DNA of 64,000 bases from Brachionus manjavacas. Taxonomy: Eukaryota; Rotifera; Eurotatoria; Ploima; Brachionidae. Both the position numbers and the translations under genes were made by a program. The notes beneath the pieces are model-generated. The model was not told where the DNA came from and ran no database searches. It was given only the letters and a program-made list of their open reading frames with translations. The stretch lies in contig JAHQIY010000007.1 of NCBI GenBank assembly GCA_019054805.1, positions 2,609,501 to 2,673,500 of the forward strand. The letters are read 5' to 3'. This document shows positions 1-64,000 of this stretch, one piece after another (the first letter of the stretch is position 1; each line of letters begins with the position of its first letter).

Positions 1-2
1 TA

Positions 3-493
3 TTTTATTTGTTCAAAGTGGAAATTCCTCGCGGAAAAACCGATGCAGAATTTGCGTTTTCCATTTTTAAGGACAACCTCATTAGGCTGTAAAAAAGTGA
101 AATTTCAATTTATGGTAAAAATTTAAATACAAACCAAACATATTAGAAAAATAATCAACAAACCTTCGCGTTAGAGCAGGATCCGTATTGTTGCATTTTT
201 TTAATTTTATTTTGTTTTAAATTATTTTTTATTTTTTAGATTTCATGGCTTCATGCTCTTTCATGAAACTCAACATGGCTATGACACTGGCTTCCCATAT
301 GCATCCAAATATGATTGTGAACGGCTTCTTAACCGATGTGTACATTTGGTCATTTTTACATGTTTTTTAAGCTTTATTTCAAGGTGCAGAACTACAGGAC
401 TATTCTGCTCTAATTAAGCATACCAATAGAAATTTTTCTAGAAAATTTAAAAACTTGCTTTTATGGAAGATTAATCAGAAATGCATAAACTAG
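3..493 (+). CDS. 3' end of an unidentified protein-coding gene (partial)
   Basis: Three short exons join in a consistent phase: about 3-88 (runs off the window edge), 240-337 and 384-493, ending in TAG. Introns are bounded by GT (89, 338) and AG (238-239, 382-383). The joined peptide contains PRGKTDAEFAFSIFKDNLIR, then FHGFMLFHETQHGYDTGFPY, then a Cys/Leu-rich stretch and a basic C terminus (NRNFSRKFKNLLLW). I do not recognise the family. The case for coding rests on three open exons that splice in phase and on amino-acid composition unlike the flanking AT-rich DNA. The first exon may begin at an AG near 17-18 instead of continuing upstream. Confidence 0.5.
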
Positions 494-1300
494 GCAGATT
501 ATCCAAACTAGTGTAATTTTTTCGGTGAAATCTTAATTATTGAGAAATTTTAAGGAAAAAAAAAATTTTTTTTTCTTAAAACATAAACTTGGTCACTTTA
601 AAAACTAGTTTCGCATGAATTGACTAAAATTCTTTCTAAGTCTTAGATTATCAAAAATGACAGGCAAAGTAGCTCATCCATAGATTATATTGAAACTTCA
701 GGTCTTAAAGGCAATTGAACAAACGATCGCATTAGGTGAACAGGTTAATAAAAATTATTAATCAAAAGGTGAACCATAAAATATTTAGCTAGGTGAACAA
801 AAATATATTTGAAATTCTTAAATCAATTAGAAACAAAATAAAATCACATTAATTTAGCTTTTAAAGTAAAAAATGTAAACAAATCAGACCAGAAAAAAAT
901 CTGCAAAATAGTTTATCTAAATAATCCATAATCTCGATAAAAGAATATGATTTGGTTTCTTGGTAAATTTTTTTTGGATAAAATTTTTAAAAATATTTAA
1001 AAAATTTTGGAATAAATTTAAAATAAGGACTAGTGCAACATATTATTGAATCAGTTTTATTATTAATTATCTGTTCAATTAAGAAATTTACACGTCACCG
1101 ATATATTATTAAAAAGTTTCATTATGATGAAAACTTTAAATTTCTGTATGTTCATATTTATTTGCACATTTCATCTTAATAAAATCTTTCTTTCAAAAAT
1201 ATGATTTTGTATACAAATTAGAAATTTTCAAAAAAAAATTTCAAACATATTTTGCTGCTGTTCTTATCTCAGAGCAAAAAGCCACTAGTACCATTTCAAT
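494..1300. other. AT-rich intergenic stretch
   Basis: No reading frame with recognisable protein content. It contains the presumed promoter and 5' UTR of LNPK; a good acceptor-like site (ttatctcag, AG at about 1270-1271) lies 29 nt before the LNPK start codon. Confidence 0.6.
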
Positions 1301-3026
1301 ATGTCATTTTTTTTGGGAATGTTCTCTAAATTTGGCTCCTTATTGCAAAGTCTTCGGGTAAAATTTCTGACAATAATTAACGATTTTAAAATTTTACTAA
1401 TTTTTTATTAAAGAAAAAAAAGACAGTTATCGAAACTCTTGAGGACATAGATAAACAAATAAAAGATTTTGAAAAATATAAAGTTAAAAATGAAATCAAT
1501 GAAAGAAAGTACATTGGTGCTTTGGTAATCTACTCTGTTATATTGTATATCATCGGCGCTATTTTTTATTATATCTACTTTATGCCGACTAAACTAATCG
1601 ATCAAGTTAAAACTTCTATACCATTTTTCATATCACCCATCATGTAATGCTAAAAAAAAATTTATCCTAAATTTCTGAATAATCTAATTATTATTTACAA
1701 GAATATATTTGTTGAGACGTTTTTTGAAATGGTTCTTTATAAAAAGAACAAAGTTTTATGCAAAAAAGTTAGAAGATCTTCGGGAAGAAAAAAAAGTCAT
1801 TGTAATTTTTTTGATTTAATAATCAAAAATTAGTCTACTAAAATAAATTCAAGCTTGAAGATGTAAAAGAAAAAGAAACCTACAAAAAAGCTAAAGAAAT
1901 TCTAGAACGATTTGGTAGTGGTGTTGAAATAAATATAACACCTCCATCTTCTCCGTCGAAAAACAAAACCATGGTATCAGCTACACCGTTTGGAAACTCT
2001 CAAAAATTTGGCGAAGCAACTCTGGTTCATCGTAGCATAAAAAATATTCACCAAAACCAAATGAATGTGTCGAAAAATCCTCTTAATACAAGCAATTTAA
2101 ATAGAAGTATTAACAAAATTGGCTCATCTGGGTCCATTAGTTCTGAATCCAAACCAATACCAACACAAACTTTGGGTCCCATCCAAAATCAGTCTCAGCA
2201 AATTCCCTCGCCACCTCCAATAACAGCTGCCTCACAAGTTCGCACCCTCTTGCCAAGACCAATTATCACTCCCAATCGGAACATTTTTGACAAAATTTTG
2301 GATTTTATCATCGGCGAAGGGCCTAACAACAGGTAAAAATTAATTTTAAGATCTGGTTTAGATCTTATTGCCGAATTTATCACAAAATTTTCATCCAGTA
2401 TTTTGCTTGTTTAAGATACACTATTCACCAAAAATTTGTTTTGTTAAATAGGTAATTTTAAAGGTGTTAGGTAGTTCTTATTATTTTTATTTAAGCTAAA
2501 TTATTAGTTCAAAATTTATTCATAAAATAATCTAAAAAAATTAGCCTAATTTTTTATAAAAATTTAGATATGCATTAATATGTAAGAATTGTCATTTTCA
2601 CAATGGAATGGCATTAAAAGAAGAATTCGAATATGTTGGTAAGTGATTGAACGAAAACGAAAATATATTTAAGATTTTTTTTTAATTTTAGCATTTCGCT
2701 GTGCTTATTGTTTATTCTACAATGAAGCTCGAAAAACTAAATTAAATGTTCCACTTGTTAATAAAAAATCTGGTATTGAAAATGAAATCAAGGAGAAAAA
2801 AAATTGTAACCTTGATGAAAGTGTCGAAGCAACAAGCATGTCTTCTTCAGACAGCTTAAACGACATAGATCCTTTAAGCGATCAATTGAACTCCGAAGCT
2901 CAAAAAATATCTGCTAGTCAACCAAATTTAAAAATGAATGAGAATATGGCCAAGGAAAATAAAGTTATATCTCAATCTGTAGAAAATTTGAGACTCGATT
3001 CATCAAGTGAAATGAAGCCCAAATAG
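1301..3026 (+). CDS. LNPK: Lunapark, ER three-way-junction protein
   Basis: Six exons splice in phase: 1301-1357, 1414-1643, 1702-1801, 1854-2332, 2568-2638 and 2692-3026, giving 423 aa, close to the usual metazoan length of about 430. Order of parts: a short N terminus, a coiled segment (TVIETLEDIDKQIKDFEKYK), a hairpin of two membrane segments (YIGALVIYSVILYIIGAIFY and the hydrophobic stretch after MPTKLIDQ), a second coiled segment (KKLEDLREEKKVI), a Ser/Pro-rich linker, then the lunapark zinc ribbon with two CxxC pairs (CKNC and CAYC) around HNGMALKEEF. Lunapark sits in the ER membrane with both ends cytosolic and stabilises three-way tubule junctions; the zinc ribbon is used in self-association. 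The C-terminal tail is acidic and Ser-rich. Family identity is strong; exon ends are deduced. Confidence 0.93.
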
Positions 3027-3668
3027 ATACATGCATATTTAAATTTAATATTTTTTTGTTCGGATGGAATTTATTCAAATTGCCAGAAACAGTTCAATCG
3101 GTAAAAAAAATATTTAACTAAAGTGATTTAAATTCTTACAAATTCAGACTGCAAAAAATGAAAATTCGCCATATTTTCATTTTTTCTATTATTAAATTAT
3201 TATTTGTATTACAGTTAAAAATTTTGAAAGAAAATTTTTAGACTTAAAATCTTTATTCAAAAATTTACTCTTCAAATCATTATTTAGAAAATTTTTCAAA
3301 AGAACTAATTGTATTTACCGTAAGATTTTTCAAAAATAAAAATTTATTTCTCCGTTAGTAGACAGCCTATTTTCTCAATGGTGGTGTATTATTTAATTGA
3401 TGAAATAAATTTTTTAAATAAATGTCTTTTTTTAAAATTAAAACAAATTTGAATCAAAATTTATTTATTTAAACAAAAAAAATCAGATTTAAACTCCAAA
3501 TATGAAACGTTTTAAAAACGAAAACAAAAATTAAATTAAAAATTCACGATTTGGAAGTTATCCGTTTTAAATTATTTATTTGATTCAAAAAATAACTTAT
3601 TTTATTCCTTCGGAAAAAGATCTTCTTGTAAAAAAAAGTCTTAATAAGTGAATACTTTTGTGTTTTTT
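3027..3668. other. Convergent 3' intergenic region between LNPK and TMEM120
   Basis: About 640 bp of AT-rich sequence between two convergent genes. I see only 3' UTR-like sequence with AATAAA-type motifs on both strands. Confidence 0.6.
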
Positions 3669-5294
3669 TTATAAAGTTTTCTCCTCTGATTTATCACTAA
3701 AACTTCTCAAATACTTTAAGGCAACGGAAGATGATTTAATTCGTCTAATTTTGTCACTTATTCTATTAGAATATTTGCGTCTTACCACAATGAAAGTAGT
3801 AACAAAGTTACCGAGAAAGAGAATTAAAAATATGATGCATAAAGCCATAACCTGCCACTCATGACAATTCTCCATTTGAGTGATCGTGAACAGAACGTAA
3901 GAGTTGTAAAGCTCCCAGAACTAAGAAAAATAATTGATAGTTAAATTCAGCTAAAAATTTGTGTTCTAATTTTCTTACATATCCGAAAAATAAAAATGGT
4001 AGTAAAAACGATAAGCCTTTGGTCATCCATGATTGAAAACCCTCTTTATAATAAAAAATTTAATTTTTTAATAAAGTGAGATAAGTGAAAAGATTTGTAC
4101 CGATAGTGGTATCCATATCTTGCTTTTCACCCAAGGCTTAATAAAAAGCTGAGTGCATTTCAAACTTTTAAGTAGATAAAAACTACCTCTTAAGCGATAA
4201 AGACATCCTTTCTGATAATAATATTGTAGAACTTGCACAATACCTTGAATAGAAAAAATAATTAAAATTATGATTATGATTATTTGACAAAAAAATAATG
4301 ATACTTAAATAAAAAGAAAACCAGATAAACTGCTGTCTGAACAATTGGTAAGATTCTGAGTCTGGCCTTGAAAATTTTATTAGTTTCGATGATAAGAAAA
4401 TTAAATAATTTACCATATTAGAAGTATAGCTGTGCAAACTGTGGTAATAAAGTGATGCGCTTGCCACCACCCTTTTATTCTAAAATAATTATTTACTAAT
4501 TGATTATTTATTTGGACTAAAAATTGAAAATAAAAATACTCAGATCCGTTAACTACTAAAATTGATTCGCGAATTGTCAATGTACAATAATACCATACCA
4601 ACAAAAAATTAAAAGCCGCATCTAATGTTCTATACGATCTAACAAAAATCAGCAAAAACGAGAGGATAAAAGAAATCATTGTTATTCGAAGTTTAAATTT
4701 TTCATATTCTTCTTTATAATTCAATCTTTTAATATAAAAAAATTTAAATTTAAAATAATTTTCTTCTGCCAAATTTTACTTTTCTTCATTGCTCAAAATC
4801 GAAACACTAATTCCACCGAGTATTATTTTAAGATAAAGCCTTAAAGGAAAAACAATTTTTTTGTTAAATTAATAATTATTAGACTTGAACAAACCCATTT
4901 GGTCTTGGAAATGTATCCGATACATGTCTCATGTAATGAAAATTTTCATTTATTTTCTCATTAATTAAATTCAAACTAAGATCACCCGAACTTTCTTTAT
5001 TTGGATTTGTTGGCTCACCAATTTTGCTTAGTTTTTGGTCTTCATCAAAATCGAGTTTTTCTGCTGTTTTTTTTATATCAGTCAATTTCTTTTTTAGTCT
5101 ATTGAATTCTTGAGAGTATTTTTTTTTCATAGATTCAACTTCTTCAAGTTTTCTAACATACTCTTTATGCTTAGCCTAATTAATAATAATAAAAAATCAA
5201 AAAATGATTCTGAAAAAAAGCGATATTATTTATTTACCTGAAACTGGTCTAGATCGTTTTCAAAAGTTTTCCAATCTTGCTTGAAATTTTCCAT
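3669..5294 (-). CDS. TMEM120: TMEM120 family multi-pass membrane protein (TACAN-like)
   Basis: Ten exons on the minus strand, all in phase: 5294-5238, 5175-4895, 4839-4780, 4725-4540, 4479-4414, 4366-4305, 4243-4187, 4136-4101, 4043-3979 and 3920-3669, giving 373 aa against about 340 in vertebrates. The N terminus is a soluble coiled coil ([20 protein letters not shown]). The family signature follows: [11 protein letters not shown], then [49 protein letters not shown], and the last helix [23 protein letters not shown]120 proteins are nuclear-envelope/ER membrane dimers with a fold like ELOVL elongases and a bound CoA; the ion-channel role proposed for TACAN is disputed. The basic Ser-rich tail after the last helix is longer than usual. 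It is divergent to ALG8, 521 bp apart. Confidence 0.93.
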
Positions 5295-5815
5295 GTCGAC
5301 AAAAAATCTTTAAAAATGAAGCAATGCAATTAGACTTTAAATTGATATAAAAATTTTAATTTAAGGATGGTATCATTTTGTAATCTACATTTGAATCCAA
5401 AAATTTAAGTTAACAAATAAAAGCAACTGCTAAAATAATTTCAAATTTAGTTTTCAAGATAAACACTTTTATAAGTTCTATCGCACCACTTTCTTTAGTT
5501 TTAGTACTGTTTAAATATCGAATACCAAAATTTTTGTAATAATAAATACGAGCTATTTAAAGATTCAAATTCATTTCTTCGTTTAAATTTTAACATGCGA
5601 AAAGAATATTCTAGGTTTAAAAATATTTATTTATGCATTTTTATTATATTTTAAAAGTAAAATTGGTTTAAAATTGAAAAATAAATTAAAAAAAACTGAT
5701 CTAAAAGTTATTCTAATTTTGCTATAGCCATCAAATTTTAACAAAATAATAAGAAATAAAAAAAACTAAATTTTAGATTTAAATAAAAAAATTATCTCCA
5801 CGTAAAAATTAAAAA
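5295..5815. promoter_or_regulatory. Divergent intergenic region between TMEM120 and ALG8
   Basis: The two genes start head to head here, so both promoters must lie in about 520 bp. The sequence is AT-rich; I see no distinctive motif apart from an acceptor-like ttttag (about 5771-5776) upstream of the ALG8 start. Confidence 0.5.
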
Positions 5816-7576
5816 ATGTCGGATAAAATTTTGATATCCACAGTTATAATTGTTTGTATGCTGTTCAAAATTTTGCTATTTCCAGCATAGTAACTAATAA
5901 TCTTAAATTTGAAAAAAAATTATCTTTTTTTAAAAGTCTTTCGACAGATTTTGAAGTTCACCGCAATTGGTTGGCCATAACTCATTCCCAGCCCTTGGAA
6001 AAGTGGTACTATGAAAATACATCAGAATGGACTCTTGATTATCCACCATTTTTTGCTTATTTCGAATACGCTCTATCTATACCAGCCAAATACATTGACA
6101 AAGAAATGCTTAAAATTGACAATTTAAACTATAAATCTGTCCAAACAGTCTATTATCAACGCTCAACTGTAATTATGGCCGAGCTGGTTCTAATTTTTGC
6201 TCTCTTCAAGTGAATTTAAGTTAATTTCATTAAAAGCTTTATTTTATTTTTTCTCCTAGAATTTTAACCAAAGTACAAAATGTTAAAACTAAAGAATCAC
6301 TTTTTCCAATATTTGATGCCAGGTGCTTTCTTACATTTCAATTTGCATGTAATTTTGGTCTTGTAATAATAGACAGTAATAAAATTCAAAAAAAAAATCA
6401 AAAATTTTAAGCAATTTTTTTGTTAGATATTCATTTTCAGTACAATGGCTTTCTATTTGGTATAATGATGCTTTCAATTTATTATCTTAATAAGGTAAGT
6501 AATGAAAATGAAAAAAAAAATTTATAAATCACAAAATTTAAGTAATTTTAGCTCATTTTTAGAATAGGTGGATATTGGGATCAATATTGTTCAGTTCCTT
6601 GATAAATTTAAAACATATATATCTATACGTGGCTCCAGCGTACTTTTTTTTTATTTTAGTTGAATATGTCCTAAAAAGTGGTAATTCTAATTTTTAAAAT
6701 TTAATTAAGTGTTTTTGCAATTAATTTGCCTTTTAATTAGATTCAGTGATAAAAAAAATGAAGCGATTGGTGACCATCGGCATATTTACCGTTGTACCAT
6801 TTATTCTATCATTTGGACCCTTTATCCATCATATTCCTCAGCTAGTATCGCGCCTATTTCCTTTCAAAAGAGGCCTATCTCATGCATATTGGGCGCCGAA
6901 TGTCTGGGCTATTTACAACTTTTCAGACAAAATTCTATCAGTCTTATTCAAAGTTCAATCAAAATCTTCGCTCACTAGTGGTCTGATTAAAGATGTCGAG
7001 CATACCACTTTGCCATCCATATCTCCTAAGATTACTTTTTTATTAAGCTTAATTTTCATGCTTGTACCTATTGCTAGTATTTTAAGAAAGTCTAGTAGAA
7101 AAGAACTACTTGTGAAATTAATCGTATTGTGTGCATTTTCATCTTTTCTTTTCGGATGGCATGTACATGAAAAAGCAGTCTTGATGATCTTAATTCCTTT
7201 GAGTCTGTTGGCTGTTAATAATAGAAAATTTGCCAGTGTTTATTTCTTCATTTCATCTATTGCCTATTACTCTCTATTTCCACTATTGTTCAAAAATTTT
7301 GAGTACCCGATTAAAGTTATTCTGTTTATTATTAGTGTCTTGTATAACTATGAGTCATTGAAGTATCAGTATAGTAAAAAATTTAAAATAAATAAATTCG
7401 AGCTTGTTTATTTAAGTTTGATCATTATCTTAGAGTTTTATAGTAGCATTCTTCATTTTTTACTTTCTTTTGATAAAAAACTACCTTATCTACCACTTAT
7501 GCTTACTTCGGTTTATTGTTCAACCGGTATAATATATTCTTGGTTAAAATTCTTAATTATTAGTTATGATGCGTAA
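5816..7576 (+). CDS. ALG8: Dolichyl-P-Glc:Glc1Man9GlcNAc2-PP-dolichol alpha-1,3-glucosyltransferase
   Basis: Six exons in phase: 5816-5889, 5937-6209, 6260-6375, 6427-6494, 6563-6680 and 6741-7576, giving 494 aa (human about 526). ALG8 adds the second glucose to the lipid-linked oligosaccharide in the ER lumen, from dolichyl-phosphate-glucose. Family blocks are obvious: [16 protein letters not shown] with the luminal acidic loop, the block around [71 protein letters not shown] and the C-terminal SVYCSTGI. The many hydrophobic segments fit a GT-C multi-pass enzyme. ALG6 is the nearest alternative, but HVHEKA plus the [10 protein letters not shown] block fit ALG8 better. Confidence 0.94.
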
Positions 7577-9009
7577 TATTTATTGAATAAAAAAATTTCC
7601 TTAACAACAAAATTTTTAAATTTTTATCAAGAAACTAGAAAATGGTTAGAAAATAATTGTAAATTTTTGATTTATAATTTAAGAATTTTAATTATGATTT
7701 AATTGCGAAGTCAAATTCAAAGTGCAAATATGCAGAATAGAAACTATTTTATCTTTATCAAAAGTATTTATTTAAAATAATCATCAAAATTTTTGACAGC
7801 TAAATGGGCAATTTAAATTAGTTAGTTTCTCAAAATTAACAATAAAATAAAAATACAAACAATTTTCCGGTCTAATCTGATTAAATTTCTTTTTTCAAAT
7901 TTAATTAAAATATTTTCAATACACAACTAAATGCTTTTCAAGTTTTAGCATTCTTAATGCTTCTGAAATCATAACTTTCCACTGATTTGAGAATTCAATA
8001 CAATTTAAAAGACGAAAAGAAGTTAACTATGTTAAAAAAAAAAATTAATCTAGAATTGCTAGTAGATCAATCATGTAGATAATTAAATATTCTTTTTAAT
8101 AAGTTTTTTTTGCGGAATTTTTTCTACATTAAACTTTTTTTAACTACCAATCTTGGGAAAAATTTGATAAAAATAACTTTCAAATTTTGAAACTTATTTG
8201 ATTAATTAAATCGATTTAGTCTTTGGTGCTGAAATTTTGTGAAATAATATAACTTTGAATAAAAAAAAGTATAAAATGAACAAAATTTTATTAAATCAAA
8301 AATCTAGCTTAATTAAATGTTTTTATTTTTAGTTATTCTTTGGGCATTTTAAATCCGCTTTAAGCTCTCAGTAAGATTTAAGTAATGTTTTTAAGTCACA
8401 TAAATTAGATAAAAAGTAAAATTTAAATAAAAAATTAACATTTCATTAAACTCAAGATATTTTTACCAAAATTACCGTAACCGCTCATTAGAAGTTTATT
8501 TAAATTCTAAAATGGTTATTTTTTTTTTGCTAAAGAGATTTTGTTTTGAAATAATTCAAGTGAAAAAATACTATGTTCATTTATTTTAGTAGCAAGATTT
8601 GTTCACATGACCCCCTGGACCCATTTTGACAAAAAAAAAATACGTTAATTACATTTTATTTAACAATATTCCCTGAAATTTACATTTAAATTGTCAAAAA
8701 AAAAAATTTAAAAGCTTCAAAATTAAAGAAAATCCAAAAACAAACCATAAACTCAAAAGAGAAAAAAGAGGAAAAAAATCCAAAAAAATCAAAAAAAAAT
8801 TAGGACCTGGGTGAATTTGAACTGCTCAATTTTATAAATAAATTTTACAATTAATTAAAAAAAAAAGAGGAAAAAATCAAAAAAACAAAAAAAACAAAAT
8901 ATGCATGACTTAATCTTGATGCATCAAATTAACCGAGATTTAGCGCGATATTTATTGCCTTGGCATCACTTCACTGGCACCAATCCGTCCGTTTACATTC
9001 ACTTGAAAT
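7577..9009. other. AT-rich convergent intergenic region
   Basis: ALG8 and TBCEL converge here. The stretch is AT-rich with long A and T runs around 8630-8900. I see no gene, hairpin or repeat family I can name. Confidence 0.6.
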
Positions 9010-10701
9010 CTAATTTAGCTCTTCACTTTCTCTATTGGCATCAAAAGCGCTCAAATCGGCCGGCAGTGACGCTGAACACACCGAATCCTTATAATCCAAG
9101 CTGTTTTCTTTAGATTTATACTTGGAAGAATTGATCAGTCCAGGCTTAGACCGCTTCATCAAATTATTTCCATTGCCAGGCGAATTTTCCGCTTGAATTT
9201 TCCTGTTCCTTATTCTTCGCCCATTGGGCATTTGAAAGTAGCTATTGTGGTTTACATGGCTGTTGTAGTGATGGTGGTGCAAGTGGCCAAGGTGCCGGTA
9301 TTGAAATTGATACTCAGAGGCAGCTGTGTGCAACACTTGCACCGGCTTTAGATCAATTTCGAACTCATCGTTGTCCCGAATGTTAAAAGAATACAAGCAC
9401 CTGTTTGTATGCTTCAATTCCTCTGGTCCGTAGACAGCCATCGAGCAAGCCTCGATGTCAATATAGAACACTTTGAACCTGCTGGCCGGGTGGCCGACAA
9501 ACTTTTCCAAATACTTCTTGAAATCGCCCACAGTCTGTCTCACATCGATCCTCTCAAAAATTTGCTTATCATTGTATTTAATCTTGACATAAGCTCTTTT
9601 GCTTATGTCCATGTTGACATCCGCCAGTCGGTCTAGCTTGCCATGCTTGGACTCCAGCTCGTAGTAGCGGCTCGGCTTGACACTCGAGTCCATAAAAAAG
9701 CGGATGTACTTTCTTTCGCAGTTCTCCTTGTCATCGTTGGAAATTTGGCTTCCATTCAGGCTGTCTATGCTCTCGTCCAAGTGGCCCACTAGCACATAGT
9801 ACTTTTGCTCTTCGGTCAAGTCCTCCAGCAAAGGTATGTTTTGTATGCGCACATGCTTTAGCTGGGGAAACTCTCTGAGCTGATCGATGGCTTGCCAATC
9901 GCTTATTTTCAATCTGTTCAAGATAAGAGTTTTTAAATTTTTGAACAGACAACAATTGGTCACTGAGTCGCTGGAGCGATCTGTCTTAAAATTCCTGAGA
10001 TTGTTTTCGCTAAGCACTAGATGCTCCAGACTTGGAAACGATTGACCAAACTTGCACACCTCAGACCAATCGCTCAAAAAATTGCTGCTAAAGTACAGAA
10101 TTTTTAGCGATGGCTTCAGAAAACTGCTCGAAAATGCGACTGTTTCATAGTTGTTCGAAGACAAGTGAAGCTCGCTCAGATTTGGCAATCGTTTCAGCAC
10201 GGACTCCACCAATTCCAAGTCCAAGAAGCAAGAGTTCAATATCAATGTGTTGAGAGAGTGGTATTTTTCTGTCAGCGACCATTGATTGTCGATTTGCCCG
10301 CTCGAAAACTTATTCAAACTCAAATTCAGGAATCTTAATTTCTTGACAGCGCCGAGCAATTTTCGCACCTCACTCCAATTGTTGAGCTCATTTCTGGACA
10401 AGTCGAGCTCGAGAACATTGTTGCACACCGTCTCTAGCTCGGCCTCTCGGCCAATGTGATCTATGCCCATGTTGGACATGACCAGACTGATTGAGGTGCG
10501 TATGTTTAAATTGTGGGCTTTGCGCGGCGAGTAGGCCTCTGGTATGTAGAAGGACACGCCGGGCTCAGCTGTGACCAGGTTGTTGTTCGAATCGGCCGCT
10601 AGTGGTGATGAAGAGCAGGACGAAACCGAAGCAGTGTCCTGATAGTCCGATTCATCACCGTAGCGGTCGTAGATAGCCTCCAGCAGAGATTTTTCTGACA
10701 T
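9010..10701 (-). CDS. TBCEL: Tubulin-folding cofactor E-like protein
   Basis: Single exon, 563 aa, starting at ATG 10701-10699 (MSEKSLLEAIYDRYGDE); four further in-frame codons upstream begin with TTG and are not needed. The body is a leucine-rich-repeat array at roughly residues 85-310 (ELDLSRNELNNWSEVRKLLG, LRFLNLSLNKFSS, LHLSSNNYETVAF, LVLSENNLRNF), then the linker ending DRLADVNMD and a ubiquitin-like domain (about 365-450, RIDVRQTVGDFKKYL...DNDEFEID). There is no CAP-Gly domain, which separates TBCEL from TBCE. TBCEL promotes tubulin heterodimer disassembly in the cytosol. Vertebrate TBCEL is about 424 aa; the extra length is a His/Asn-rich low-complexity tail (HLGHLHHHHYNSH) plus a basic segment. 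GC is visibly higher than in neighbouring genes and there is no intron. Confidence 0.92.
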   Translation of the reverse strand: MSEKSLLEAIYDRYGDESDYQDTASVSSCSSSPLAADSNNNLVTAEPGVSFYIPEAYSPRKAHNLNIRTSISLVMSNMGIDHIGREAELETVCNNVLELDLSRNELNNWSEVRKLLGAVKKLRFLNLSLNKFSSGQIDNQWSLTEKYHSLNTLILNSCFLDLELVESVLKRLPNLSELHLSSNNYETVAFSSSFLKPSLKILYFSSNFLSDWSEVCKFGQSFPSLEHLVLSENNLRNFKTDRSSDSVTNCCLFKNLKTLILNRLKISDWQAIDQLREFPQLKHVRIQNIPLLEDLTEEQKYYVLVGHLDESIDSLNGSQISNDDKENCERKYIRFFMDSSVKPSRYYELESKHGKLDRLADVNMDISKRAYVKIKYNDKQIFERIDVRQTVGDFKKYLEKFVGHPASRFKVFYIDIEACSMAVYGPEELKHTNRCLYSFNIRDNDEFEIDLKPVQVLHTAASEYQFQYRHLGHLHHHHYNSHVNHNSYFQMPNGRRIRNRKIQAENSPGNGNNLMKRSKPGLINSSKYKSKENSLDYKDSVCSASLPADLSAFDANRESEELN

Positions 10702-13700
10702 AATCAAAAACAAGGTAGCCTTGGCTCATGCAGCAACAAAAAAGCTTGGATATTTCTAAATTATTTTTAAAAAAAAATACAAAAATAAATTTAAACAACA
10801 ACAAAAAAAATGTAACTATTTTTATTCAAGTTTTATTCAGCTGGTTTCTAAATAGAATCCCTAGAAAAGGAAAAAAATAAAAAAGAAATGAGCCGAATTT
10901 AATCTAATACTCTGGGCGCAAGTTGTTTAATTTGATTTGGAGTTATTTTTGGCAAGATCTGGTTTGAAAAAATGAACTTATGCAAATACTTTCTCTCTGA
11001 AAAATACTATCTTCTAAATAAATGGCCATTTTCTCAAAAGCAACAAAAGCGGAACTTGTAAGGGTATTATTTTTTAATTAAATATCGAAACAAAAAGGAA
11101 GAGGATTTAAATTAAGAGAAATTATTTTATTGAAAATATTGATTTTTCCATTATTGAATTGAGCTAAGAGCTAACGCGATAATCGAGAAAACACTTACAC
11201 GGACAGATAATAGAGAATTAAGAAAATCGCATCTCTTAAACCATGTCTAGCTAAGCGTTTTTGTTGGATTGAAGTTAAAGTGAACACGATAGAATAATCT
11301 AAATTTGAAGCGATTTGAAAGAATATTTTTTTCTCAAGTTGTGTTGTTGTACAAAAATAAATTTGAAATACAATCTTGAGAACAACAATTTTGATCCGAA
11401 GCTCCAAAAAAAATGCTTTTTAAAAATCAATTTTGCTGTCTTGAAAATCAATGATCAAATTTTGTCATTTTTCCAGCTAAAAATTAATAGAATCCTTTAG
11501 GAGACACTTTTGGCATCAAAACCAGTCAAATAAATCTAGTTTTGTTCGCGAATCATTCAATTTACAATTTTTGATAGCTCAGATTTTTTCACTTGCTTGT
11601 TTAAAGTCAAAAATGGAGCTTAATTTAAATTTTTTAGTTTTTTTTTTTAGTATTTTACTAAAATTTAAAAACCATCTCATTAAAACTTGATATTGAATTT
11701 TTTGATTACTTCAAAATTTAATCTATTTTAAAAAATTGTAAGCTAAAGCTAAGAAAATCCGCTCAGCCTCACTCTGAATCATTTTATGTTAGTTGAATGA
11801 GACCTTGTTTCGAAAAAACCTGAGAGCTCGTCTTTCTAAAACTAGTTAAATATGAATAAAAAGAACCCTAAATGATCAGAATACCTTAAAAAATTGCATT
11901 CATTTATTTGATTGAATTTAGCTCATTGAAAGGAGAAGTAGTTTGAACAAAAATTCGTACAAAAATAAGAGAAAAAAGAAAGAAAGAATAAATGATAAAT
12001 TAGGGTCCATTGGAATTACCCAATTCCAAATTTAACGTCTAGTTCTCTTCTCAATATGTTAGAACAATTATAGATTTTTGATTTATTTAATTTTTAATCG
12101 CATTGTCTTTTAATTATACTCTAACTAAATAAGTCTAATATTTAATCAATATGAAATATAAAAAAGATTAAATAGAACTTATTTGTGAGAACAATTTTTA
12201 AGCCAAAATACTAAAATTATTTTCTAGCTCTTAAATGAACTCACTCGGAAATTTGAATTGATTTTTGGATCTTATTCTGGCAATCGCTTCTGACTAATTG
12301 TGTACATAGAGATAAAATTACGTAACTAGAAGCATAATTAAATAATTTTAAAATTTTTGATGATGACGAATTATTGGGCATAGAAAATAAAAATCAACCA
12401 AAATAATTTGAGCGCATAAAATCTAAATAGGTAGGGTATGATGTGACGTGAAAAATTTGACTCAAATTTAATTATTTAACTAGACACATTTGACCTAAAA
12501 ATAGTTTACATAAGATTAATTTTCAAATTTTTTGTTCTAATTAAAAAAGTGTGCTAACAAAGCAAACAATGACAAGATTTTTACTGTTTAATCTAATCCG
12601 ATGGATCCTCAATTCCCAGTAGATCAAATCAATCAACTGACCTCTATTTTTGAAAAATCCTACTCGAAATTTTAGAGTGCTAAATTAAACTGGGCTAAAC
12701 TAACTTAAAAAAAAATTCAAAATTATTCAAAAATATACCAGTATTTAATTAACAAAAGGTATCGAAAAGGAGATGAGCTCTTCTCCTATTATCCTGTTGG
12801 ATAGCATGTGACAAATTATCAATAATTTTTAATTATTTTTTACAATTAACAATTTCAGATTTCAATTTCAAACCTAATGAAATTACTTTTTATTTTTAGT
12901 TATCAAAAATTGATAAAAACAATTTTATTGAAAAAATTTCACTGATTTTGAACTTTTGAGAGAAAACACAAACTGAGCTTTGGTCTTGTTTAGAACTCGT
13001 TTACAATCGAACAGATAGATTAGATAAAATAATTTGAGATAAAGAAAAATTTTAAAAACCAGGTTACAATTTTACTTAGGAATCAAGCAGGTTATCCATT
13101 CGGAAACTAATAATTTAGTAGACTAAACTTTTTTGCATAATAAACCCATAAATGATACTCGAGCGAACAATCACACTCGAACTTAAATTGTCATTTTTTT
13201 TAATGAATAAAACTCTAAATTGATTTTTTGTATTTTACTTTTCTACGCAAAAATTGCCACTCTTTGTCTATTTAATTTAATGACCAGTGAATAAGATGTT
13301 TTCAAGTGCAGCTGTTGTTAAAAGACAATTTTAATTTTATTAAAAAATATTAAAACTTATGCTACATACTTTTATTGAAAATTAAATTAGTTATATTAAA
13401 TGAAACAAAAAAAGTAAGTAGTGGTCTAAGCAAAAATTAAATTAGACCCATGACTTATAGAATTTCAAATAAATTATTTTTCTTGATCATTTAGTTGCAA
13501 ATAACAAAAAAAAAACAAGCATACATTATTAGTGGGCTCATATTGAAAATTTCTCAAATAATCTGACATGTTATTTTTTTTGTTTGGAATAAAAAATCTT
13601 AACCCAGAATTATTTTATTAAAAAAATCGATTGAAATAATGAAGATAGATTATTTAAAGGTTTTCTACCTAGCACAAAATCATTTCAATAATTCATTCGT

Positions 13701-16700
13701 GGACATTTTATTTTGTATTACTTGTGATGAACAGAATTAAAAGTATGATAAATGACTTTTATTTTTAATTAATGTCAACCAAAAATTTACTAAAACATTT
13801 TCATTCGAATGAATTTACTTCGAAATTTAAACAAAAAATAAAAACGTAGATATCGATCGATAGTCTAACATATGTCAATTTCTACATACAAATTAAATTA
13901 ATTTCTTATTAGTCTATAAATTACTAAATGAGTTATTCTAAAATATTTCTCTGTTTATTTTCAGACAAGTTTTGAAATCTCCTGTGAATAACATAAACTT
14001 AATTTCTTTAAAAAAACAACTACTTTAACACCTTAGACCAAATTTTGCTTATCAATTTTAAATTTGCAAATTTAAGATCCAAAATGCAGTGAAAGGGTCA
14101 GGTATTTATGCAAAAAAAGAAGCCATAAAATAATTCAAAATTTAAAGTGCGAAATTGTCGGAATCAATCCAAATGGTTTTATTAAAAAATCGTAATTAGA
14201 TAAATTTTCAAGGATTACTAAAATAAAAGAAAATCGACAATTGCGCTTTAAATATTTACCAAAAAAGAAACACTAAAACATTGAAGGATTGAATTCAATA
14301 ATTAATTAGAAAAAAAATGGAAGATCCATTACATAACTTGGTAAAAATTCCGAAAGATCATAAAAATGCTGTTCTAAATATACCATCTATTAAAGCTAGA
14401 AGTAGATAATTTATTCACACAAGCCATTTTGTACATTCAAATTTCATTCTAAAGAAAAACTGTAAAACGAGAGTCTAGATGCTTGAAACGGGAGTACTAG
14501 AAAAACAAAATTATTATAAAATGAATCATCATAAGTAGATATTAAGCCACATACTGTTATTATCTTTCAAATTATGATTTTTTTACTATTAAAAAAAACG
14601 TAATTTCAAATATTTACAATTGTAATTAAGTCTTTAAAGTTTAAGCAAATATTTGAAAATGTGCCGCTACCATTTCATAGATGAAAATGCCTTCTAGGCA
14701 CTTAATAAAAAAATCTTGCATATTCAACAGCTTGAAATTTAAAAAATCTAAAAAAGTTAATTGAAAAGATAATTTTTTTAAATGTCAGTAAAGGGGACAT
14801 CTTCAGTGTGATTTTCAGAACTCCGAATTTTACAATAGAATGTAAATTTATTCGACAAATATTTCATCAATTTTTATATACAATTTTTACAATGATATTT
14901 ATTTTTTGAATTAAAAAAAAAAACTAAAGTTTATCTAATATAAAAAAATTTGTATTGTTTCAAATTTTACAAAAATGACGAAACAAGAAATAATAGAAAA
15001 TACGCAAAGTTTAGCATAACAAAATATTACGCAATATTTAACAATTTAAATTTTTTTTTTCTCGTTTAAAGCTCATAATTTAGCATAATGACGATGGGGG
15101 AACCATTAAATGATGATTTAAATAAAAGAAGACGAAATTGTTATATCTTTTAGAACTAAATAAATTATGCTTATTTCCTTTCTCTGAATTAGACTGCACC
15201 CACGACCATTTCCTCGCTATTCGATGTTTTTCACATACTAAACACAATTTTATTAATTTAGCTCACATTTTTCTCCAAATTGTTATATAACCTTTTTACT
15301 TTCGTATTAGCTTGTCAATCAAACTTAAATTATTTTAAAATCATTATTGATTTCATCTACCAATTAAAGATATAATTAAAAAAAAACGATTTCTCTGACT
15401 GACCCTAGCTAAATAGGATACTTCTGATTTTTGAAATGAAACCTTATTTTGCTTTTTATCAATCATTTTAGTAGATTTAATCATAACACCTGTTAAAATT
15501 TTTTTATTTTTGTTGAATTAAAAGCAGTAGTTAAAAATTTGAAAGCTTTATAGTTTCTCTAACTCAGATTTAAATAAAAAAATTTAAATTTTTTAATTGA
15601 ATTAATTTTTTTAAATATTTTTTACCATCAATTAGAACTAGAGAGACACCTGTCGAAAAATTAGTTTTAATTCTAGCGCAGACAAATTAGAGCTAAATAA
15701 GACTCAAGAGTCCAGGAATTATATGTGAACTCTCAGTTTGTAAATATAGCGAAGTGAATTTTGTTTATTTTGTATTTTTCAAGTATTTAGTGTCTTTTAA
15801 CAAGAAAAAAAAATTTAGTCCTAATCAATTTTAAATATTTAAATTAACAAATTAATCTTCAAGTTGTTTGTGAAATGTTTTTGAAAGATTCCATTTTATT
15901 ATGCCCAAAAAAAATAAATTAATATCTCTATTAACATATACATTTAACTGATCAAGAAAATAAAGTAAATATTTGTTTAATTATAATCGTGATAAAAATG
16001 ACTTGAAAAATTTTAAATTTTTTTGAAATTTAAAATAAAATTTTTGAATCTATCTTTATTCTGAAGCCGATTAAACTCAAGATTTTTATAAAAATTTTCT
16101 TCGATTAAAAAAAAAATTTTGTTTTAACTAATAAAAGTTTTTACTAATAACACTTCGATGACAAAAGAAAAAAATTCTGATAACTATAATAGAAATTACC
16201 AAGCTTTTATCAGATTATGTAATCTATCAATAAAAATAAATTATTAAATTGTTTACCTTTATATTTTTCCTATTAATAAAATATTTAGGCTAATAAAACC
16301 CAATAAAAAAATCAATAACATTTCGAAACGATGCTGAAAGGATCTTTTTAAGAATTTTTTTATTTTCAAAAATTACTTTGTAAATATTGCTGACCCTGGT
16401 GTTTCAAAAGAAACTAATTGATAACTATTAATAATTTTTTTCTAGCAAAAAGTAATTTAGCAAGAAAGCTCAATTTATTTATTTATTTTTTTATTAGAAT
16501 AAAGAATTTCAGTATAAATCAAAATTTCGATTAATTCTTTATTTCTTGAGATTTTTTTATGTTTTAATTTAACATTGAAACATAATTTTTATTTTATTAA
16601 AAAAATTTTCAATTATTTATTTTACTGCTAAATAAATCAAAGATTATTTTAGAAATTTTTTTCGTTAATGAAACCTAAATAATCATGATCAAAAATTGAA

Positions 16701-19227
16701 GATATTATTTATGGCCTTGATTTCACTCTAATAATAAAAATGTAAATTTTTTACTTTCTAAAATGTATTTCTCTCACAAAAAAATGATTAAATTAAAACA
16801 GAGAAACAAGAAACAAGCTTTAGCTTTTTTATTTTAATTCAAAAAACTCAACTGAAAATTTTTTAATTTTAAAAAATGAAAAATTACAAACTAAAACATA
16901 ATTTATGGAACGAGTTTAAATCAAGCTATTAATTTTTACTAATTGCCTTTTAAATGAGTTTAAAAAAGATTCAATTACTTTCTTATTTTTAAAAAAATGT
17001 TTTTAAAAAATTTTTAGTTTATAATAAAATATTGTACGATTTAATGCTTTTAATTTTATGAAGAACCGAAGCTTTATCATCTAGAAATATAATTTTCTCC
17101 GTTTTATTTTTACAGAAGCATCATGAATTCAAAATCATATTTTCTTTGGTATCTTTTACTCTGTCTTTAGTCATTTGAATACTTAAGAATATTTATTTCT
17201 AAATTTGAATCAATTTTTTATTTTAAGATTTTTTTAATCATTTCCTTAATCATTTGCATTAATTAGCAGGCTAAAAATAAAATGACATTAAAAAATTAAT
17301 GAAATATGATATTTTTAACAATAATTTTTTCAGAAATTTGAATAGAATCATCATTTAGAGAATTGCTAAATTTCGTTTAACTAATATTTTTTCTTATTTA
17401 TTTTTTTTAACTTTGACAAAAAAAGAAATACAATAACAATAGATAAATTAATGTTTAAAAAAACTTTAATTTTCGATGTCTTTTTTTATGAAATGTAATC
17501 GAATTAACTTTTTCTAACAAAAAATGAACATTTTTACCAACAAAAAATGATTTTACACGAAATAGAGGAAATTCATGTAAGAATTACAGCCATCATCTTG
17601 ATTTTTTAATTTTTTTTTCTAAAGATTATAAAATTTTTATAATTAATTCTTAAATATGATTAAATGAGTGTAAAAATAAATTATTTAGTAAATTATTAGA
17701 TTTTCTAGAATTAAAAATTTTATAGAATTTTTTTAGTTTTTAAATGAGACCATTAAACAAGTTGTGACGTTAAAAAAGGTAAAAAAACAAAGTTTTTTTT
17801 TTTGAAAAACTGGATTCGATTGATTTGTTTAGATATTTCTAGACACAAAACCAGTTACATGGAATAAAATTAACTGTTTTTCTATCTAGCTATAAATAAA
17901 CGTGCTTGCACAGCGTTTGAAGGATTTAATTTCAGTTTAATTGAATTTTTCAATTTGGAAAAATTAACAAAGCTTTAAGTCTCAAAAAAATTAGTTTTGA
18001 CACAAATTAGGTAGTAATTTTGCATCTTTTTTTTTTAAAGATTCACTCGAAAATTTAAGCTAAATTTCTAAGACCAATATTTTTTAAGGAGTGTTTTAAA
18101 TCTAAAACATTTTTATTGTTTTTTTTTAAATCCTAGAAAATTACATTATTTTTACAATGAACATAACTTCCTTTGTCGACGTCTATCTTTAGATTAGTAA
18201 ATTCAAAATATTGATATTTATCTTAAGATGGCCTAGTTTAACAAACACCTTATCTATATTTAAAAATATTTTCTTATCTTTGAATAAAGTCTAAAGATCA
18301 AGAGTTTAAAATCTTTGAATTTTGAATAGATTATTTTCCTAACTAAGACTAAATTTTGTAATCTACTCATAAAAATTTATTTATTATCAATTTTTTTTTT
18401 AAATAAAATAGTTAAAAGAATTAATTTTTTCAGCAAAATTTTTTAGATCTAATTTTCAACTTTTAGTTTTTCTTGCATCGCCAAATTTGGCGTCAATTAA
18501 AAAAAAATTTAATTTCTATTGACGAAAAAAGACTCATAAAATTTAGTTAATAGTTCATGAGAGTTAGGCAAAGTAAAACTTGGATCGAATTTCTCTTTGC
18601 CGAGATTTTAAAATTTTGAAATTAAAAAATAATTTCAAAATTAGAGCCAAATGAAATATGAAAAATGTGAAAATTTATAAATTAAAGCAAATAATTAGTA
18701 TTTGTTGAGACTAAATGAAAAAAATCAAGCCAAGTACAGTTTAATCGAGTGTCCTGAATTGAGGCGTTCTTTTTATTCACCATTTTTATCTTTTATAGTG
18801 GTCATAATTTATTTGAATTATGGATCATCTAATGAACACTTGATGATCACGCATTCAAACTCTTGTAGATTTAATAAAATCTTTATAACTTAATAAAAAA
18901 ACTTTAGAAAACTGTATAAGTTATGGCCGTGGCTTTGTGCTTGATTGGTTCAAAGTATAAACCGAATAAATTATTAGGTCTTTCGATACACGCTATATAA
19001 AGAAAAGTTATTCGAAGCCTCAATAATTTTTCAAAAATTATGATTTTAAAAATTTTTGAAAGATGCTAGTAACTGAGCACTAGCAATCCATTTGTAAATT
19101 TTCTAGAAGAGTCTTTTGTTAAGATTTTAAATTTTTTTCCATCAAATTTTTTAAAAATTCATGCGTTTCAATTTAGCCAAGTTTTCAAAAATCATTTTAT
19201 TTTTAGATAGAATATTAAATATCAAAA
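10702..19227. other. 8.5-kb gene desert
   Basis: Divergent 5' regions of TBCEL (-) and the SLC25A26-like gene (+) bound a long stretch in which I find no convincing exon, tRNA or transposon. Open frames seen (for example near 11.2-11.5 kb and 18.7 kb) are short and low in complexity. Composition is uniformly AT-rich with many homopolymer runs. It could hold distal regulatory DNA, noncoding RNA or very old repeats; nothing specific can be supported by eye. Confidence 0.5.
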
Positions 19228-20530
19228 ATGGAAATTAGCGGAACAAGCTCGCCTTTTGTAATCTCATGCATTATTGTAAGTTTCTTAAATTTAGCTAGGA
19301 AGAAGAAAAATAAATTTTTTGTTTTGTTTTAGAATGAGACCATCCAGTCCGGTAATAGTATATTGATACAATTCCCGCGGCAAAAAATCAGGTCCAAATT
19401 AAAGCCAAAGTCGACCTTGTCAAAAAGTCCGCCGACTTCGGCCGCCTTTTTCGGCGTCTACAACAAAACAAAATCTAAAATGGAATACCATGCTTACTCA
19501 GAAAATTTAAATCAAAGTATTTGTCACATTTTTGCCGTTTACATGAGTCACTCAGTAATTAGAATTAGTCATTTAATTTAAAAAAAAATAATGTTGTTTT
19601 TTTAAAGGCTTCGTGCATTTTCAGAGCTCCAGTTGACATTTACCGTCAAGAACGACGCTTGACAGAGCTTAAGCCATTTCAAGTTTTGAACAAATTGGCG
19701 TGTTCGTCAGATTTTGGAATGCGTTTGGGGCGTCAACTATTTAGCACAATTCTCAGAGAATTACCATTTTGTTCCATCAAGTATCCATTATGGGAATTTT
19801 TAAAATGTACACTTGAAAATTCAAAAAAACAACAAGAGCATTGCCAGACCTACGAGTCGGCCATTTGCGGTGCCATAGCCGGTGGTACCTCCGCTGCTCT
19901 TACAATGCCATTTGATTTGGCCTATAAAAAAGTTTATGTGGATAAAGTAAAAGATGAAAATTGAATAAATTTAAATAAATTTTTATTTTCTTCTATTTAG
20001 GCGACACCATACAAAAGATTCAAGCTGATTCTTACAATACGCGATATGGCCCAAGAGAATGGTATTAAAGGGTGAGTTGATTTGGTCAATATTTTGAATC
20101 TAACCATAAATGTTATGTTTTTAACCAAACTAATTTAAGAAGAGATAACCATCGAATTTTAATAATAGTAATAATAATTAAAAAGTAATAAAATATGGGA
20201 TTTGATGACAAATAAATAACTAGGAATTGGTTGTTAAAATTTCGCAGACCGAGGAAACGAACAGGATAAAAGCGAATAATAATAAACAAACATGATCATC
20301 TTCATAGAGTTTTCATTAGTACCACCCAACAAACTTAAATAATCTGTTAAGCATTATTATTTTTTTTTTATAAAATTAAAAAAAGATAAAAAGAAAAAAA
20401 TTAATTGTTTTCATTTTTCTCTAGGCTGTTTGCTGGTGTACAAAATCGAATTGCGATGATTTCGTTTGGTGCTTTGATCTTCTTTGGTTGCTACGAGCAA
20501 AAGAAGAGAATTTTTCATGATGATGAATAA
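19228..20530 (+). CDS. SLC25A26: Mitochondrial carrier, S-adenosylmethionine carrier-like
   Basis: Five exons in phase: 19228-19275, 19333-19554, 19608-19946, 20001-20071 and 20425-20530, giving 261 aa, normal for SLC25A26. This family exchanges cytosolic SAM for mitochondrial SAH across the inner membrane. Repeat 2 carries APVDIYRQERRL and LRELPFCSIKYPLWEFLK, matching the family's REIPF...PLWE block; repeat 3 carries AICGAIAGGTSAALTMPFDLAYKK and ends GLFAGVQNRIAMISFGALIFFG. Repeat 1 is unusual: the signature PX[DE]XX[KR] reads P31-R-Q33-K-I-R36, with Gln instead of the acidic residue, and the segment between helices 1 and 2 is very basic. Intron 4 (353 nt) is the longest in the gene. Carrier fold is certain; the exact substrate is an inference from repeats 2 and 3. 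Confidence 0.82.
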
Positions 20531-21280
20531 TAGATCATTTACATTCTCACTTTTTTATTTTAAATTTTTTTATTCGATTTGAAAATATACCGAAGAGTAG
20601 TTAAACGATAAATTTAGCGTTGATATTTTTTCTATGTCAAATATTAATTTTCCATATTGTATATAAATCAATTTATAAAAATTTTAAATTTCGATTTTTT
20701 TTTACTTTTTTCTTTGCTAGAAGTTAATTTATTTATTTTTAAAATCTTCCTTTTTGTCGGTGTAAATTTCACTAGAACATTTATCTTTGTTGATTTTGGT
20801 TTTTTTTCTAAGACTAATTTTAATTTTTTTTTATATTTTATCAAAACTGGTTTTTTTTGCTTCAAAACTTTAAAAAAAAATTTAATTTTTTTTTAAAGAC
20901 TACTCCTAAAATGAAATTATCCCAATTAAAGTTTGGAATTTCGGTTTAAGGGTAGTCTAACAGATTATGTCACTTTCTTGGAAAAGTAATTTTTTTTATA
21001 AATAATTTAAAATCCTATAAAAATATACTTAAACTATGCGAATGAAACCATTCTAAAATTATAAATAAAATCTATAACCGATTATTTTTTAATTTTTTTA
21101 TCCTTAAAATTATTTTTTATTTAACATCTAAATTTAGACACCCAAAATAATATCCTAAATATAGATTTTGGTATGATCTAGATGTGTTCAAAAGGACCCG
21201 AAATTTTAATCATAAATCAACTTAATCAAAAATCAATTTAATTTTAAATAAGATTTAATCACTTGAAAAAAATCAAAAAA
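20531..21280. other. Intergenic, T-rich on the plus strand
   Basis: 3' flank of the carrier followed by the 5' flank of the reductase-like gene. 20.66-20.90 kb is a long pyrimidine-rich low-complexity run that opens frames on both strands; these are composition artefacts. Confidence 0.6.
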
Positions 21281-22857
21281 ATGATGCCTTCAGAAAAAGT
21301 TTCTCATGTTCATGAGCATAAACATAAACATCAACACCATGAACCAAGTCAGAGACAGCAACAAGGTCAAAGAAAAGAGACCCAAACTCACCAGGGTATT
21401 TCGGATCCGACCATTCAACTATTTAACCGTCTAGTGGCCAGACAAACCCATTGTCTCCTCGGACGAACTGGTGTAAAAGTCAGTCGAATTTGTCTTGGCT
21501 CATTAAATTTTGGAAAAGTCGACTCCAAATTTGGTGAACGTCCTGGACAATTGAGCGAACAAGAAGCTCATAAAATTTTAGACAGATTTGTAGAATTGGG
21601 AGGAAATTGTATCGATACTGCTGACTTTTTCCCATGGTTTGGATCAAGTATTGGAGAGACCGAAAACATTATTGGAAATTGGTTAAAAAGGTATTGCAAA
21701 AAATAGTTAATTTAAAAAAAAAAATTTAATTATTTAATCAAAGACAAAATCGGGAAAAAATTTTCATAATGACGAAAGTTAGAATGCCTACTGATCCAGA
21801 AAATGTCAATTCTGTTGGCTTATCACGCAGTCATATCTTCAATTCTGTTAATTGCTCGCTTAAAAGGCTACAAACCAACTACATTGACATGCTGGTATTA
21901 AATGGCTTTGATCCGACTGTTAATTTGTATGAAACTGTCCGCCATTTGGACGATCTGGTTGAGCATGACAAGATACGATATATAGGCGTCAGCGATTTCA
22001 AGGGATGGCAACTGCAACGATTCATTGATGCTTCCAAGTTTTTTATAGGACCAAATTCGTCTAAACTTAAAATCTAATTTCTAATTTAAGAGTCCTTAAT
22101 TTGCACAAATGTGTTTGCTATTTGGGAGAATATAACTTGTTGACCAGGGGCTGTGAATGGGAAATAATGGACATCTGTAGAAATGAGAGAATCGGATTCA
22201 TTGCTTATTCACCATTCAAATAGTTACTATTCAAAAAAAACAATTTTTCTTTTAAATTTTTATTTTAAAAACATTTTTAGCGGTGTTTTGACAAGCAAGT
22301 GTTCCCAGGGAAAATTACCAGAAGGTTCTAGAATTAAATCAGCTACTGAGCGGCCGAGTTTGGCGTCAATGGCCGAGTCTTATGAGGAAATAAAGAAAAA
22401 TCCGTGCTACAATGATGTTTTAGAATGCTGTCAAAATATTGCCCAAAAGCGCAATTTATCTTGTGCACAAGTTTGTATCTTATGGGCTTTGCAGAAAGGT
22501 TTTATTACCTCAGTTGTCGTTGGCTGTAATTCAGTCCAAGAATTGGAGGAAAATTGGTCATGTCTGAAAGAAGATTGCTTTTTAAGCCAAGAAGAAATGG
22601 AAGATTTAGAAGAGGCTTCGTGCCACCGAGTCCAGTATCCATATAATATTAATTTAGCTACACTCGCTGGTTTGAGAGAAATTGATATTTCCGAATGCTG
22701 CGGATTTGAACAATTGTCTTTGACATCACCAGAAAAAACTCATCATGAAACAAAATCTTCGGAAATTTTGCATGAAGCTAAAGGGCAATTTTTCCCAGAA
22801 CAACAGTCTCTAAGAGAACCTCAAATGAGATCAAGAGAACAAAGATCGATCAACTAA
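21281..22857 (+). CDS. Aldo/keto reductase-like protein with altered catalytic tetrad
   Basis: Four exons in phase: 21281-21690, 21744-22037, 22091-22222 and 22281-22857, giving 470 aa. I start at the ATG ATG at 21281. The second intron uses a weak gttttt donor, chosen because it restores the family spacing before EYNLL. The fold is a Tas/YajO-type AKR barrel: LGRTGVKVSRICLGSLNFG, NCIDTAD, GETENIIGNWLKR, TKVRMP, LKRLQTNYIDML, IRYIGVSDF, EYNLL, FIAYSPF and the late SVVVGCNSVQELEEN. Of the AKR tetrad, Asp112 and Lys148 are kept, but the Tyr position is Phe117 and the His position is Asn190. A His-rich N terminus (HVHEHKHKHQHH) and a Gln/Glu-rich C-terminal tail of about 60 residues are extra. 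It may be a regulatory or binding protein and not a normal oxidoreductase. That is inference. Confidence 0.85.
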
Positions 22858-24887
22858 AGGCTCAATTTTTAATATAATTTAATAAAGATCTTGCTTAGTT
22901 TCAATAAAATTTTTAAATCTAAATTTTTTTTTGTTTTATTAATTAAAAAAGACAAGAAAAATATTAATATCTAACTAATGTTCTAAACTAAATGATCAAA
23001 GCGATTCTTTGGTTATATTTTGTTCTAAAAATGTTGTAGAATTCAAATAATCGATCCCACAGATTTCTGTAATAGTAAATTATTCAAATCTATTTGATGC
23101 AAAAATATAATTCGATTTTATAAATATTTCTCTAAATTTTTGATTTTTGGCAGAATTGTGATTTATTTTGATAAATTAACACTAGAAGATCTGGGTCTAT
23201 AACGATAGGTGACCAACTGGTGACATATTATGTGACTTCTTTATAATATCAAATAAAAAAAATTCATTTTTTTTTTGGGTTTAATTTAACTTTTTATTGT
23301 ATTATTTTTTTTTAAATGAAATGAAATAAAATGAATTTTATTAATCGTTTATTGTACAATTCAGTGTTTTTATGAATTAATTTAATAAATTCAAATAATC
23401 TGAAAATTACTGAATCTAAGACTAAAATAGGAAAAGTCTAAATAAATTTTCAGGTCTTTATGTTAATATATTTTTTAATGCTGTTTAATTAAAATCAAGA
23501 TTTTTATAAGTTTTTAGAAATTAAATTTTAGAGGAAAAAAAATTGAATAAATTTTGTTGATTCTTTTTAAATTTGACTTTTAATTGTCGATAAAAGCCAA
23601 AAAAACTTCTCGGGTCTTCTAGTGTTCATAGATAATTTTAGTATTTTGTCTGTCTATTTGTCTAAATTGAATTTTTTAGTAATAAAAATTATAAAAAATA
23701 GAAATTTAGTTCGAGTACCACAAAATTTGAATTAAATACCCCAAATTTTTAATTTTTTTTCTTCAAATATTAAATGAATTCCCCAATTATTAAGATTATA
23801 TATAAAAAAAATAATTAACATTTAATTAAATAGAAATCCAATTTTTTTAACTTATTGATATTTTTTCGTAAAAAATGATAACTAAGTGAAAAAAAGTATC
23901 TAAATTATGTGAAGAGAGTGTTTATTATGAAAAATATTTTTTTCTATCGAAAGTTATATGCTGAATCATTTAAGCCATATTTTTCTAGAAGGTTGCTAAT
24001 TTCATTGAAGTAATTAGCTTAAAATTTAAATTAAAAAAATTTAAAATCGAAAAATAATAATTTAAGCTAGCAAGTTTTATTATTGCATCTTTTGAAAAAT
24101 AAAATACAAGAGTGGAACAATAATCAAAACAAAGCAAAATAAATTTGCTTATTTTTATGTATGTAGTTAGTTAGAAAAGTCTTCTTTAAGTAAGCTTTGA
24201 AAAATTAAGAAAAAAAATTGAGATAAAGAAGATAATTTAACCTTTTGGTGAAGTAAGTTTAGATTTTACATTCCCAGACGAAGCATTTGTGATGTATTGC
24301 TAAAATAATTAGATAGGAGACCTGAAAAATTATTGTATTAAAAGACCGATCCAAGATGATCCGTCAAGATCGTCTAAAAGACAACAAAAAATGGTAGCTA
24401 ATTTTAGAAAAAGTAACTAAATTTTCAATTCATAAATTTACCAGATTTTACGTAAAATTAGGTAAATTTTCAACATTCACGTAATTTTTTGTAAAAACAA
24501 AAATGTCCATATAATCTAGAACTTTGACTTCTTTTTTTTTATTTCTTTAGTGGTTTAGGACTTAATGTTTATTTTCAAAATTTGGAATTTTTGAATTTTC
24601 AAAAGACACAGGTTTTAAATAGATCGGCTATTAACATAAACAATCCTAAAGACATTATATTGGAATTTTTCAGGGTTTTTTTAATCCCAATCTCTGCCTG
24701 GATTTTTCAGAAAAAATCTGAGCCTGAGCCAGAAAATTTGGAGAAAATAAAATAATTGTCTCGCTTGGAAATCAAAATTATCATGAAATATTGCGTATTT
24801 AGAAATTTTTAAAAGTATTAACAAAATGAGATCAATTGTTAATTTATTCGTTAACTAAATTTGAAAAATTTAGTCAATTTATTCTAA
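22858..24887. other. AT-rich intergenic stretch
   Basis: No supported gene or repeat in about 2 kb. An AATAAA-like signal follows the reductase-like gene at about 22880. Confidence 0.55.
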
Positions 24888-25302
24888 GAAGGTTTTAATA
24901 ATGATGATGAAGACGAAAAGTTTTCATAAAATGGCTCAGAAACGTCAGTTGGTAGTTCTGCATTTGGATCTATTAAAGGGCCGAACGAAGATTAAGATGA
25001 ATTAAAAGTTTAAAAGTCTGTGACTTATAAAAGTTTCAATTTAATAAATGATAATGGGACTGAAGCCGATCTAAATACATGTGCAACATGAGATAAACTA
25101 TTTTATGAACTCAAAGATCAATTTTGTACTAGTCCACCCTCTTACCTAACATCTAACCCAACATCTGCAGACAAATTATGAGTTATTGACGCTAAATTAA
25201 ACACTTTAAAATTAAATCCGGTCACAGTAGAGGTATTAAATTATGAAATGGATTTTCTAGCCAACCCAAACAGCAACAAAACAAACGGTACTTCAAGGTA
25301 AA
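24888..25302 (+). pseudogene. Decayed coding remnant of unknown origin
   Basis: A single forward frame from about 24888 to 25302 reads as plausible protein for some 135 codons but is broken by six in-frame stops (TAA/TAG/TGA) including the last. Readable blocks are NGSETSVGSSAFGSIKGPNE, KSVTYKSFNLINDNGTEADL, DKLFYELKDQFCTSPPSYL, VIDAKLNTLKLNPVTVEVLN and YEMDFLANPNSN. Content (acidic and Ser/Asn-rich, moderately GC-richer than its surroundings) suggests a former gene or a transposon gag-like protein. I do not recognise the family. No intron signals are evident, so it may be a processed copy or a mobile-element remnant. Confidence 0.5.
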
Positions 25303-26068
25303 CACGAATATCCTATTCGATAACCTTTGTGTAAATAGATGCTGGAAAATGAGCGGGGTGTTAAGTTGCAAATGGCCAAAAAGCATTAAAAATTTCTCTA
25401 AATTTTAATAAATTATTTAATATAAATGAGACATTTCATTCCTTGCATATTTTATTTTAAATTGATCATATAATTTGATAAATGATCACACTGCATTTTT
25501 TTATTTTATTTTTATTTTTTTGATCGCAAAAGTTTGAACACAAAAACGGTGAAAATATTGACTGTGATCAGACGTGATCACAAAACGGGGTAGACCTAAA
25601 AAATATAAGCCTAAATTAATTATAGAAGTTAAAAGGATTTGACCATGAATCAATTAAAATGATGGTTTCATTTGAAATAATCTTTTGATTTAGAATAACA
25701 GTACTAACTCTTTTTCAAATTTTATTAAAAAATTCATTTTTATAAGTTAAATTCAAATTATTAGCAAGAATAAATAAATTTTTAGTATTGGTAAAATAGC
25801 TTCTTTAGAAGTCTAAATTCTATTAAAAATAGACTAAATTTAGGAATAACTCTAATGTTTAAAAATCCTACATTTTTACTACCTTAAATTTTTTTCCTAA
25901 AATAGTTTAGCATACCAATAATGAATTAAAAATTTTTTAAATTTCATGAAAATTTTCAACTTATAAATTCGGTAATAGGACAAAAATGTTTTGTTTAATA
26001 AAAAATTCAAAGCACATTTGGATCACTCAATTTTAAAAGGAAGAAATTCTAATTGATTAAAATTAACC
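25303..26068. other. Intergenic, 5' of catalase
   Basis: AT-rich; presumed catalase promoter and 5' UTR. I see no repeat family or distinct motif. Confidence 0.5.
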
Positions 26069-27719
<1,651 letters not shown>

Positions 27720-28210
27720 AAAAGACAAATATTTTACAAAAAAAATTTTTTTTGAAATTTTACTAATGAATAAAATTTTTTTTATAATATTAAAAAAAAT
27801 GTTTCTATAATACTAAAATACTCATGTTTATCCAAAGCTAAAAATGAATTTCTCTTAAATGCATCGAATTCGATGCATATTTATTAAAATTCTAAATGGA
27901 AGGTTTCAATTTTTGTTAGCAAGAAGGAATCTTTTCCTAATTTTTTACCATTAGCGGTTTAGTTCATGTTCTAAACTTGAAAATAGGCATTTTTTTGTGG
28001 GAATTTCTTAAAAAAAATTAAAAGATCTATTAAAAATTTTTTTGTCTCCAAAATCGAATTTTTAGAGCGTTTTTAAGATTCCCCAATTTATTTTATTTTA
28101 TTACTAATACTATTGCATCTTGCTCTTATTTCGAATTTATTTAATTAAAATAATTTAATTTTTTTTTAAATAATTGAATGTAAAAATTATTATATTATAA
28201 ATTATTTATT
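27720..28210. other. Intergenic, 3' of catalase
   Basis: 3' UTR-like AT-rich sequence; nothing else seen. Confidence 0.55.
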
Positions 28211-28347
28211 AAAACATCCTTCTTGATGCAGTAGTCTCTGTGTCAGATTGAAGCCGTTGCTCAAAAAGGAACTTGAAGATGAGCGCCTGCCCATTATCCA
28301 CTAGGATAGAATTGGGACAGTTATTATTATTATTATGAAAACATCCT
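28211..28347 (+). mobile_element. 5'-truncated SINE copy with (ATT)n tail and target-site duplication
   Basis: The 117-bp insert (28221-28337) is flanked by identical 10-bp direct repeats AAAACATCCT (28211-28220 and 28338-28347). It begins GATGCAGTAGTCTCTGTGTC and ends with the conserved CCCATTATCC..CTAGGATAG block and an (ATT)n tail. The same body occurs in a full-length minus-strand copy at about 53.58-53.90 kb and in a short copy at about 42.90 kb, so this is a dispersed family. The duplication and tail fit LINE-machinery retroposition. Confidence 0.85.
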
Positions 28348-29673
28348 GCATTTAAATATAAAAAATAAAAAGTTTTGAATTATAAATTCAATGAAGAGAA
28401 AAATTAGAAAATTCTAAAATCAAGAAATAAATAAAAATTAAATTGTAAACATCAACAAATTTTTTTTGAGATTATTAAAATATTAAATTTTGATGCGTCA
28501 AAAATATTTGAAAAAGTTTTGATGCGTTTCTTAGGTAGATGCGCTGTTTTTTTTTTTTGATGCGCTTCTTAGATCTGAAATCGCGCTAATAAGGGATACC
28601 GATTTTAAAATAAACTGGATACTAATGCAATTTTATCTTAATTAAAATTATTTCTTTTGTACACAATAGACCACTATTTATTGTTTCTCCTATTTTGTTA
28701 TAATTTTCAAATCAAGTTCATTAACCTCGATCAAAAAGCCAAAGTTTTTATTAATAGAAAATCATTCGAAAAATAACTTTTTAAAATATTTTGTTCATTT
28801 TTTTTTCGTTGGTTTATAATATTAAATTTATTCTGAATTTGACTTCAAGGTAAGGGCTTATCTATCACGAAATTTATTTTTTTTCATAAGACATCATTTT
28901 TTTTTATAAAATCAACTTCTAGCAGAAAAGTTTTTTTTTTTACCTCATAATAATGAAATCGCATCAAACTAGACAAAATTAACTCTGATCCTGGTCACAA
29001 GCTTTTCACTAAATCAAAGGCTCGAGTTTCAGTAGAGGCTAAGATATTTTAGAATTTAAATTATTAAAAAATTATAAATTGATAAATGTTTGAATACAAA
29101 TTTATCAAATTTGATACAGCAAGTTTTAAACGAAAAAAATGATTATAGAAGTTAATATTTAGATTTCTTAATTTGAAAAGGACAGATATCTTTTGGTTTC
29201 TGTAAGTCTTTTTTAAAATTCTATAAAAAAATAAAATTCCATAAAATAAAAATGAATTAATATCTATAAGTTTTTAATCTTAATGATTTCAAAAAAAATT
29301 TAATTCCTTAAGCTATGCTAGATACATGCTGAATTAAATCACAGTCACGATAATTTTTTGCTAACCATTTTTGATAATATTTTATTAAACGCAAAAAATT
29401 ATTTAATTTCATGTGCTATCATATTTGAAAAAACATTTGATGAACAACAAAATTTCATTTATTAGCATATCACTCATATTATCTTTAAAAATTGGACTTT
29501 ATGATTAACGAATGTTTTTCTTTTACTTTTTTATTTATATATTTAGATATTTTAATTTTTCAGAATATAAAAAATACATTTATAAAGCTGAGATTAGATA
29601 CCATTTATTAATTTGTTAATAATCATAATGTTTATTAATTATTTTTAGACAATTTTCAAAAAAAGAGAAAAAT
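28348..29673. other. Intergenic, left flank of the carbapenem-type cassette
   Basis: About 1.3 kb of AT-rich DNA with no gene. An acceptor-like tttttag at 29642-29648 lies 25 nt before the first CarC-like start codon. I see no bacterial remnants, terminal repeats or transposase that would mark the transfer boundary. Confidence 0.5.
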
Positions 29674-30483
29674 ATGCAAACAATTTTGAGAACCGGATTT
29701 GGAGTCTTGATGACCAAGTCTTTTTTCGAAAAAATGACTCCCAACAATGTGAAAGGTTTATTAAAAGATAAAGGATTTTGTATTATAAAAGGTTATCAAA
29801 ACATTGATCGTGATAAATTGATTAATATTTGTCAAAACTTTGGTGAATTAGAAGAATATATCGACGAGAAAAAAAAGCATAAATATATTGGACACAGACA
29901 CATATTTGAAGTTGATGGTTCACAAGAAACAAATGCTGTTAGAGGTCGTGGTGAATTGCCGATTCATGCAGATGGAGGTCTTTTAAAAAAGCAAATAGAT
30001 ATTATTGCATTATATGCGGCCAAAATGGACGGAATGAAATTTCAAGGTGGTACAGGAATAATTGATTTCAAATTAGCCCTAGAAGAAATGCCACTTCATT
30101 TAAGACGTGTTTTGGAGGAGGAAAAATTTGAAACCCTAGGATTAGAGGAGCCCTATTACTCAAATGCTTCATCTGAAGATTGGTTACACATTCCAGTTTT
30201 GACCGATCTGGGATGGACAAAAAAATGTGTCTTGTATTTTAATTATGAGGATGAAAAACTTGCTAGTTGGAAGACGCGAATCCAAGGATTTAGCCAAAAT
30301 GAGACAAAAAATTTTTTCAAAGAACTGATAAAATACTTGAAAAGTCCTCATTACTGCTATTTACATTTTTGGAAACAAGATGATCTTCTTTTGATGGATA
30401 ATAGAAGATGTATCCACTATAGAGAACCATTCAGCAAAGATGGTGAACGCATTAATCTAAGACTTCAAATGAAATATGATTAA
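29674..30483 (+). CDS. carC-like: Carbapenem synthase-like Fe(II)/2-oxoglutarate oxygenase, copy 1
   Basis: Intronless, 269 aa (bacterial CarC is 273). CarC epimerises C5 and desaturates C2-C3 of carbapenam-3-carboxylate using Fe(II), O2 and 2-oxoglutarate. The fold is the TauD/TfdA-like jelly roll. Iron ligands are visible: His98 and Asp100 in ELPIHADGG and distal His248 in RRCIHYREPF; the 2-oxoglutarate Arg is probably Arg263 in INLRLQ. The tandem Tyr pair YY (161-162) aligns with the CarC region holding Tyr165, the proposed hydrogen donor in epimerisation, and Tyr62 aligns with CarC Tyr67. CarC-like blocks GFG, FQGGT, EMPLHLRRVLEEE.FE and DLGWTKK run the whole length, so this is closer to CarC than to generic TauD. 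AATAAA lies at about 30567. It converges on copy 2. Confidence 0.9.
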   Translation: MQTILRTGFGVLMTKSFFEKMTPNNVKGLLKDKGFCIIKGYQNIDRDKLINICQNFGELEEYIDEKKKHKYIGHRHIFEVDGSQETNAVRGRGELPIHADGGLLKKQIDIIALYAAKMDGMKFQGGTGIIDFKLALEEMPLHLRRVLEEEKFETLGLEEPYYSNASSEDWLHIPVLTDLGWTKKCVLYFNYEDEKLASWKTRIQGFSQNETKNFFKELIKYLKSPHYCYLHFWKQDDLLLMDNRRCIHYREPFSKDGERINLRLQMKYD

Positions 30484-30850
30484 ATTATCTATTTTTTATC
30501 TTGTATACTTTTTTATTGACTGAATTATCATTCAAGAAAATTTGATTAGCAATTTTTTTTAAAAAGAATAAAGTATTATCATCATTTGATGTTTTTTTTA
30601 TTTTTAAAAAATAGACACTATCTGTCAAAAATTTATCTTTAGAAAATTAACTATTGAATAGTTATTTGTTTTTGGCTAAAATTCATTTTTATTAAGCAAT
30701 TCTATAAAAATCAAATATATCCTAACATCATATTTTTTTTATTTGTTTTTTTTAAATTAAACTTAATTCTAATTTTAAATAATAAGAGAAAAAAAATGAA
30801 ATTGTTAAATTTTTTTATTAAAATACTGAATTTATAAATAAAATAAAAGT
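30484..30850. other. Convergent 3' region between CarC-like copies 1 and 2
   Basis: 367 bp of AT-rich sequence with polyadenylation-type signals for both strands (AATAAA at 30567; TTTATT at 30824, i.e. AATAAA on minus). No other content seen. Confidence 0.6.
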
Positions 30851-31651
30851 TTAATCTTCTATCGTTTGGACTCTTGAAATAATTCGTTTGCCAACATCAT
30901 CAAAAGGCTCTCTAGCATGGATTGAATTACGATTGTCCATTATAAGCAAGTCACCCTTTTGCCACATATGAGTATAGCAATATCTGTACTTTCTGAAAAA
31001 ATCGTCTAGCTCTTTGAAAAAGCGATCTGTTTCTTTTCTTGAAAAGTCAAGTATTCTTGTCTCCCATCCAGGATTGGGAAAATTTTCATCAAAATTAAAA
31101 TAGCAAAAAAATTGCCGCGTCCATCCGTAGTCTTTAAAGACTGGAACTTTGAACCAATTTTTCGGTGATGCTTCAGAATAATACTCTCTATCGAATACAT
31201 TAGATTCGAAGGTTTCTTCATCAAGCACTCGTTTCAGATGTGGAGGCATTTCTTCGAGAGCTAGTTTCAAATCTACTACAGTCGTGGCACCTTGAAATTT
31301 TAAATTCTCAATTTCATTTGCATATAAAAATACATGATCCACTCTAGTCTGCACCAAACCGCCATCTGCATGCAACGGCAAAATTTCTCTACCATTGACA
31401 ATTTTATTTTTAGAGCCATCCAATTTGAAGACGTCTTTGTACCCATAGCCGACTTTTTTTTCTTGATCATGGTTCACAATTTTTCCAAACCCTTTGCACA
31501 TATCGACCAAATTTTTGTCATCGTAGTCAAGATTTTTTACCAGAATAAAGCCTTTATCCATCAACAAACCCTTTAAGTACTTTCCATTTAGCTTTTCAAA
31601 GGTGCTTTTCTGAATCAAACAGCCAAAGCCTGAGCGAAGAATCGACTGCAT
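30851..31651 (-). CDS. carC-like: Carbapenem synthase-like Fe(II)/2-oxoglutarate oxygenase, copy 2
   Basis: Intronless, 266 aa. Of the three copies this one reads closest to bacterial CarC by eye: KIVNGREILPLHADGGLV, QGATTVVDLKLALEEMPPHL, EYYSEASPKNWFKVPVF and GDLLIMDNRNSIHAREPF. Iron ligands are His94, Asp96 and His245; Arg260 near the C terminus is the likely 2-oxoglutarate anchor. The Tyr157-Tyr158 pair matches the CarC Tyr165 region. The CarC Tyr67 position is His61 here. It is transcribed away from the CarA-CarB fusion gene with only 214 bp between start codons, so they probably share a promoter region. An acceptor-like ttctttaag ends 8 nt before its ATG, suggesting a 5' UTR intron or trans-splice site. 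Confidence 0.9.
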   Translation of the reverse strand: MQSILRSGFGCLIQKSTFEKLNGKYLKGLLMDKGFILVKNLDYDDKNLVDMCKGFGKIVNHDQEKKVGYGYKDVFKLDGSKNKIVNGREILPLHADGGLVQTRVDHVFLYANEIENLKFQGATTVVDLKLALEEMPPHLKRVLDEETFESNVFDREYYSEASPKNWFKVPVFKDYGWTRQFFCYFNFDENFPNPGWETRILDFSRKETDRFFKELDDFFRKYRYCYTHMWQKGDLLIMDNRNSIHAREPFDDVGKRIISRVQTIED

Positions 31652-31865
31652 TTTAAAATCTTAAAGAAAAAATAAAAAAATTCAAAAAAATGAAATTGTT
31701 TTTATTAAAAATTTATCTTATCGTCTCATTAAATCGTAAGATTAAGCTATCTTCTATTAATCATAAGAGCACAAAGTTAAAAAAGATATTTTTTTTATTA
31801 ATTTCGACGATTTATTTGAATTTAAATTTATTCTTAAAATTTCATAAGAAAACATTAAAAACAAA
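31652..31865. promoter_or_regulatory. Bidirectional promoter region of CarC-like copy 2 and carA-carB fusion
   Basis: Only 214 bp separate the two divergent start codons. The interval is AT-rich, with no bacterial-style ribosome-binding site. No TATA box or known factor site can be assigned with confidence. The geometry implies coordinated expression of ring-forming and ring-desaturating activities. Confidence 0.5.
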
Positions 31866-34286
31866 ATGCTTTTAAAACAACTATATTCAATCCGAAAGCC
31901 TATTTGGACTTCGTACAGATGCTTCAACTCGTTTATTATTAAGCAGAATAGAGTTGAATGCGATGTCCACTTTGAAGAAATGATGAAAAAGGCCAAAACC
32001 ATCTCAGAGCAGTCAACATTAAAAACATATAATTTTAAAGATTTGTCAATTTGTCTCTATTCAAATCGAAATTTAGACAAACAAATGGACTATTATGTCC
32101 ATTTAAATGGAGATAATAGCTCGTCTTTTTTGGTCGGAAGAGTTAATAATGAAGCAGTTCTAAGGACAAAAATAAGTGACTATGAAAATTGTCAGAATTT
32201 AAAAGGTGCAAAGCTAATAAGTCACTTGGTCAGTGAATATGGAACATCAGCTTTTAACATGATTGAAGGATCATATTGTTTCATAACCATAAACCTTAGA
32301 AATGACACAATAGAGACTTATTCTGATAGTATTGGACTAATGCCGACCTATTTTGCCAACCAGCTGGGCTCGACATGGATTTTCAATGAAGCAAAAGTAT
32401 TCGCAGCTAACCCATTAACCAATTTAAAGCTCAAGCCGTTCTCTGATTTAGATCTTAGCTCATTAGACCATCCAAGTGATTTTACCTGTTTTGAAAATGT
32501 TTTCAAAGTTCCCAAAGGGTTTGGGCTAAAAGTAGACCGAGATGGAAATGCGAATGTAAATGAAAATTATTTTGAGCTAAAACCTTCCCATTACTCCAAC
32601 AAAAACAACCAAAATAAGCTTGAATTTTTCCAAGATTCATTAAGAACAATTTTGGAAAATTCAATAAAAAATTCGCTTAATGAAAGCAAGGAACCATGCT
32701 TGCTTTTGTCCGGCGGTCTGGACTCAAGTCTTATCACGGCAATGGCTAGACCTCATGTGCAAAATTTGACCACAATTTCAGTCGGCACTCAATACTCAAA
32801 CGAATTCAAATGGGCCAAAATGGTATCTGATTTTGTTGGTACACGTCATCATGAACTTGTCCTAGATAACGAAAAAGTAATTAATGGAATTATAAGATCT
32901 TCTTATGAGAACGAAATTTTCGACGGTTTTTCAGCCGAAGTTCAATCTCCTCTCTACAATCTAATGGAATATGTCAAAAGCTTGAATGGCAATACAGTTT
33001 TGACAGGCTATGGCGCTGACTTGCTTTTCGGTGGCATAATACCTTTGGATACAGATGTCAATTTGGTTAACAAAATTCTAGACGAGCAAATTAAGCGTAC
33101 AAGGTGGACTGGGGAGTTTTCGCCATTTATTGGCAACAAATTTGGCATCACAATCGAACACCCATTTTGGAACAAAAATTTAATTTCATTTGCCATTTCC
33201 TTAGATGGCGAATACAAAAAAAATGCCAAAGAAGTGAAAATTATTCTAAGAGAAATGGCCGAAAAGTTCAAGTATTTGCCCAAAGAAATTGTTTGGAGAA
33301 AAAAATTGGGTATTAACGAAGCAGCGTCGATAAATCACGTGTTCGCCAATTATCTTGGTTTGGCTAGTGAAATAAAAAAAAATGACTATCGCCTCAAAAA
33401 TTTATTTATTTACAATGTTTTTAAGGAAATGTTTGAAAATAAGCAACCAGTTGAGTCATTAGATATCAGCGCTGTAGCCAAAAAAACCTCTGATCATTTT
33501 AGCAGCTATCCACAATCGAAAAATTACAATGGATTAGTTGATGTTCAAATTAAAGATAAAATAATGATTGTAAGCTTTGTCCACCCGAATAGACACAACC
33601 CTCTGGGCTATGAGATGAGAAAATATTTAAAGGAGATTTTCACAATGGCTGATTCGAATTCTGAAGTGGATGCAATTGTTTTAACTGGTGGAATAGGGCG
33701 CTCTTTCAGTGCTGGTGGAGACTTTAATGAGGTAAAAAACCTGGACTCGACAGAAAAAGTTAATTCTTTTATAGATGACATTTACGATTTTTATATTTCT
33801 GCCTTGAAAATTTCCAAACCAACAATCGCAGCTGTAGACAATCATGCGATCGGAATTGGATTTCAACTAGCTTTGTGTTGTGACATCAGAATTGGAACAA
33901 CAAGATGCTCGTTTACTTTGCCTGAGTTAAAGCATGGTCTTAGTTGTACAGTTGGATCTTGCATGCTGCATCATTGTTACGGGCATTTATTTTCCACAAA
34001 GACAATATATGAATGCGAACCGATCAAATCAAAAGAGCTTATTGAATCAAAACTAGTCAGTAGTTTGGTGGAGCCTGACGAACTTGTTAACCAAGCTTTT
34101 AAAATGGCCAAAATTTATGCCAAGTATCCAAAGAATGCTTTTAAAAATACCAAAATGTCTACAAACAAACGATTCATAAAAGCTTTAGAGGACTCTATTG
34201 AGGACAGCAAAGTTGCTCATAGATCATCTTTGTTGAGCAAAGAAAACGAACAGCACTTCAAAAAAATTTTAAAAGATAAATACTAA
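31866..34286 (+). CDS. carAB-like: Carbapenam synthetase-carboxymethylproline synthase fusion
   Basis: Intronless, 806 aa, one uninterrupted frame. Residues 1-30 contain basic residues and no Asp/Glu (RKPIWTSYRCFNSFIIKQNR), like a mitochondrial presequence. About 31-535 is CarA: an Ntn-like N domain without a catalytic Cys at position 2, then the ATP-pyrophosphatase loop SGGLDSS (282-288). Tyr382 (LTGYGADLLFGG), Glu417 (TRWTGEF) and Lys480 (IVWRKKLG) occupy the CarA Tyr345/Glu380/Lys443 positions with identical spacing of 35 and 63 residues. About 558-806 is CarB, a crotonase: oxyanion-hole segment SFSAGGDFNEVK (Gly617-Gly618), IGIGFQ, Glu687 in LPELKHG (CarB Glu131), and a CarB-like C terminus KKILKDKY. 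CarB makes carboxymethylproline from malonyl-CoA and pyrroline-5-carboxylate; CarA closes the beta-lactam with ATP. The fusion could channel the intermediate. Codon use is as AT-rich as that of the neighbours. Confidence 0.95.
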   Translation: MLLKQLYSIRKPIWTSYRCFNSFIIKQNRVECDVHFEEMMKKAKTISEQSTLKTYNFKDLSICLYSNRNLDKQMDYYVHLNGDNSSSFLVGRVNNEAVLRTKISDYENCQNLKGAKLISHLVSEYGTSAFNMIEGSYCFITINLRNDTIETYSDSIGLMPTYFANQLGSTWIFNEAKVFAANPLTNLKLKPFSDLDLSSLDHPSDFTCFENVFKVPKGFGLKVDRDGNANVNENYFELKPSHYSNKNNQNKLEFFQDSLRTILENSIKNSLNESKEPCLLLSGGLDSSLITAMARPHVQNLTTISVGTQYSNEFKWAKMVSDFVGTRHHELVLDNEKVINGIIRSSYENEIFDGFSAEVQSPLYNLMEYVKSLNGNTVLTGYGADLLFGGIIPLDTDVNLVNKILDEQIKRTRWTGEFSPFIGNKFGITIEHPFWNKNLISFAISLDGEYKKNAKEVKIILREMAEKFKYLPKEIVWRKKLGINEAASINHVFANYLGLASEIKKNDYRLKNLFIYNVFKEMFENKQPVESLDISAVAKKTSDHFSSYPQSKNYNGLVDVQIKDKIMIVSFVHPNRHNPLGYEMRKYLKEIFTMADSNSEVDAIVLTGGIGRSFSAGGDFNEVKNLDSTEKVNSFIDDIYDFYISALKISKPTIAAVDNHAIGIGFQLALCCDIRIGTTRCSFTLPELKHGLSCTVGSCMLHHCYGHLFSTKTIYECEPIKSKELIESKLVSSLVEPDELVNQAFKMAKIYAKYPKNAFKNTKMSTNKRFIKALEDSIEDSKVAHRSSLLSKENEQHFKKILKDKY

Positions 34287-34439
34287 AACTAGACTAAAAA
34301 TTAAAATTATAGCCTATCTTCACTTTTCAGTTTATAATTAAATGATAAAAAAAAATTTTCTTTATGATTAATTTGTCACGTAAAAATGACATCTAATTTA
34401 TTTTTTCCACTTATAAAAATTAAAGCTTAATTTTAGTTC

Positions 34440-35246
34440 ATGATGCAATCAGTTCTGAAATATGGTTTTGGCCTAAAGGCGAGTAGATCAATTTTCGAAA
34501 AACTATCACCTTCGGTGGTCAAAGGAATGATTAAAGATAAAGGTTTTATTTTGGTCAATGATGTGAATTACACTAGAGAATCATTTGCTGAGATGGCATC
34601 TAAATATGGAAATTTGATAAAGTTCGCACAGGAAACTAGACCTGGGATGAAAAGCAATCAAGTTCTTGATCTTGATGGAAACTCAGAGCGCCTTGTGTCT
34701 GGTAGAGCCGAGTTGCCGTTGCATTCAGATGGAAATATTCTAAAAACCAATGTAGATCTTGTGTTTTTGTATGCAGATGAAATAAAAAATCTAAAGTATC
34801 AAGGTGGAACTACAATTGTTGATTTCAAGAAAGCGCTAGACCAAATGCCTCCTCATCTTAAAAATGTTTTAGATGAGGAGCAGTTTGAGACTTTGGGAAT
34901 CGAAAAAGGCTACTATCCCGAAGGAGTTGAACCATATTGGTTTCAAATGGATACTTACAATGATAGAGGATGGATAAAACAATTTAATATATATTTGAAC
35001 TATAAGGAAAAATCTCAGGGAATTAGTTGGATCACTAGGTTGAGAGGATTTAGTGAATCCGAGAATGAAAGATTTTTTGATGAACTTGATAAGTATTTTA
35101 GAAAGTACGAGCATTCTTATTTGCATTATTGGAAAAAGGGAGATTTGATAATTATGGACAATAGACGAGTACTACATGCGAGACAATCTTTTGATAAAGA
35201 ATCCACTCGTCTTATTTTTAGGATTCAGCTTTCGGAGCCTATTTAG
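34440..35246 (+). CDS. carC-like: Carbapenem synthase-like Fe(II)/2-oxoglutarate oxygenase, copy 3
   Basis: Intronless, 268 aa, 153 nt downstream of the fusion gene on the same strand. Iron ligands are His95 and Asp97 in ELPLHSDGN (the other copies read HADGG) and His246 in RRVLHARQSF; Arg261 is the likely 2-oxoglutarate Arg. The Tyr158-Tyr159 pair matches CarC Tyr165. The CarC Tyr67 position is Phe62. It is the most divergent copy in the active-site entrance (HSDGN and a KEKS loop), so it may use a modified substrate or have lost part of the two-step reaction. An acceptor-like aattttag lies 3 nt before the ATG, and the short gap to the fusion gene would allow one polycistronic transcript resolved by trans-splicing. 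Confidence 0.88.
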   Translation: MMQSVLKYGFGLKASRSIFEKLSPSVVKGMIKDKGFILVNDVNYTRESFAEMASKYGNLIKFAQETRPGMKSNQVLDLDGNSERLVSGRAELPLHSDGNILKTNVDLVFLYADEIKNLKYQGGTTIVDFKKALDQMPPHLKNVLDEEQFETLGIEKGYYPEGVEPYWFQMDTYNDRGWIKQFNIYLNYKEKSQGISWITRLRGFSESENERFFDELDKYFRKYEHSYLHYWKKGDLIIMDNRRVLHARQSFDKESTRLIFRIQLSEPI

Positions 35247-36132
35247 ATAAATTTTTTATTTTAGCAATTTCTAAAAGGACGATATTCCAAAATTACTTAA
35301 AGATTTCAATAAAAACTATTCTATTAAAAAAATCTTAGAACAAACAATTTTTTATTTAACAATTGAAAACTCAGAGTTTTAAGTTTTATTCAATTATTAT
35401 TTATATTTCAAGGTTGATCAACAGACTAGTGCCTATGTCATGAAAGACTGATTAATCCTACACTTTTTTAATTTTATAAAATAATTAATACAAATTAAAA
35501 AATAAAAATTATGTAATTGATTTTGAAAAATTTTTTAAAAAAGCAAAACATTGAAAAATCTAAATTAGATTTTTTAGATTTTTTTTTAAATCTTAAATAA
35601 TTAAACTAATATTATTGAAAGCTTGAATGTTACAATTTTGATCTCTTGATCACAAAGCTATTCATGAGTCTTCAAAGGTTTTTTCACCATTAACCAGCTC
35701 TATCTCAAAATAGCTACGTTTAAAATAGCTATAATTAAAATAGCTAAAATAAATTTTCTCATCTAAATTTTTTATTAATTTAATTTAGCTAAAATCAAAA
35801 AAGCTTTAAATGAAAAAAAAATCAAAAAGAAAAGCTAAGAAATAAAAAAGCGTGTATCAAAAAAGCTAATTTTAATTAGAAGCAATCAGTGAATTTAAAA
35901 AAAAAATATTTTATTTTGAAAAATGTCAGATGTTGATCAACAACTTGTGTTAGAAATCTAAGCTTAAATAAAGCTTTTAGTTCTCTCTCACAAAAAGGTC
36001 ATGACCAGTTTCATTTTAATGGTTATTACTATAAACAAAATGTACAACAGAAAAAAAAACGTTTTCAATTGGCGTTGTATTAAGCTTTATAATGAGATAT
36101 TATAAAAACTATTCAACGATGCTATTTTGAGC
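35247..36132. other. Intergenic, right flank of the cassette, with a small aaaatagct repeat
   Basis: AT-rich. 35.70-35.75 kb carries four spaced copies of aaaatagct at about 15-17-nt intervals. No gene seen. Confidence 0.45.
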
Positions 36133-36328
36133 TTATTTTGAAAGTACAGTATTTTTTTTATCTATTTGTTTTCTAACCGAGTCAATATATCCTGATTCAA
36201 AATCTTCTCTGTATTCCTCCACTAGTCTGACAATCACTGAAATAGAATGACTCAGTCCTGTCCCAACATATCTCTCACTCAACTCAAAAACCAGATTCGA
36301 GACTGTTAGTAATTTAAGTTTATTAAAA
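36133..36328 (-). mobile_element. 3' end of an older minus-strand LINE, left part, containing direct-repeat copy 1
   Basis: The minus-strand frame encodes NKLKLLTVSNLVFELSERYV, GLSHSISVIVRLVEEYRE and a stop at 36133, typical of the C terminus of a non-LTR reverse transcriptase. The stretch 36184-36328 is repeated at 37343-37487 with 2 differences in 145 bp. The same ORF continues in the right copy towards higher coordinates, so one older element has been split by the plus-strand LINE insertion at 36329-37342. Confidence 0.75.
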
Positions 36329-37342
36329 TTATTGATATTTGTATTATTGATATTTGTGGGACTTATGGGAATAAATGGAGAATAAAATTTAACCCTAATA
36401 AAACAAAAATTGTTAACTTTGGCATTCAATTATTTAAGTCGGTATTTCACCTTATTGGATCCGAACTTAAAGAAGAAAATCAGTTAGAATACTTAGGATT
36501 CATTATAGATTCTAATCTTGACTTTAACACACAGGCAATAATAAATTTTAAAAAAGTTCAGAGCAGCTTTTTTGGAATTTCGTATCTTCTGCCTAAAAAA
36601 AGTCCTTCCTCTTCACCTAAATTAAAATCATTTATATACAAAACATATTGCTTATCTAAATTCACATATGGTCTTGAGGCTCTCACTCTTAATTCGACCA
36701 CAAAGGATTCAATAAATAAATTACAAAACAACTTAATTAGACAAATGTTTGGTTTAAAAGCCTATTGTCACATATCACGAGTCTTAAAAGTACTGAAAGT
36801 TTTCAACTTTGATGAACTTTATCTATTTTCAAAACTAACTTTTATTGATACAATTAAATATAATTATCTATCATCACAATTTTTAAAATATATGCTTAAT
36901 GACCCCCCCTCTAATAAATCTTTTTCCTCTGACTTGGTTCTTATTTCCAAGTACTTTAAAATTGAAACCTCAAAAATTACAGTAAACACAAACCAACTTA
37001 AAGAAAATTTTAAGATTAATTTGATTTCTAATGATGGTATATCTGATTCAATTTGGTTATGTCTATGCAATTTAAAATTATAACATTTCAGAACTCTCCT
37101 AAACGAGCTAATTCAAAATAAAAGAAATTCATGAATTTTGGTCCAAATTATCTTGCTTTCTAACTTTCATGCCTTTTTCTATTTTCGAACTAATGTTCCT
37201 TTTTTATTTTTTGTAATTTTATTTTTAGGTAATAATTTTTCATTTTTTAAAAAACACAAAAAATCTTTTTATTTATTTTTTTTATTTTTTTTTTACTTCT
37301 CCTTAAAGGAGGTTAATTCAATTCAATAAATAAATAAAAATA
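36329..37342 (+). mobile_element. 5'-truncated plus-strand LINE inserted into an older LINE
   Basis: An open frame from about 36361 to 37083 encodes the reverse-transcriptase thumb region: WRIKFNPNKTKIVNFG, then QLEYLGFIIDSNLDF, SKFTYGLEALTL and LQNNLIRQMFGL. The 3' part ends with a small stem-loop (CTCCTTAAAGGAG) and an (aataa)n-type tail just before 37343. The element is bounded by the 145-bp direct repeat. The catalytic palm with the Asp-Asp motif is missing, so this copy is dead. Confidence 0.8.
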
Positions 37343-37640
37343 AATATATCCTGATTCAAAAACTTCTCTGTATTCCTCCACTAGTCTGACAATCACTGAA
37401 ATAGAATGACTCAGTCCTGTCCCAACATATCTCTCACTCAACTCAAAAAGCAGATTCGAGACTGTTAGTAATTTAAGTTTATTAAAAGTCTCATGATGCA
37501 CGATGTTGCAGGGACTATCATATTTTAACTTATGGGTAAATCTGACTGCTGTATTCTGATTTGCTTGTAGTTTTTTGATATTGTTTTCTGAAAATGAATT
37601 TAAGTATGATAAATGAGGATTCTGAGAGAATTTATATAAA
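37343..37640 (-). mobile_element. Older minus-strand LINE, right part, containing direct-repeat copy 2
   Basis: The minus-strand frame reads YLNSFSENNIKKLQANQNTA, VRFTHKLKYDSPCNIVHHET, then NKLKLLTVSNLLFELSERYV, i.e. the region just upstream of and including direct-repeat copy 2 (37343-37487). It is a normal LINE C-terminal segment, truncated near 37640. Confidence 0.75.
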
Positions 37641-38000
37641 GCAGTTTAAGAGCACATTTTACTCAAAATTAGAAGATATGTTAGAATTAATCATAAAGGT
37701 GTGAAAAAAGATAAGTTTTATGATTATAAATATTTAAAATTATATTTTTATACTATCTTACAATTTCTTCTTTTTTTTCCTGAAATCCTTAATATTTAAA
37801 ATTCATTATTACTTGTGACTTTATTTATCAATTAATCTTTTCTTTTTTTTTTCTTATTTTTTATACTATATTTACTAAATCTTTTTGATTTTTGATTTTT
37901 ATTTTATTTTAGTTTATTTATGATTTTTTTAATTTTTATTATTTTTTTTATTCTGAAGGAGCTTTTGCTCGGTACAGAAAACAAATAAATAAAAATTACA
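37641..38000 (+). mobile_element. Probable LINE 3' tail remnant
   Basis: Plus-strand AT-rich sequence ending in a small hairpin (GAAGGAGCTTTTGCTCGGTAC) followed by acaaataaataaaaat at about 37980-37996. This is the same layout as the end of the LINE at 37.34 kb (hairpin then A/T-rich simple repeat). Coding content before it is decayed. Confidence 0.4.
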
Positions 38001-38128
38001 ATTAATGCCAAGTTTGATATATCAAATTACAGAGAAAAAAAAGGCTTGTTGCAGATTGATTATAATTATAAATATAATAATTGCTAACTTTCAGTCGTCT
38101 GGTTTTCTTTTCTGTTGTAAGCAATCAT

Positions 38129-38440
38129 TTACAAGTAAATGAAGTAGAGGGACAAAAAAGTCTTTTTAAGACTTTTAATGATTTTTATAAAACCTGGTGA
38201 GTTATAAGAGGGTAGTTCATTTAGAACTTTTTTGATTTCATCAATTGAAAACTCATGAAATGAAAAAACTGGTGTAAGAATGGAATTTTTTGATTTTGAT
38301 TCTTTAAAAATGTCAAAAGTAAATTTAGCTGAGTAATTTTCACCGAACAAAGAAAAAGACTAAATAGATGCAGAGCAATTATTAGCATCTCAACTTGATC
38401 AACGGGATTTCTTGCTTTAGTTTTCACCCAAAACTAGTTC
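38129..38440 (-). mobile_element. LINE reverse-transcriptase N-terminal fragment
   Basis: The minus-strand frame encodes FGENYSAKFTFDIFKESKSK, then FHEFSIDEIKKVLNELPSYN followed by SPG, the classic start of the non-LTR reverse-transcriptase domain (motif 0/1, with SPGxDG reduced to SPG). Upstream sequence in another frame (NPVDQVEML) suggests a frameshift. It is a truncated remnant, probably of the same family as the neighbouring pieces. Confidence 0.65.
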
Positions 38441-39770
38441 TTCTAGAAAGCTGTCAAAACCAACATTTCTTCTAGTTTTAATTGATGATTAAAACTCAAA
38501 TAAATGTTTTCATTTTTTTTGCGTTGCTTAAATTCTCATCTAGCAATTTGGGAAAATTTATTTTGAAACCTTGAATGAAATTATTTTCGTTTTTAATTTA
38601 AATCTAGAGAAGCTTTTACCCAAACAAACAATTAAATTAAATAACATAAATTTTCTTAGTGCACACTTCTAAAATTAAATGATTTGCTTGGAGACAGCAA
38701 CACAATTTTGAAATCGATTTAATCAAAACTACAAAATCAAACTGGATGTAAATCTATCAAAAATTTAATTTTAGATCGAGTAAATTACAACATTAAAATA
38801 TTTTGAGATCAAAAATTGACAATTCTTGTCAATCATTTTTTTTGATACAAGCTTTAAATTAGGTTTAATTTTTTTAAAGGGGCTATAAATTTGCACCTTT
38901 ATTTTTTATTTAAAATTGTGCTAAAGAAAGCAAAAAACTGATTAAATTTTGATGCCATCTAATAAAAGATTAAAAACACATTTACTGTTTTACTTTAATA
39001 CCATTTTTAATAATGAAAAAATAAAAACTATATTGACAAGAATAATCAAGTCAAAACATTTCATGACTTTTACTTGAATTTAAAAATTTTCAAGAAAATC
39101 TAAAACTAAATAAAAGATGACAAGAATCAGATGTGGAACAATCATTTGTTAAATTAACTGAAATCTAACAGTTAATACAGATCAAAACATTGAACAAAAA
39201 AATAATTTTTTTGTCATTTTTAAATTTACGTCACTTCTAAAAAAATTGTTGTTTTTTATGAATTTCTAATTTAGTAAGCAAAATAATAATGAATGGTTTT
39301 TGAGAAATTTGAAGTCAGAAACAACATTACTTCTTTAACTTTAAAATTAATTTTTTAGATTTTTTAATAATCAATTTCGACAAATATAAATGAAAGAAAA
39401 CTAATCGAGTGCAAAAATGACAAATAAAGCAGACATGATTGTGAAAATAATCGATCAGTGTGGGTAACAAAAAAATTTTATGAGCTACAAAAAATTTTAA
39501 AAGATGCGCAAAAAGTACACTCAAAAAGAAAAAAGCTAAATCTTAATTTTTTAGAAAATTTTAGTTTAGTTAACTGCAGTCAATCTAATAAGTTCGGCTT
39601 GATTGGGAAGAACTTGCTTGAGTATCAAAAATGCCTGAGATATTAAAAAATATTGAAAAGAATTTGAAAGGTAAAAGAGATTAAAAATCGTTTGGCAGTC
39701 GTGTTTTCCAGGTTTTCGAGGACGGGACTAATGAGGTTAGACTGAAATAGTGTTTATCTATTAGTGTTGG
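38441..39770. other. AT-rich intergenic region
   Basis: No supported gene. Open frames around 39.3-39.65 kb are short and lack ATG starts or family features. Confidence 0.5.
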
Positions 39771-39942
39771 CAATCGATTCCAATCGATTGACAAATTTAA
39801 TAAATCGACTAATTTTTTTTAGTCGACTATTAAATTGACTACATATTTTTAGTCGTCTATTAAATCGATTAATTTTTTATAGTCAACTATTAAATCGATT
39901 TAAAAATTGATTGATTTTTTCTAGTTGACTATAAAGTTTCTA
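39771..39942. repeat. Degenerate 30-bp minisatellite
   Basis: Units beginning agtc(g/a)(a/t)ctattaaat(c/t)ga occur at 39821, 39851 and 39881 (period 30) with a more diverged unit at 39923 after a 42-bp spacing. Flanking sequence (caatcgattccaatcgattg, aaatcgacta) looks like decayed units. Confidence 0.6.
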
Positions 39943-40620
39943 ATATATTTCGAAATGAAAAATTAATGTAATTAATTAGCAATAAATGTTTTTTTTTTTT
40001 TTTTTTTTTTAAATATATATAAATTGATTTAAAATTTCAAATTTAAAGCAAAAATTACAATTTAACGATTTATTTCAAAAAAATTTTTATTCGTAATATA
40101 AAAAACGATTAAAATTTTAAAAATTTGAAACGATTTAAAATATCGAGTCGATTTTTAAAATAAAAAAAATTTTTTTTTGTCTAGGGGGGTCTGAATCTTT
40201 ACAGCCTTATATAAAGTATATCTTATTTAAGCTTTTTTATCTCAGAATTTAATCAATCGAATCTACTCGATCGACACATTTTCTGATAGAGAATTAAATG
40301 CTCTATATTCTGAGCTGGTTATCTTGAAAAAAAAAATTGAAAATTTTTTCGGAAAAAAATCGGAAAAATTTTGACATTTTTTAACTTTTTCGGGATCTAC
40401 TTTTTTGCAAACCCCTTAACCTATATATTTTTATACAAATTCTGAAACTAGACAAAATTCTGAACAAAATGATGGTTTTACTTTTTTTATTTATTTAGTT
40501 CAAAAATTTTTATAAACGCTCAAAAAGAGTCCATTTTTCGAAAAAAAAAATCTTGAAAATTATTCAATTATTACTCAAAAAAAATACATTTAATTAATTA
40601 TAACAATGAATTTGTTATTT
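39943..40620. other. AT-rich spacer with a long T run
   Basis: Contains a T run of about 20 nt near 39.99-40.01 kb. No gene seen. It may be part of the transposon whose coding remnant follows. Confidence 0.45.
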
Positions 40621-41170
40621 TTAAATGTTGTTGATGAGTTGCCTTAGTTTTACCTGAAAAATATGCTTTAGGACTTCACCATAAGTTGATCCTTTATAAT
40701 AAGCATCAACTGACCTCAAATATCTTCGTATTAATTTTTTATAGATTTTTTTTCTAATAAAATCGTCTCGAGCATCATCAATCAACTTTTTCATTTTATC
40801 GAAACTCTGATCTGTTCTAGTACGAACATATTGTTTAAGACAACACCATTGGCCTTCAATAAGGTTTAGTTCGCAGTGATATTTTGGAACAAATATGATC
40901 TTTATTCCATATTTTTTCCCCAGAATATCAAGTTTTTTAGACCCCATGAAAGCCGGGTGCTGAGATAGAATTTGTTTAATTTGTTCTAATTTTATTTTAG
41001 CGGGTAAATCAATCCTAATTCTAACGCAATACTTTTTAACCCTTTGCTTTTCCCTATATTTTCACCATCTATAAAATAAAGATCTAGTGTCTTTTCAGTA
41101 TTATCTACATCATACCAAGTCAATTGTTCACATGGACAGTATCCCTGGCTTCAAAGCACAACAGCTCATG
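40621..41170 (-). pseudogene. DDE transposase remnant (frameshifted)
   Basis: On the minus strand a first segment (QLTWYDVDNTEKTLDLYFID, then GENIGKSKGLKSIALELGLI ending in a stop) is one frame off from a second (AKIKLEQIKQILSQHPAFMG, GIKIIFVPKYHCELNLIEGQ). FVPKYHCELNLIE is the diagnostic third-acidic-residue block of a DDE_3-type endonuclease found in many invertebrate transposons. The catalytic N-terminal half and terminal inverted repeats are not seen, so this is an inactive remnant. Confidence 0.75.
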
Positions 41171-41234
41171 GAGTCGGTAAGCAATTCAAAGAATTCTGTT
41201 AAAATTAAATTTAACCTAAATACAAACTAACTTA

Positions 41235-41456
41235 ATGTTTTACTTAATGGAATATGAGGTGATTAATGAGTATCCATCAATGACATTTGAAGCTCTTGTA
41301 TCCAACATTGGCGGAATATTAGGACTTTTTATTGGAATAAGTGTTTTGAGCATAGCTGAACTATTTGAAATCTTTCTAAGCATTATTTATATTCTTTTGA
41401 TATTAATACAAAATAAAAATAAAACTTTAATTTTGATTTCAATAATTTTTTATTAA
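41235..41456 (+). pseudogene. DEG/ENaC (amiloride-sensitive) channel C-terminal fragment
   Basis: 73 codons from ATG to stop. YPSMTFEALVSNIGGILGLF followed by IGISVLSIAELFEIF is the conserved pre-TM2/TM2 block of acid-sensing/degenerin channels, including the GxS-type filter region (GIS). The rest of the channel (TM1, large Cys-rich extracellular domain) is not upstream; a transposase remnant on the opposite strand lies there. Either this is a severed exon of a gene broken by transposon insertion, or a small functional exon whose partners lie outside; a broken copy is more likely. Confidence 0.6.
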
Positions 41457-41704
41457 ATAAATTTTATTTTGTTAAATTAAGTGTCTAGTATTTTGTAAAT
41501 TATTTAAGATGAATACTTGGTTGTTAAAATTTTTCAAAAAACTACTTAAATAAAATTAAAAATTTCACTTTCATTTAATTTTATATTTTTATATTTTTTT
41601 ATTTAATACAATATAATTAATTTAAAGAAACGAAGGGTTAATCATTCTCTAAGGCACGGATACTAACCAGTTGATTAACTTTGGAATACAATAAAATAAA
41701 GAAT

Positions 41705-42760
41705 TTATTTCATGATATAATCTTCGTCAGGACTATAACGACATGCAACTTTATTAAGCCGATTTTCATCTACTAAAACAACTTTGGTTTTAGTCAAATC
41801 AAATTCTTTATTTTGAACTTCGTAGATGCTCTTCAAATATTCTTTACAATATTCAAAATTTAATACATTTGATCTTAACGAATTATGCCAATTAATAGCT
41901 TCACCGAATATTTTTTTCTCACACTCAAGTCCACACTCTGAACAATTCTTTAAAATTTTATCATCTGAATTGTTCTGTTGAACTAAAAAAGGACTTGATT
42001 TATTCAAATCATTCAATCGGTGTCTCAAAACTATGTGAGCTGTCTCATGAACAATTGTTGCCACAAAATCGAGTTTTATTATTACCAACTTCTGTTCTTC
42101 TGTGTAATTTCTAAAGTTTCTACTTGTCAAAACTCTGATTATTGGTTGCGTATTAACATAGATTGTGTGAATTCCAGCAAACCCATTTAGTCTTTTGAAA
42201 TTACTATCAACAAATATTAATTTCAATTTTTTGAAATTAAAAACCTCATTTTTTACACAAATCTCATCTATAAGATTAGCAATTTTTCCTGTTATCTTTG
42301 AGCTTTTTAAAACACACTTAAAAAGTGATTCCAATTGATTAAATATCTCGTGATCCTTAATTAAGATGCTTTTTTTAATTGAAACAAAATTCTCAAATAT
42401 TTTAGTCATGAAAATTTGATCGTTTAAAAGAATTTTTGAGTTGTGAATTAGAAAAATACTTTGAATCAATAAATTTTCGTTACAAACTTCCTGTTTAATA
42501 AAATTATACAAGTCTTTTAAGCAATCTGTTGAAAAAATTGGATATTTTTCTATGCTTGGATTAATGCAAAGATTGCGGAGAATGACATCTTTTGATAAGC
42601 GAAAAAAAGCTTCTTCATTTAATTCCAATGATAGAGGAGTTTTATTTAAATTTCGTTCAGGCGTCGATTGCTTTACCTTGTTTGCGAATTCAGCAAAGCT
42701 AAGCATGCTTTTATTGGTTTCGTGTTCATCGAAAACAGCTAAAAATATGTTAACTGACAT
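41705..42760 (-). CDS. Orphan protein with HExxH metallopeptidase-like motif
   Basis: Single exon, 351 aa, starting at ATG 42760 (MSVNIFLAVFDEHETNKSML); a longer frame upstream would need a GTG start. An acceptor-like tttttttttag ends 2 nt before the ATG, so a 5' exon is possible. The central region contains IVHETAHIVLRHRL (His238, Glu239, His242), a zincin HExxH signature, followed about 50 residues later by CSECGLECEKKIFGEAINW, which could supply a third ligand (Glu) and has three or four Cys. The first residues are weakly hydrophobic, not a clear signal peptide. I do not recognise the family; protease activity is inferred only from the motif. Confidence 0.65.
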   Translation of the reverse strand: MSVNIFLAVFDEHETNKSMLSFAEFANKVKQSTPERNLNKTPLSLELNEEAFFRLSKDVILRNLCINPSIEKYPIFSTDCLKDLYNFIKQEVCNENLLIQSIFLIHNSKILLNDQIFMTKIFENFVSIKKSILIKDHEIFNQLESLFKCVLKSSKITGKIANLIDEICVKNEVFNFKKLKLIFVDSNFKRLNGFAGIHTIYVNTQPIIRVLTSRNFRNYTEEQKLVIIKLDFVATIVHETAHIVLRHRLNDLNKSSPFLVQQNNSDDKILKNCSECGLECEKKIFGEAINWHNSLRSNVLNFEYCKEYLKSIYEVQNKEFDLTKTKVVLVDENRLNKVACRYSPDEDYIMK

Positions 42761-42902
42761 GGCTAAAAAAAAAATTAACACTAGGATTTTTATTTAAAAT
42801 TTGTTAAAATTTGAAATTATTAGAATGTTTCTTAGAGAATAAATGAGAACAAATTCTGAATTTTTTTGAAATACAAAAAAAAATTTATCCCTTTAAATTT
42901 TG

Positions 42903-42981
42903 CTTAAAAAGGTACTGGAAAATGATATAAGCAGCTCCCCATTATCCGCTAGGATAGTAAAGGGATAATTATTATTATTTA
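42903..42981 (+). mobile_element. Short SINE copy
   Basis: The 3' part of the SINE family at 28.2 and 53.6 kb: aaaaggtactgg..., CCCATTATCCGCTAGGATAG, taaagggat and an (ATT)n tail. Strongly 5'-truncated; target-site duplication not obvious. Confidence 0.7.
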
Positions 42982-43606
42982 ACTATGCTGACAAAGTTAT
43001 ACTCAATTTATTTATAAATAAAAAATCAAAAGTTTAAAAAATAAACCCTCACTGTAGCTTATCGTAAGCTTAAATTAATTTTAAAATGTTAATTTTAGTA
43101 AAGTATAAGTATTTATGATGCATGAAAGGAAACTTGAACAATGAAATTATTAATGAATACATTGGGCAGATTTTCAGTTTAAAATTTTATGAATGCAAAC
43201 GAATTTGCTGCGAATCTGTTGTAAAATTTTTATAATCTAAATCTGAAAAAAATCAGCGTGCAGTTCTTTTAAATTTTTCAAAATACAAAAATGCAAACAC
43301 ATTTTTTATTTAAAAAAAAAGGAAGATAAGATAATTCTTGAAATTTAATATTTAAAATAAATAAATAATTACAATTGTTTCTGCGATTCTATTGAATTTA
43401 AATATTTTCATCAAGATGATAAGCGACAGACTCGCTGTCATTAAATAATAAGCAAAAAAGGCGATTTAATCTCAAGATTTAATTTTTTTAAACATTGATA
43501 ATTTGAATTTATTCACTTTATTTTCCAATTTACTTTATAAAAAAATAATTTGATTATAAAGACCACAAAAGATAAAATTTTGAGCATCAGAAGAATTTTT
43601 TGAAAT
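42982..43606. other. AT-rich intergenic stretch
   Basis: Nothing supported apart from presumed 3' flank of the retroelement remnant to the right. Confidence 0.5.
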
Positions 43607-44297
43607 TTATTTATTTTTACTCTCTAACTCGGCCCTAACTATTAGGTCAAGGGCTTTAAGAAAGAAGCAGACTATTTCGAACTCATCTTCCTTATCTATA
43701 TTGCTTGAAATTGTCTTGAATTTCATTATGTTGTCCTCAAGATTTGACGTTGATTTATTACTTTTTAGTTTAGATCTTAGCCTTCTCTGAACAATAGCTG
43801 GTTTCAGGATTGCTAATAATTGATTTTTAAATGTGTCCCACGTAACTGATTCATCTCTTTTTTGCATGTTTCTAAATATTTGTAAGGCGTTTCCTCTTAG
43901 GGGTTTTGTAACGCAATATATTAGCCTACTTCTAATAATTCCCTGATTCCTTGCCTCAGTTTCTACCAAGTATATCCATTCATCTACTTTATCTTTATCG
44001 TTTCCATATAATTTCGGTATATCATCGACTTTAAATTTTATGGTTCGAGTTTCCCTAAGTCCGAATCATACGTTTTCTTGTAATACATCCTCATGTATGA
44101 AAGTTTTTGATGAATTGCTTTATTTTGAAGGGTGCTTTTTGCGTCTTCTTCACTTTGTTGTGATTGATTTATATTCCTAAAATTATCTTCTATTTTTTTA
44201 AATTGATACTGGCAAATAGCTCAGCTCTTTTGAAAAGAAGCTCTATAAGCAGCTTCTTAGGTTTTCCTGAATTTTGAAAATTTTGAAGCCATTCCAT
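43607..44297 (-). pseudogene. LTR-retrotransposon gag remnant (frameshifted)
   Basis: Minus strand from ATG at 44297: MEWLQNFQNSGKPKKLLIEL, then a frameshift to QYQFKKIEDNFRNINQSQQS and KKTYDSDLGKLE, then another frameshift to KFKVDDIPKLYGNDKDKVDE, WIYLVETEARNQGI, and a final open part including GNALQIFRNMQKRDESVTWD and LRSKLKSNKSTSNLE. This matches the capsid-like gag domain of Ty3/gypsy-type elements (ends of the retroelement capsid fold, W..F...L). No protease, reverse transcriptase or integrase follows, so the element is truncated and dead. Confidence 0.65.
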
Positions 44298-44403
44298 ATG
44301 TTACGCTTTTGTACAGCTTACCAATTCGCTATCGTCATCTAATTGTGTCTTTATTAAGTGTACCAGCTAAATTTTTCAAGGTAACTTTTGAAATGGGTAC
44401 CAT

Positions 44404-44712
44404 AAAAAATATCATCTTTTTTATCGCTGCTTCTAATTATAACCGGTTTATAATAAAACAATGTTTAATCTTTTAAAAGTTTTATTTAAGTTATTGAACG
44501 TTCTGAAGTTCTAAGAATGGAATTCTTATTTATATCTATATGGTCCTGTCAAGAATAGCGAGATAATTAAGTCAAGATGTGAGCTAAGTGTTTAATGTAT
44601 ATGTCAGCATTTCGAAGCGTCTAACTTCTGAGATACGTGACAAGTATAATTCTTACTGATCTTTGTGCATCAGTTAACAAGCTGATGAATAAATGAGTGT
44701 TCAGAGAACAGG
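44404..44712 (-). repeat. Candidate 5' LTR of the gag element
   Basis: Read on the minus strand it starts TGTTCTCTGAACACTC, contains a TATA-like ATATAGATATAAATAAG, a polyadenylation-type AATAAA, and stops just before TGGTACCCATTTC, which could be a tRNA primer-binding site (TGG start), about 100 nt before the gag ATG. There is no second LTR in the window to confirm the ends, and the 3' end lacks the usual CA. Confidence 0.4.
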
Positions 44713-46927
44713 TCTCCAATACCTGACCCTGTTTTTTTATTTTTGTCCCTACCTTTTTTTTTAAATTTATCTAAAAATGTTTGTAGACGATACTACATTT
44801 TGTTTCTCAAGCTTGAAATTTCTTTCAAATGATTTTTAAATAACTCACCTTTAAATTGAAAAACTAATAAAATAACTCTATTAATTTGAAATAGTTACAA
44901 TAAAGGAAATAGCCGAAATACATGAACAGATGCAATTAATTTGAACCGATAGTTAAATCAAAAAATGATGCACACAATTGAATATTTCAAGACTTATAAA
45001 TTATATTGTGATCAAAAGTCAAAAGTTAGCATTTAAGTTGACAATTTTTACTAACATTAATTTTTTTGGAATTTGCGGCAAAATATGAATTGTTTTGCTT
45101 GAATATTTTGTCGATATTTTTTTCAAATAATTTCGTAATCATAAATTTTTAAATTTAAATGAATAATTTTATTCTGAATTTAAATAAATGAATTGTTAAT
45201 CAGACTAAAAGATAGAGGCACCAGCCTGTTGCTTAACCTTGAAAATAGATAATTCATTTGAGATGCAAAAAAAATTATTAAAATTTCTATAGAGTTTATT
45301 GAATTTTAAATTGTCCATCATCATTATTTCAATTAATTTATTGCAAAATAAACTCCCAAAAAACTGAAAAAGCGTTTATATAGCGAGCTATCAGGTTATT
45401 TAAGAGATTAAACACATTTTATCTCATGACTGCGCTTAATACGGAACCTACTGGAACACTACTCTTGAAAAGAAAATTACCGTTTATAAAAAGAATTCAC
45501 CCAGACGCTTATTTAGGTAGCCTCGCAGATAATAACAAGAAAAAAATCAAGAGGTTAAATATTCCACGAATATCAATAATAAATAAATATTCCTTGAAAT
45601 GTAAGAAACACTTATTTGGATAAGAAATTGAAAATAGTAATGAATTTAGTAAATTATGTAAAATAATAATAATTAAAGAAATTAAAGAAAAAATGAAACA
45701 AAAAAACAAATTTGGTAGAATCAATTAAGTTCTGCCTAAATTCAAATACCCTTCAAAAATACAAAGAAGAATAATTGAGCTCCTAACAAAGGCATCCAAA
45801 CTGATGGAAAAAACAAAATTATCTAATGTTGTGAAATTCTCTCATCATTTGGCAAAATCTTGAAATCCATTACGGGAGAAAGAAAAAAAATTTCTCAAAT
45901 TGTTTGTTTACTTTTTTGAATAAAAATATTTTTTAAATAAAAAAAATATTTTAATATTTGAAAATAACGTTTGATACTGAAAAATGGCTTAGGAAAAATT
46001 GTCAAACATATCGAACATTTAAATAATCTTTATATTAATTTTTGTTGTTTTTTATTTTATTCTACTATTTTTTTCAAATTAAATATTCCTCATCATCCAA
46101 AAGGTGTTAACAGAAATAAATTATAGAAAAATAATAATAATTTATTTAGTCTTGATAATTAGGGAATTAAAAAAGTATTATGGGAACAAAAATTAAAATT
46201 AAGATATTTTATTTAAATTTGTGATATCTCTTTAAAGATGCATTTTTAACCTCGAATCACAATTCAAAAATTAGATATTTCTGCCTCAAATTTAATTTTT
46301 AATTTCAAATTTTTTTCGCATTATAAAGGGATTTTAATATTGGTCGCTTATGCGTGCACCAAAATCTTAGAATCAGTAGTTATCCCACGAAAAGTCTCGC
46401 AAGGGTTAACGGCAGTCTCATTTCATTTAAATGTGCATTAATATTTCATACTGTAACACCTGGTTTGAGAAATCTCCGTCTAACTGAAAGGCTGTGTTTG
46501 ATCCGGAGTTACTTTTAATACTATTTTTCTTTATATTTAAAATTTATTTTTTTTTAAATTAAAGCTAAAAGATTTTTATTTGGAATAATGCGCCCTTTTA
46601 AAATATACATTATTTTAGGTATTTAAAAAAAAATTTAATATTTTTAATTTTTTTTTTAAATAATTATTTATTGAAATAAAATATTTTTAAATCCTTAAAA
46701 ATTTTGATTGTATACAAATTTTTCCAATAGATTAGCAAAACAAAGAACTTCTTAAATCGAAAATAATCAATATTTTAATTGAAGGGCTCATCACGCATTG
46801 AAGATTTATCAAGAGAGCATATTTAAAAAATCAAATTTCCCTAATGATTTTTTGTTGTTGATATGAAGAGGTCATAAGAAGAAATTTTTTTTTAAATAAA
46901 TTACAATTTTTAAATACACAATAAGAG
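44713..46927. other. Intergenic, with a GC-richer patch at about 46.33-46.51 kb
   Basis: Mostly AT-rich without genes. The patch beginning ggtcgcttatgcgtgcacca and including cgcaagggttaacggcagtc is clearly less AT-rich than its surroundings and follows a TATA-like attataaagg at about 46321. It has no reading frame. It might be a noncoding RNA gene or a repeat; I cannot assign it. A 65-codon open frame at 45426-45623 lacks recognisable features. Confidence 0.35.
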
Positions 46928-47854
46928 ATGGATTTGGCAAAAATCGTTCCAAAAACACCTGAAGAAATATCTACAGTCCAAAAAAAGGATCCAAGCGATT
47001 GTAGAGAAAATAGCGAGCAATATGAGAAGGATTTGGAGAGGATTAAACAATTTCGAAAATACCTTATGTCAGAATCAACCGAAGAATCGTTAAACAAACT
47101 AAATGATGACGATTTGAGTTTTCTAGGTTCTCAGAAACAAGATGATAAGGAAACAAGTGCTGCTGTGGGAACTAGTCAAAAATCAAGTAGTAGAAATCAT
47201 AACAAAAACCTGAGTCCAATTATTTACGACGAATTTAGAGCAAAAAAAAAATCAAAACCCGATGAAGAAAAAAATAATGAAGACCTTAATTCATTAAGCA
47301 TTCATACGGAAAGCTATGAAATAGATAAATTGAACATGATGGAAACTTTGGCATTACTCGAAAGTGATGAAGACAATGAATTAAATCAAAGTCAATGCTC
47401 TAACACAGCAACAATGCAACAAGCGGTTTTGACCATCCTTTTAACAAATAAATGGCAGCAGAAAAAAAATAATAAGTTAAAAGAACCCGTCAGGTATCAG
47501 CCAACATATCGTCTAGAGCCAAAGGATGATTTTAATTCAATAAAATATTTAATTATTAAAAAAATTAAGAACACTTTTGAAACTTTATGTGAAAAACACA
47601 AATATAATTGTGAATATACACCTAAATTTTTGAGAGTAATAACTGAAATAATAAAGAATGATGCTAAGTCATTTAAATTAGACCGCTATAAAATTGTTAC
47701 TCATGTGACCATCTTGCAAAAAGTTTTGAAACAAAGCGTTCAATTTATTAGCAGAGAATTATTCAGTATTGATGAAGATCATAAATTGTCGTTTAGAGTC
47801 GATATGATTAGTTTTAATGCTGTTTGTCTGGTGTTTTTTGTTTACCACGAATGA
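46928..47854 (+). CDS. Tctex1-domain dynein light chain family protein
   Basis: Single exon, 308 aa. The C-terminal ~115 residues (about 192-308) are a Tctex1 domain: YQPTYRLEPKDDFNSIKYLI, LRVITEIIKNDAKSFKLDRY, KIVTHVTILQKVLKQSVQFI and the ending NAVCLVFFVYHE (family F..A..VFGVYYE). The first ~190 residues are charged and predicted disordered (Ser, Glu, Lys-rich), as in TCTEX1D/DYNLT long forms. Such proteins bind dynein intermediate chain, in cytoplasmic or ciliary/axonemal dynein-2 complexes. The exact subfamily cannot be fixed by eye; the long N-terminal extension argues against plain DYNLT1. Confidence 0.85.
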   Translation: MDLAKIVPKTPEEISTVQKKDPSDCRENSEQYEKDLERIKQFRKYLMSESTEESLNKLNDDDLSFLGSQKQDDKETSAAVGTSQKSSSRNHNKNLSPIIYDEFRAKKKSKPDEEKNNEDLNSLSIHTESYEIDKLNMMETLALLESDEDNELNQSQCSNTATMQQAVLTILLTNKWQQKKNNKLKEPVRYQPTYRLEPKDDFNSIKYLIIKKIKNTFETLCEKHKYNCEYTPKFLRVITEIIKNDAKSFKLDRYKIVTHVTILQKVLKQSVQFISRELFSIDEDHKLSFRVDMISFNAVCLVFFVYHE

Positions 47855-48111
47855 TTTCTTTATCTCGACTTGTTTTAATATCATGATTGATAAAAGTATG
47901 AAAAATCATATCAAATTTTTTTATTTGAATGAAACTTTTTTATTTTTTTAAATTGCAGATTTCAAATAAAAAATTCATAGCAATAGATTTATTTTATTAA
48001 AATAAAGCTTTTTTATAAATTTTTCAATGAAAATTATATAAAACTAAACACACAACAGATTAAAATGGCGAATTAAAAAAAATCAAAGCAATACGTAAAT
48101 TAAGCCTGTTT
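47855..48111. other. Convergent 3' intergenic region
   Basis: AT-rich 3' flanks of the Tctex1-domain gene and tetraspanin; nothing else seen. Confidence 0.6.
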
Positions 48112-48895
48112 TTACGACATTTGTTCATATTTGTGTTTATTTAAATTTTTTCCCAGTAAACACGACAAAAATGAACCACCCAATATCACAAATGCACTAA
48201 CAAAACCCAAACAAACTATGATCAAATACTTTTCATTTATGAGCAATTTAATTTTGCTAAAACAGCCCTAAAAATAACTTTTTTTAGTTAAAAATTACTT
48301 TTTTCAAAATAGTTACTTGTTGATAAATGCCTGTTGCATTTAAAGTATTCAAATCTTCATTAGTGCATTCATTTTTGTTAATACAACAAGATTTTGGCAC
48401 ATTGTTGCGATGGCTGGCCCATTCGGTTGCAAACCAATCTGTGAAATTTGTGGATCCGCAGCATTTAAATTTTGATTGTAAAATGTCGATCGCCTTCGAG
48501 TTATTCTGGTAGCTTTTCATGGATCTTTCAATGCCAGCTTTTAAAGTTGTCTGTACTGAGTCGTTTTTGACTATAAAAAAGACTGAAAACGAGAAGATGC
48601 TTAAGAAGAGCAAAAAAATGATTATGGCGTATACATTGAGTAACCAAACGGTTCCTTTCGGTGTGCACCAAAACGACAGGACACCAACTAACATCATGAA
48701 GAGACCTATGGCAATCAATGGATAATAGATCCATATACTGGGAGCGAAAGCAAAAAACTGCCGGAAAACTTTCAAGCCGTAGAAGCCAACTATCAATAGT
48801 ACAAATCCGATTAGAAAAAATACAAGGTTGAATATCATCATTAGAGTTTTTAAAAAAGCCAAGAAAGCAGCTGTCTTGAACTGTTTAGGATTCAT
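48112..48895 (-). CDS. Tetraspanin
   Basis: Two exons in phase 0: 48895-48317 and 48267-48112, giving 244 aa. Four membrane segments: TM1 (LMMIFNLVFFLIGFVLLIVG), TM2 (WIYYPLIAIGLFMMLVGVLS), TM3 (LNVYAIIIFLLFLSIFSFSV) and TM4 in the second exon (IIVCLGFVSAFVILGGSFLS). The large extracellular loop has the tetraspanin signature CCG (KCCGSTNFTDW) and a second KSCC motif, with N-linked sites (NNS, NFT, NAT). Tetraspanins organise membrane microdomains by binding integrins, proteases and each other. The subfamily is not assigned. The second-exon start was chosen by the tttttag acceptor and TM4. Confidence 0.92.
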
Positions 48896-49895
48896 TTTCT
48901 ATTAAAATAAAAAATTGATTTTTTAGAGAAATAATAAAATAATTATATGCGTTATGTATTTGCGGATGTGACAAAAACATTAGTTGGAATTTTGAAATGC
49001 ATTTTTTTGCATTTAATTTGTTCTTTTAGTTTAATCGGAAGGATTAAAGCATTTTTTTAAATAAAAGAATAGAAGCAATTTCGATTTTTATTTTATGTAT
49101 AAGTGTTTGTTAGAATCTAACGAGACATAAGTCAATAAATCTAAATGCAAAAATAAAATTAACAAAATCAAAATTTTCAATAAGACTATTTTTGAAAAAT
49201 ATTCAATTGTTTTAACTCTTCTTTTAGTAGCAAATCAATCTGTCAAATTTTTGGGTTCGCAATTTTTTTTATATTTTAAGATTCTTGAAACTTTTTAATT
49301 AAAATAATTTGATCTTTTAAAGCATTAAACTTAATTGTATTTCTGTTTTGTTTTTTTTTAAATGTTTAATATTCCTTGAAGAGTTTTGACTAAAAAATGT
49401 TCCTAGAAAACTTTTAAAAAACAAAATTTGTTTTATAAGCATTTAAAGTTGATGAATATTATTGAAAATATTGTTTAAGCTTTTAACTTTTTAAATAATT
49501 ATGTAAACTGACAGTTTACTCTGTGATTCATATTTAATAAAAATTTGATTGAACCATAAGTAGGAAAGAATTTAAAACTATAATTCACAAAAAAACAATT
49601 AGAGTTAAAATATTAATCAAATTTAAATATAAGGATGCTATTTTTCTAAAAGCTTTAAAAGTTTTCGGTAGGCTTTTTTCTTTAGATTAATATTTTATTT
49701 AATTTTAAAAATAGATAAACTTTGTTTAAGATAATTATTTTGTAAATTTGTCAATTTATTTATTTTGAATTTTTTTTATCAAATTATTCTCTTTCTATGG
49801 AAAATATTTTATTAAGTAAGGTATCATAAATTCCGAATGTTAAACACCATAAATATTTGGCAGATTTTTCAATAATAATAAAAAAAGCATGATCC
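48896..49895. other. AT-rich intergenic stretch
   Basis: Presumed tetraspanin promoter; no other content seen. Confidence 0.55.
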
Positions 49896-50800
49896 AACGG
49901 GTGATGCATAAGTAAATGGACAAAAATTAAAAGAGAATATCTCAAAAATAAATATGATGTTAAGTTCTGTTTTTTATGTAGTAAAGAATTTATTTTTTAA
50001 TAGAATTATGATTTTTAAATAATGAAAAAACTCCATCGTGGCCGATTTTTTTGAGCTTTGCTTTGACCCCCGCCATTAGGGATTTCCCAAAATATAAGTC
50101 GAATTCTTTCAATTTAATACGGTTAATCAGCTGTTTCTGAGTTGAGGCTTGCCAACCTTACTCGTATACTTTTTCACTTAAACAACCCCAAAAATTTTCG
50201 ATTGGATTCACTTGAGGGACATTTGGCGGGTTGATATCCTTGGTTACATAATTTACATTTTCGTTCATCCATGTTGTGCTTTCCATAGAATAGTGAGCAG
50301 ATGCTAAGTCAGGCCAAATAACGTAGTCTTGATGATACTCATGTATAAATGGGAGAAGGCGTTTATTCAAGCAGTGGTGGATGAGATGCTCGAATTGATG
50401 GCAGCGGACTTTGATAGACTCTACTTCGGTTATTGGTCAATCTCTTCAGATTTGTCTTCCTAGCAGCTGTCCAGGTGGTTGGATGACCTGTTCTCTTATT
50501 GTCCTTTATTGGATCTCCAATTTGAATACGGTTGATCGTATTATATATTATGCTTCGAGCGATTCATTTTTTTGTAAAGTGCGCCACAAGATCCGATTTT
50601 GTCATTTGTAAAATCATATTTTTGATTGCTTTTCGAAAAGCCAAAAAGTTCACACAAAAAGTCCCATTTAAATATTTTTTTTGTAATTTAATAGCTAATG
50701 TTTAGTTGTTTATAAATATGTATATAGAGGATCACCTGATCATTTGGATGGTCACGCAAAGTTACTTAACTTTTTTCCATTTACTTATGCATCACCCGTT
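49896..50800 (-). mobile_element. Deleted Tc1/mariner-like DNA transposon with terminal inverted repeats
   Basis: Perfect 25-bp inverted repeats AACGGGTGATGCATAAGTAA (continuing ATGGA) at 49896-49920 and 50776-50800. Inside, the minus strand encodes the end of the helix-turn-helix (TTWTAARKTNLKRLTNN) and then, without the middle, the catalytic C-terminal region (NKRLLPFIHEYHQDYVIWPD, LASAHYSMESTTWMNE, NPPNVPQVNPIENFWG). An internal deletion plus frameshifts makes it non-autonomous. A TA target duplication is not clear. Confidence 0.88.
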
Positions 50801-53574
50801 TATCAACAGTTAATAATTTTTTTTTTACAAATTCAAGAGTGATTTTCAAAAATAAATTTTATTTTGAAAATAAAAAAAGCTAATCTTATTGATCGAAATT
50901 GACCAAATTTTGTATAAATATTATTAGACTATATTTTTTTACTGTAAAAATTAAGAAAATTAGAAAATTAATTTGTTCCATGGTAAAACAAAAGAAAAAA
51001 GCCACCTAGAACACCTTGAATTTTATTCAAGATGATATATATGTTTAATGTTTTAAAGAACAATAAAAAACGATTAAATTAACCAAAAATACTTAAATTT
51101 GGAAGAATATGTTGAAGAAGAAATAGAATTTCACGTAATAAAAGCCCAAAAAATAACCTATTACGAAGTGAGTATGCGCATTTTTTAAGTTTTTTCAAAC
51201 ATGCTTACATGACTAATAAAAAAAAGTAATAATAAATTAATTGAACAAATATTTGATGCAAAGCTAAGTCATTATTTAATTGAAGTTAAAGTTTAAATGA
51301 ATTTGACTTTTATTTTTGCATTTATGAAAAAAAGTAAATAGATACCTTTTTTTTTATGTAATAAAAAAATAATTGTCATTTTACCAATAACTTTTAAACT
51401 ATAAGTAAAAATAAATAAATACAAGCTCAATTATTGATTTTTAAAATTTAGTTTAAATATATATTATCTTGATAAAAACTAGAGGATAATTGTCATTTAC
51501 AAAGATGTTCCAGACGGCCTTTTTCTTTTAGTTAACCAAAGAATCACTTGATTTTCTATTTTTCTCAATTTTTTAAAAACTATAAAATAAATGTATATAA
51601 AATTTGGTTCAATTTGGTCATTGAGATTTATTTTTTTTGTCAATATCTTTAAAACCCGTTAATTAATTCAGACTCTATAAATTGATTTATCAAATAATTA
51701 TTATTTTATTCAATAGCTAAAAGGTTTTAGATTTCTTTTGTTTTACCACGAAAAATATCTGGCCAAAAATTCCACCTTTATTTATTTAAGTAAACACCTC
51801 CACAGCCATTAATTTAATTTTTCCATAGATATAATATGAACACTAAATAAATGTGATTTCAGAGAGTCTAGACCTTTTTCAATGAAACAGACTGATTATT
51901 AAAAGTATCTTGAAATAAAATGAAAAGGGCTAGATGTTCTTACATTTAAATTAGAACTACTTTAAAAAATAATAGAAAAAATGAATGTTTAAATCTTTCA
52001 ATATAAAATTATTGAATTTCATTAATTAAATATATAATCATAATTTCTTAGAAAAATAAAAAATAGCTATCATAATTTCAATTATTCAGAAAAAAATTCA
52101 ATTTTTTTAAAGTAAAATTAAAATTAATAGATTTAAAACTCATAAAACTTGAAAAGTAAAAATAATCAAATATTTTTCTTAACATTAATTAAAAATTTTG
52201 ATCATTCAACTGTGATTAATCAAAATAAAAAGATATGAGATATGCTTTATTTCAATTTTTTATGTTCAAAAGGAACATTAATAAGTAAAAGTTAATTTTT
52301 TTCCGTCAGGAAGATGTCTATTAATTTCGATTCTTTGCGAATATTTTAGTTTTACTATAATTTAATTATATAAAAGATTAAATTTAGCATTAAACATAGT
52401 CAATTATTACTTTTTGAATTTGAAAATTTGAAATAAAAATAGGATTTTCAAAGCCGTTAAATAATTTTTGAAACGAAGCATTTAATATTTCGAACTCAAA
52501 AATAATTTCTTTAATCTTGGTATTTAATTATTACAAGGATGATTTAAATCAATTAGAAATTTGCTGATAAAGGAGACCGAATACGATGAAACTTGATTTC
52601 ATTAGTTAATAATTTTTTATTTATTTATTTTTTGTTTGTGATGACTATATATAAAATTTCAGAAGCTTATTTGGTTCATAATTTTCTATTTGAGCTTTAA
52701 TTATTATTTTGACAATTCTACAATAACTGTTTTATTAAAGTCTTTTAAATTTAAATATTAAATTTAATATTAAATTTTAAAATGCTATTTAAATAAAATA
52801 AAATTTTTAATTTATTTTCTAATTTAATTTCGATCTAGGATTCTTTACAAATTATCATTAAAAATTAATTGTAAAAAACTTGTAGAATTTAATTTTATTC
52901 AAGTAATTTTTTGGAATATAAGCATTTTCAAAGTTCAGGTCAAAAATTATATTAAAATCACATTTAAGATAAGTATTTGAGTTAATTTCACTGCATGATA
53001 AATCGTCAATTCTTGTGTTTAATTTCTTGCAAAATAAACAAAAAACAACATAAAAATTGTATCAAAATTTTCCCAAATTACTTTTTTTAATCTTTATTTG
53101 ACTTGGTTATTAATAATGCATCAAAAATTTAAAATTTTTCCTTGAAATTAATATTTGCCTGCGAAACTCAGATTTCATCAATTTTTAATAAAATATTTAC
53201 TATTATTCAATATTTTAATATTAAAAAAAGAAACACACAAATCGATTCAACATAATTAATTGAAGGGGAAGCGAATTTCATTTTGAAATAAAACCGAACT
53301 AATTCTACTTTATTTTAACACCTTTATCAAACAAAATTTATTTAAAAGAAATGTATTGTTGTAAATTTCTATATTTAGGTATTAAAATTCCAATTTTTTA
53401 TTTCGATTTAGATATTTATTTATTTTAAATATTTAATCAAACATTAAATTTAAGATCAAATAATTTTGTTGAGAGGATTAGGTAAGTTTTTTTTAAGAAT
53501 AATGAAAAAAATTGCTATATTTTTAAAAATAAAGATCGAGTACTTTGGTTTATTTTAAAAACTTCTTGGGCTAA
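50801..53574. other. AT-rich intergenic stretch
   Basis: About 2.8 kb with no supported gene or named repeat. Confidence 0.5.
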
Positions 53575-53903
53575 ATACACAATTGTCCCTTTTCTATCCT
53601 AGCGGGAAATGGGGAGGATGCGCCTTTCATCTTTCATCTTTCGTCACCTTTCGTCTCCTTTTCTAGTAACTTTTTGGGTAACAGCTCCGGTCTGACACAG
53701 AGGTTACTGCATCGAGTTGATCATCTACACCACAATTATTACCCTGTCGAAATCGGATCACCTTTTTATGATGAAAAGGGTTTTAACATTCGCCTCGTAT
53801 TGCAGAGATATTTTGAAGATTTTTCCACCCTCAGCGAGTTTTGAACCCTCGATACCCTGCTTGCATGACTAACACACAAACCATTCGGCTATACGGACTA
53901 TAA
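53575..53903 (-). mobile_element. Full-length tRNA-derived SINE
   Basis: Read on the minus strand: a tRNA-like head GTCCGTATAGCCGAATGGTT with an A-box-like TAGCCGAATGG, then GGGTTCAAAACTCGC, a good B box, about 45 nt later. The body follows, with GATGCAGTAACCTCTGTGTC, and the 3' block CCCGCTAGGATAG shared with copies at 28.2 and 42.9 kb. Pol III transcription from the internal promoter and LINE-driven retroposition are expected for such elements. The head resembles Leu/Ser-type tRNAs more than others, but identity is uncertain. Confidence 0.85.
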
Positions 53904-55703
53904 GACTAAATTGGGAAAGCTTATTTTAAATTTCATTAATATTATTCAGAAATAGATACCAGTGCTAAAGGTTCCATTTTTTATCACTGTTATTATCAGT
54001 TTTCATGGCTCATTAACAATAAAATACGCTTTTAATTTTATTTTAACTCAAAAGCATTAATTTCCGGATAGATTATTAAAATATTTTAAAAATTTGTTAT
54101 TCCTTTATTATTTAGCAACTAAAAGCTATTAAGCAATCATGCCATTTAGTCTCGTTATTTGTGGAAAATTTTCAATCATTAAAGTAAATATGGTTTAAAC
54201 AAAAAGAGCTTGATTTTAGATCGATTTCCGTTCTGTGAAACTAATATCGAACTAGAAAAAAATTAAAATTGTTTTAACAGTTTAAAACTTAAGAACTGCG
54301 AAATAAAATAAATTATCTAGATACTGATTAAATTGAAATAAAAGATATTTTAAAAAATTTATATTTGTCAAATTTAATTGCGGTATAACACCCTTTTTTG
54401 ATCAAAATATCTATCAGTATTTAAAATCGAAATTTTCAATTTGCAAAATTTAATTGATGGCTTATGCAAAAGAATGATCAGGAATTTTTTCTTAAATTTT
54501 AATTTAGCCACCAATTAAATATTTTTTAATTCTGATATAATCATTAACAAAATTGGCAAAGAAAAATCACAAATCGTGTTTTTAAACTAATTAATATTTT
54601 GTCCCGACGATTTTTAAATTATCCCAGAAATAAATATTTAGGAATAATAGTGAAAAAATAATCAAAATACGTAATGTAAACGATTATATTATTTGTATGA
54701 CATGTTTCAACAAATCGATTTAAATAACTTAAGAATCTTAATGCTTTCATTAAATTTTTGTTTATAAATTTTCAATAAGCCTTTTTTTAAAGGAAACTAT
54801 TTACGTAAAGTTTTCAAGATACGATTGAATTTATTAGATGTTAACTAGAATTGATTAATTTATTCTTTACAAATTAAATAAAACAAAGCTTAAATAATGT
54901 TATCAAGGAATAATTATTCGATTGAATTAAATAAAGAAATAAAACAACAATTAAAATCATATTTAGAGGATAAGTGGTTGCAAAACATTTCGATTTTGTT
55001 CCAAATCCTCAATCTTCTTCTTGAACTTTAATTTTCTAATAGATTTCTTTTTAAATATCGATTTTATTCTCATAAAGCTTTTTATTTTATTTGTTTGTTT
55101 TTTTATATCTTTTAGCGAGAAATTCATCCAGGTACTTATTGTTAGTTTCTTGTCATATCTTAAAATTAAAGGCGACTTTGTCACATTTATTTATAGTTCT
55201 AGCTTTTAAAGATTTTTCCTTCAGTTTGTTTCAAACAAGAAGAAAATGCTAAATTAAAATTAATGAATTGGTCTAATGATCGCTAAGCTTCGATCAAGCA
55301 ATTATCATGGATATTATTTAAAAGCTGTTTTTGAAAATTTTATTATCCAATTTTAAAATCAAAAAATTATATATTAGCAGATTATTTGAAATTTAAGCCC
55401 TATTGGGAAAATTATTATTTTCATTTGAGAAATTCACATGTTGTTTAGGGATATAGTCTGGTTCGCAATTATTAGACTTTATCAATTTTCAAAAATTAAG
55501 CTTAAAAATGCTGCTTTTTTATAATAAAAATTAGTCGTATAAATTATCACGTAATTATTTTCTTGATTTCTTTATATCAGGAAAAAATCTTAAAAAGATT
55601 TTTCAATTTCACAAGTAGTAGTAGCAAAATTTATTTTGGAAATATTTATACTTTACTGTTTCCAAAAAAATAGTATTTTAGTCGCTTCGTTGATATTCAA
55701 TAT
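53904..55703. other. AT-rich intergenic stretch
   Basis: No convincing gene. A minus-strand open frame at 54963-55184 (Lys/Ile-rich) has no recognisable motif and is probably compositional. Confidence 0.45.
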
Positions 55704-55756
55704 CATTTTTTAAGCTTTCTTTCAGTAAACTTTACTGAAAGAAAGCTTAAAAAATG
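55704..55756. repeat. Perfect 26-bp inverted repeat with 1-nt loop
   Basis: Left arm CATTTTTTAAGCTTTCTTTC..AGTAAA (55704-55729), loop C at 55730, right arm its exact reverse complement (55731-55756). It can form a 26-bp hairpin or cruciform. Confidence 0.9.
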
Positions 55757-57384
55757 GTCTATTTTTTATATGGGAAAATTTTTAATATCTCAAAGTTATT
55801 TTTATAAAAGTCAAAAAAGGTATTAATTTAAAAAAGCAGTCGTTTTCATTAATATTTACTGAAAATTAAAAATTAATTTAAGTTTTTTATAGTTAGCAAA
55901 TAAATTTAAGAAAATTTATTGATTTATATGTAGTTTTTATACTAAATTTTTAATTAATTTTGCCTACAATTATAAGAAATTTCCTAGAATAAGATTGATT
56001 AATTGAGATTTGTGACATTAAAACAATTTTGAGAATCTTGACACAACAAGTTTCTATAAAAAAAATTGGATAGCTACTTAAAGTAGATACCTAGTTTATT
56101 ATTTTATTTTGATATATAAAAAGCTATTTTTACTATTTTTGTATAGATTTAATTTAATGTAAAATTTGATTTTTATTTTCTTAAATGATATAGAAGAGTG
56201 AAATACATAAAATGAATTGACAGACAGTTATAACATGTTTTGACATTGCTTAAGGTATTTTTAGATTAAATTAATTCGAAAAATTCAATAACTCAAACCC
56301 GAATCGGCAAATTTAGATTTTTTAGTAAATATAATAAGTTTACATATCATAATCTCTCATATGGCTAGAAAAATTTTCAGCTAATTTTTAGTGAAAGCAT
56401 TTTTGACTATAGAGAATAAAATCATCACAAAAAAAGTTTTTAAAATATAAATATAATTAAAATTGTTAAGTTTTCTCCAAAGGGAAATATATCATTTTCA
56501 CTTGAACCAACAAAATTAAAACGTCATTCACTATTCATGTCAAATTTAGAATTCGACTAGTCCAATTTTTATTTTAGTTGTTTTTTTGAGAGGTATTTTA
56601 TGTATAATCAAAATACTAAATGAAATTTTAATTTAGCTTGACTTTTTTTTTAAATATTAAATAATATGAGACTTTCTGAGTGAAAGATTATTCTCTTAAA
56701 ATTTTAAATAAAAAAAAAATCACAAAATTTCCACAAAATAAGATAATTGTTTAATAAGTCTCCCAGTCTGTTGTCTTCGAATGCAAATTCAACGTCATAG
56801 ACTCATAAATTTTAAGAATTTTCTCGGTTAATGTAAAACATTAAAATTGTCTTGGAATGGAAATATCGTTTATTTAAATTCTAATCAGAAACAGAAATTG
56901 ACAGAATATATTGTAAGAAATGAAAAAGATGATAATTAAACAAGAAATGATCTAGGATGGAGGCAGAAGGATTTAAAAAAATAATAATTACCTTTTTGAT
57001 GAACAAAAAAATTTTAAATTGGCTTTTATTAGTGATGAATGCTAAACGTTTTTGGGTGCTAAATAATTGCAAAATAATAAGCCACTGGATAGTCTTATAA
57101 AATAATAATTATTCACTTATTTAATTAATTCTAACAAATGATAAAAATTACAAATTTAAATATTATTCAATAGCCTTCAATACATTGATAGATCGAATTT
57201 TAAAAAAAGATCAAAAAAAATAAGAGATTTGACAAAGCTTGTGGTTTTGAAAAAAAATTAGAAGATTAGCTCTAGTAATTCTCTTGTCTATTGATGAGAA
57301 AAATCAGCTTAGCTTAAAATTAATTTCTGTATCCTTATGGGGCACCGAATTTATTAATGTATATTTTTTTTTTTAGATTTTAAG
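55757..57384. other. AT-rich intergenic stretch, 5' of a Ser-rich gene
   Basis: Nothing supported except a strong acceptor-like T run plus AG (about 57363-57376) just before the next start codon. Confidence 0.5.
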
Positions 57385-58296
57385 ATGATTTCTGGAAAAT
57401 CTCAAATAGTTCGTCAAAGGAAAATTGACAATGACAAAATTGTTGAACAAGCAACCAGTGATGACTTCTCGCTTGATGTTAGTGAAGAATTAGAGCAAAT
57501 TAATGAATCTATTGCTAAGTTGACATTAAAATTGAACACTGAATCCGATGATTACACTGAATTTGATTTTAGCAATAGAAATTATCAATACGATTTAGAG
57601 CCTTCGTCTTCGTCATCAGCATCATCGCCATCCACTTTACTTAGTGCCGAAAAGTCACCTAAATATTTTACATCGCCATCAAAATCGCCTATTTCCACCA
57701 TGATTTTTGACCCTGAATCGCAGCCCACTAGCAAAAAATACAAGGAAAAAATTGTCAAATCTAGCACACTGAATTCTCAGCCGACAAACACACTTGTGTC
57801 AACTAATTCAGTTCCATTGACTAGCTGTATTAAATCGAATCGGTTGACAAACTTCATGAGACTAGGCCAAACAAATTCGTTTTTTTCTCGAAGTTGTCCT
57901 GGTGAAGAAATTTCCGAAAATGGGCCCACAGAATCCAGAATTGGTCAAAAAAGCGAGTATCATAACAAGATTAGAAATTTTCTCACTTTTTCGTCTAGGT
58001 CGAAATCTAGAAAAAGTGAGACTTCTCCAAACGCATCTACACGAGCATCCGCCAATTCGGTTTTTTCTGATTGTAGTAGTAGTACTAGTACTAATGATAA
58101 GCTTAATGAGAAAAAGACCAAAATTGGATCATATGAAGTTGATTTGGAAAAACTAGCCCGAGAGTTAGTTTTACCAAGTATTGAAGCTCCGTTGACTTCA
58201 TTTAAGCCTCCGTTGCAATCAAGCAAAACAATAGACTTAGAAATGTCGGACAATTCTAAAAAACCATTTCAAAGATCAATGACTCAAAACAAATAG
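57385..58296 (+). CDS. Ser-rich, largely disordered protein of unknown family
   Basis: Single exon, 303 aa. Residues 20-55 form an acidic helix (VSEELEQINESIAKLTLKLN); then poly-Ser (SSSSSASSPSTLL) and SP/Ser-Lys motifs (KSPKYFTSPSKSPIS) suggestive of phosphorylation; then RLTNFMRLGQTNSFFSRSC; a basic Ser stretch (FLTFSSRSKSRKSE); and the most ordered-looking part near the C terminus, YEVDLEKLARELVLPSIEAP. No membrane segment or catalytic motif is visible. The last block looks like a conserved short motif and is the best handle for finding homologs. An acceptor-like site 8 nt before the ATG suggests a 5' exon or trans-splice site. Confidence 0.75.
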   Translation: MISGKSQIVRQRKIDNDKIVEQATSDDFSLDVSEELEQINESIAKLTLKLNTESDDYTEFDFSNRNYQYDLEPSSSSSASSPSTLLSAEKSPKYFTSPSKSPISTMIFDPESQPTSKKYKEKIVKSSTLNSQPTNTLVSTNSVPLTSCIKSNRLTNFMRLGQTNSFFSRSCPGEEISENGPTESRIGQKSEYHNKIRNFLTFSSRSKSRKSETSPNASTRASANSVFSDCSSSTSTNDKLNEKKTKIGSYEVDLEKLARELVLPSIEAPLTSFKPPLQSSKTIDLEMSDNSKKPFQRSMTQNK

Positions 58297-59226
58297 ATAA
58301 TTGTTTTTTCAAGTGTAAATAGTTGTTGTAAAAACCGGTTGGATTAATTTTTAAATAATGGATAATTAAACGTCATTCTAAAGACATTTATAAATAACTT
58401 AATATTTTAAATATTTATAATTGTATAGATTTAAATTAAGACTTAATAAAACACATGTCAAATGAATTTTAAAATATTTTCAATTAATTTTTTCAAACAT
58501 TAAATTCTCAGATAAAAAACAGTGAAAAGTAGTGAAAATATTATATATTTTTAAATAAATATTTTGATGTTTCTTAAAAAAAAATTTTCTGAGTTAATTT
58601 TTTTTTTACAATTGATTTTTAAAATATTTTAGAGCAATTAAACGTTGCCTTTAAACTCAAATGTCTAACAATTCTAATAAAAACTGTCCTTCTCAAGAAA
58701 GGTTTTTTGGAATTAAGTATTACAAAAATAAAACCAAATAATAAATATCTTATTTGAAAATTTTTTTCCTAATACAGTGATGCAATGGTTTTTACAACAA
58801 TTTACGTAAAATAAAATAAATTTTGGTAAATTCACAAAATAAAAAAACATAAATTTGCCATATTTTAGGTAATTGTTTTAAAAAGAAAATTTTTAAATAT
58901 TTTTTTAAATTAAAGTTTTATAATAATTTACTTCAATTTTGCAAACGAAAAATTAACAAAAAATTGACCGAGATCTCAATCAAAATTATAAAATCAGCTT
59001 TTTTTATTTCTTTTTTAATTAAAATTTGAAATATTTGATATTCAAAAAAATACCTTTTATTTTCTAATTGATCTTTTAATTGATTCTTCTAAAAACTTTA
59101 TCTGAAAGCTTAAAAAATATGTTTTGAAATTTAGCATAAAAGGTTGAAAAATTTTTATTTAATTTGAGATTCAAAAATTAAATTGTTATATTTTATTTTA
59201 AAAAAATTAATTATTTTTTTTAATCC
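58297..59226. other. Convergent 3' intergenic region
   Basis: AT-rich; 3' flanks of two convergent genes. Nothing else seen. Confidence 0.6.
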
Positions 59227-60919
59227 TTAATAGTAACTATTTTTTCGTATCCATTCAATATATTTCACCACGTTTGTATAAATTCTTTTTAAATAAATTT
59301 AATTGAAAAATTTGATGTAAAAATTTAAAATTTACCCAGGTGAGTGCTCAACATTGCATCCTTCATTATAAGACAATATTCCAATTGTAACAAGTTTTTC
59401 TACTCCAGAAACGTTTTGTCTTAAATAAAGTGATCCTCCATAATCACCTTAGAAGAACATGAATTAAAATTTTAATTTTCTTATTAAAATACCGTGACAA
59501 TAGCCTGTTTTTCCATTTCCAGAAACTACATTATATTCACCTTAAATTATTAAATTAAATTATAAATCCAGATAATTTTAAATGATTAATTTTCATTTGC
59601 AGCAAAATTCCATTTTTGTTTGATGATATACAGTAGAATTTAAAGAAAATTATTCACTATCTAAAAAAGTCAAAACATGTTCTTTTTTTAGACAGAAACT
59701 TTTAACAACTATCAATGATGCTTTTCTATGTGTCAAACAATTTTTCTTTTTAAAAATTATAATTACCAGCACAAAAAGCGTCGTTATTTAAATTATCAAT
59801 GTGAAACTTTGTTATATTACTACACATTGAATTGTTGTAAATATCGAGTCGAAATTTTTTCAAGTCTTGAGGTATTCTAGATGGTCTAAAATTACCATTT
59901 CCTCCGAACATAGAACTACCCCACCCAACACCCCAAGCATGTTGATTTCTTTCTGGAAAATTGTTTGGATCCTCGTCTTTGCTCGGCAAACAGGATATTT
60001 GTACTTTATCATCTAATTCAAGTCTTTCTTTTAGAATTATAATCGCAATGTCATTATCATCAGTTTCTGGATCGTAATTTTCATGCTTGATTAATTTAAA
60101 ATAGAAAATTTTTATATAATTATATTTTAAAACTTTTCATTTACTCTTATTATTCTTTCGACTTCAATGTAACGAGCTGGAGCAATATCCACATTAAACC
60201 TAATTTGATTGACAACTGCGACATAAACATAGTACATTGATTCAATTGTTTGGTGGTATTTATTTGTCTCAACTGGAAAGCTTAAAAATTTGTTATCAAC
60301 AAAAGCTATGAATGTTCTTTTTATGCAACTAGCGCTGGTCAAAATGGCTTTTCGGTTGATAATAGTGCCTCCACAGTTATCAAAACCGAAAACCAAATGA
60401 GTCCCAGTAGGAGTCTGAATTTCTGATGTGTATTGGAATAAAATATCAGCTGTAGCAGGACAACTATTAGGTTCAACTCCCATATTCAATGGAATAAAAT
60501 CAAATTCATTTAATTGAAAATTTCCACACTCTTAAATTTAAAGTGAATTTAGGAGTAAAATAAAAAATACTAACCAACCATCACATTCTAAACCATTACC
60601 ACCATAACCAGTATTACAGATACAGTCAGCAAAAAAAGGGTTGTTAACGCAATGAGCATTTTTATCACAATTAGCTACTGAACACGGAACTTTATTTTTA
60701 CGAAAATAAGAATAATTTAAAAATGTTAGAAAAATTACATGCTCCGTAAATTACAAGCAGAATTATAAGAGCAATAGAGCCACAAATAAATATTCCACCT
60801 GCGCCACCTATTAAAATAACAGGAATTTTGGATTTTTTGTTTTCCGATCGATTTTTATTATCGATTGAATCTTTGGAAAAATCAGGAGTTGGAATTACTT
60901 TGTTGGAACTTAAATCCAT
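59227..60919 (-). CDS. Membrane-anchored serine protease homolog with EGF-like domain, catalytically dead
   Basis: Seven exons in phase: 60919-60739, 60689-60579, 60530-60145, 60085-59767, 59540-59493, 59447-59336 and 59284-59227, giving 404 aa. Residues ~33-58 are a membrane segment (IPVILIGGAGGIFICGSIAL...) after a basic stretch, i.e. a type II orientation. An EGF-like module follows (CSVANCDKNAHCVNNPFFAD, then CICNTGYGGNG). From about 100 on is a trypsin-like domain: CGGTIINRKAILTSASC, DNDIAIIIL, HAWGVGWGSS, CHGDYGGSLYL and the C-terminal YTNVVKYIEWI. The triad is broken: His57 position is Ser165 (TSASC for TAAHC), Asp238 is kept, Ser195 position is Tyr351 (GDYGGS for GDSGGP). It is therefore a pseudoprotease, likely a binding or scaffold protein at the cell surface. 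Confidence 0.9.
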
Positions 60920-63166
60920 TTTTAATATTTTTAATTAATTTTATTAACCATTTTGCTATTTATAATAAAAAAATTAATTAAACTCACAGCAGAAAGCAGA
61001 TTTCAGAATTAATATTTGCTGATGTTTAATTAATTTAAAAGTTAAAAGTTGTATTTTAGTATCTAAATATCAAGCCGAATTTAGAGTTTATTTTTATCAC
61101 AGAGCTAAGTTTTTGATATTTTATAACTTGAAACAACCAAAATTTTAAGCATTGATTGTAAAAAAAAGTGAAAAAATTTTTCAAAATATTTTACCAAGTT
61201 AGTACGGTTTATTTTTAAATCAAAATTGCAGTAAATTTAAATATTAACATTAATAATTAAAATTCAACTTTAGTTTATTATTTGTAAACTAGGAAATATT
61301 TATAAGCATTAAACTTTTAAAATTTAACAATCAAAAAATTTGGATTAAGATTAAGAAATTTTTAGAAATCTTGTTTTTCATAAACCTTAAATTAAATTCT
61401 AAAAATCCTGATATTTTGAAAAATAAATAATTAAATGTAATTTAATTAAGAAATTCGCTACATTAACCATTTCTAAATAAACTTTTTTTAGTATTTTTTT
61501 AGTTAATTTTCCTTTTAGATATTTTTAAAATCGTATCCAAGCTCAATACCAAAAAAATCTTATTTTTGTATTTGGAAGTTTGGTTGGACGCATGGATAGA
61601 CAATTAGTTTAAACTTTTAAAGAAACATTTTTCTTTTGTACTTAATCATAATTTAAATTCAATTAGGCCCTGTTCCTTTCTGTACTTTTTATACTTTATC
61701 AGAATATTATTTTATTAGGCCCTGTTCCTTTTTGTGCTTTTTGTAATTAATGGTAATTTTAAGAGGAGCTCTGGTTTAGGGATTCGGATATGCTGGAGGT
61801 AAGAAAAATATTAGTTAAATCTAAAATTGATATTTAAACTATAGATTAATTAGAACTTTTTCTTATTACAATTAAGTACAAACAGTACAGAAAGGATTTT
61901 AACTTTTTAATATTCTCATTGTCTTTACCTCGTCGGAAGATGCTTGAACCATTAAGCAAATAAAAAATACCAAATTCTAAAACTGATTGAAAATTATTCG
62001 AGCTGCCAATCGGTCCCATATTAAAATGCAAAAATTGTTTAGCTTTAAAAACAAATTATATTTTTAAAAAGTTTGAAAAAAATTTAGTGAACATTAATCT
62101 TCATTTTATTTTGAATTTTATTTTTTTCAAAAGCTTATGTTTTTTTAAAACTTAATTTCTAGTCTTAACTAAACCATTTGTAACGTTTAATCTAAATAAT
62201 TATTTGATTCGGAAAAGAAAATTATAAACGATTATTTTAAGTTAAGAACTTTAAGAATTATTTTTTCTTTTTTTTTATAATCAAATTTCAATAACGAACT
62301 GCTATTTATTTTTCGGATTTCCCTTAATTGTTCTTTATGTTAAAATAATTGCTGAAAATTTTGAATTGTCATTAAAAATTAAAAAAAAGCATTATAATAT
62401 GTTTCTAAAAAAGACATTGAAAATTAAAAAAAAAAAAATTTAATTAAAAATCTTTAGATACTGAGATCTTTTTCAATTGAATTTTTGCAATTTTGAGGAT
62501 CTTAAATTTTATCTCAATAATTTTTCCGAATAAATTTAAAGTTTTTAGATGCTGAAACCTTCAAATATTAAAAGTGAAATTTAATTACCCATTCTGAGAA
62601 CTAAACAGAATATACTTTAAATTCTCTAAATTCTTAAATTTGATTTAAAAAAAAATCAGTAATAAGAAAATTTTTCCTTAAAAATTAATCATTTTAATCC
62701 TTTTGGAAATTTTCAAAAAAGCACTCTGGCAAAAAGAGTTTTTTATTTTAAAGAATTAAAATACAAATTCTTAATTTCTATTTAAAATTTAAAAAATTCA
62801 AAATTGATAAATTCAAAATTAGCCGAATTGACAAGTTTATTTTGCTTATGCTAGCTCAAATTTCGTTTCGTTTGCAGTTCGAATTACCAAATTTAAATTA
62901 AATATTAACTTGCATTTAAATCGCAAGAGTTTTAGATGCAAAAATTATCTTAAACTCTAGGCATAATATTTTATTAACATACAAACCAAATAATTAATAA
63001 AATCTCAAATACTTAAACTAAATGAATAGCTGATTTTAAAATTTCTTTTTTCATTCTACTTTATTGTTTGCTTTAAATTCCTACTTGGCCAAGGTTTAAT
63101 ACGAATTCTTAACTTGATTAGTCAAAGATAATTAGAAATATAAACTAATTCATTTGAATAGAAACC
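60920..63166. other. Divergent intergenic region with a short duplicated segment
   Basis: About 2.2 kb AT-rich. A 29-bp segment attaggccctgttcctttct... at 61662-61690 is repeated at 61714-61742 with two differences (52-bp spacing). A 61-codon minus-strand frame at 61.85-62.03 kb lacks features. No gene supported. Confidence 0.5.
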
Positions 63167-63708
63167 ATGGAAGGTAGTCAAATGATAGAGCAAGTATCAG
63201 ACAACGATATGGAAATTGACGATTCAAGATTCGAGGTCTCTGATTTAGAATTTTGTTTTACATGCGGAACTATTTTGCCTCTTCCATCACATGAAGATTA
63301 TTTGATGTGTCGACTATGCAAAAAAACCATAAAAATTACCCGTATGCTATTTTGAATTAATTTTTTTCTAATTAAAATTTTTATTTTTTTAAGAGTGGAA
63401 TGGTAAGACTTTAAAAAATGTTTATTTAATAAATGCGTCGGATTTTTTAAACGAAACGCCTTTACATGACACTATGAAGCAAAACGGCCTCAAGTCTGAG
63501 GATTTTTTGGGAACTTTAGTAGATCGAAAATGCTCAAAATGTGGTCATGAAGGAATGACTTATTCCACTAGACAGACTAGATCAGCTGATGAAGGTCAGA
63601 CTGTTTTCTATGGTTGTCCCAGATGCAAGTATGGTTTTTAATTATTATAAAAAAATAAAAATCTTTATTTTACTCTTTTAAAGGGCCCAAGAGATAGAAC
63701 ATTCTTAA
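63167..63708 (+). CDS. POLR1H: RNA polymerase I subunit RPA12
   Basis: Three exons in phase: 63167-63341, 63394-63628 and 63684-63708, giving 144 aa (human 126). RPA12 has two zinc ribbons; it stimulates RNA cleavage and termination by Pol I in the nucleolus. The N-terminal ribbon shows CFTCGTILPLP and CRLC; the C-terminal TFIIS-like ribbon shows KCSKCGHEGMTYSTRQTRSA followed by DEGQTVFYGCPRCK, including the DE dipeptide (RSADEGQT) required for transcript cleavage. The acidic ~25-residue N-terminal extension (MEGSQMIEQVSDNDMEIDDS) accounts for most of the extra length. The last exon has only nine codons (KAQEIEHS stop), joined by a phase-2 intron. Confidence 0.93.
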
Positions 63709-63825
63709 AAATGAATAAATGTTAAAAAACATATTTTATTTTAAATTTTTGTACAAATATGCTAGTAACTGAGCATTTGTGATAAATATTTGAATTTTTA
63801 AACTAATTAAGGTTTATATTTATAG

Positions 63826-63920
63826 ATGCCTAAAGCGTTCAGACAAAGAAAAATCTCCTCTTCGTCAAGTGAAGACGAAGCGCCAAAAAAATCTGAAGAA
63901 TTAGATAGCGAAAACATCAA
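63826..63920 (+). CDS. First exon of an unidentified gene, truncated by window end
   Basis: ATG at 63826 immediately after an acceptor-like atttatag. It encodes MPKAFRQRKISSSSSEDEAP followed by KKSEELDSENIK, then a gtaaga donor at 63921. The basic start followed by an acidic Ser tract resembles nuclear/splicing proteins such as C9orf78/TLS1 or GCFC-type factors, but 32 residues are too few to decide. Confidence 0.5.
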
Positions 63921-64000
63921 GTAAGATTAAAAGAGTTTGTGACCTAACAAATGAAAAGAAATATTAAATATTCTTTTTAAAAATTTTTAAATATAACTGA

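Follow-up and report, generated by a model that had tools for sequence, protein, structure and literature searches.

A cassette of four intronless genes in the interior of a 6.37-Mb contig of the rotifer Brachionus manjavacas, surrounded by animal genes, encodes a fused CarA–CarB protein and three CarC-type oxygenases (positions 29674–35246). It probably represents a bacterial carABC-type carbapenem pathway that an ancestor of the rotifer acquired and kept in working order. The window analyzed here is the whole 64,000-nucleotide stretch C7:2609501–2673500; the genome assembly spans 114 Mb and consists of 61 contigs. A sequence-only reading had placed four adjacent intronless genes at this position, with homologs of CarA, CarB and CarC (the last in three copies) among their products. 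The stop-to-stop frames (284, 269, 812 and 269 aa) are found at that place, and the best solved-structure matches bear out all three assignments, with the added finding that CarA and CarB are fused. Chance frames are ruled out: when the bases of the window are shuffled 50 times and three forward frames are read each time, the longest frame is only 147 aa.

Coding sequences are counted from the first methionine. CarC1, a CarC-type 2-oxoglutarate oxygenase of 269 aa, occupies 29674..30483 on the forward strand and was assigned from its PDB match, active-site residues and the orthologue P0190. CarC2 (266 aa; 30851..31651, reverse strand) was assigned in the same way with the orthologue P0001, and CarC3 (268 aa; 34440..35246, forward strand) from its PDB match, residues and structural model. 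The CarA–CarB gene is one continuous forward-strand frame (31866–34286), identified by PDB matches and trees. Its CarA (carbapenam synthetase) part covers residues 1–540, including an N-terminal extension (31866..33485; PDB match, tree, residues and model), and its CarB (carboxymethylproline synthase) part covers residues 557–806 plus the stop codon (33534..34286; PDB match, tree and residues). The divergent starts of CarC2 and CarA–CarB are separated by a 214-bp spacer (31652..31865; GC 0.16 as measured on 31655–31865) that is likely to be a shared promoter region. The carA, carB and carC sequences are adjacent, as in a car gene cluster. In genome-wide searches, the best-scoring candidates for a CarC query lie only at the three cassette CarC sites, and those for the fused query include one full-length match, the fused cassette gene itself; the 7 other matches among them are weak (E 4.6e-17 to 3.6e-4) and correspond to crotonase-like or asparagine-synthetase-like frames. 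An Rfam scan of the window gave no match.

In the proposed pathway, the CarB part would decarboxylate malonyl-CoA and join it to pyrroline-5-carboxylate to form carboxymethylproline, the CarA part would use ATP to close the β-lactam ring of (3S,5S)-carbapenam-3-carboxylate, and at least one of the three CarCs would invert C-5 and desaturate C2–C3 to yield a (5R)-carbapenem. Covalent linkage of CarA and CarB would probably ease the hand-over of carboxymethylproline. The chemistry is that of the bacterial CarB, CarA and CarC as set out in PMC6097109.

The three oxygenases are closest to CarC among solved structures (PDB 1nx4; E 1.3e-69 for CarC1, 7e-85 for CarC2 and 7.5e-61 for CarC3), with best non-CarC matches at 1.6e-7, 5.1e-8 and 2.1e-7, respectively. 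CarC2 is the copy nearest to bacterial CarC (47–54% identity to bacterial relatives); CarC1 is divergent and CarC3 the most divergent. All three retain H101, D103, T130, Y165, W202, H251, R253, R263 and R267. This set includes the Fe/2OG residues of CarC (His101, Asp103, His251 and Arg263) and the tyrosine responsible for inversion (Tyr165), as identified in PMC6097109. In a 49-row tree, the window copies lie within the clade that holds bacterial CarC, and nine rotifer-type sequences form one group (100/97) beside 40 others. We use 'rotifer-type' for P0002, P0013, P0022–P0024, P0182 and P0192 because of their placement in the trees. The group contains two types, one comprising CarC2, P0001, P0002 and P0013 and the other CarC1, CarC3, P0190, P0182 and P0192, and an 84-row quick tree shows the same split. 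The duplication would then predate the separation from the P0182 lineage, with caution due to the long branch of CarC3. The three copies may divide the labor between inversion and desaturation, or may carry out further tailoring.

The second part of the fused protein has CarB (PDB 2a7k) as its best structural match (E 9.3e-61), followed by ThnE (8e-42) and crotonase (1.3e-22), and is identical to CarB at 97 of 245 aligned residues. A 26-row tree, in which the row own_L028 forms a long branch, groups the window sequence with bacterial CarB (98/96) and leaves ThnE, fungal domains and ordinary crotonases outside the clade. G62, Q111, E131 and H229 of CarB are retained, E131 and H229 being sites that we take to have roles in the enzyme, and Phe and Ile replace W79 and M108. 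PMC6542682 reports that positions 79 and 108 steer substrate choice and stereochemistry in CarB variants and that variants with Ile at 108 (M108I) are active. The two substitutions thus leave some room for active genes with a different product, either substituted carbapenams or carbapenems or a pathway that halts at the carbapenam. The two old CarC subgroups and the Phe found in place of Tyr165 in rotifer-type P0192 point in the same direction, but the full catalytic set, Tyr165 included, is present in all three window CarCs and CarC2 is near bacterial CarC. We regard this outcome as unlikely and favor a pathway that runs through to a carbapenem.

A search of the fused protein against all solved structures gave CarA as the best match (PDB 1q15; E 1.5e-74), with β-lactam synthetase (3.6e-29) and asparagine synthetase B (8.8e-20) weaker; by these E values and by the tree, CarA is the closer relative in sequence. 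The tree was built by the careful method from 48 of 49 rows (L014 was dropped, and the wrong-frame rows L015, L018 and L021 are to be ignored), and a quick tree drawn without those loci has the same branching order. The window protein groups with P0021–P0024 (100/100), then with the fused protein P0025 (99/96), and this group joins 23 bacterial CarA rows (95/90), with Streptomyces synthetases and asparagine synthetases outside the clade. Y345, E380 and K443 of CarA, whose roles in the enzyme we presume, are present at residues 382, 417 and 480 of the fused protein. Pfam recognizes only superfamilies in the four proteins (Asn_synthase, ECH_1, ECH_2, GATase_7 and TauD), and no NCBIfam model reaches its cut-off among the matches listed (for the fusion, the best 25 of 76). 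The N-terminal part of the fusion is recognized as GATase_7 instead of CarA_N (PF09147); the latter domain is detected in P0026 and is not recognized in the window protein, P0024 or P0025. Because the tree and the remaining evidence agree on CarA, we read the missing match as probable divergence of the non-catalytic N-terminal domain. The sequence-only reading had held that the similarity is to the Car enzymes themselves, and had named placement among generic asparagine synthetases and enoyl-CoA hydratases as the outcome that would count against it. Each part falls inside the carbapenem family and apart from those enzymes, and the PDB margins, trees and catalytic residues rule out mere superfamily membership.

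Column constancy was used in place of dN/dS to assess constraint on the CarA part. Among columns conserved in bacterial CarA, 85 are constant and 16 variable in five rotifer-type fusions, versus 119 constant and 257 variable among the other columns (p = 8e-22). The excess of constancy at bacterially conserved positions points to selection for a similar function. The window protein carries the bacterial residue in 81 of these 101 columns. Changes in the other 20, together with a cassette that has no accessory or immunity genes, could indicate that the enzymes were redeployed, for example to the metabolism of proline or amino-acid derivatives, and that no β-lactam is made. PMC6813493 names carA, B, C, D, E and H as the conserved set needed for synthesis, with carF and carG conferring immunity; carD–H are absent from the four-gene cassette. 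The whole set nevertheless occurs together, with the residues for all three steps, including ring closure and CarC inversion, which makes redeployment improbable.

Structure prediction gives a fused-protein model with a pLDDT of 83.9 and a pTM of 0.66, in which residues 1–17 have no confident structure and the relative placement of the CarA and CarB parts is not trustworthy. Its best match is carbapenam synthetase (TM by target 0.90, versus 0.85–0.86 for β-lactam synthetase), and its second part matches CarB at 0.93–0.95, versus 0.91–0.93 for ThnE. Since the values for the nearest kin are so close, the modeled fold by itself would separate CarA and CarB from them only weakly. For CarC3 (pLDDT 90.3), CarC entries fill the first eight places among the PDB matches (TM by query 0.88–0.93), and no non-CarC fold exceeds 0.75 among the best 50 listed.

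The genomic surroundings are those of an animal chromosome. Pfam families were found in 7 of 10 nearby frames scanned and none in the other 3; they are ALG6/8, LRR, mitochondrial carrier (slightly below the Pfam cut-off), aldo-keto reductase, catalase, tetraspanin and TFIIS zinc ribbon. The catalase gene appears, on our reading of its frames, to be divided over several exons. Animal flanks and a host-like composition had both been proposed from the sequence, and both hold: third-position GC is 0.26–0.35 in the cassette genes and 0.25–0.59 in seven host frames, and codon usage correlates with that of pooled host frames at 0.60–0.91 for the cassette genes and at 0.12–0.86 for the host frames in leave-one-out comparison.

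The closest proteins are from the monogonont rotifer Brachionus plicatilis (best matches 94–95% identical), whose orthologues of the cassette proteins are 94–98% identical. The CarC1 orthologue P0190 is 98% identical over 246 columns and the CarC2 orthologue P0001 95%. P0001, P0021 and P0190 are each located on a contig of 27,990 bp, which indicates that the set is clustered in B. plicatilis as well. Among the matches listed there is no B. plicatilis counterpart of CarC3. The public name of these orthologues, 'spore coat', is a misnomer that our analysis does not support; its likely source is the CotH label on P0162, a Paraburkholderia relative of CarC. Further fused proteins are P0022 (87%), P0023 (56%), P0024 (51%) and P0025 (40%; 738 aa), and P0024 and the CarC P0182 are each encoded on a contig 558,163 bp long, where the fused relative is AT-rich.

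These data bear on two further explanations. Intronless genes with bacterial kin could derive from bacterial contamination or an assembly join, but this is very improbable for genes that lie in mid-contig among animal neighbors, have host-like codon use and are matched by B. plicatilis orthologues, also on a contig, and by a fused, AT-rich relative from the 558-kb contig; the earlier view that contamination is unlikely is upheld. A decaying transfer without function, to which the missing CarC3 orthologue might point, is scarcely credible given four intact frames, a fused protein that is still intact in relatives as distant as 51% identity and constraint on the columns conserved in bacterial CarA. 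The setting on an animal contig, the B. plicatilis orthologues and the distant fused relatives establish the cassette as an old, retained gene transfer; its maintenance by selection, as originally suggested, is in keeping with the CarA column constancy.

The carA and carB genes of Citrobacter share an overlap of four bases, so that fusion would need little change. A scan of GTDB contigs with two peptide patterns found 14 loci, and CarA and CarB are separate frames in the three with ORFs listed (L010–L012). Of 394 genomes from the order to which Citrobacter belongs, 2 contain a CarC match at E <= 1e-30, including the genome on which the comparison was centered. CarC-like matches occur in 26 plasmid records, one of them near, that of Pantoea sp. 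At-9b (51%), in which carA, carB and carC are separate. A viral carrier was also considered and set aside: scans of viral contigs with the fused and the CarC alignments (two peptide patterns each) found no relative.

The fused protein begins with an extension of about 21 residues. Its N-terminus is basic, having no more than one acidic residue in 32, and resembles those of P0021, P0022 and P0024. N-terminal amphipathicity is 0.57–0.74, compared with 0.32 in P0025 and 0.49–0.52 in two bacterial CarA proteins. By these simple features the extension looks like a mitochondrial presequence, the two bacterial CarA N-termini being only slightly less amphipathic. Animals make pyrroline-5-carboxylate in mitochondria, and for this reason we infer that the extension probably directs the fused enzyme to that compartment for import.

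The closest known system is carABC of Pectobacterium carotovorum and its relatives, which makes (5R)-carbapen-2-em-3-carboxylate. The rotifer proteins are CarA, CarB and CarC by match, tree and catalytic residues, but the cassette differs from the Pectobacterium car cluster in its animal chromosome, CarA–CarB fusion, N-terminal extension, three CarCs and lack of carD–H. ThnE, ThnM and β-lactam synthetase of the thienamycin and clavam pathways share superfamilies and reaction types with the rotifer proteins, but are weaker matches and lie outside their clades. Fungal three-domain proteins with CarB-, CarA- and CarC-like parts (P0073, P0074 and P0076–P0080) are, like the rotifer protein, eukaryotic carbapenem-type fusions. 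Their domain order differs (2 of 7 checked), their CarB domain is outside the CarB clade and their CarA part groups with Streptomyces synthetases; they are of separate origin.

In animals, β-lactam genes of springtails and Plectus sambesii encode ACVS and isopenicillin N synthase, a penicillin-type chemistry unlike that of the rotifer cassette, as was originally remarked and as PMC10531068 confirms; none of the four cassette genes matches an ACVS NRPS or isopenicillin N synthase in Pfam or NCBIfam. The NRPS/PKS clusters of bdelloids are likewise antibiotic-type genes acquired by rotifers, but of another chemistry and in another rotifer group (PMC11258130). PKS-NRPS genes are also present in the genome studied here, and condensation domains occur on its other contigs. 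Searches of open-access papers, which include few subscription articles and preprints, yielded no description of carbapenem genes from any animal, rotifers included, in agreement with the initial statement that no such pathway was known to be described. The kind of pathway is known; as far as could be seen, the novelty lies in the host and in the fused architecture.

The pathway would likely serve to keep bacteria in check, be it in the gut, on the eggs or in the water; animal cells lack peptidoglycan and would be unharmed. A broader and more tentative proposal, to which we give somewhat less than even weight, is that monogononts make their own family of carbapenems, with a mitochondrial fused synthase and specialized CarC copies, to manage bacteria. 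As far as our literature search shows, the fused CarA–CarB protein is a new enzyme architecture. If the pathway works as proposed, this rotifer would be, within the same scope, the first animal found to possess a carbapenem pathway, and animals would have a second, chemically independent route to β-lactams. The host is easily cultured, and the pathway would allow a direct test of whether animals influence their bacteria with a carbapenem-class antibiotic of their own making; it also bears on natural carbapenem exposure in water.

Directly downstream of the cassette, a forward-strand frame (window 36313-37083) has a translation that resembles part of a reverse transcriptase, and on this reading it is a putative partial reverse transcriptase; a Pfam scan of the frame returned no match. 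Elsewhere in the same genome, large intronless PKS-NRPS genes are located on contig C1 (G000:C1, about 6712000-6768000; loci L039, L040 and L041). The frames of 4867 and 4689 aa are both stop-free, with condensation, AMP-binding, ketoacyl synthase, acyltransferase, dehydratase and ketoreductase domains. No such genes are reported from Brachionus calyciflorus in PMC10531068, or from the proteomes of B. plicatilis and B. calyciflorus in PMC11258130.

Outside the gamma-proteobacteria, CarA- and CarB-like genes are present in Corallococcus exercitus (locus L010) and in a Mycolicibacterium MAG (L012). The latter also has a CarC-like gene close to this pair, and a search of the C. exercitus genome for CarC gave no matches.

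Seven fungal proteins of ~1000 aa (P0073, P0074 and P0076-P0080; those with names are from Penicillium, Monilinia and Colletotrichum) all contain crotonase, asparagine-synthase and TauD domains in precomputed annotations, and the order is CarB-CarA-CarC in both of the two that were scanned. We found no description of proteins of this type in a search of the open-access literature. In trees, they lie on long branches, outside the CarB clade and, for the CarA part, beside Streptomyces synthetases, a placement suggesting that they probably represent a separate transfer.

The rotifer-type CarC P0192 differs at the C-5 inversion residue, where residue comparison places Phe instead of Tyr165; this substitution hints at an altered function for this copy. 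The fused CarA-CarB protein P0025 (738 aa) lacks a presequence-like start. It is sister to the rotifer-type fusions in the tree of the CarA part, and may derive from a bacterium and hold a clue to the donor.
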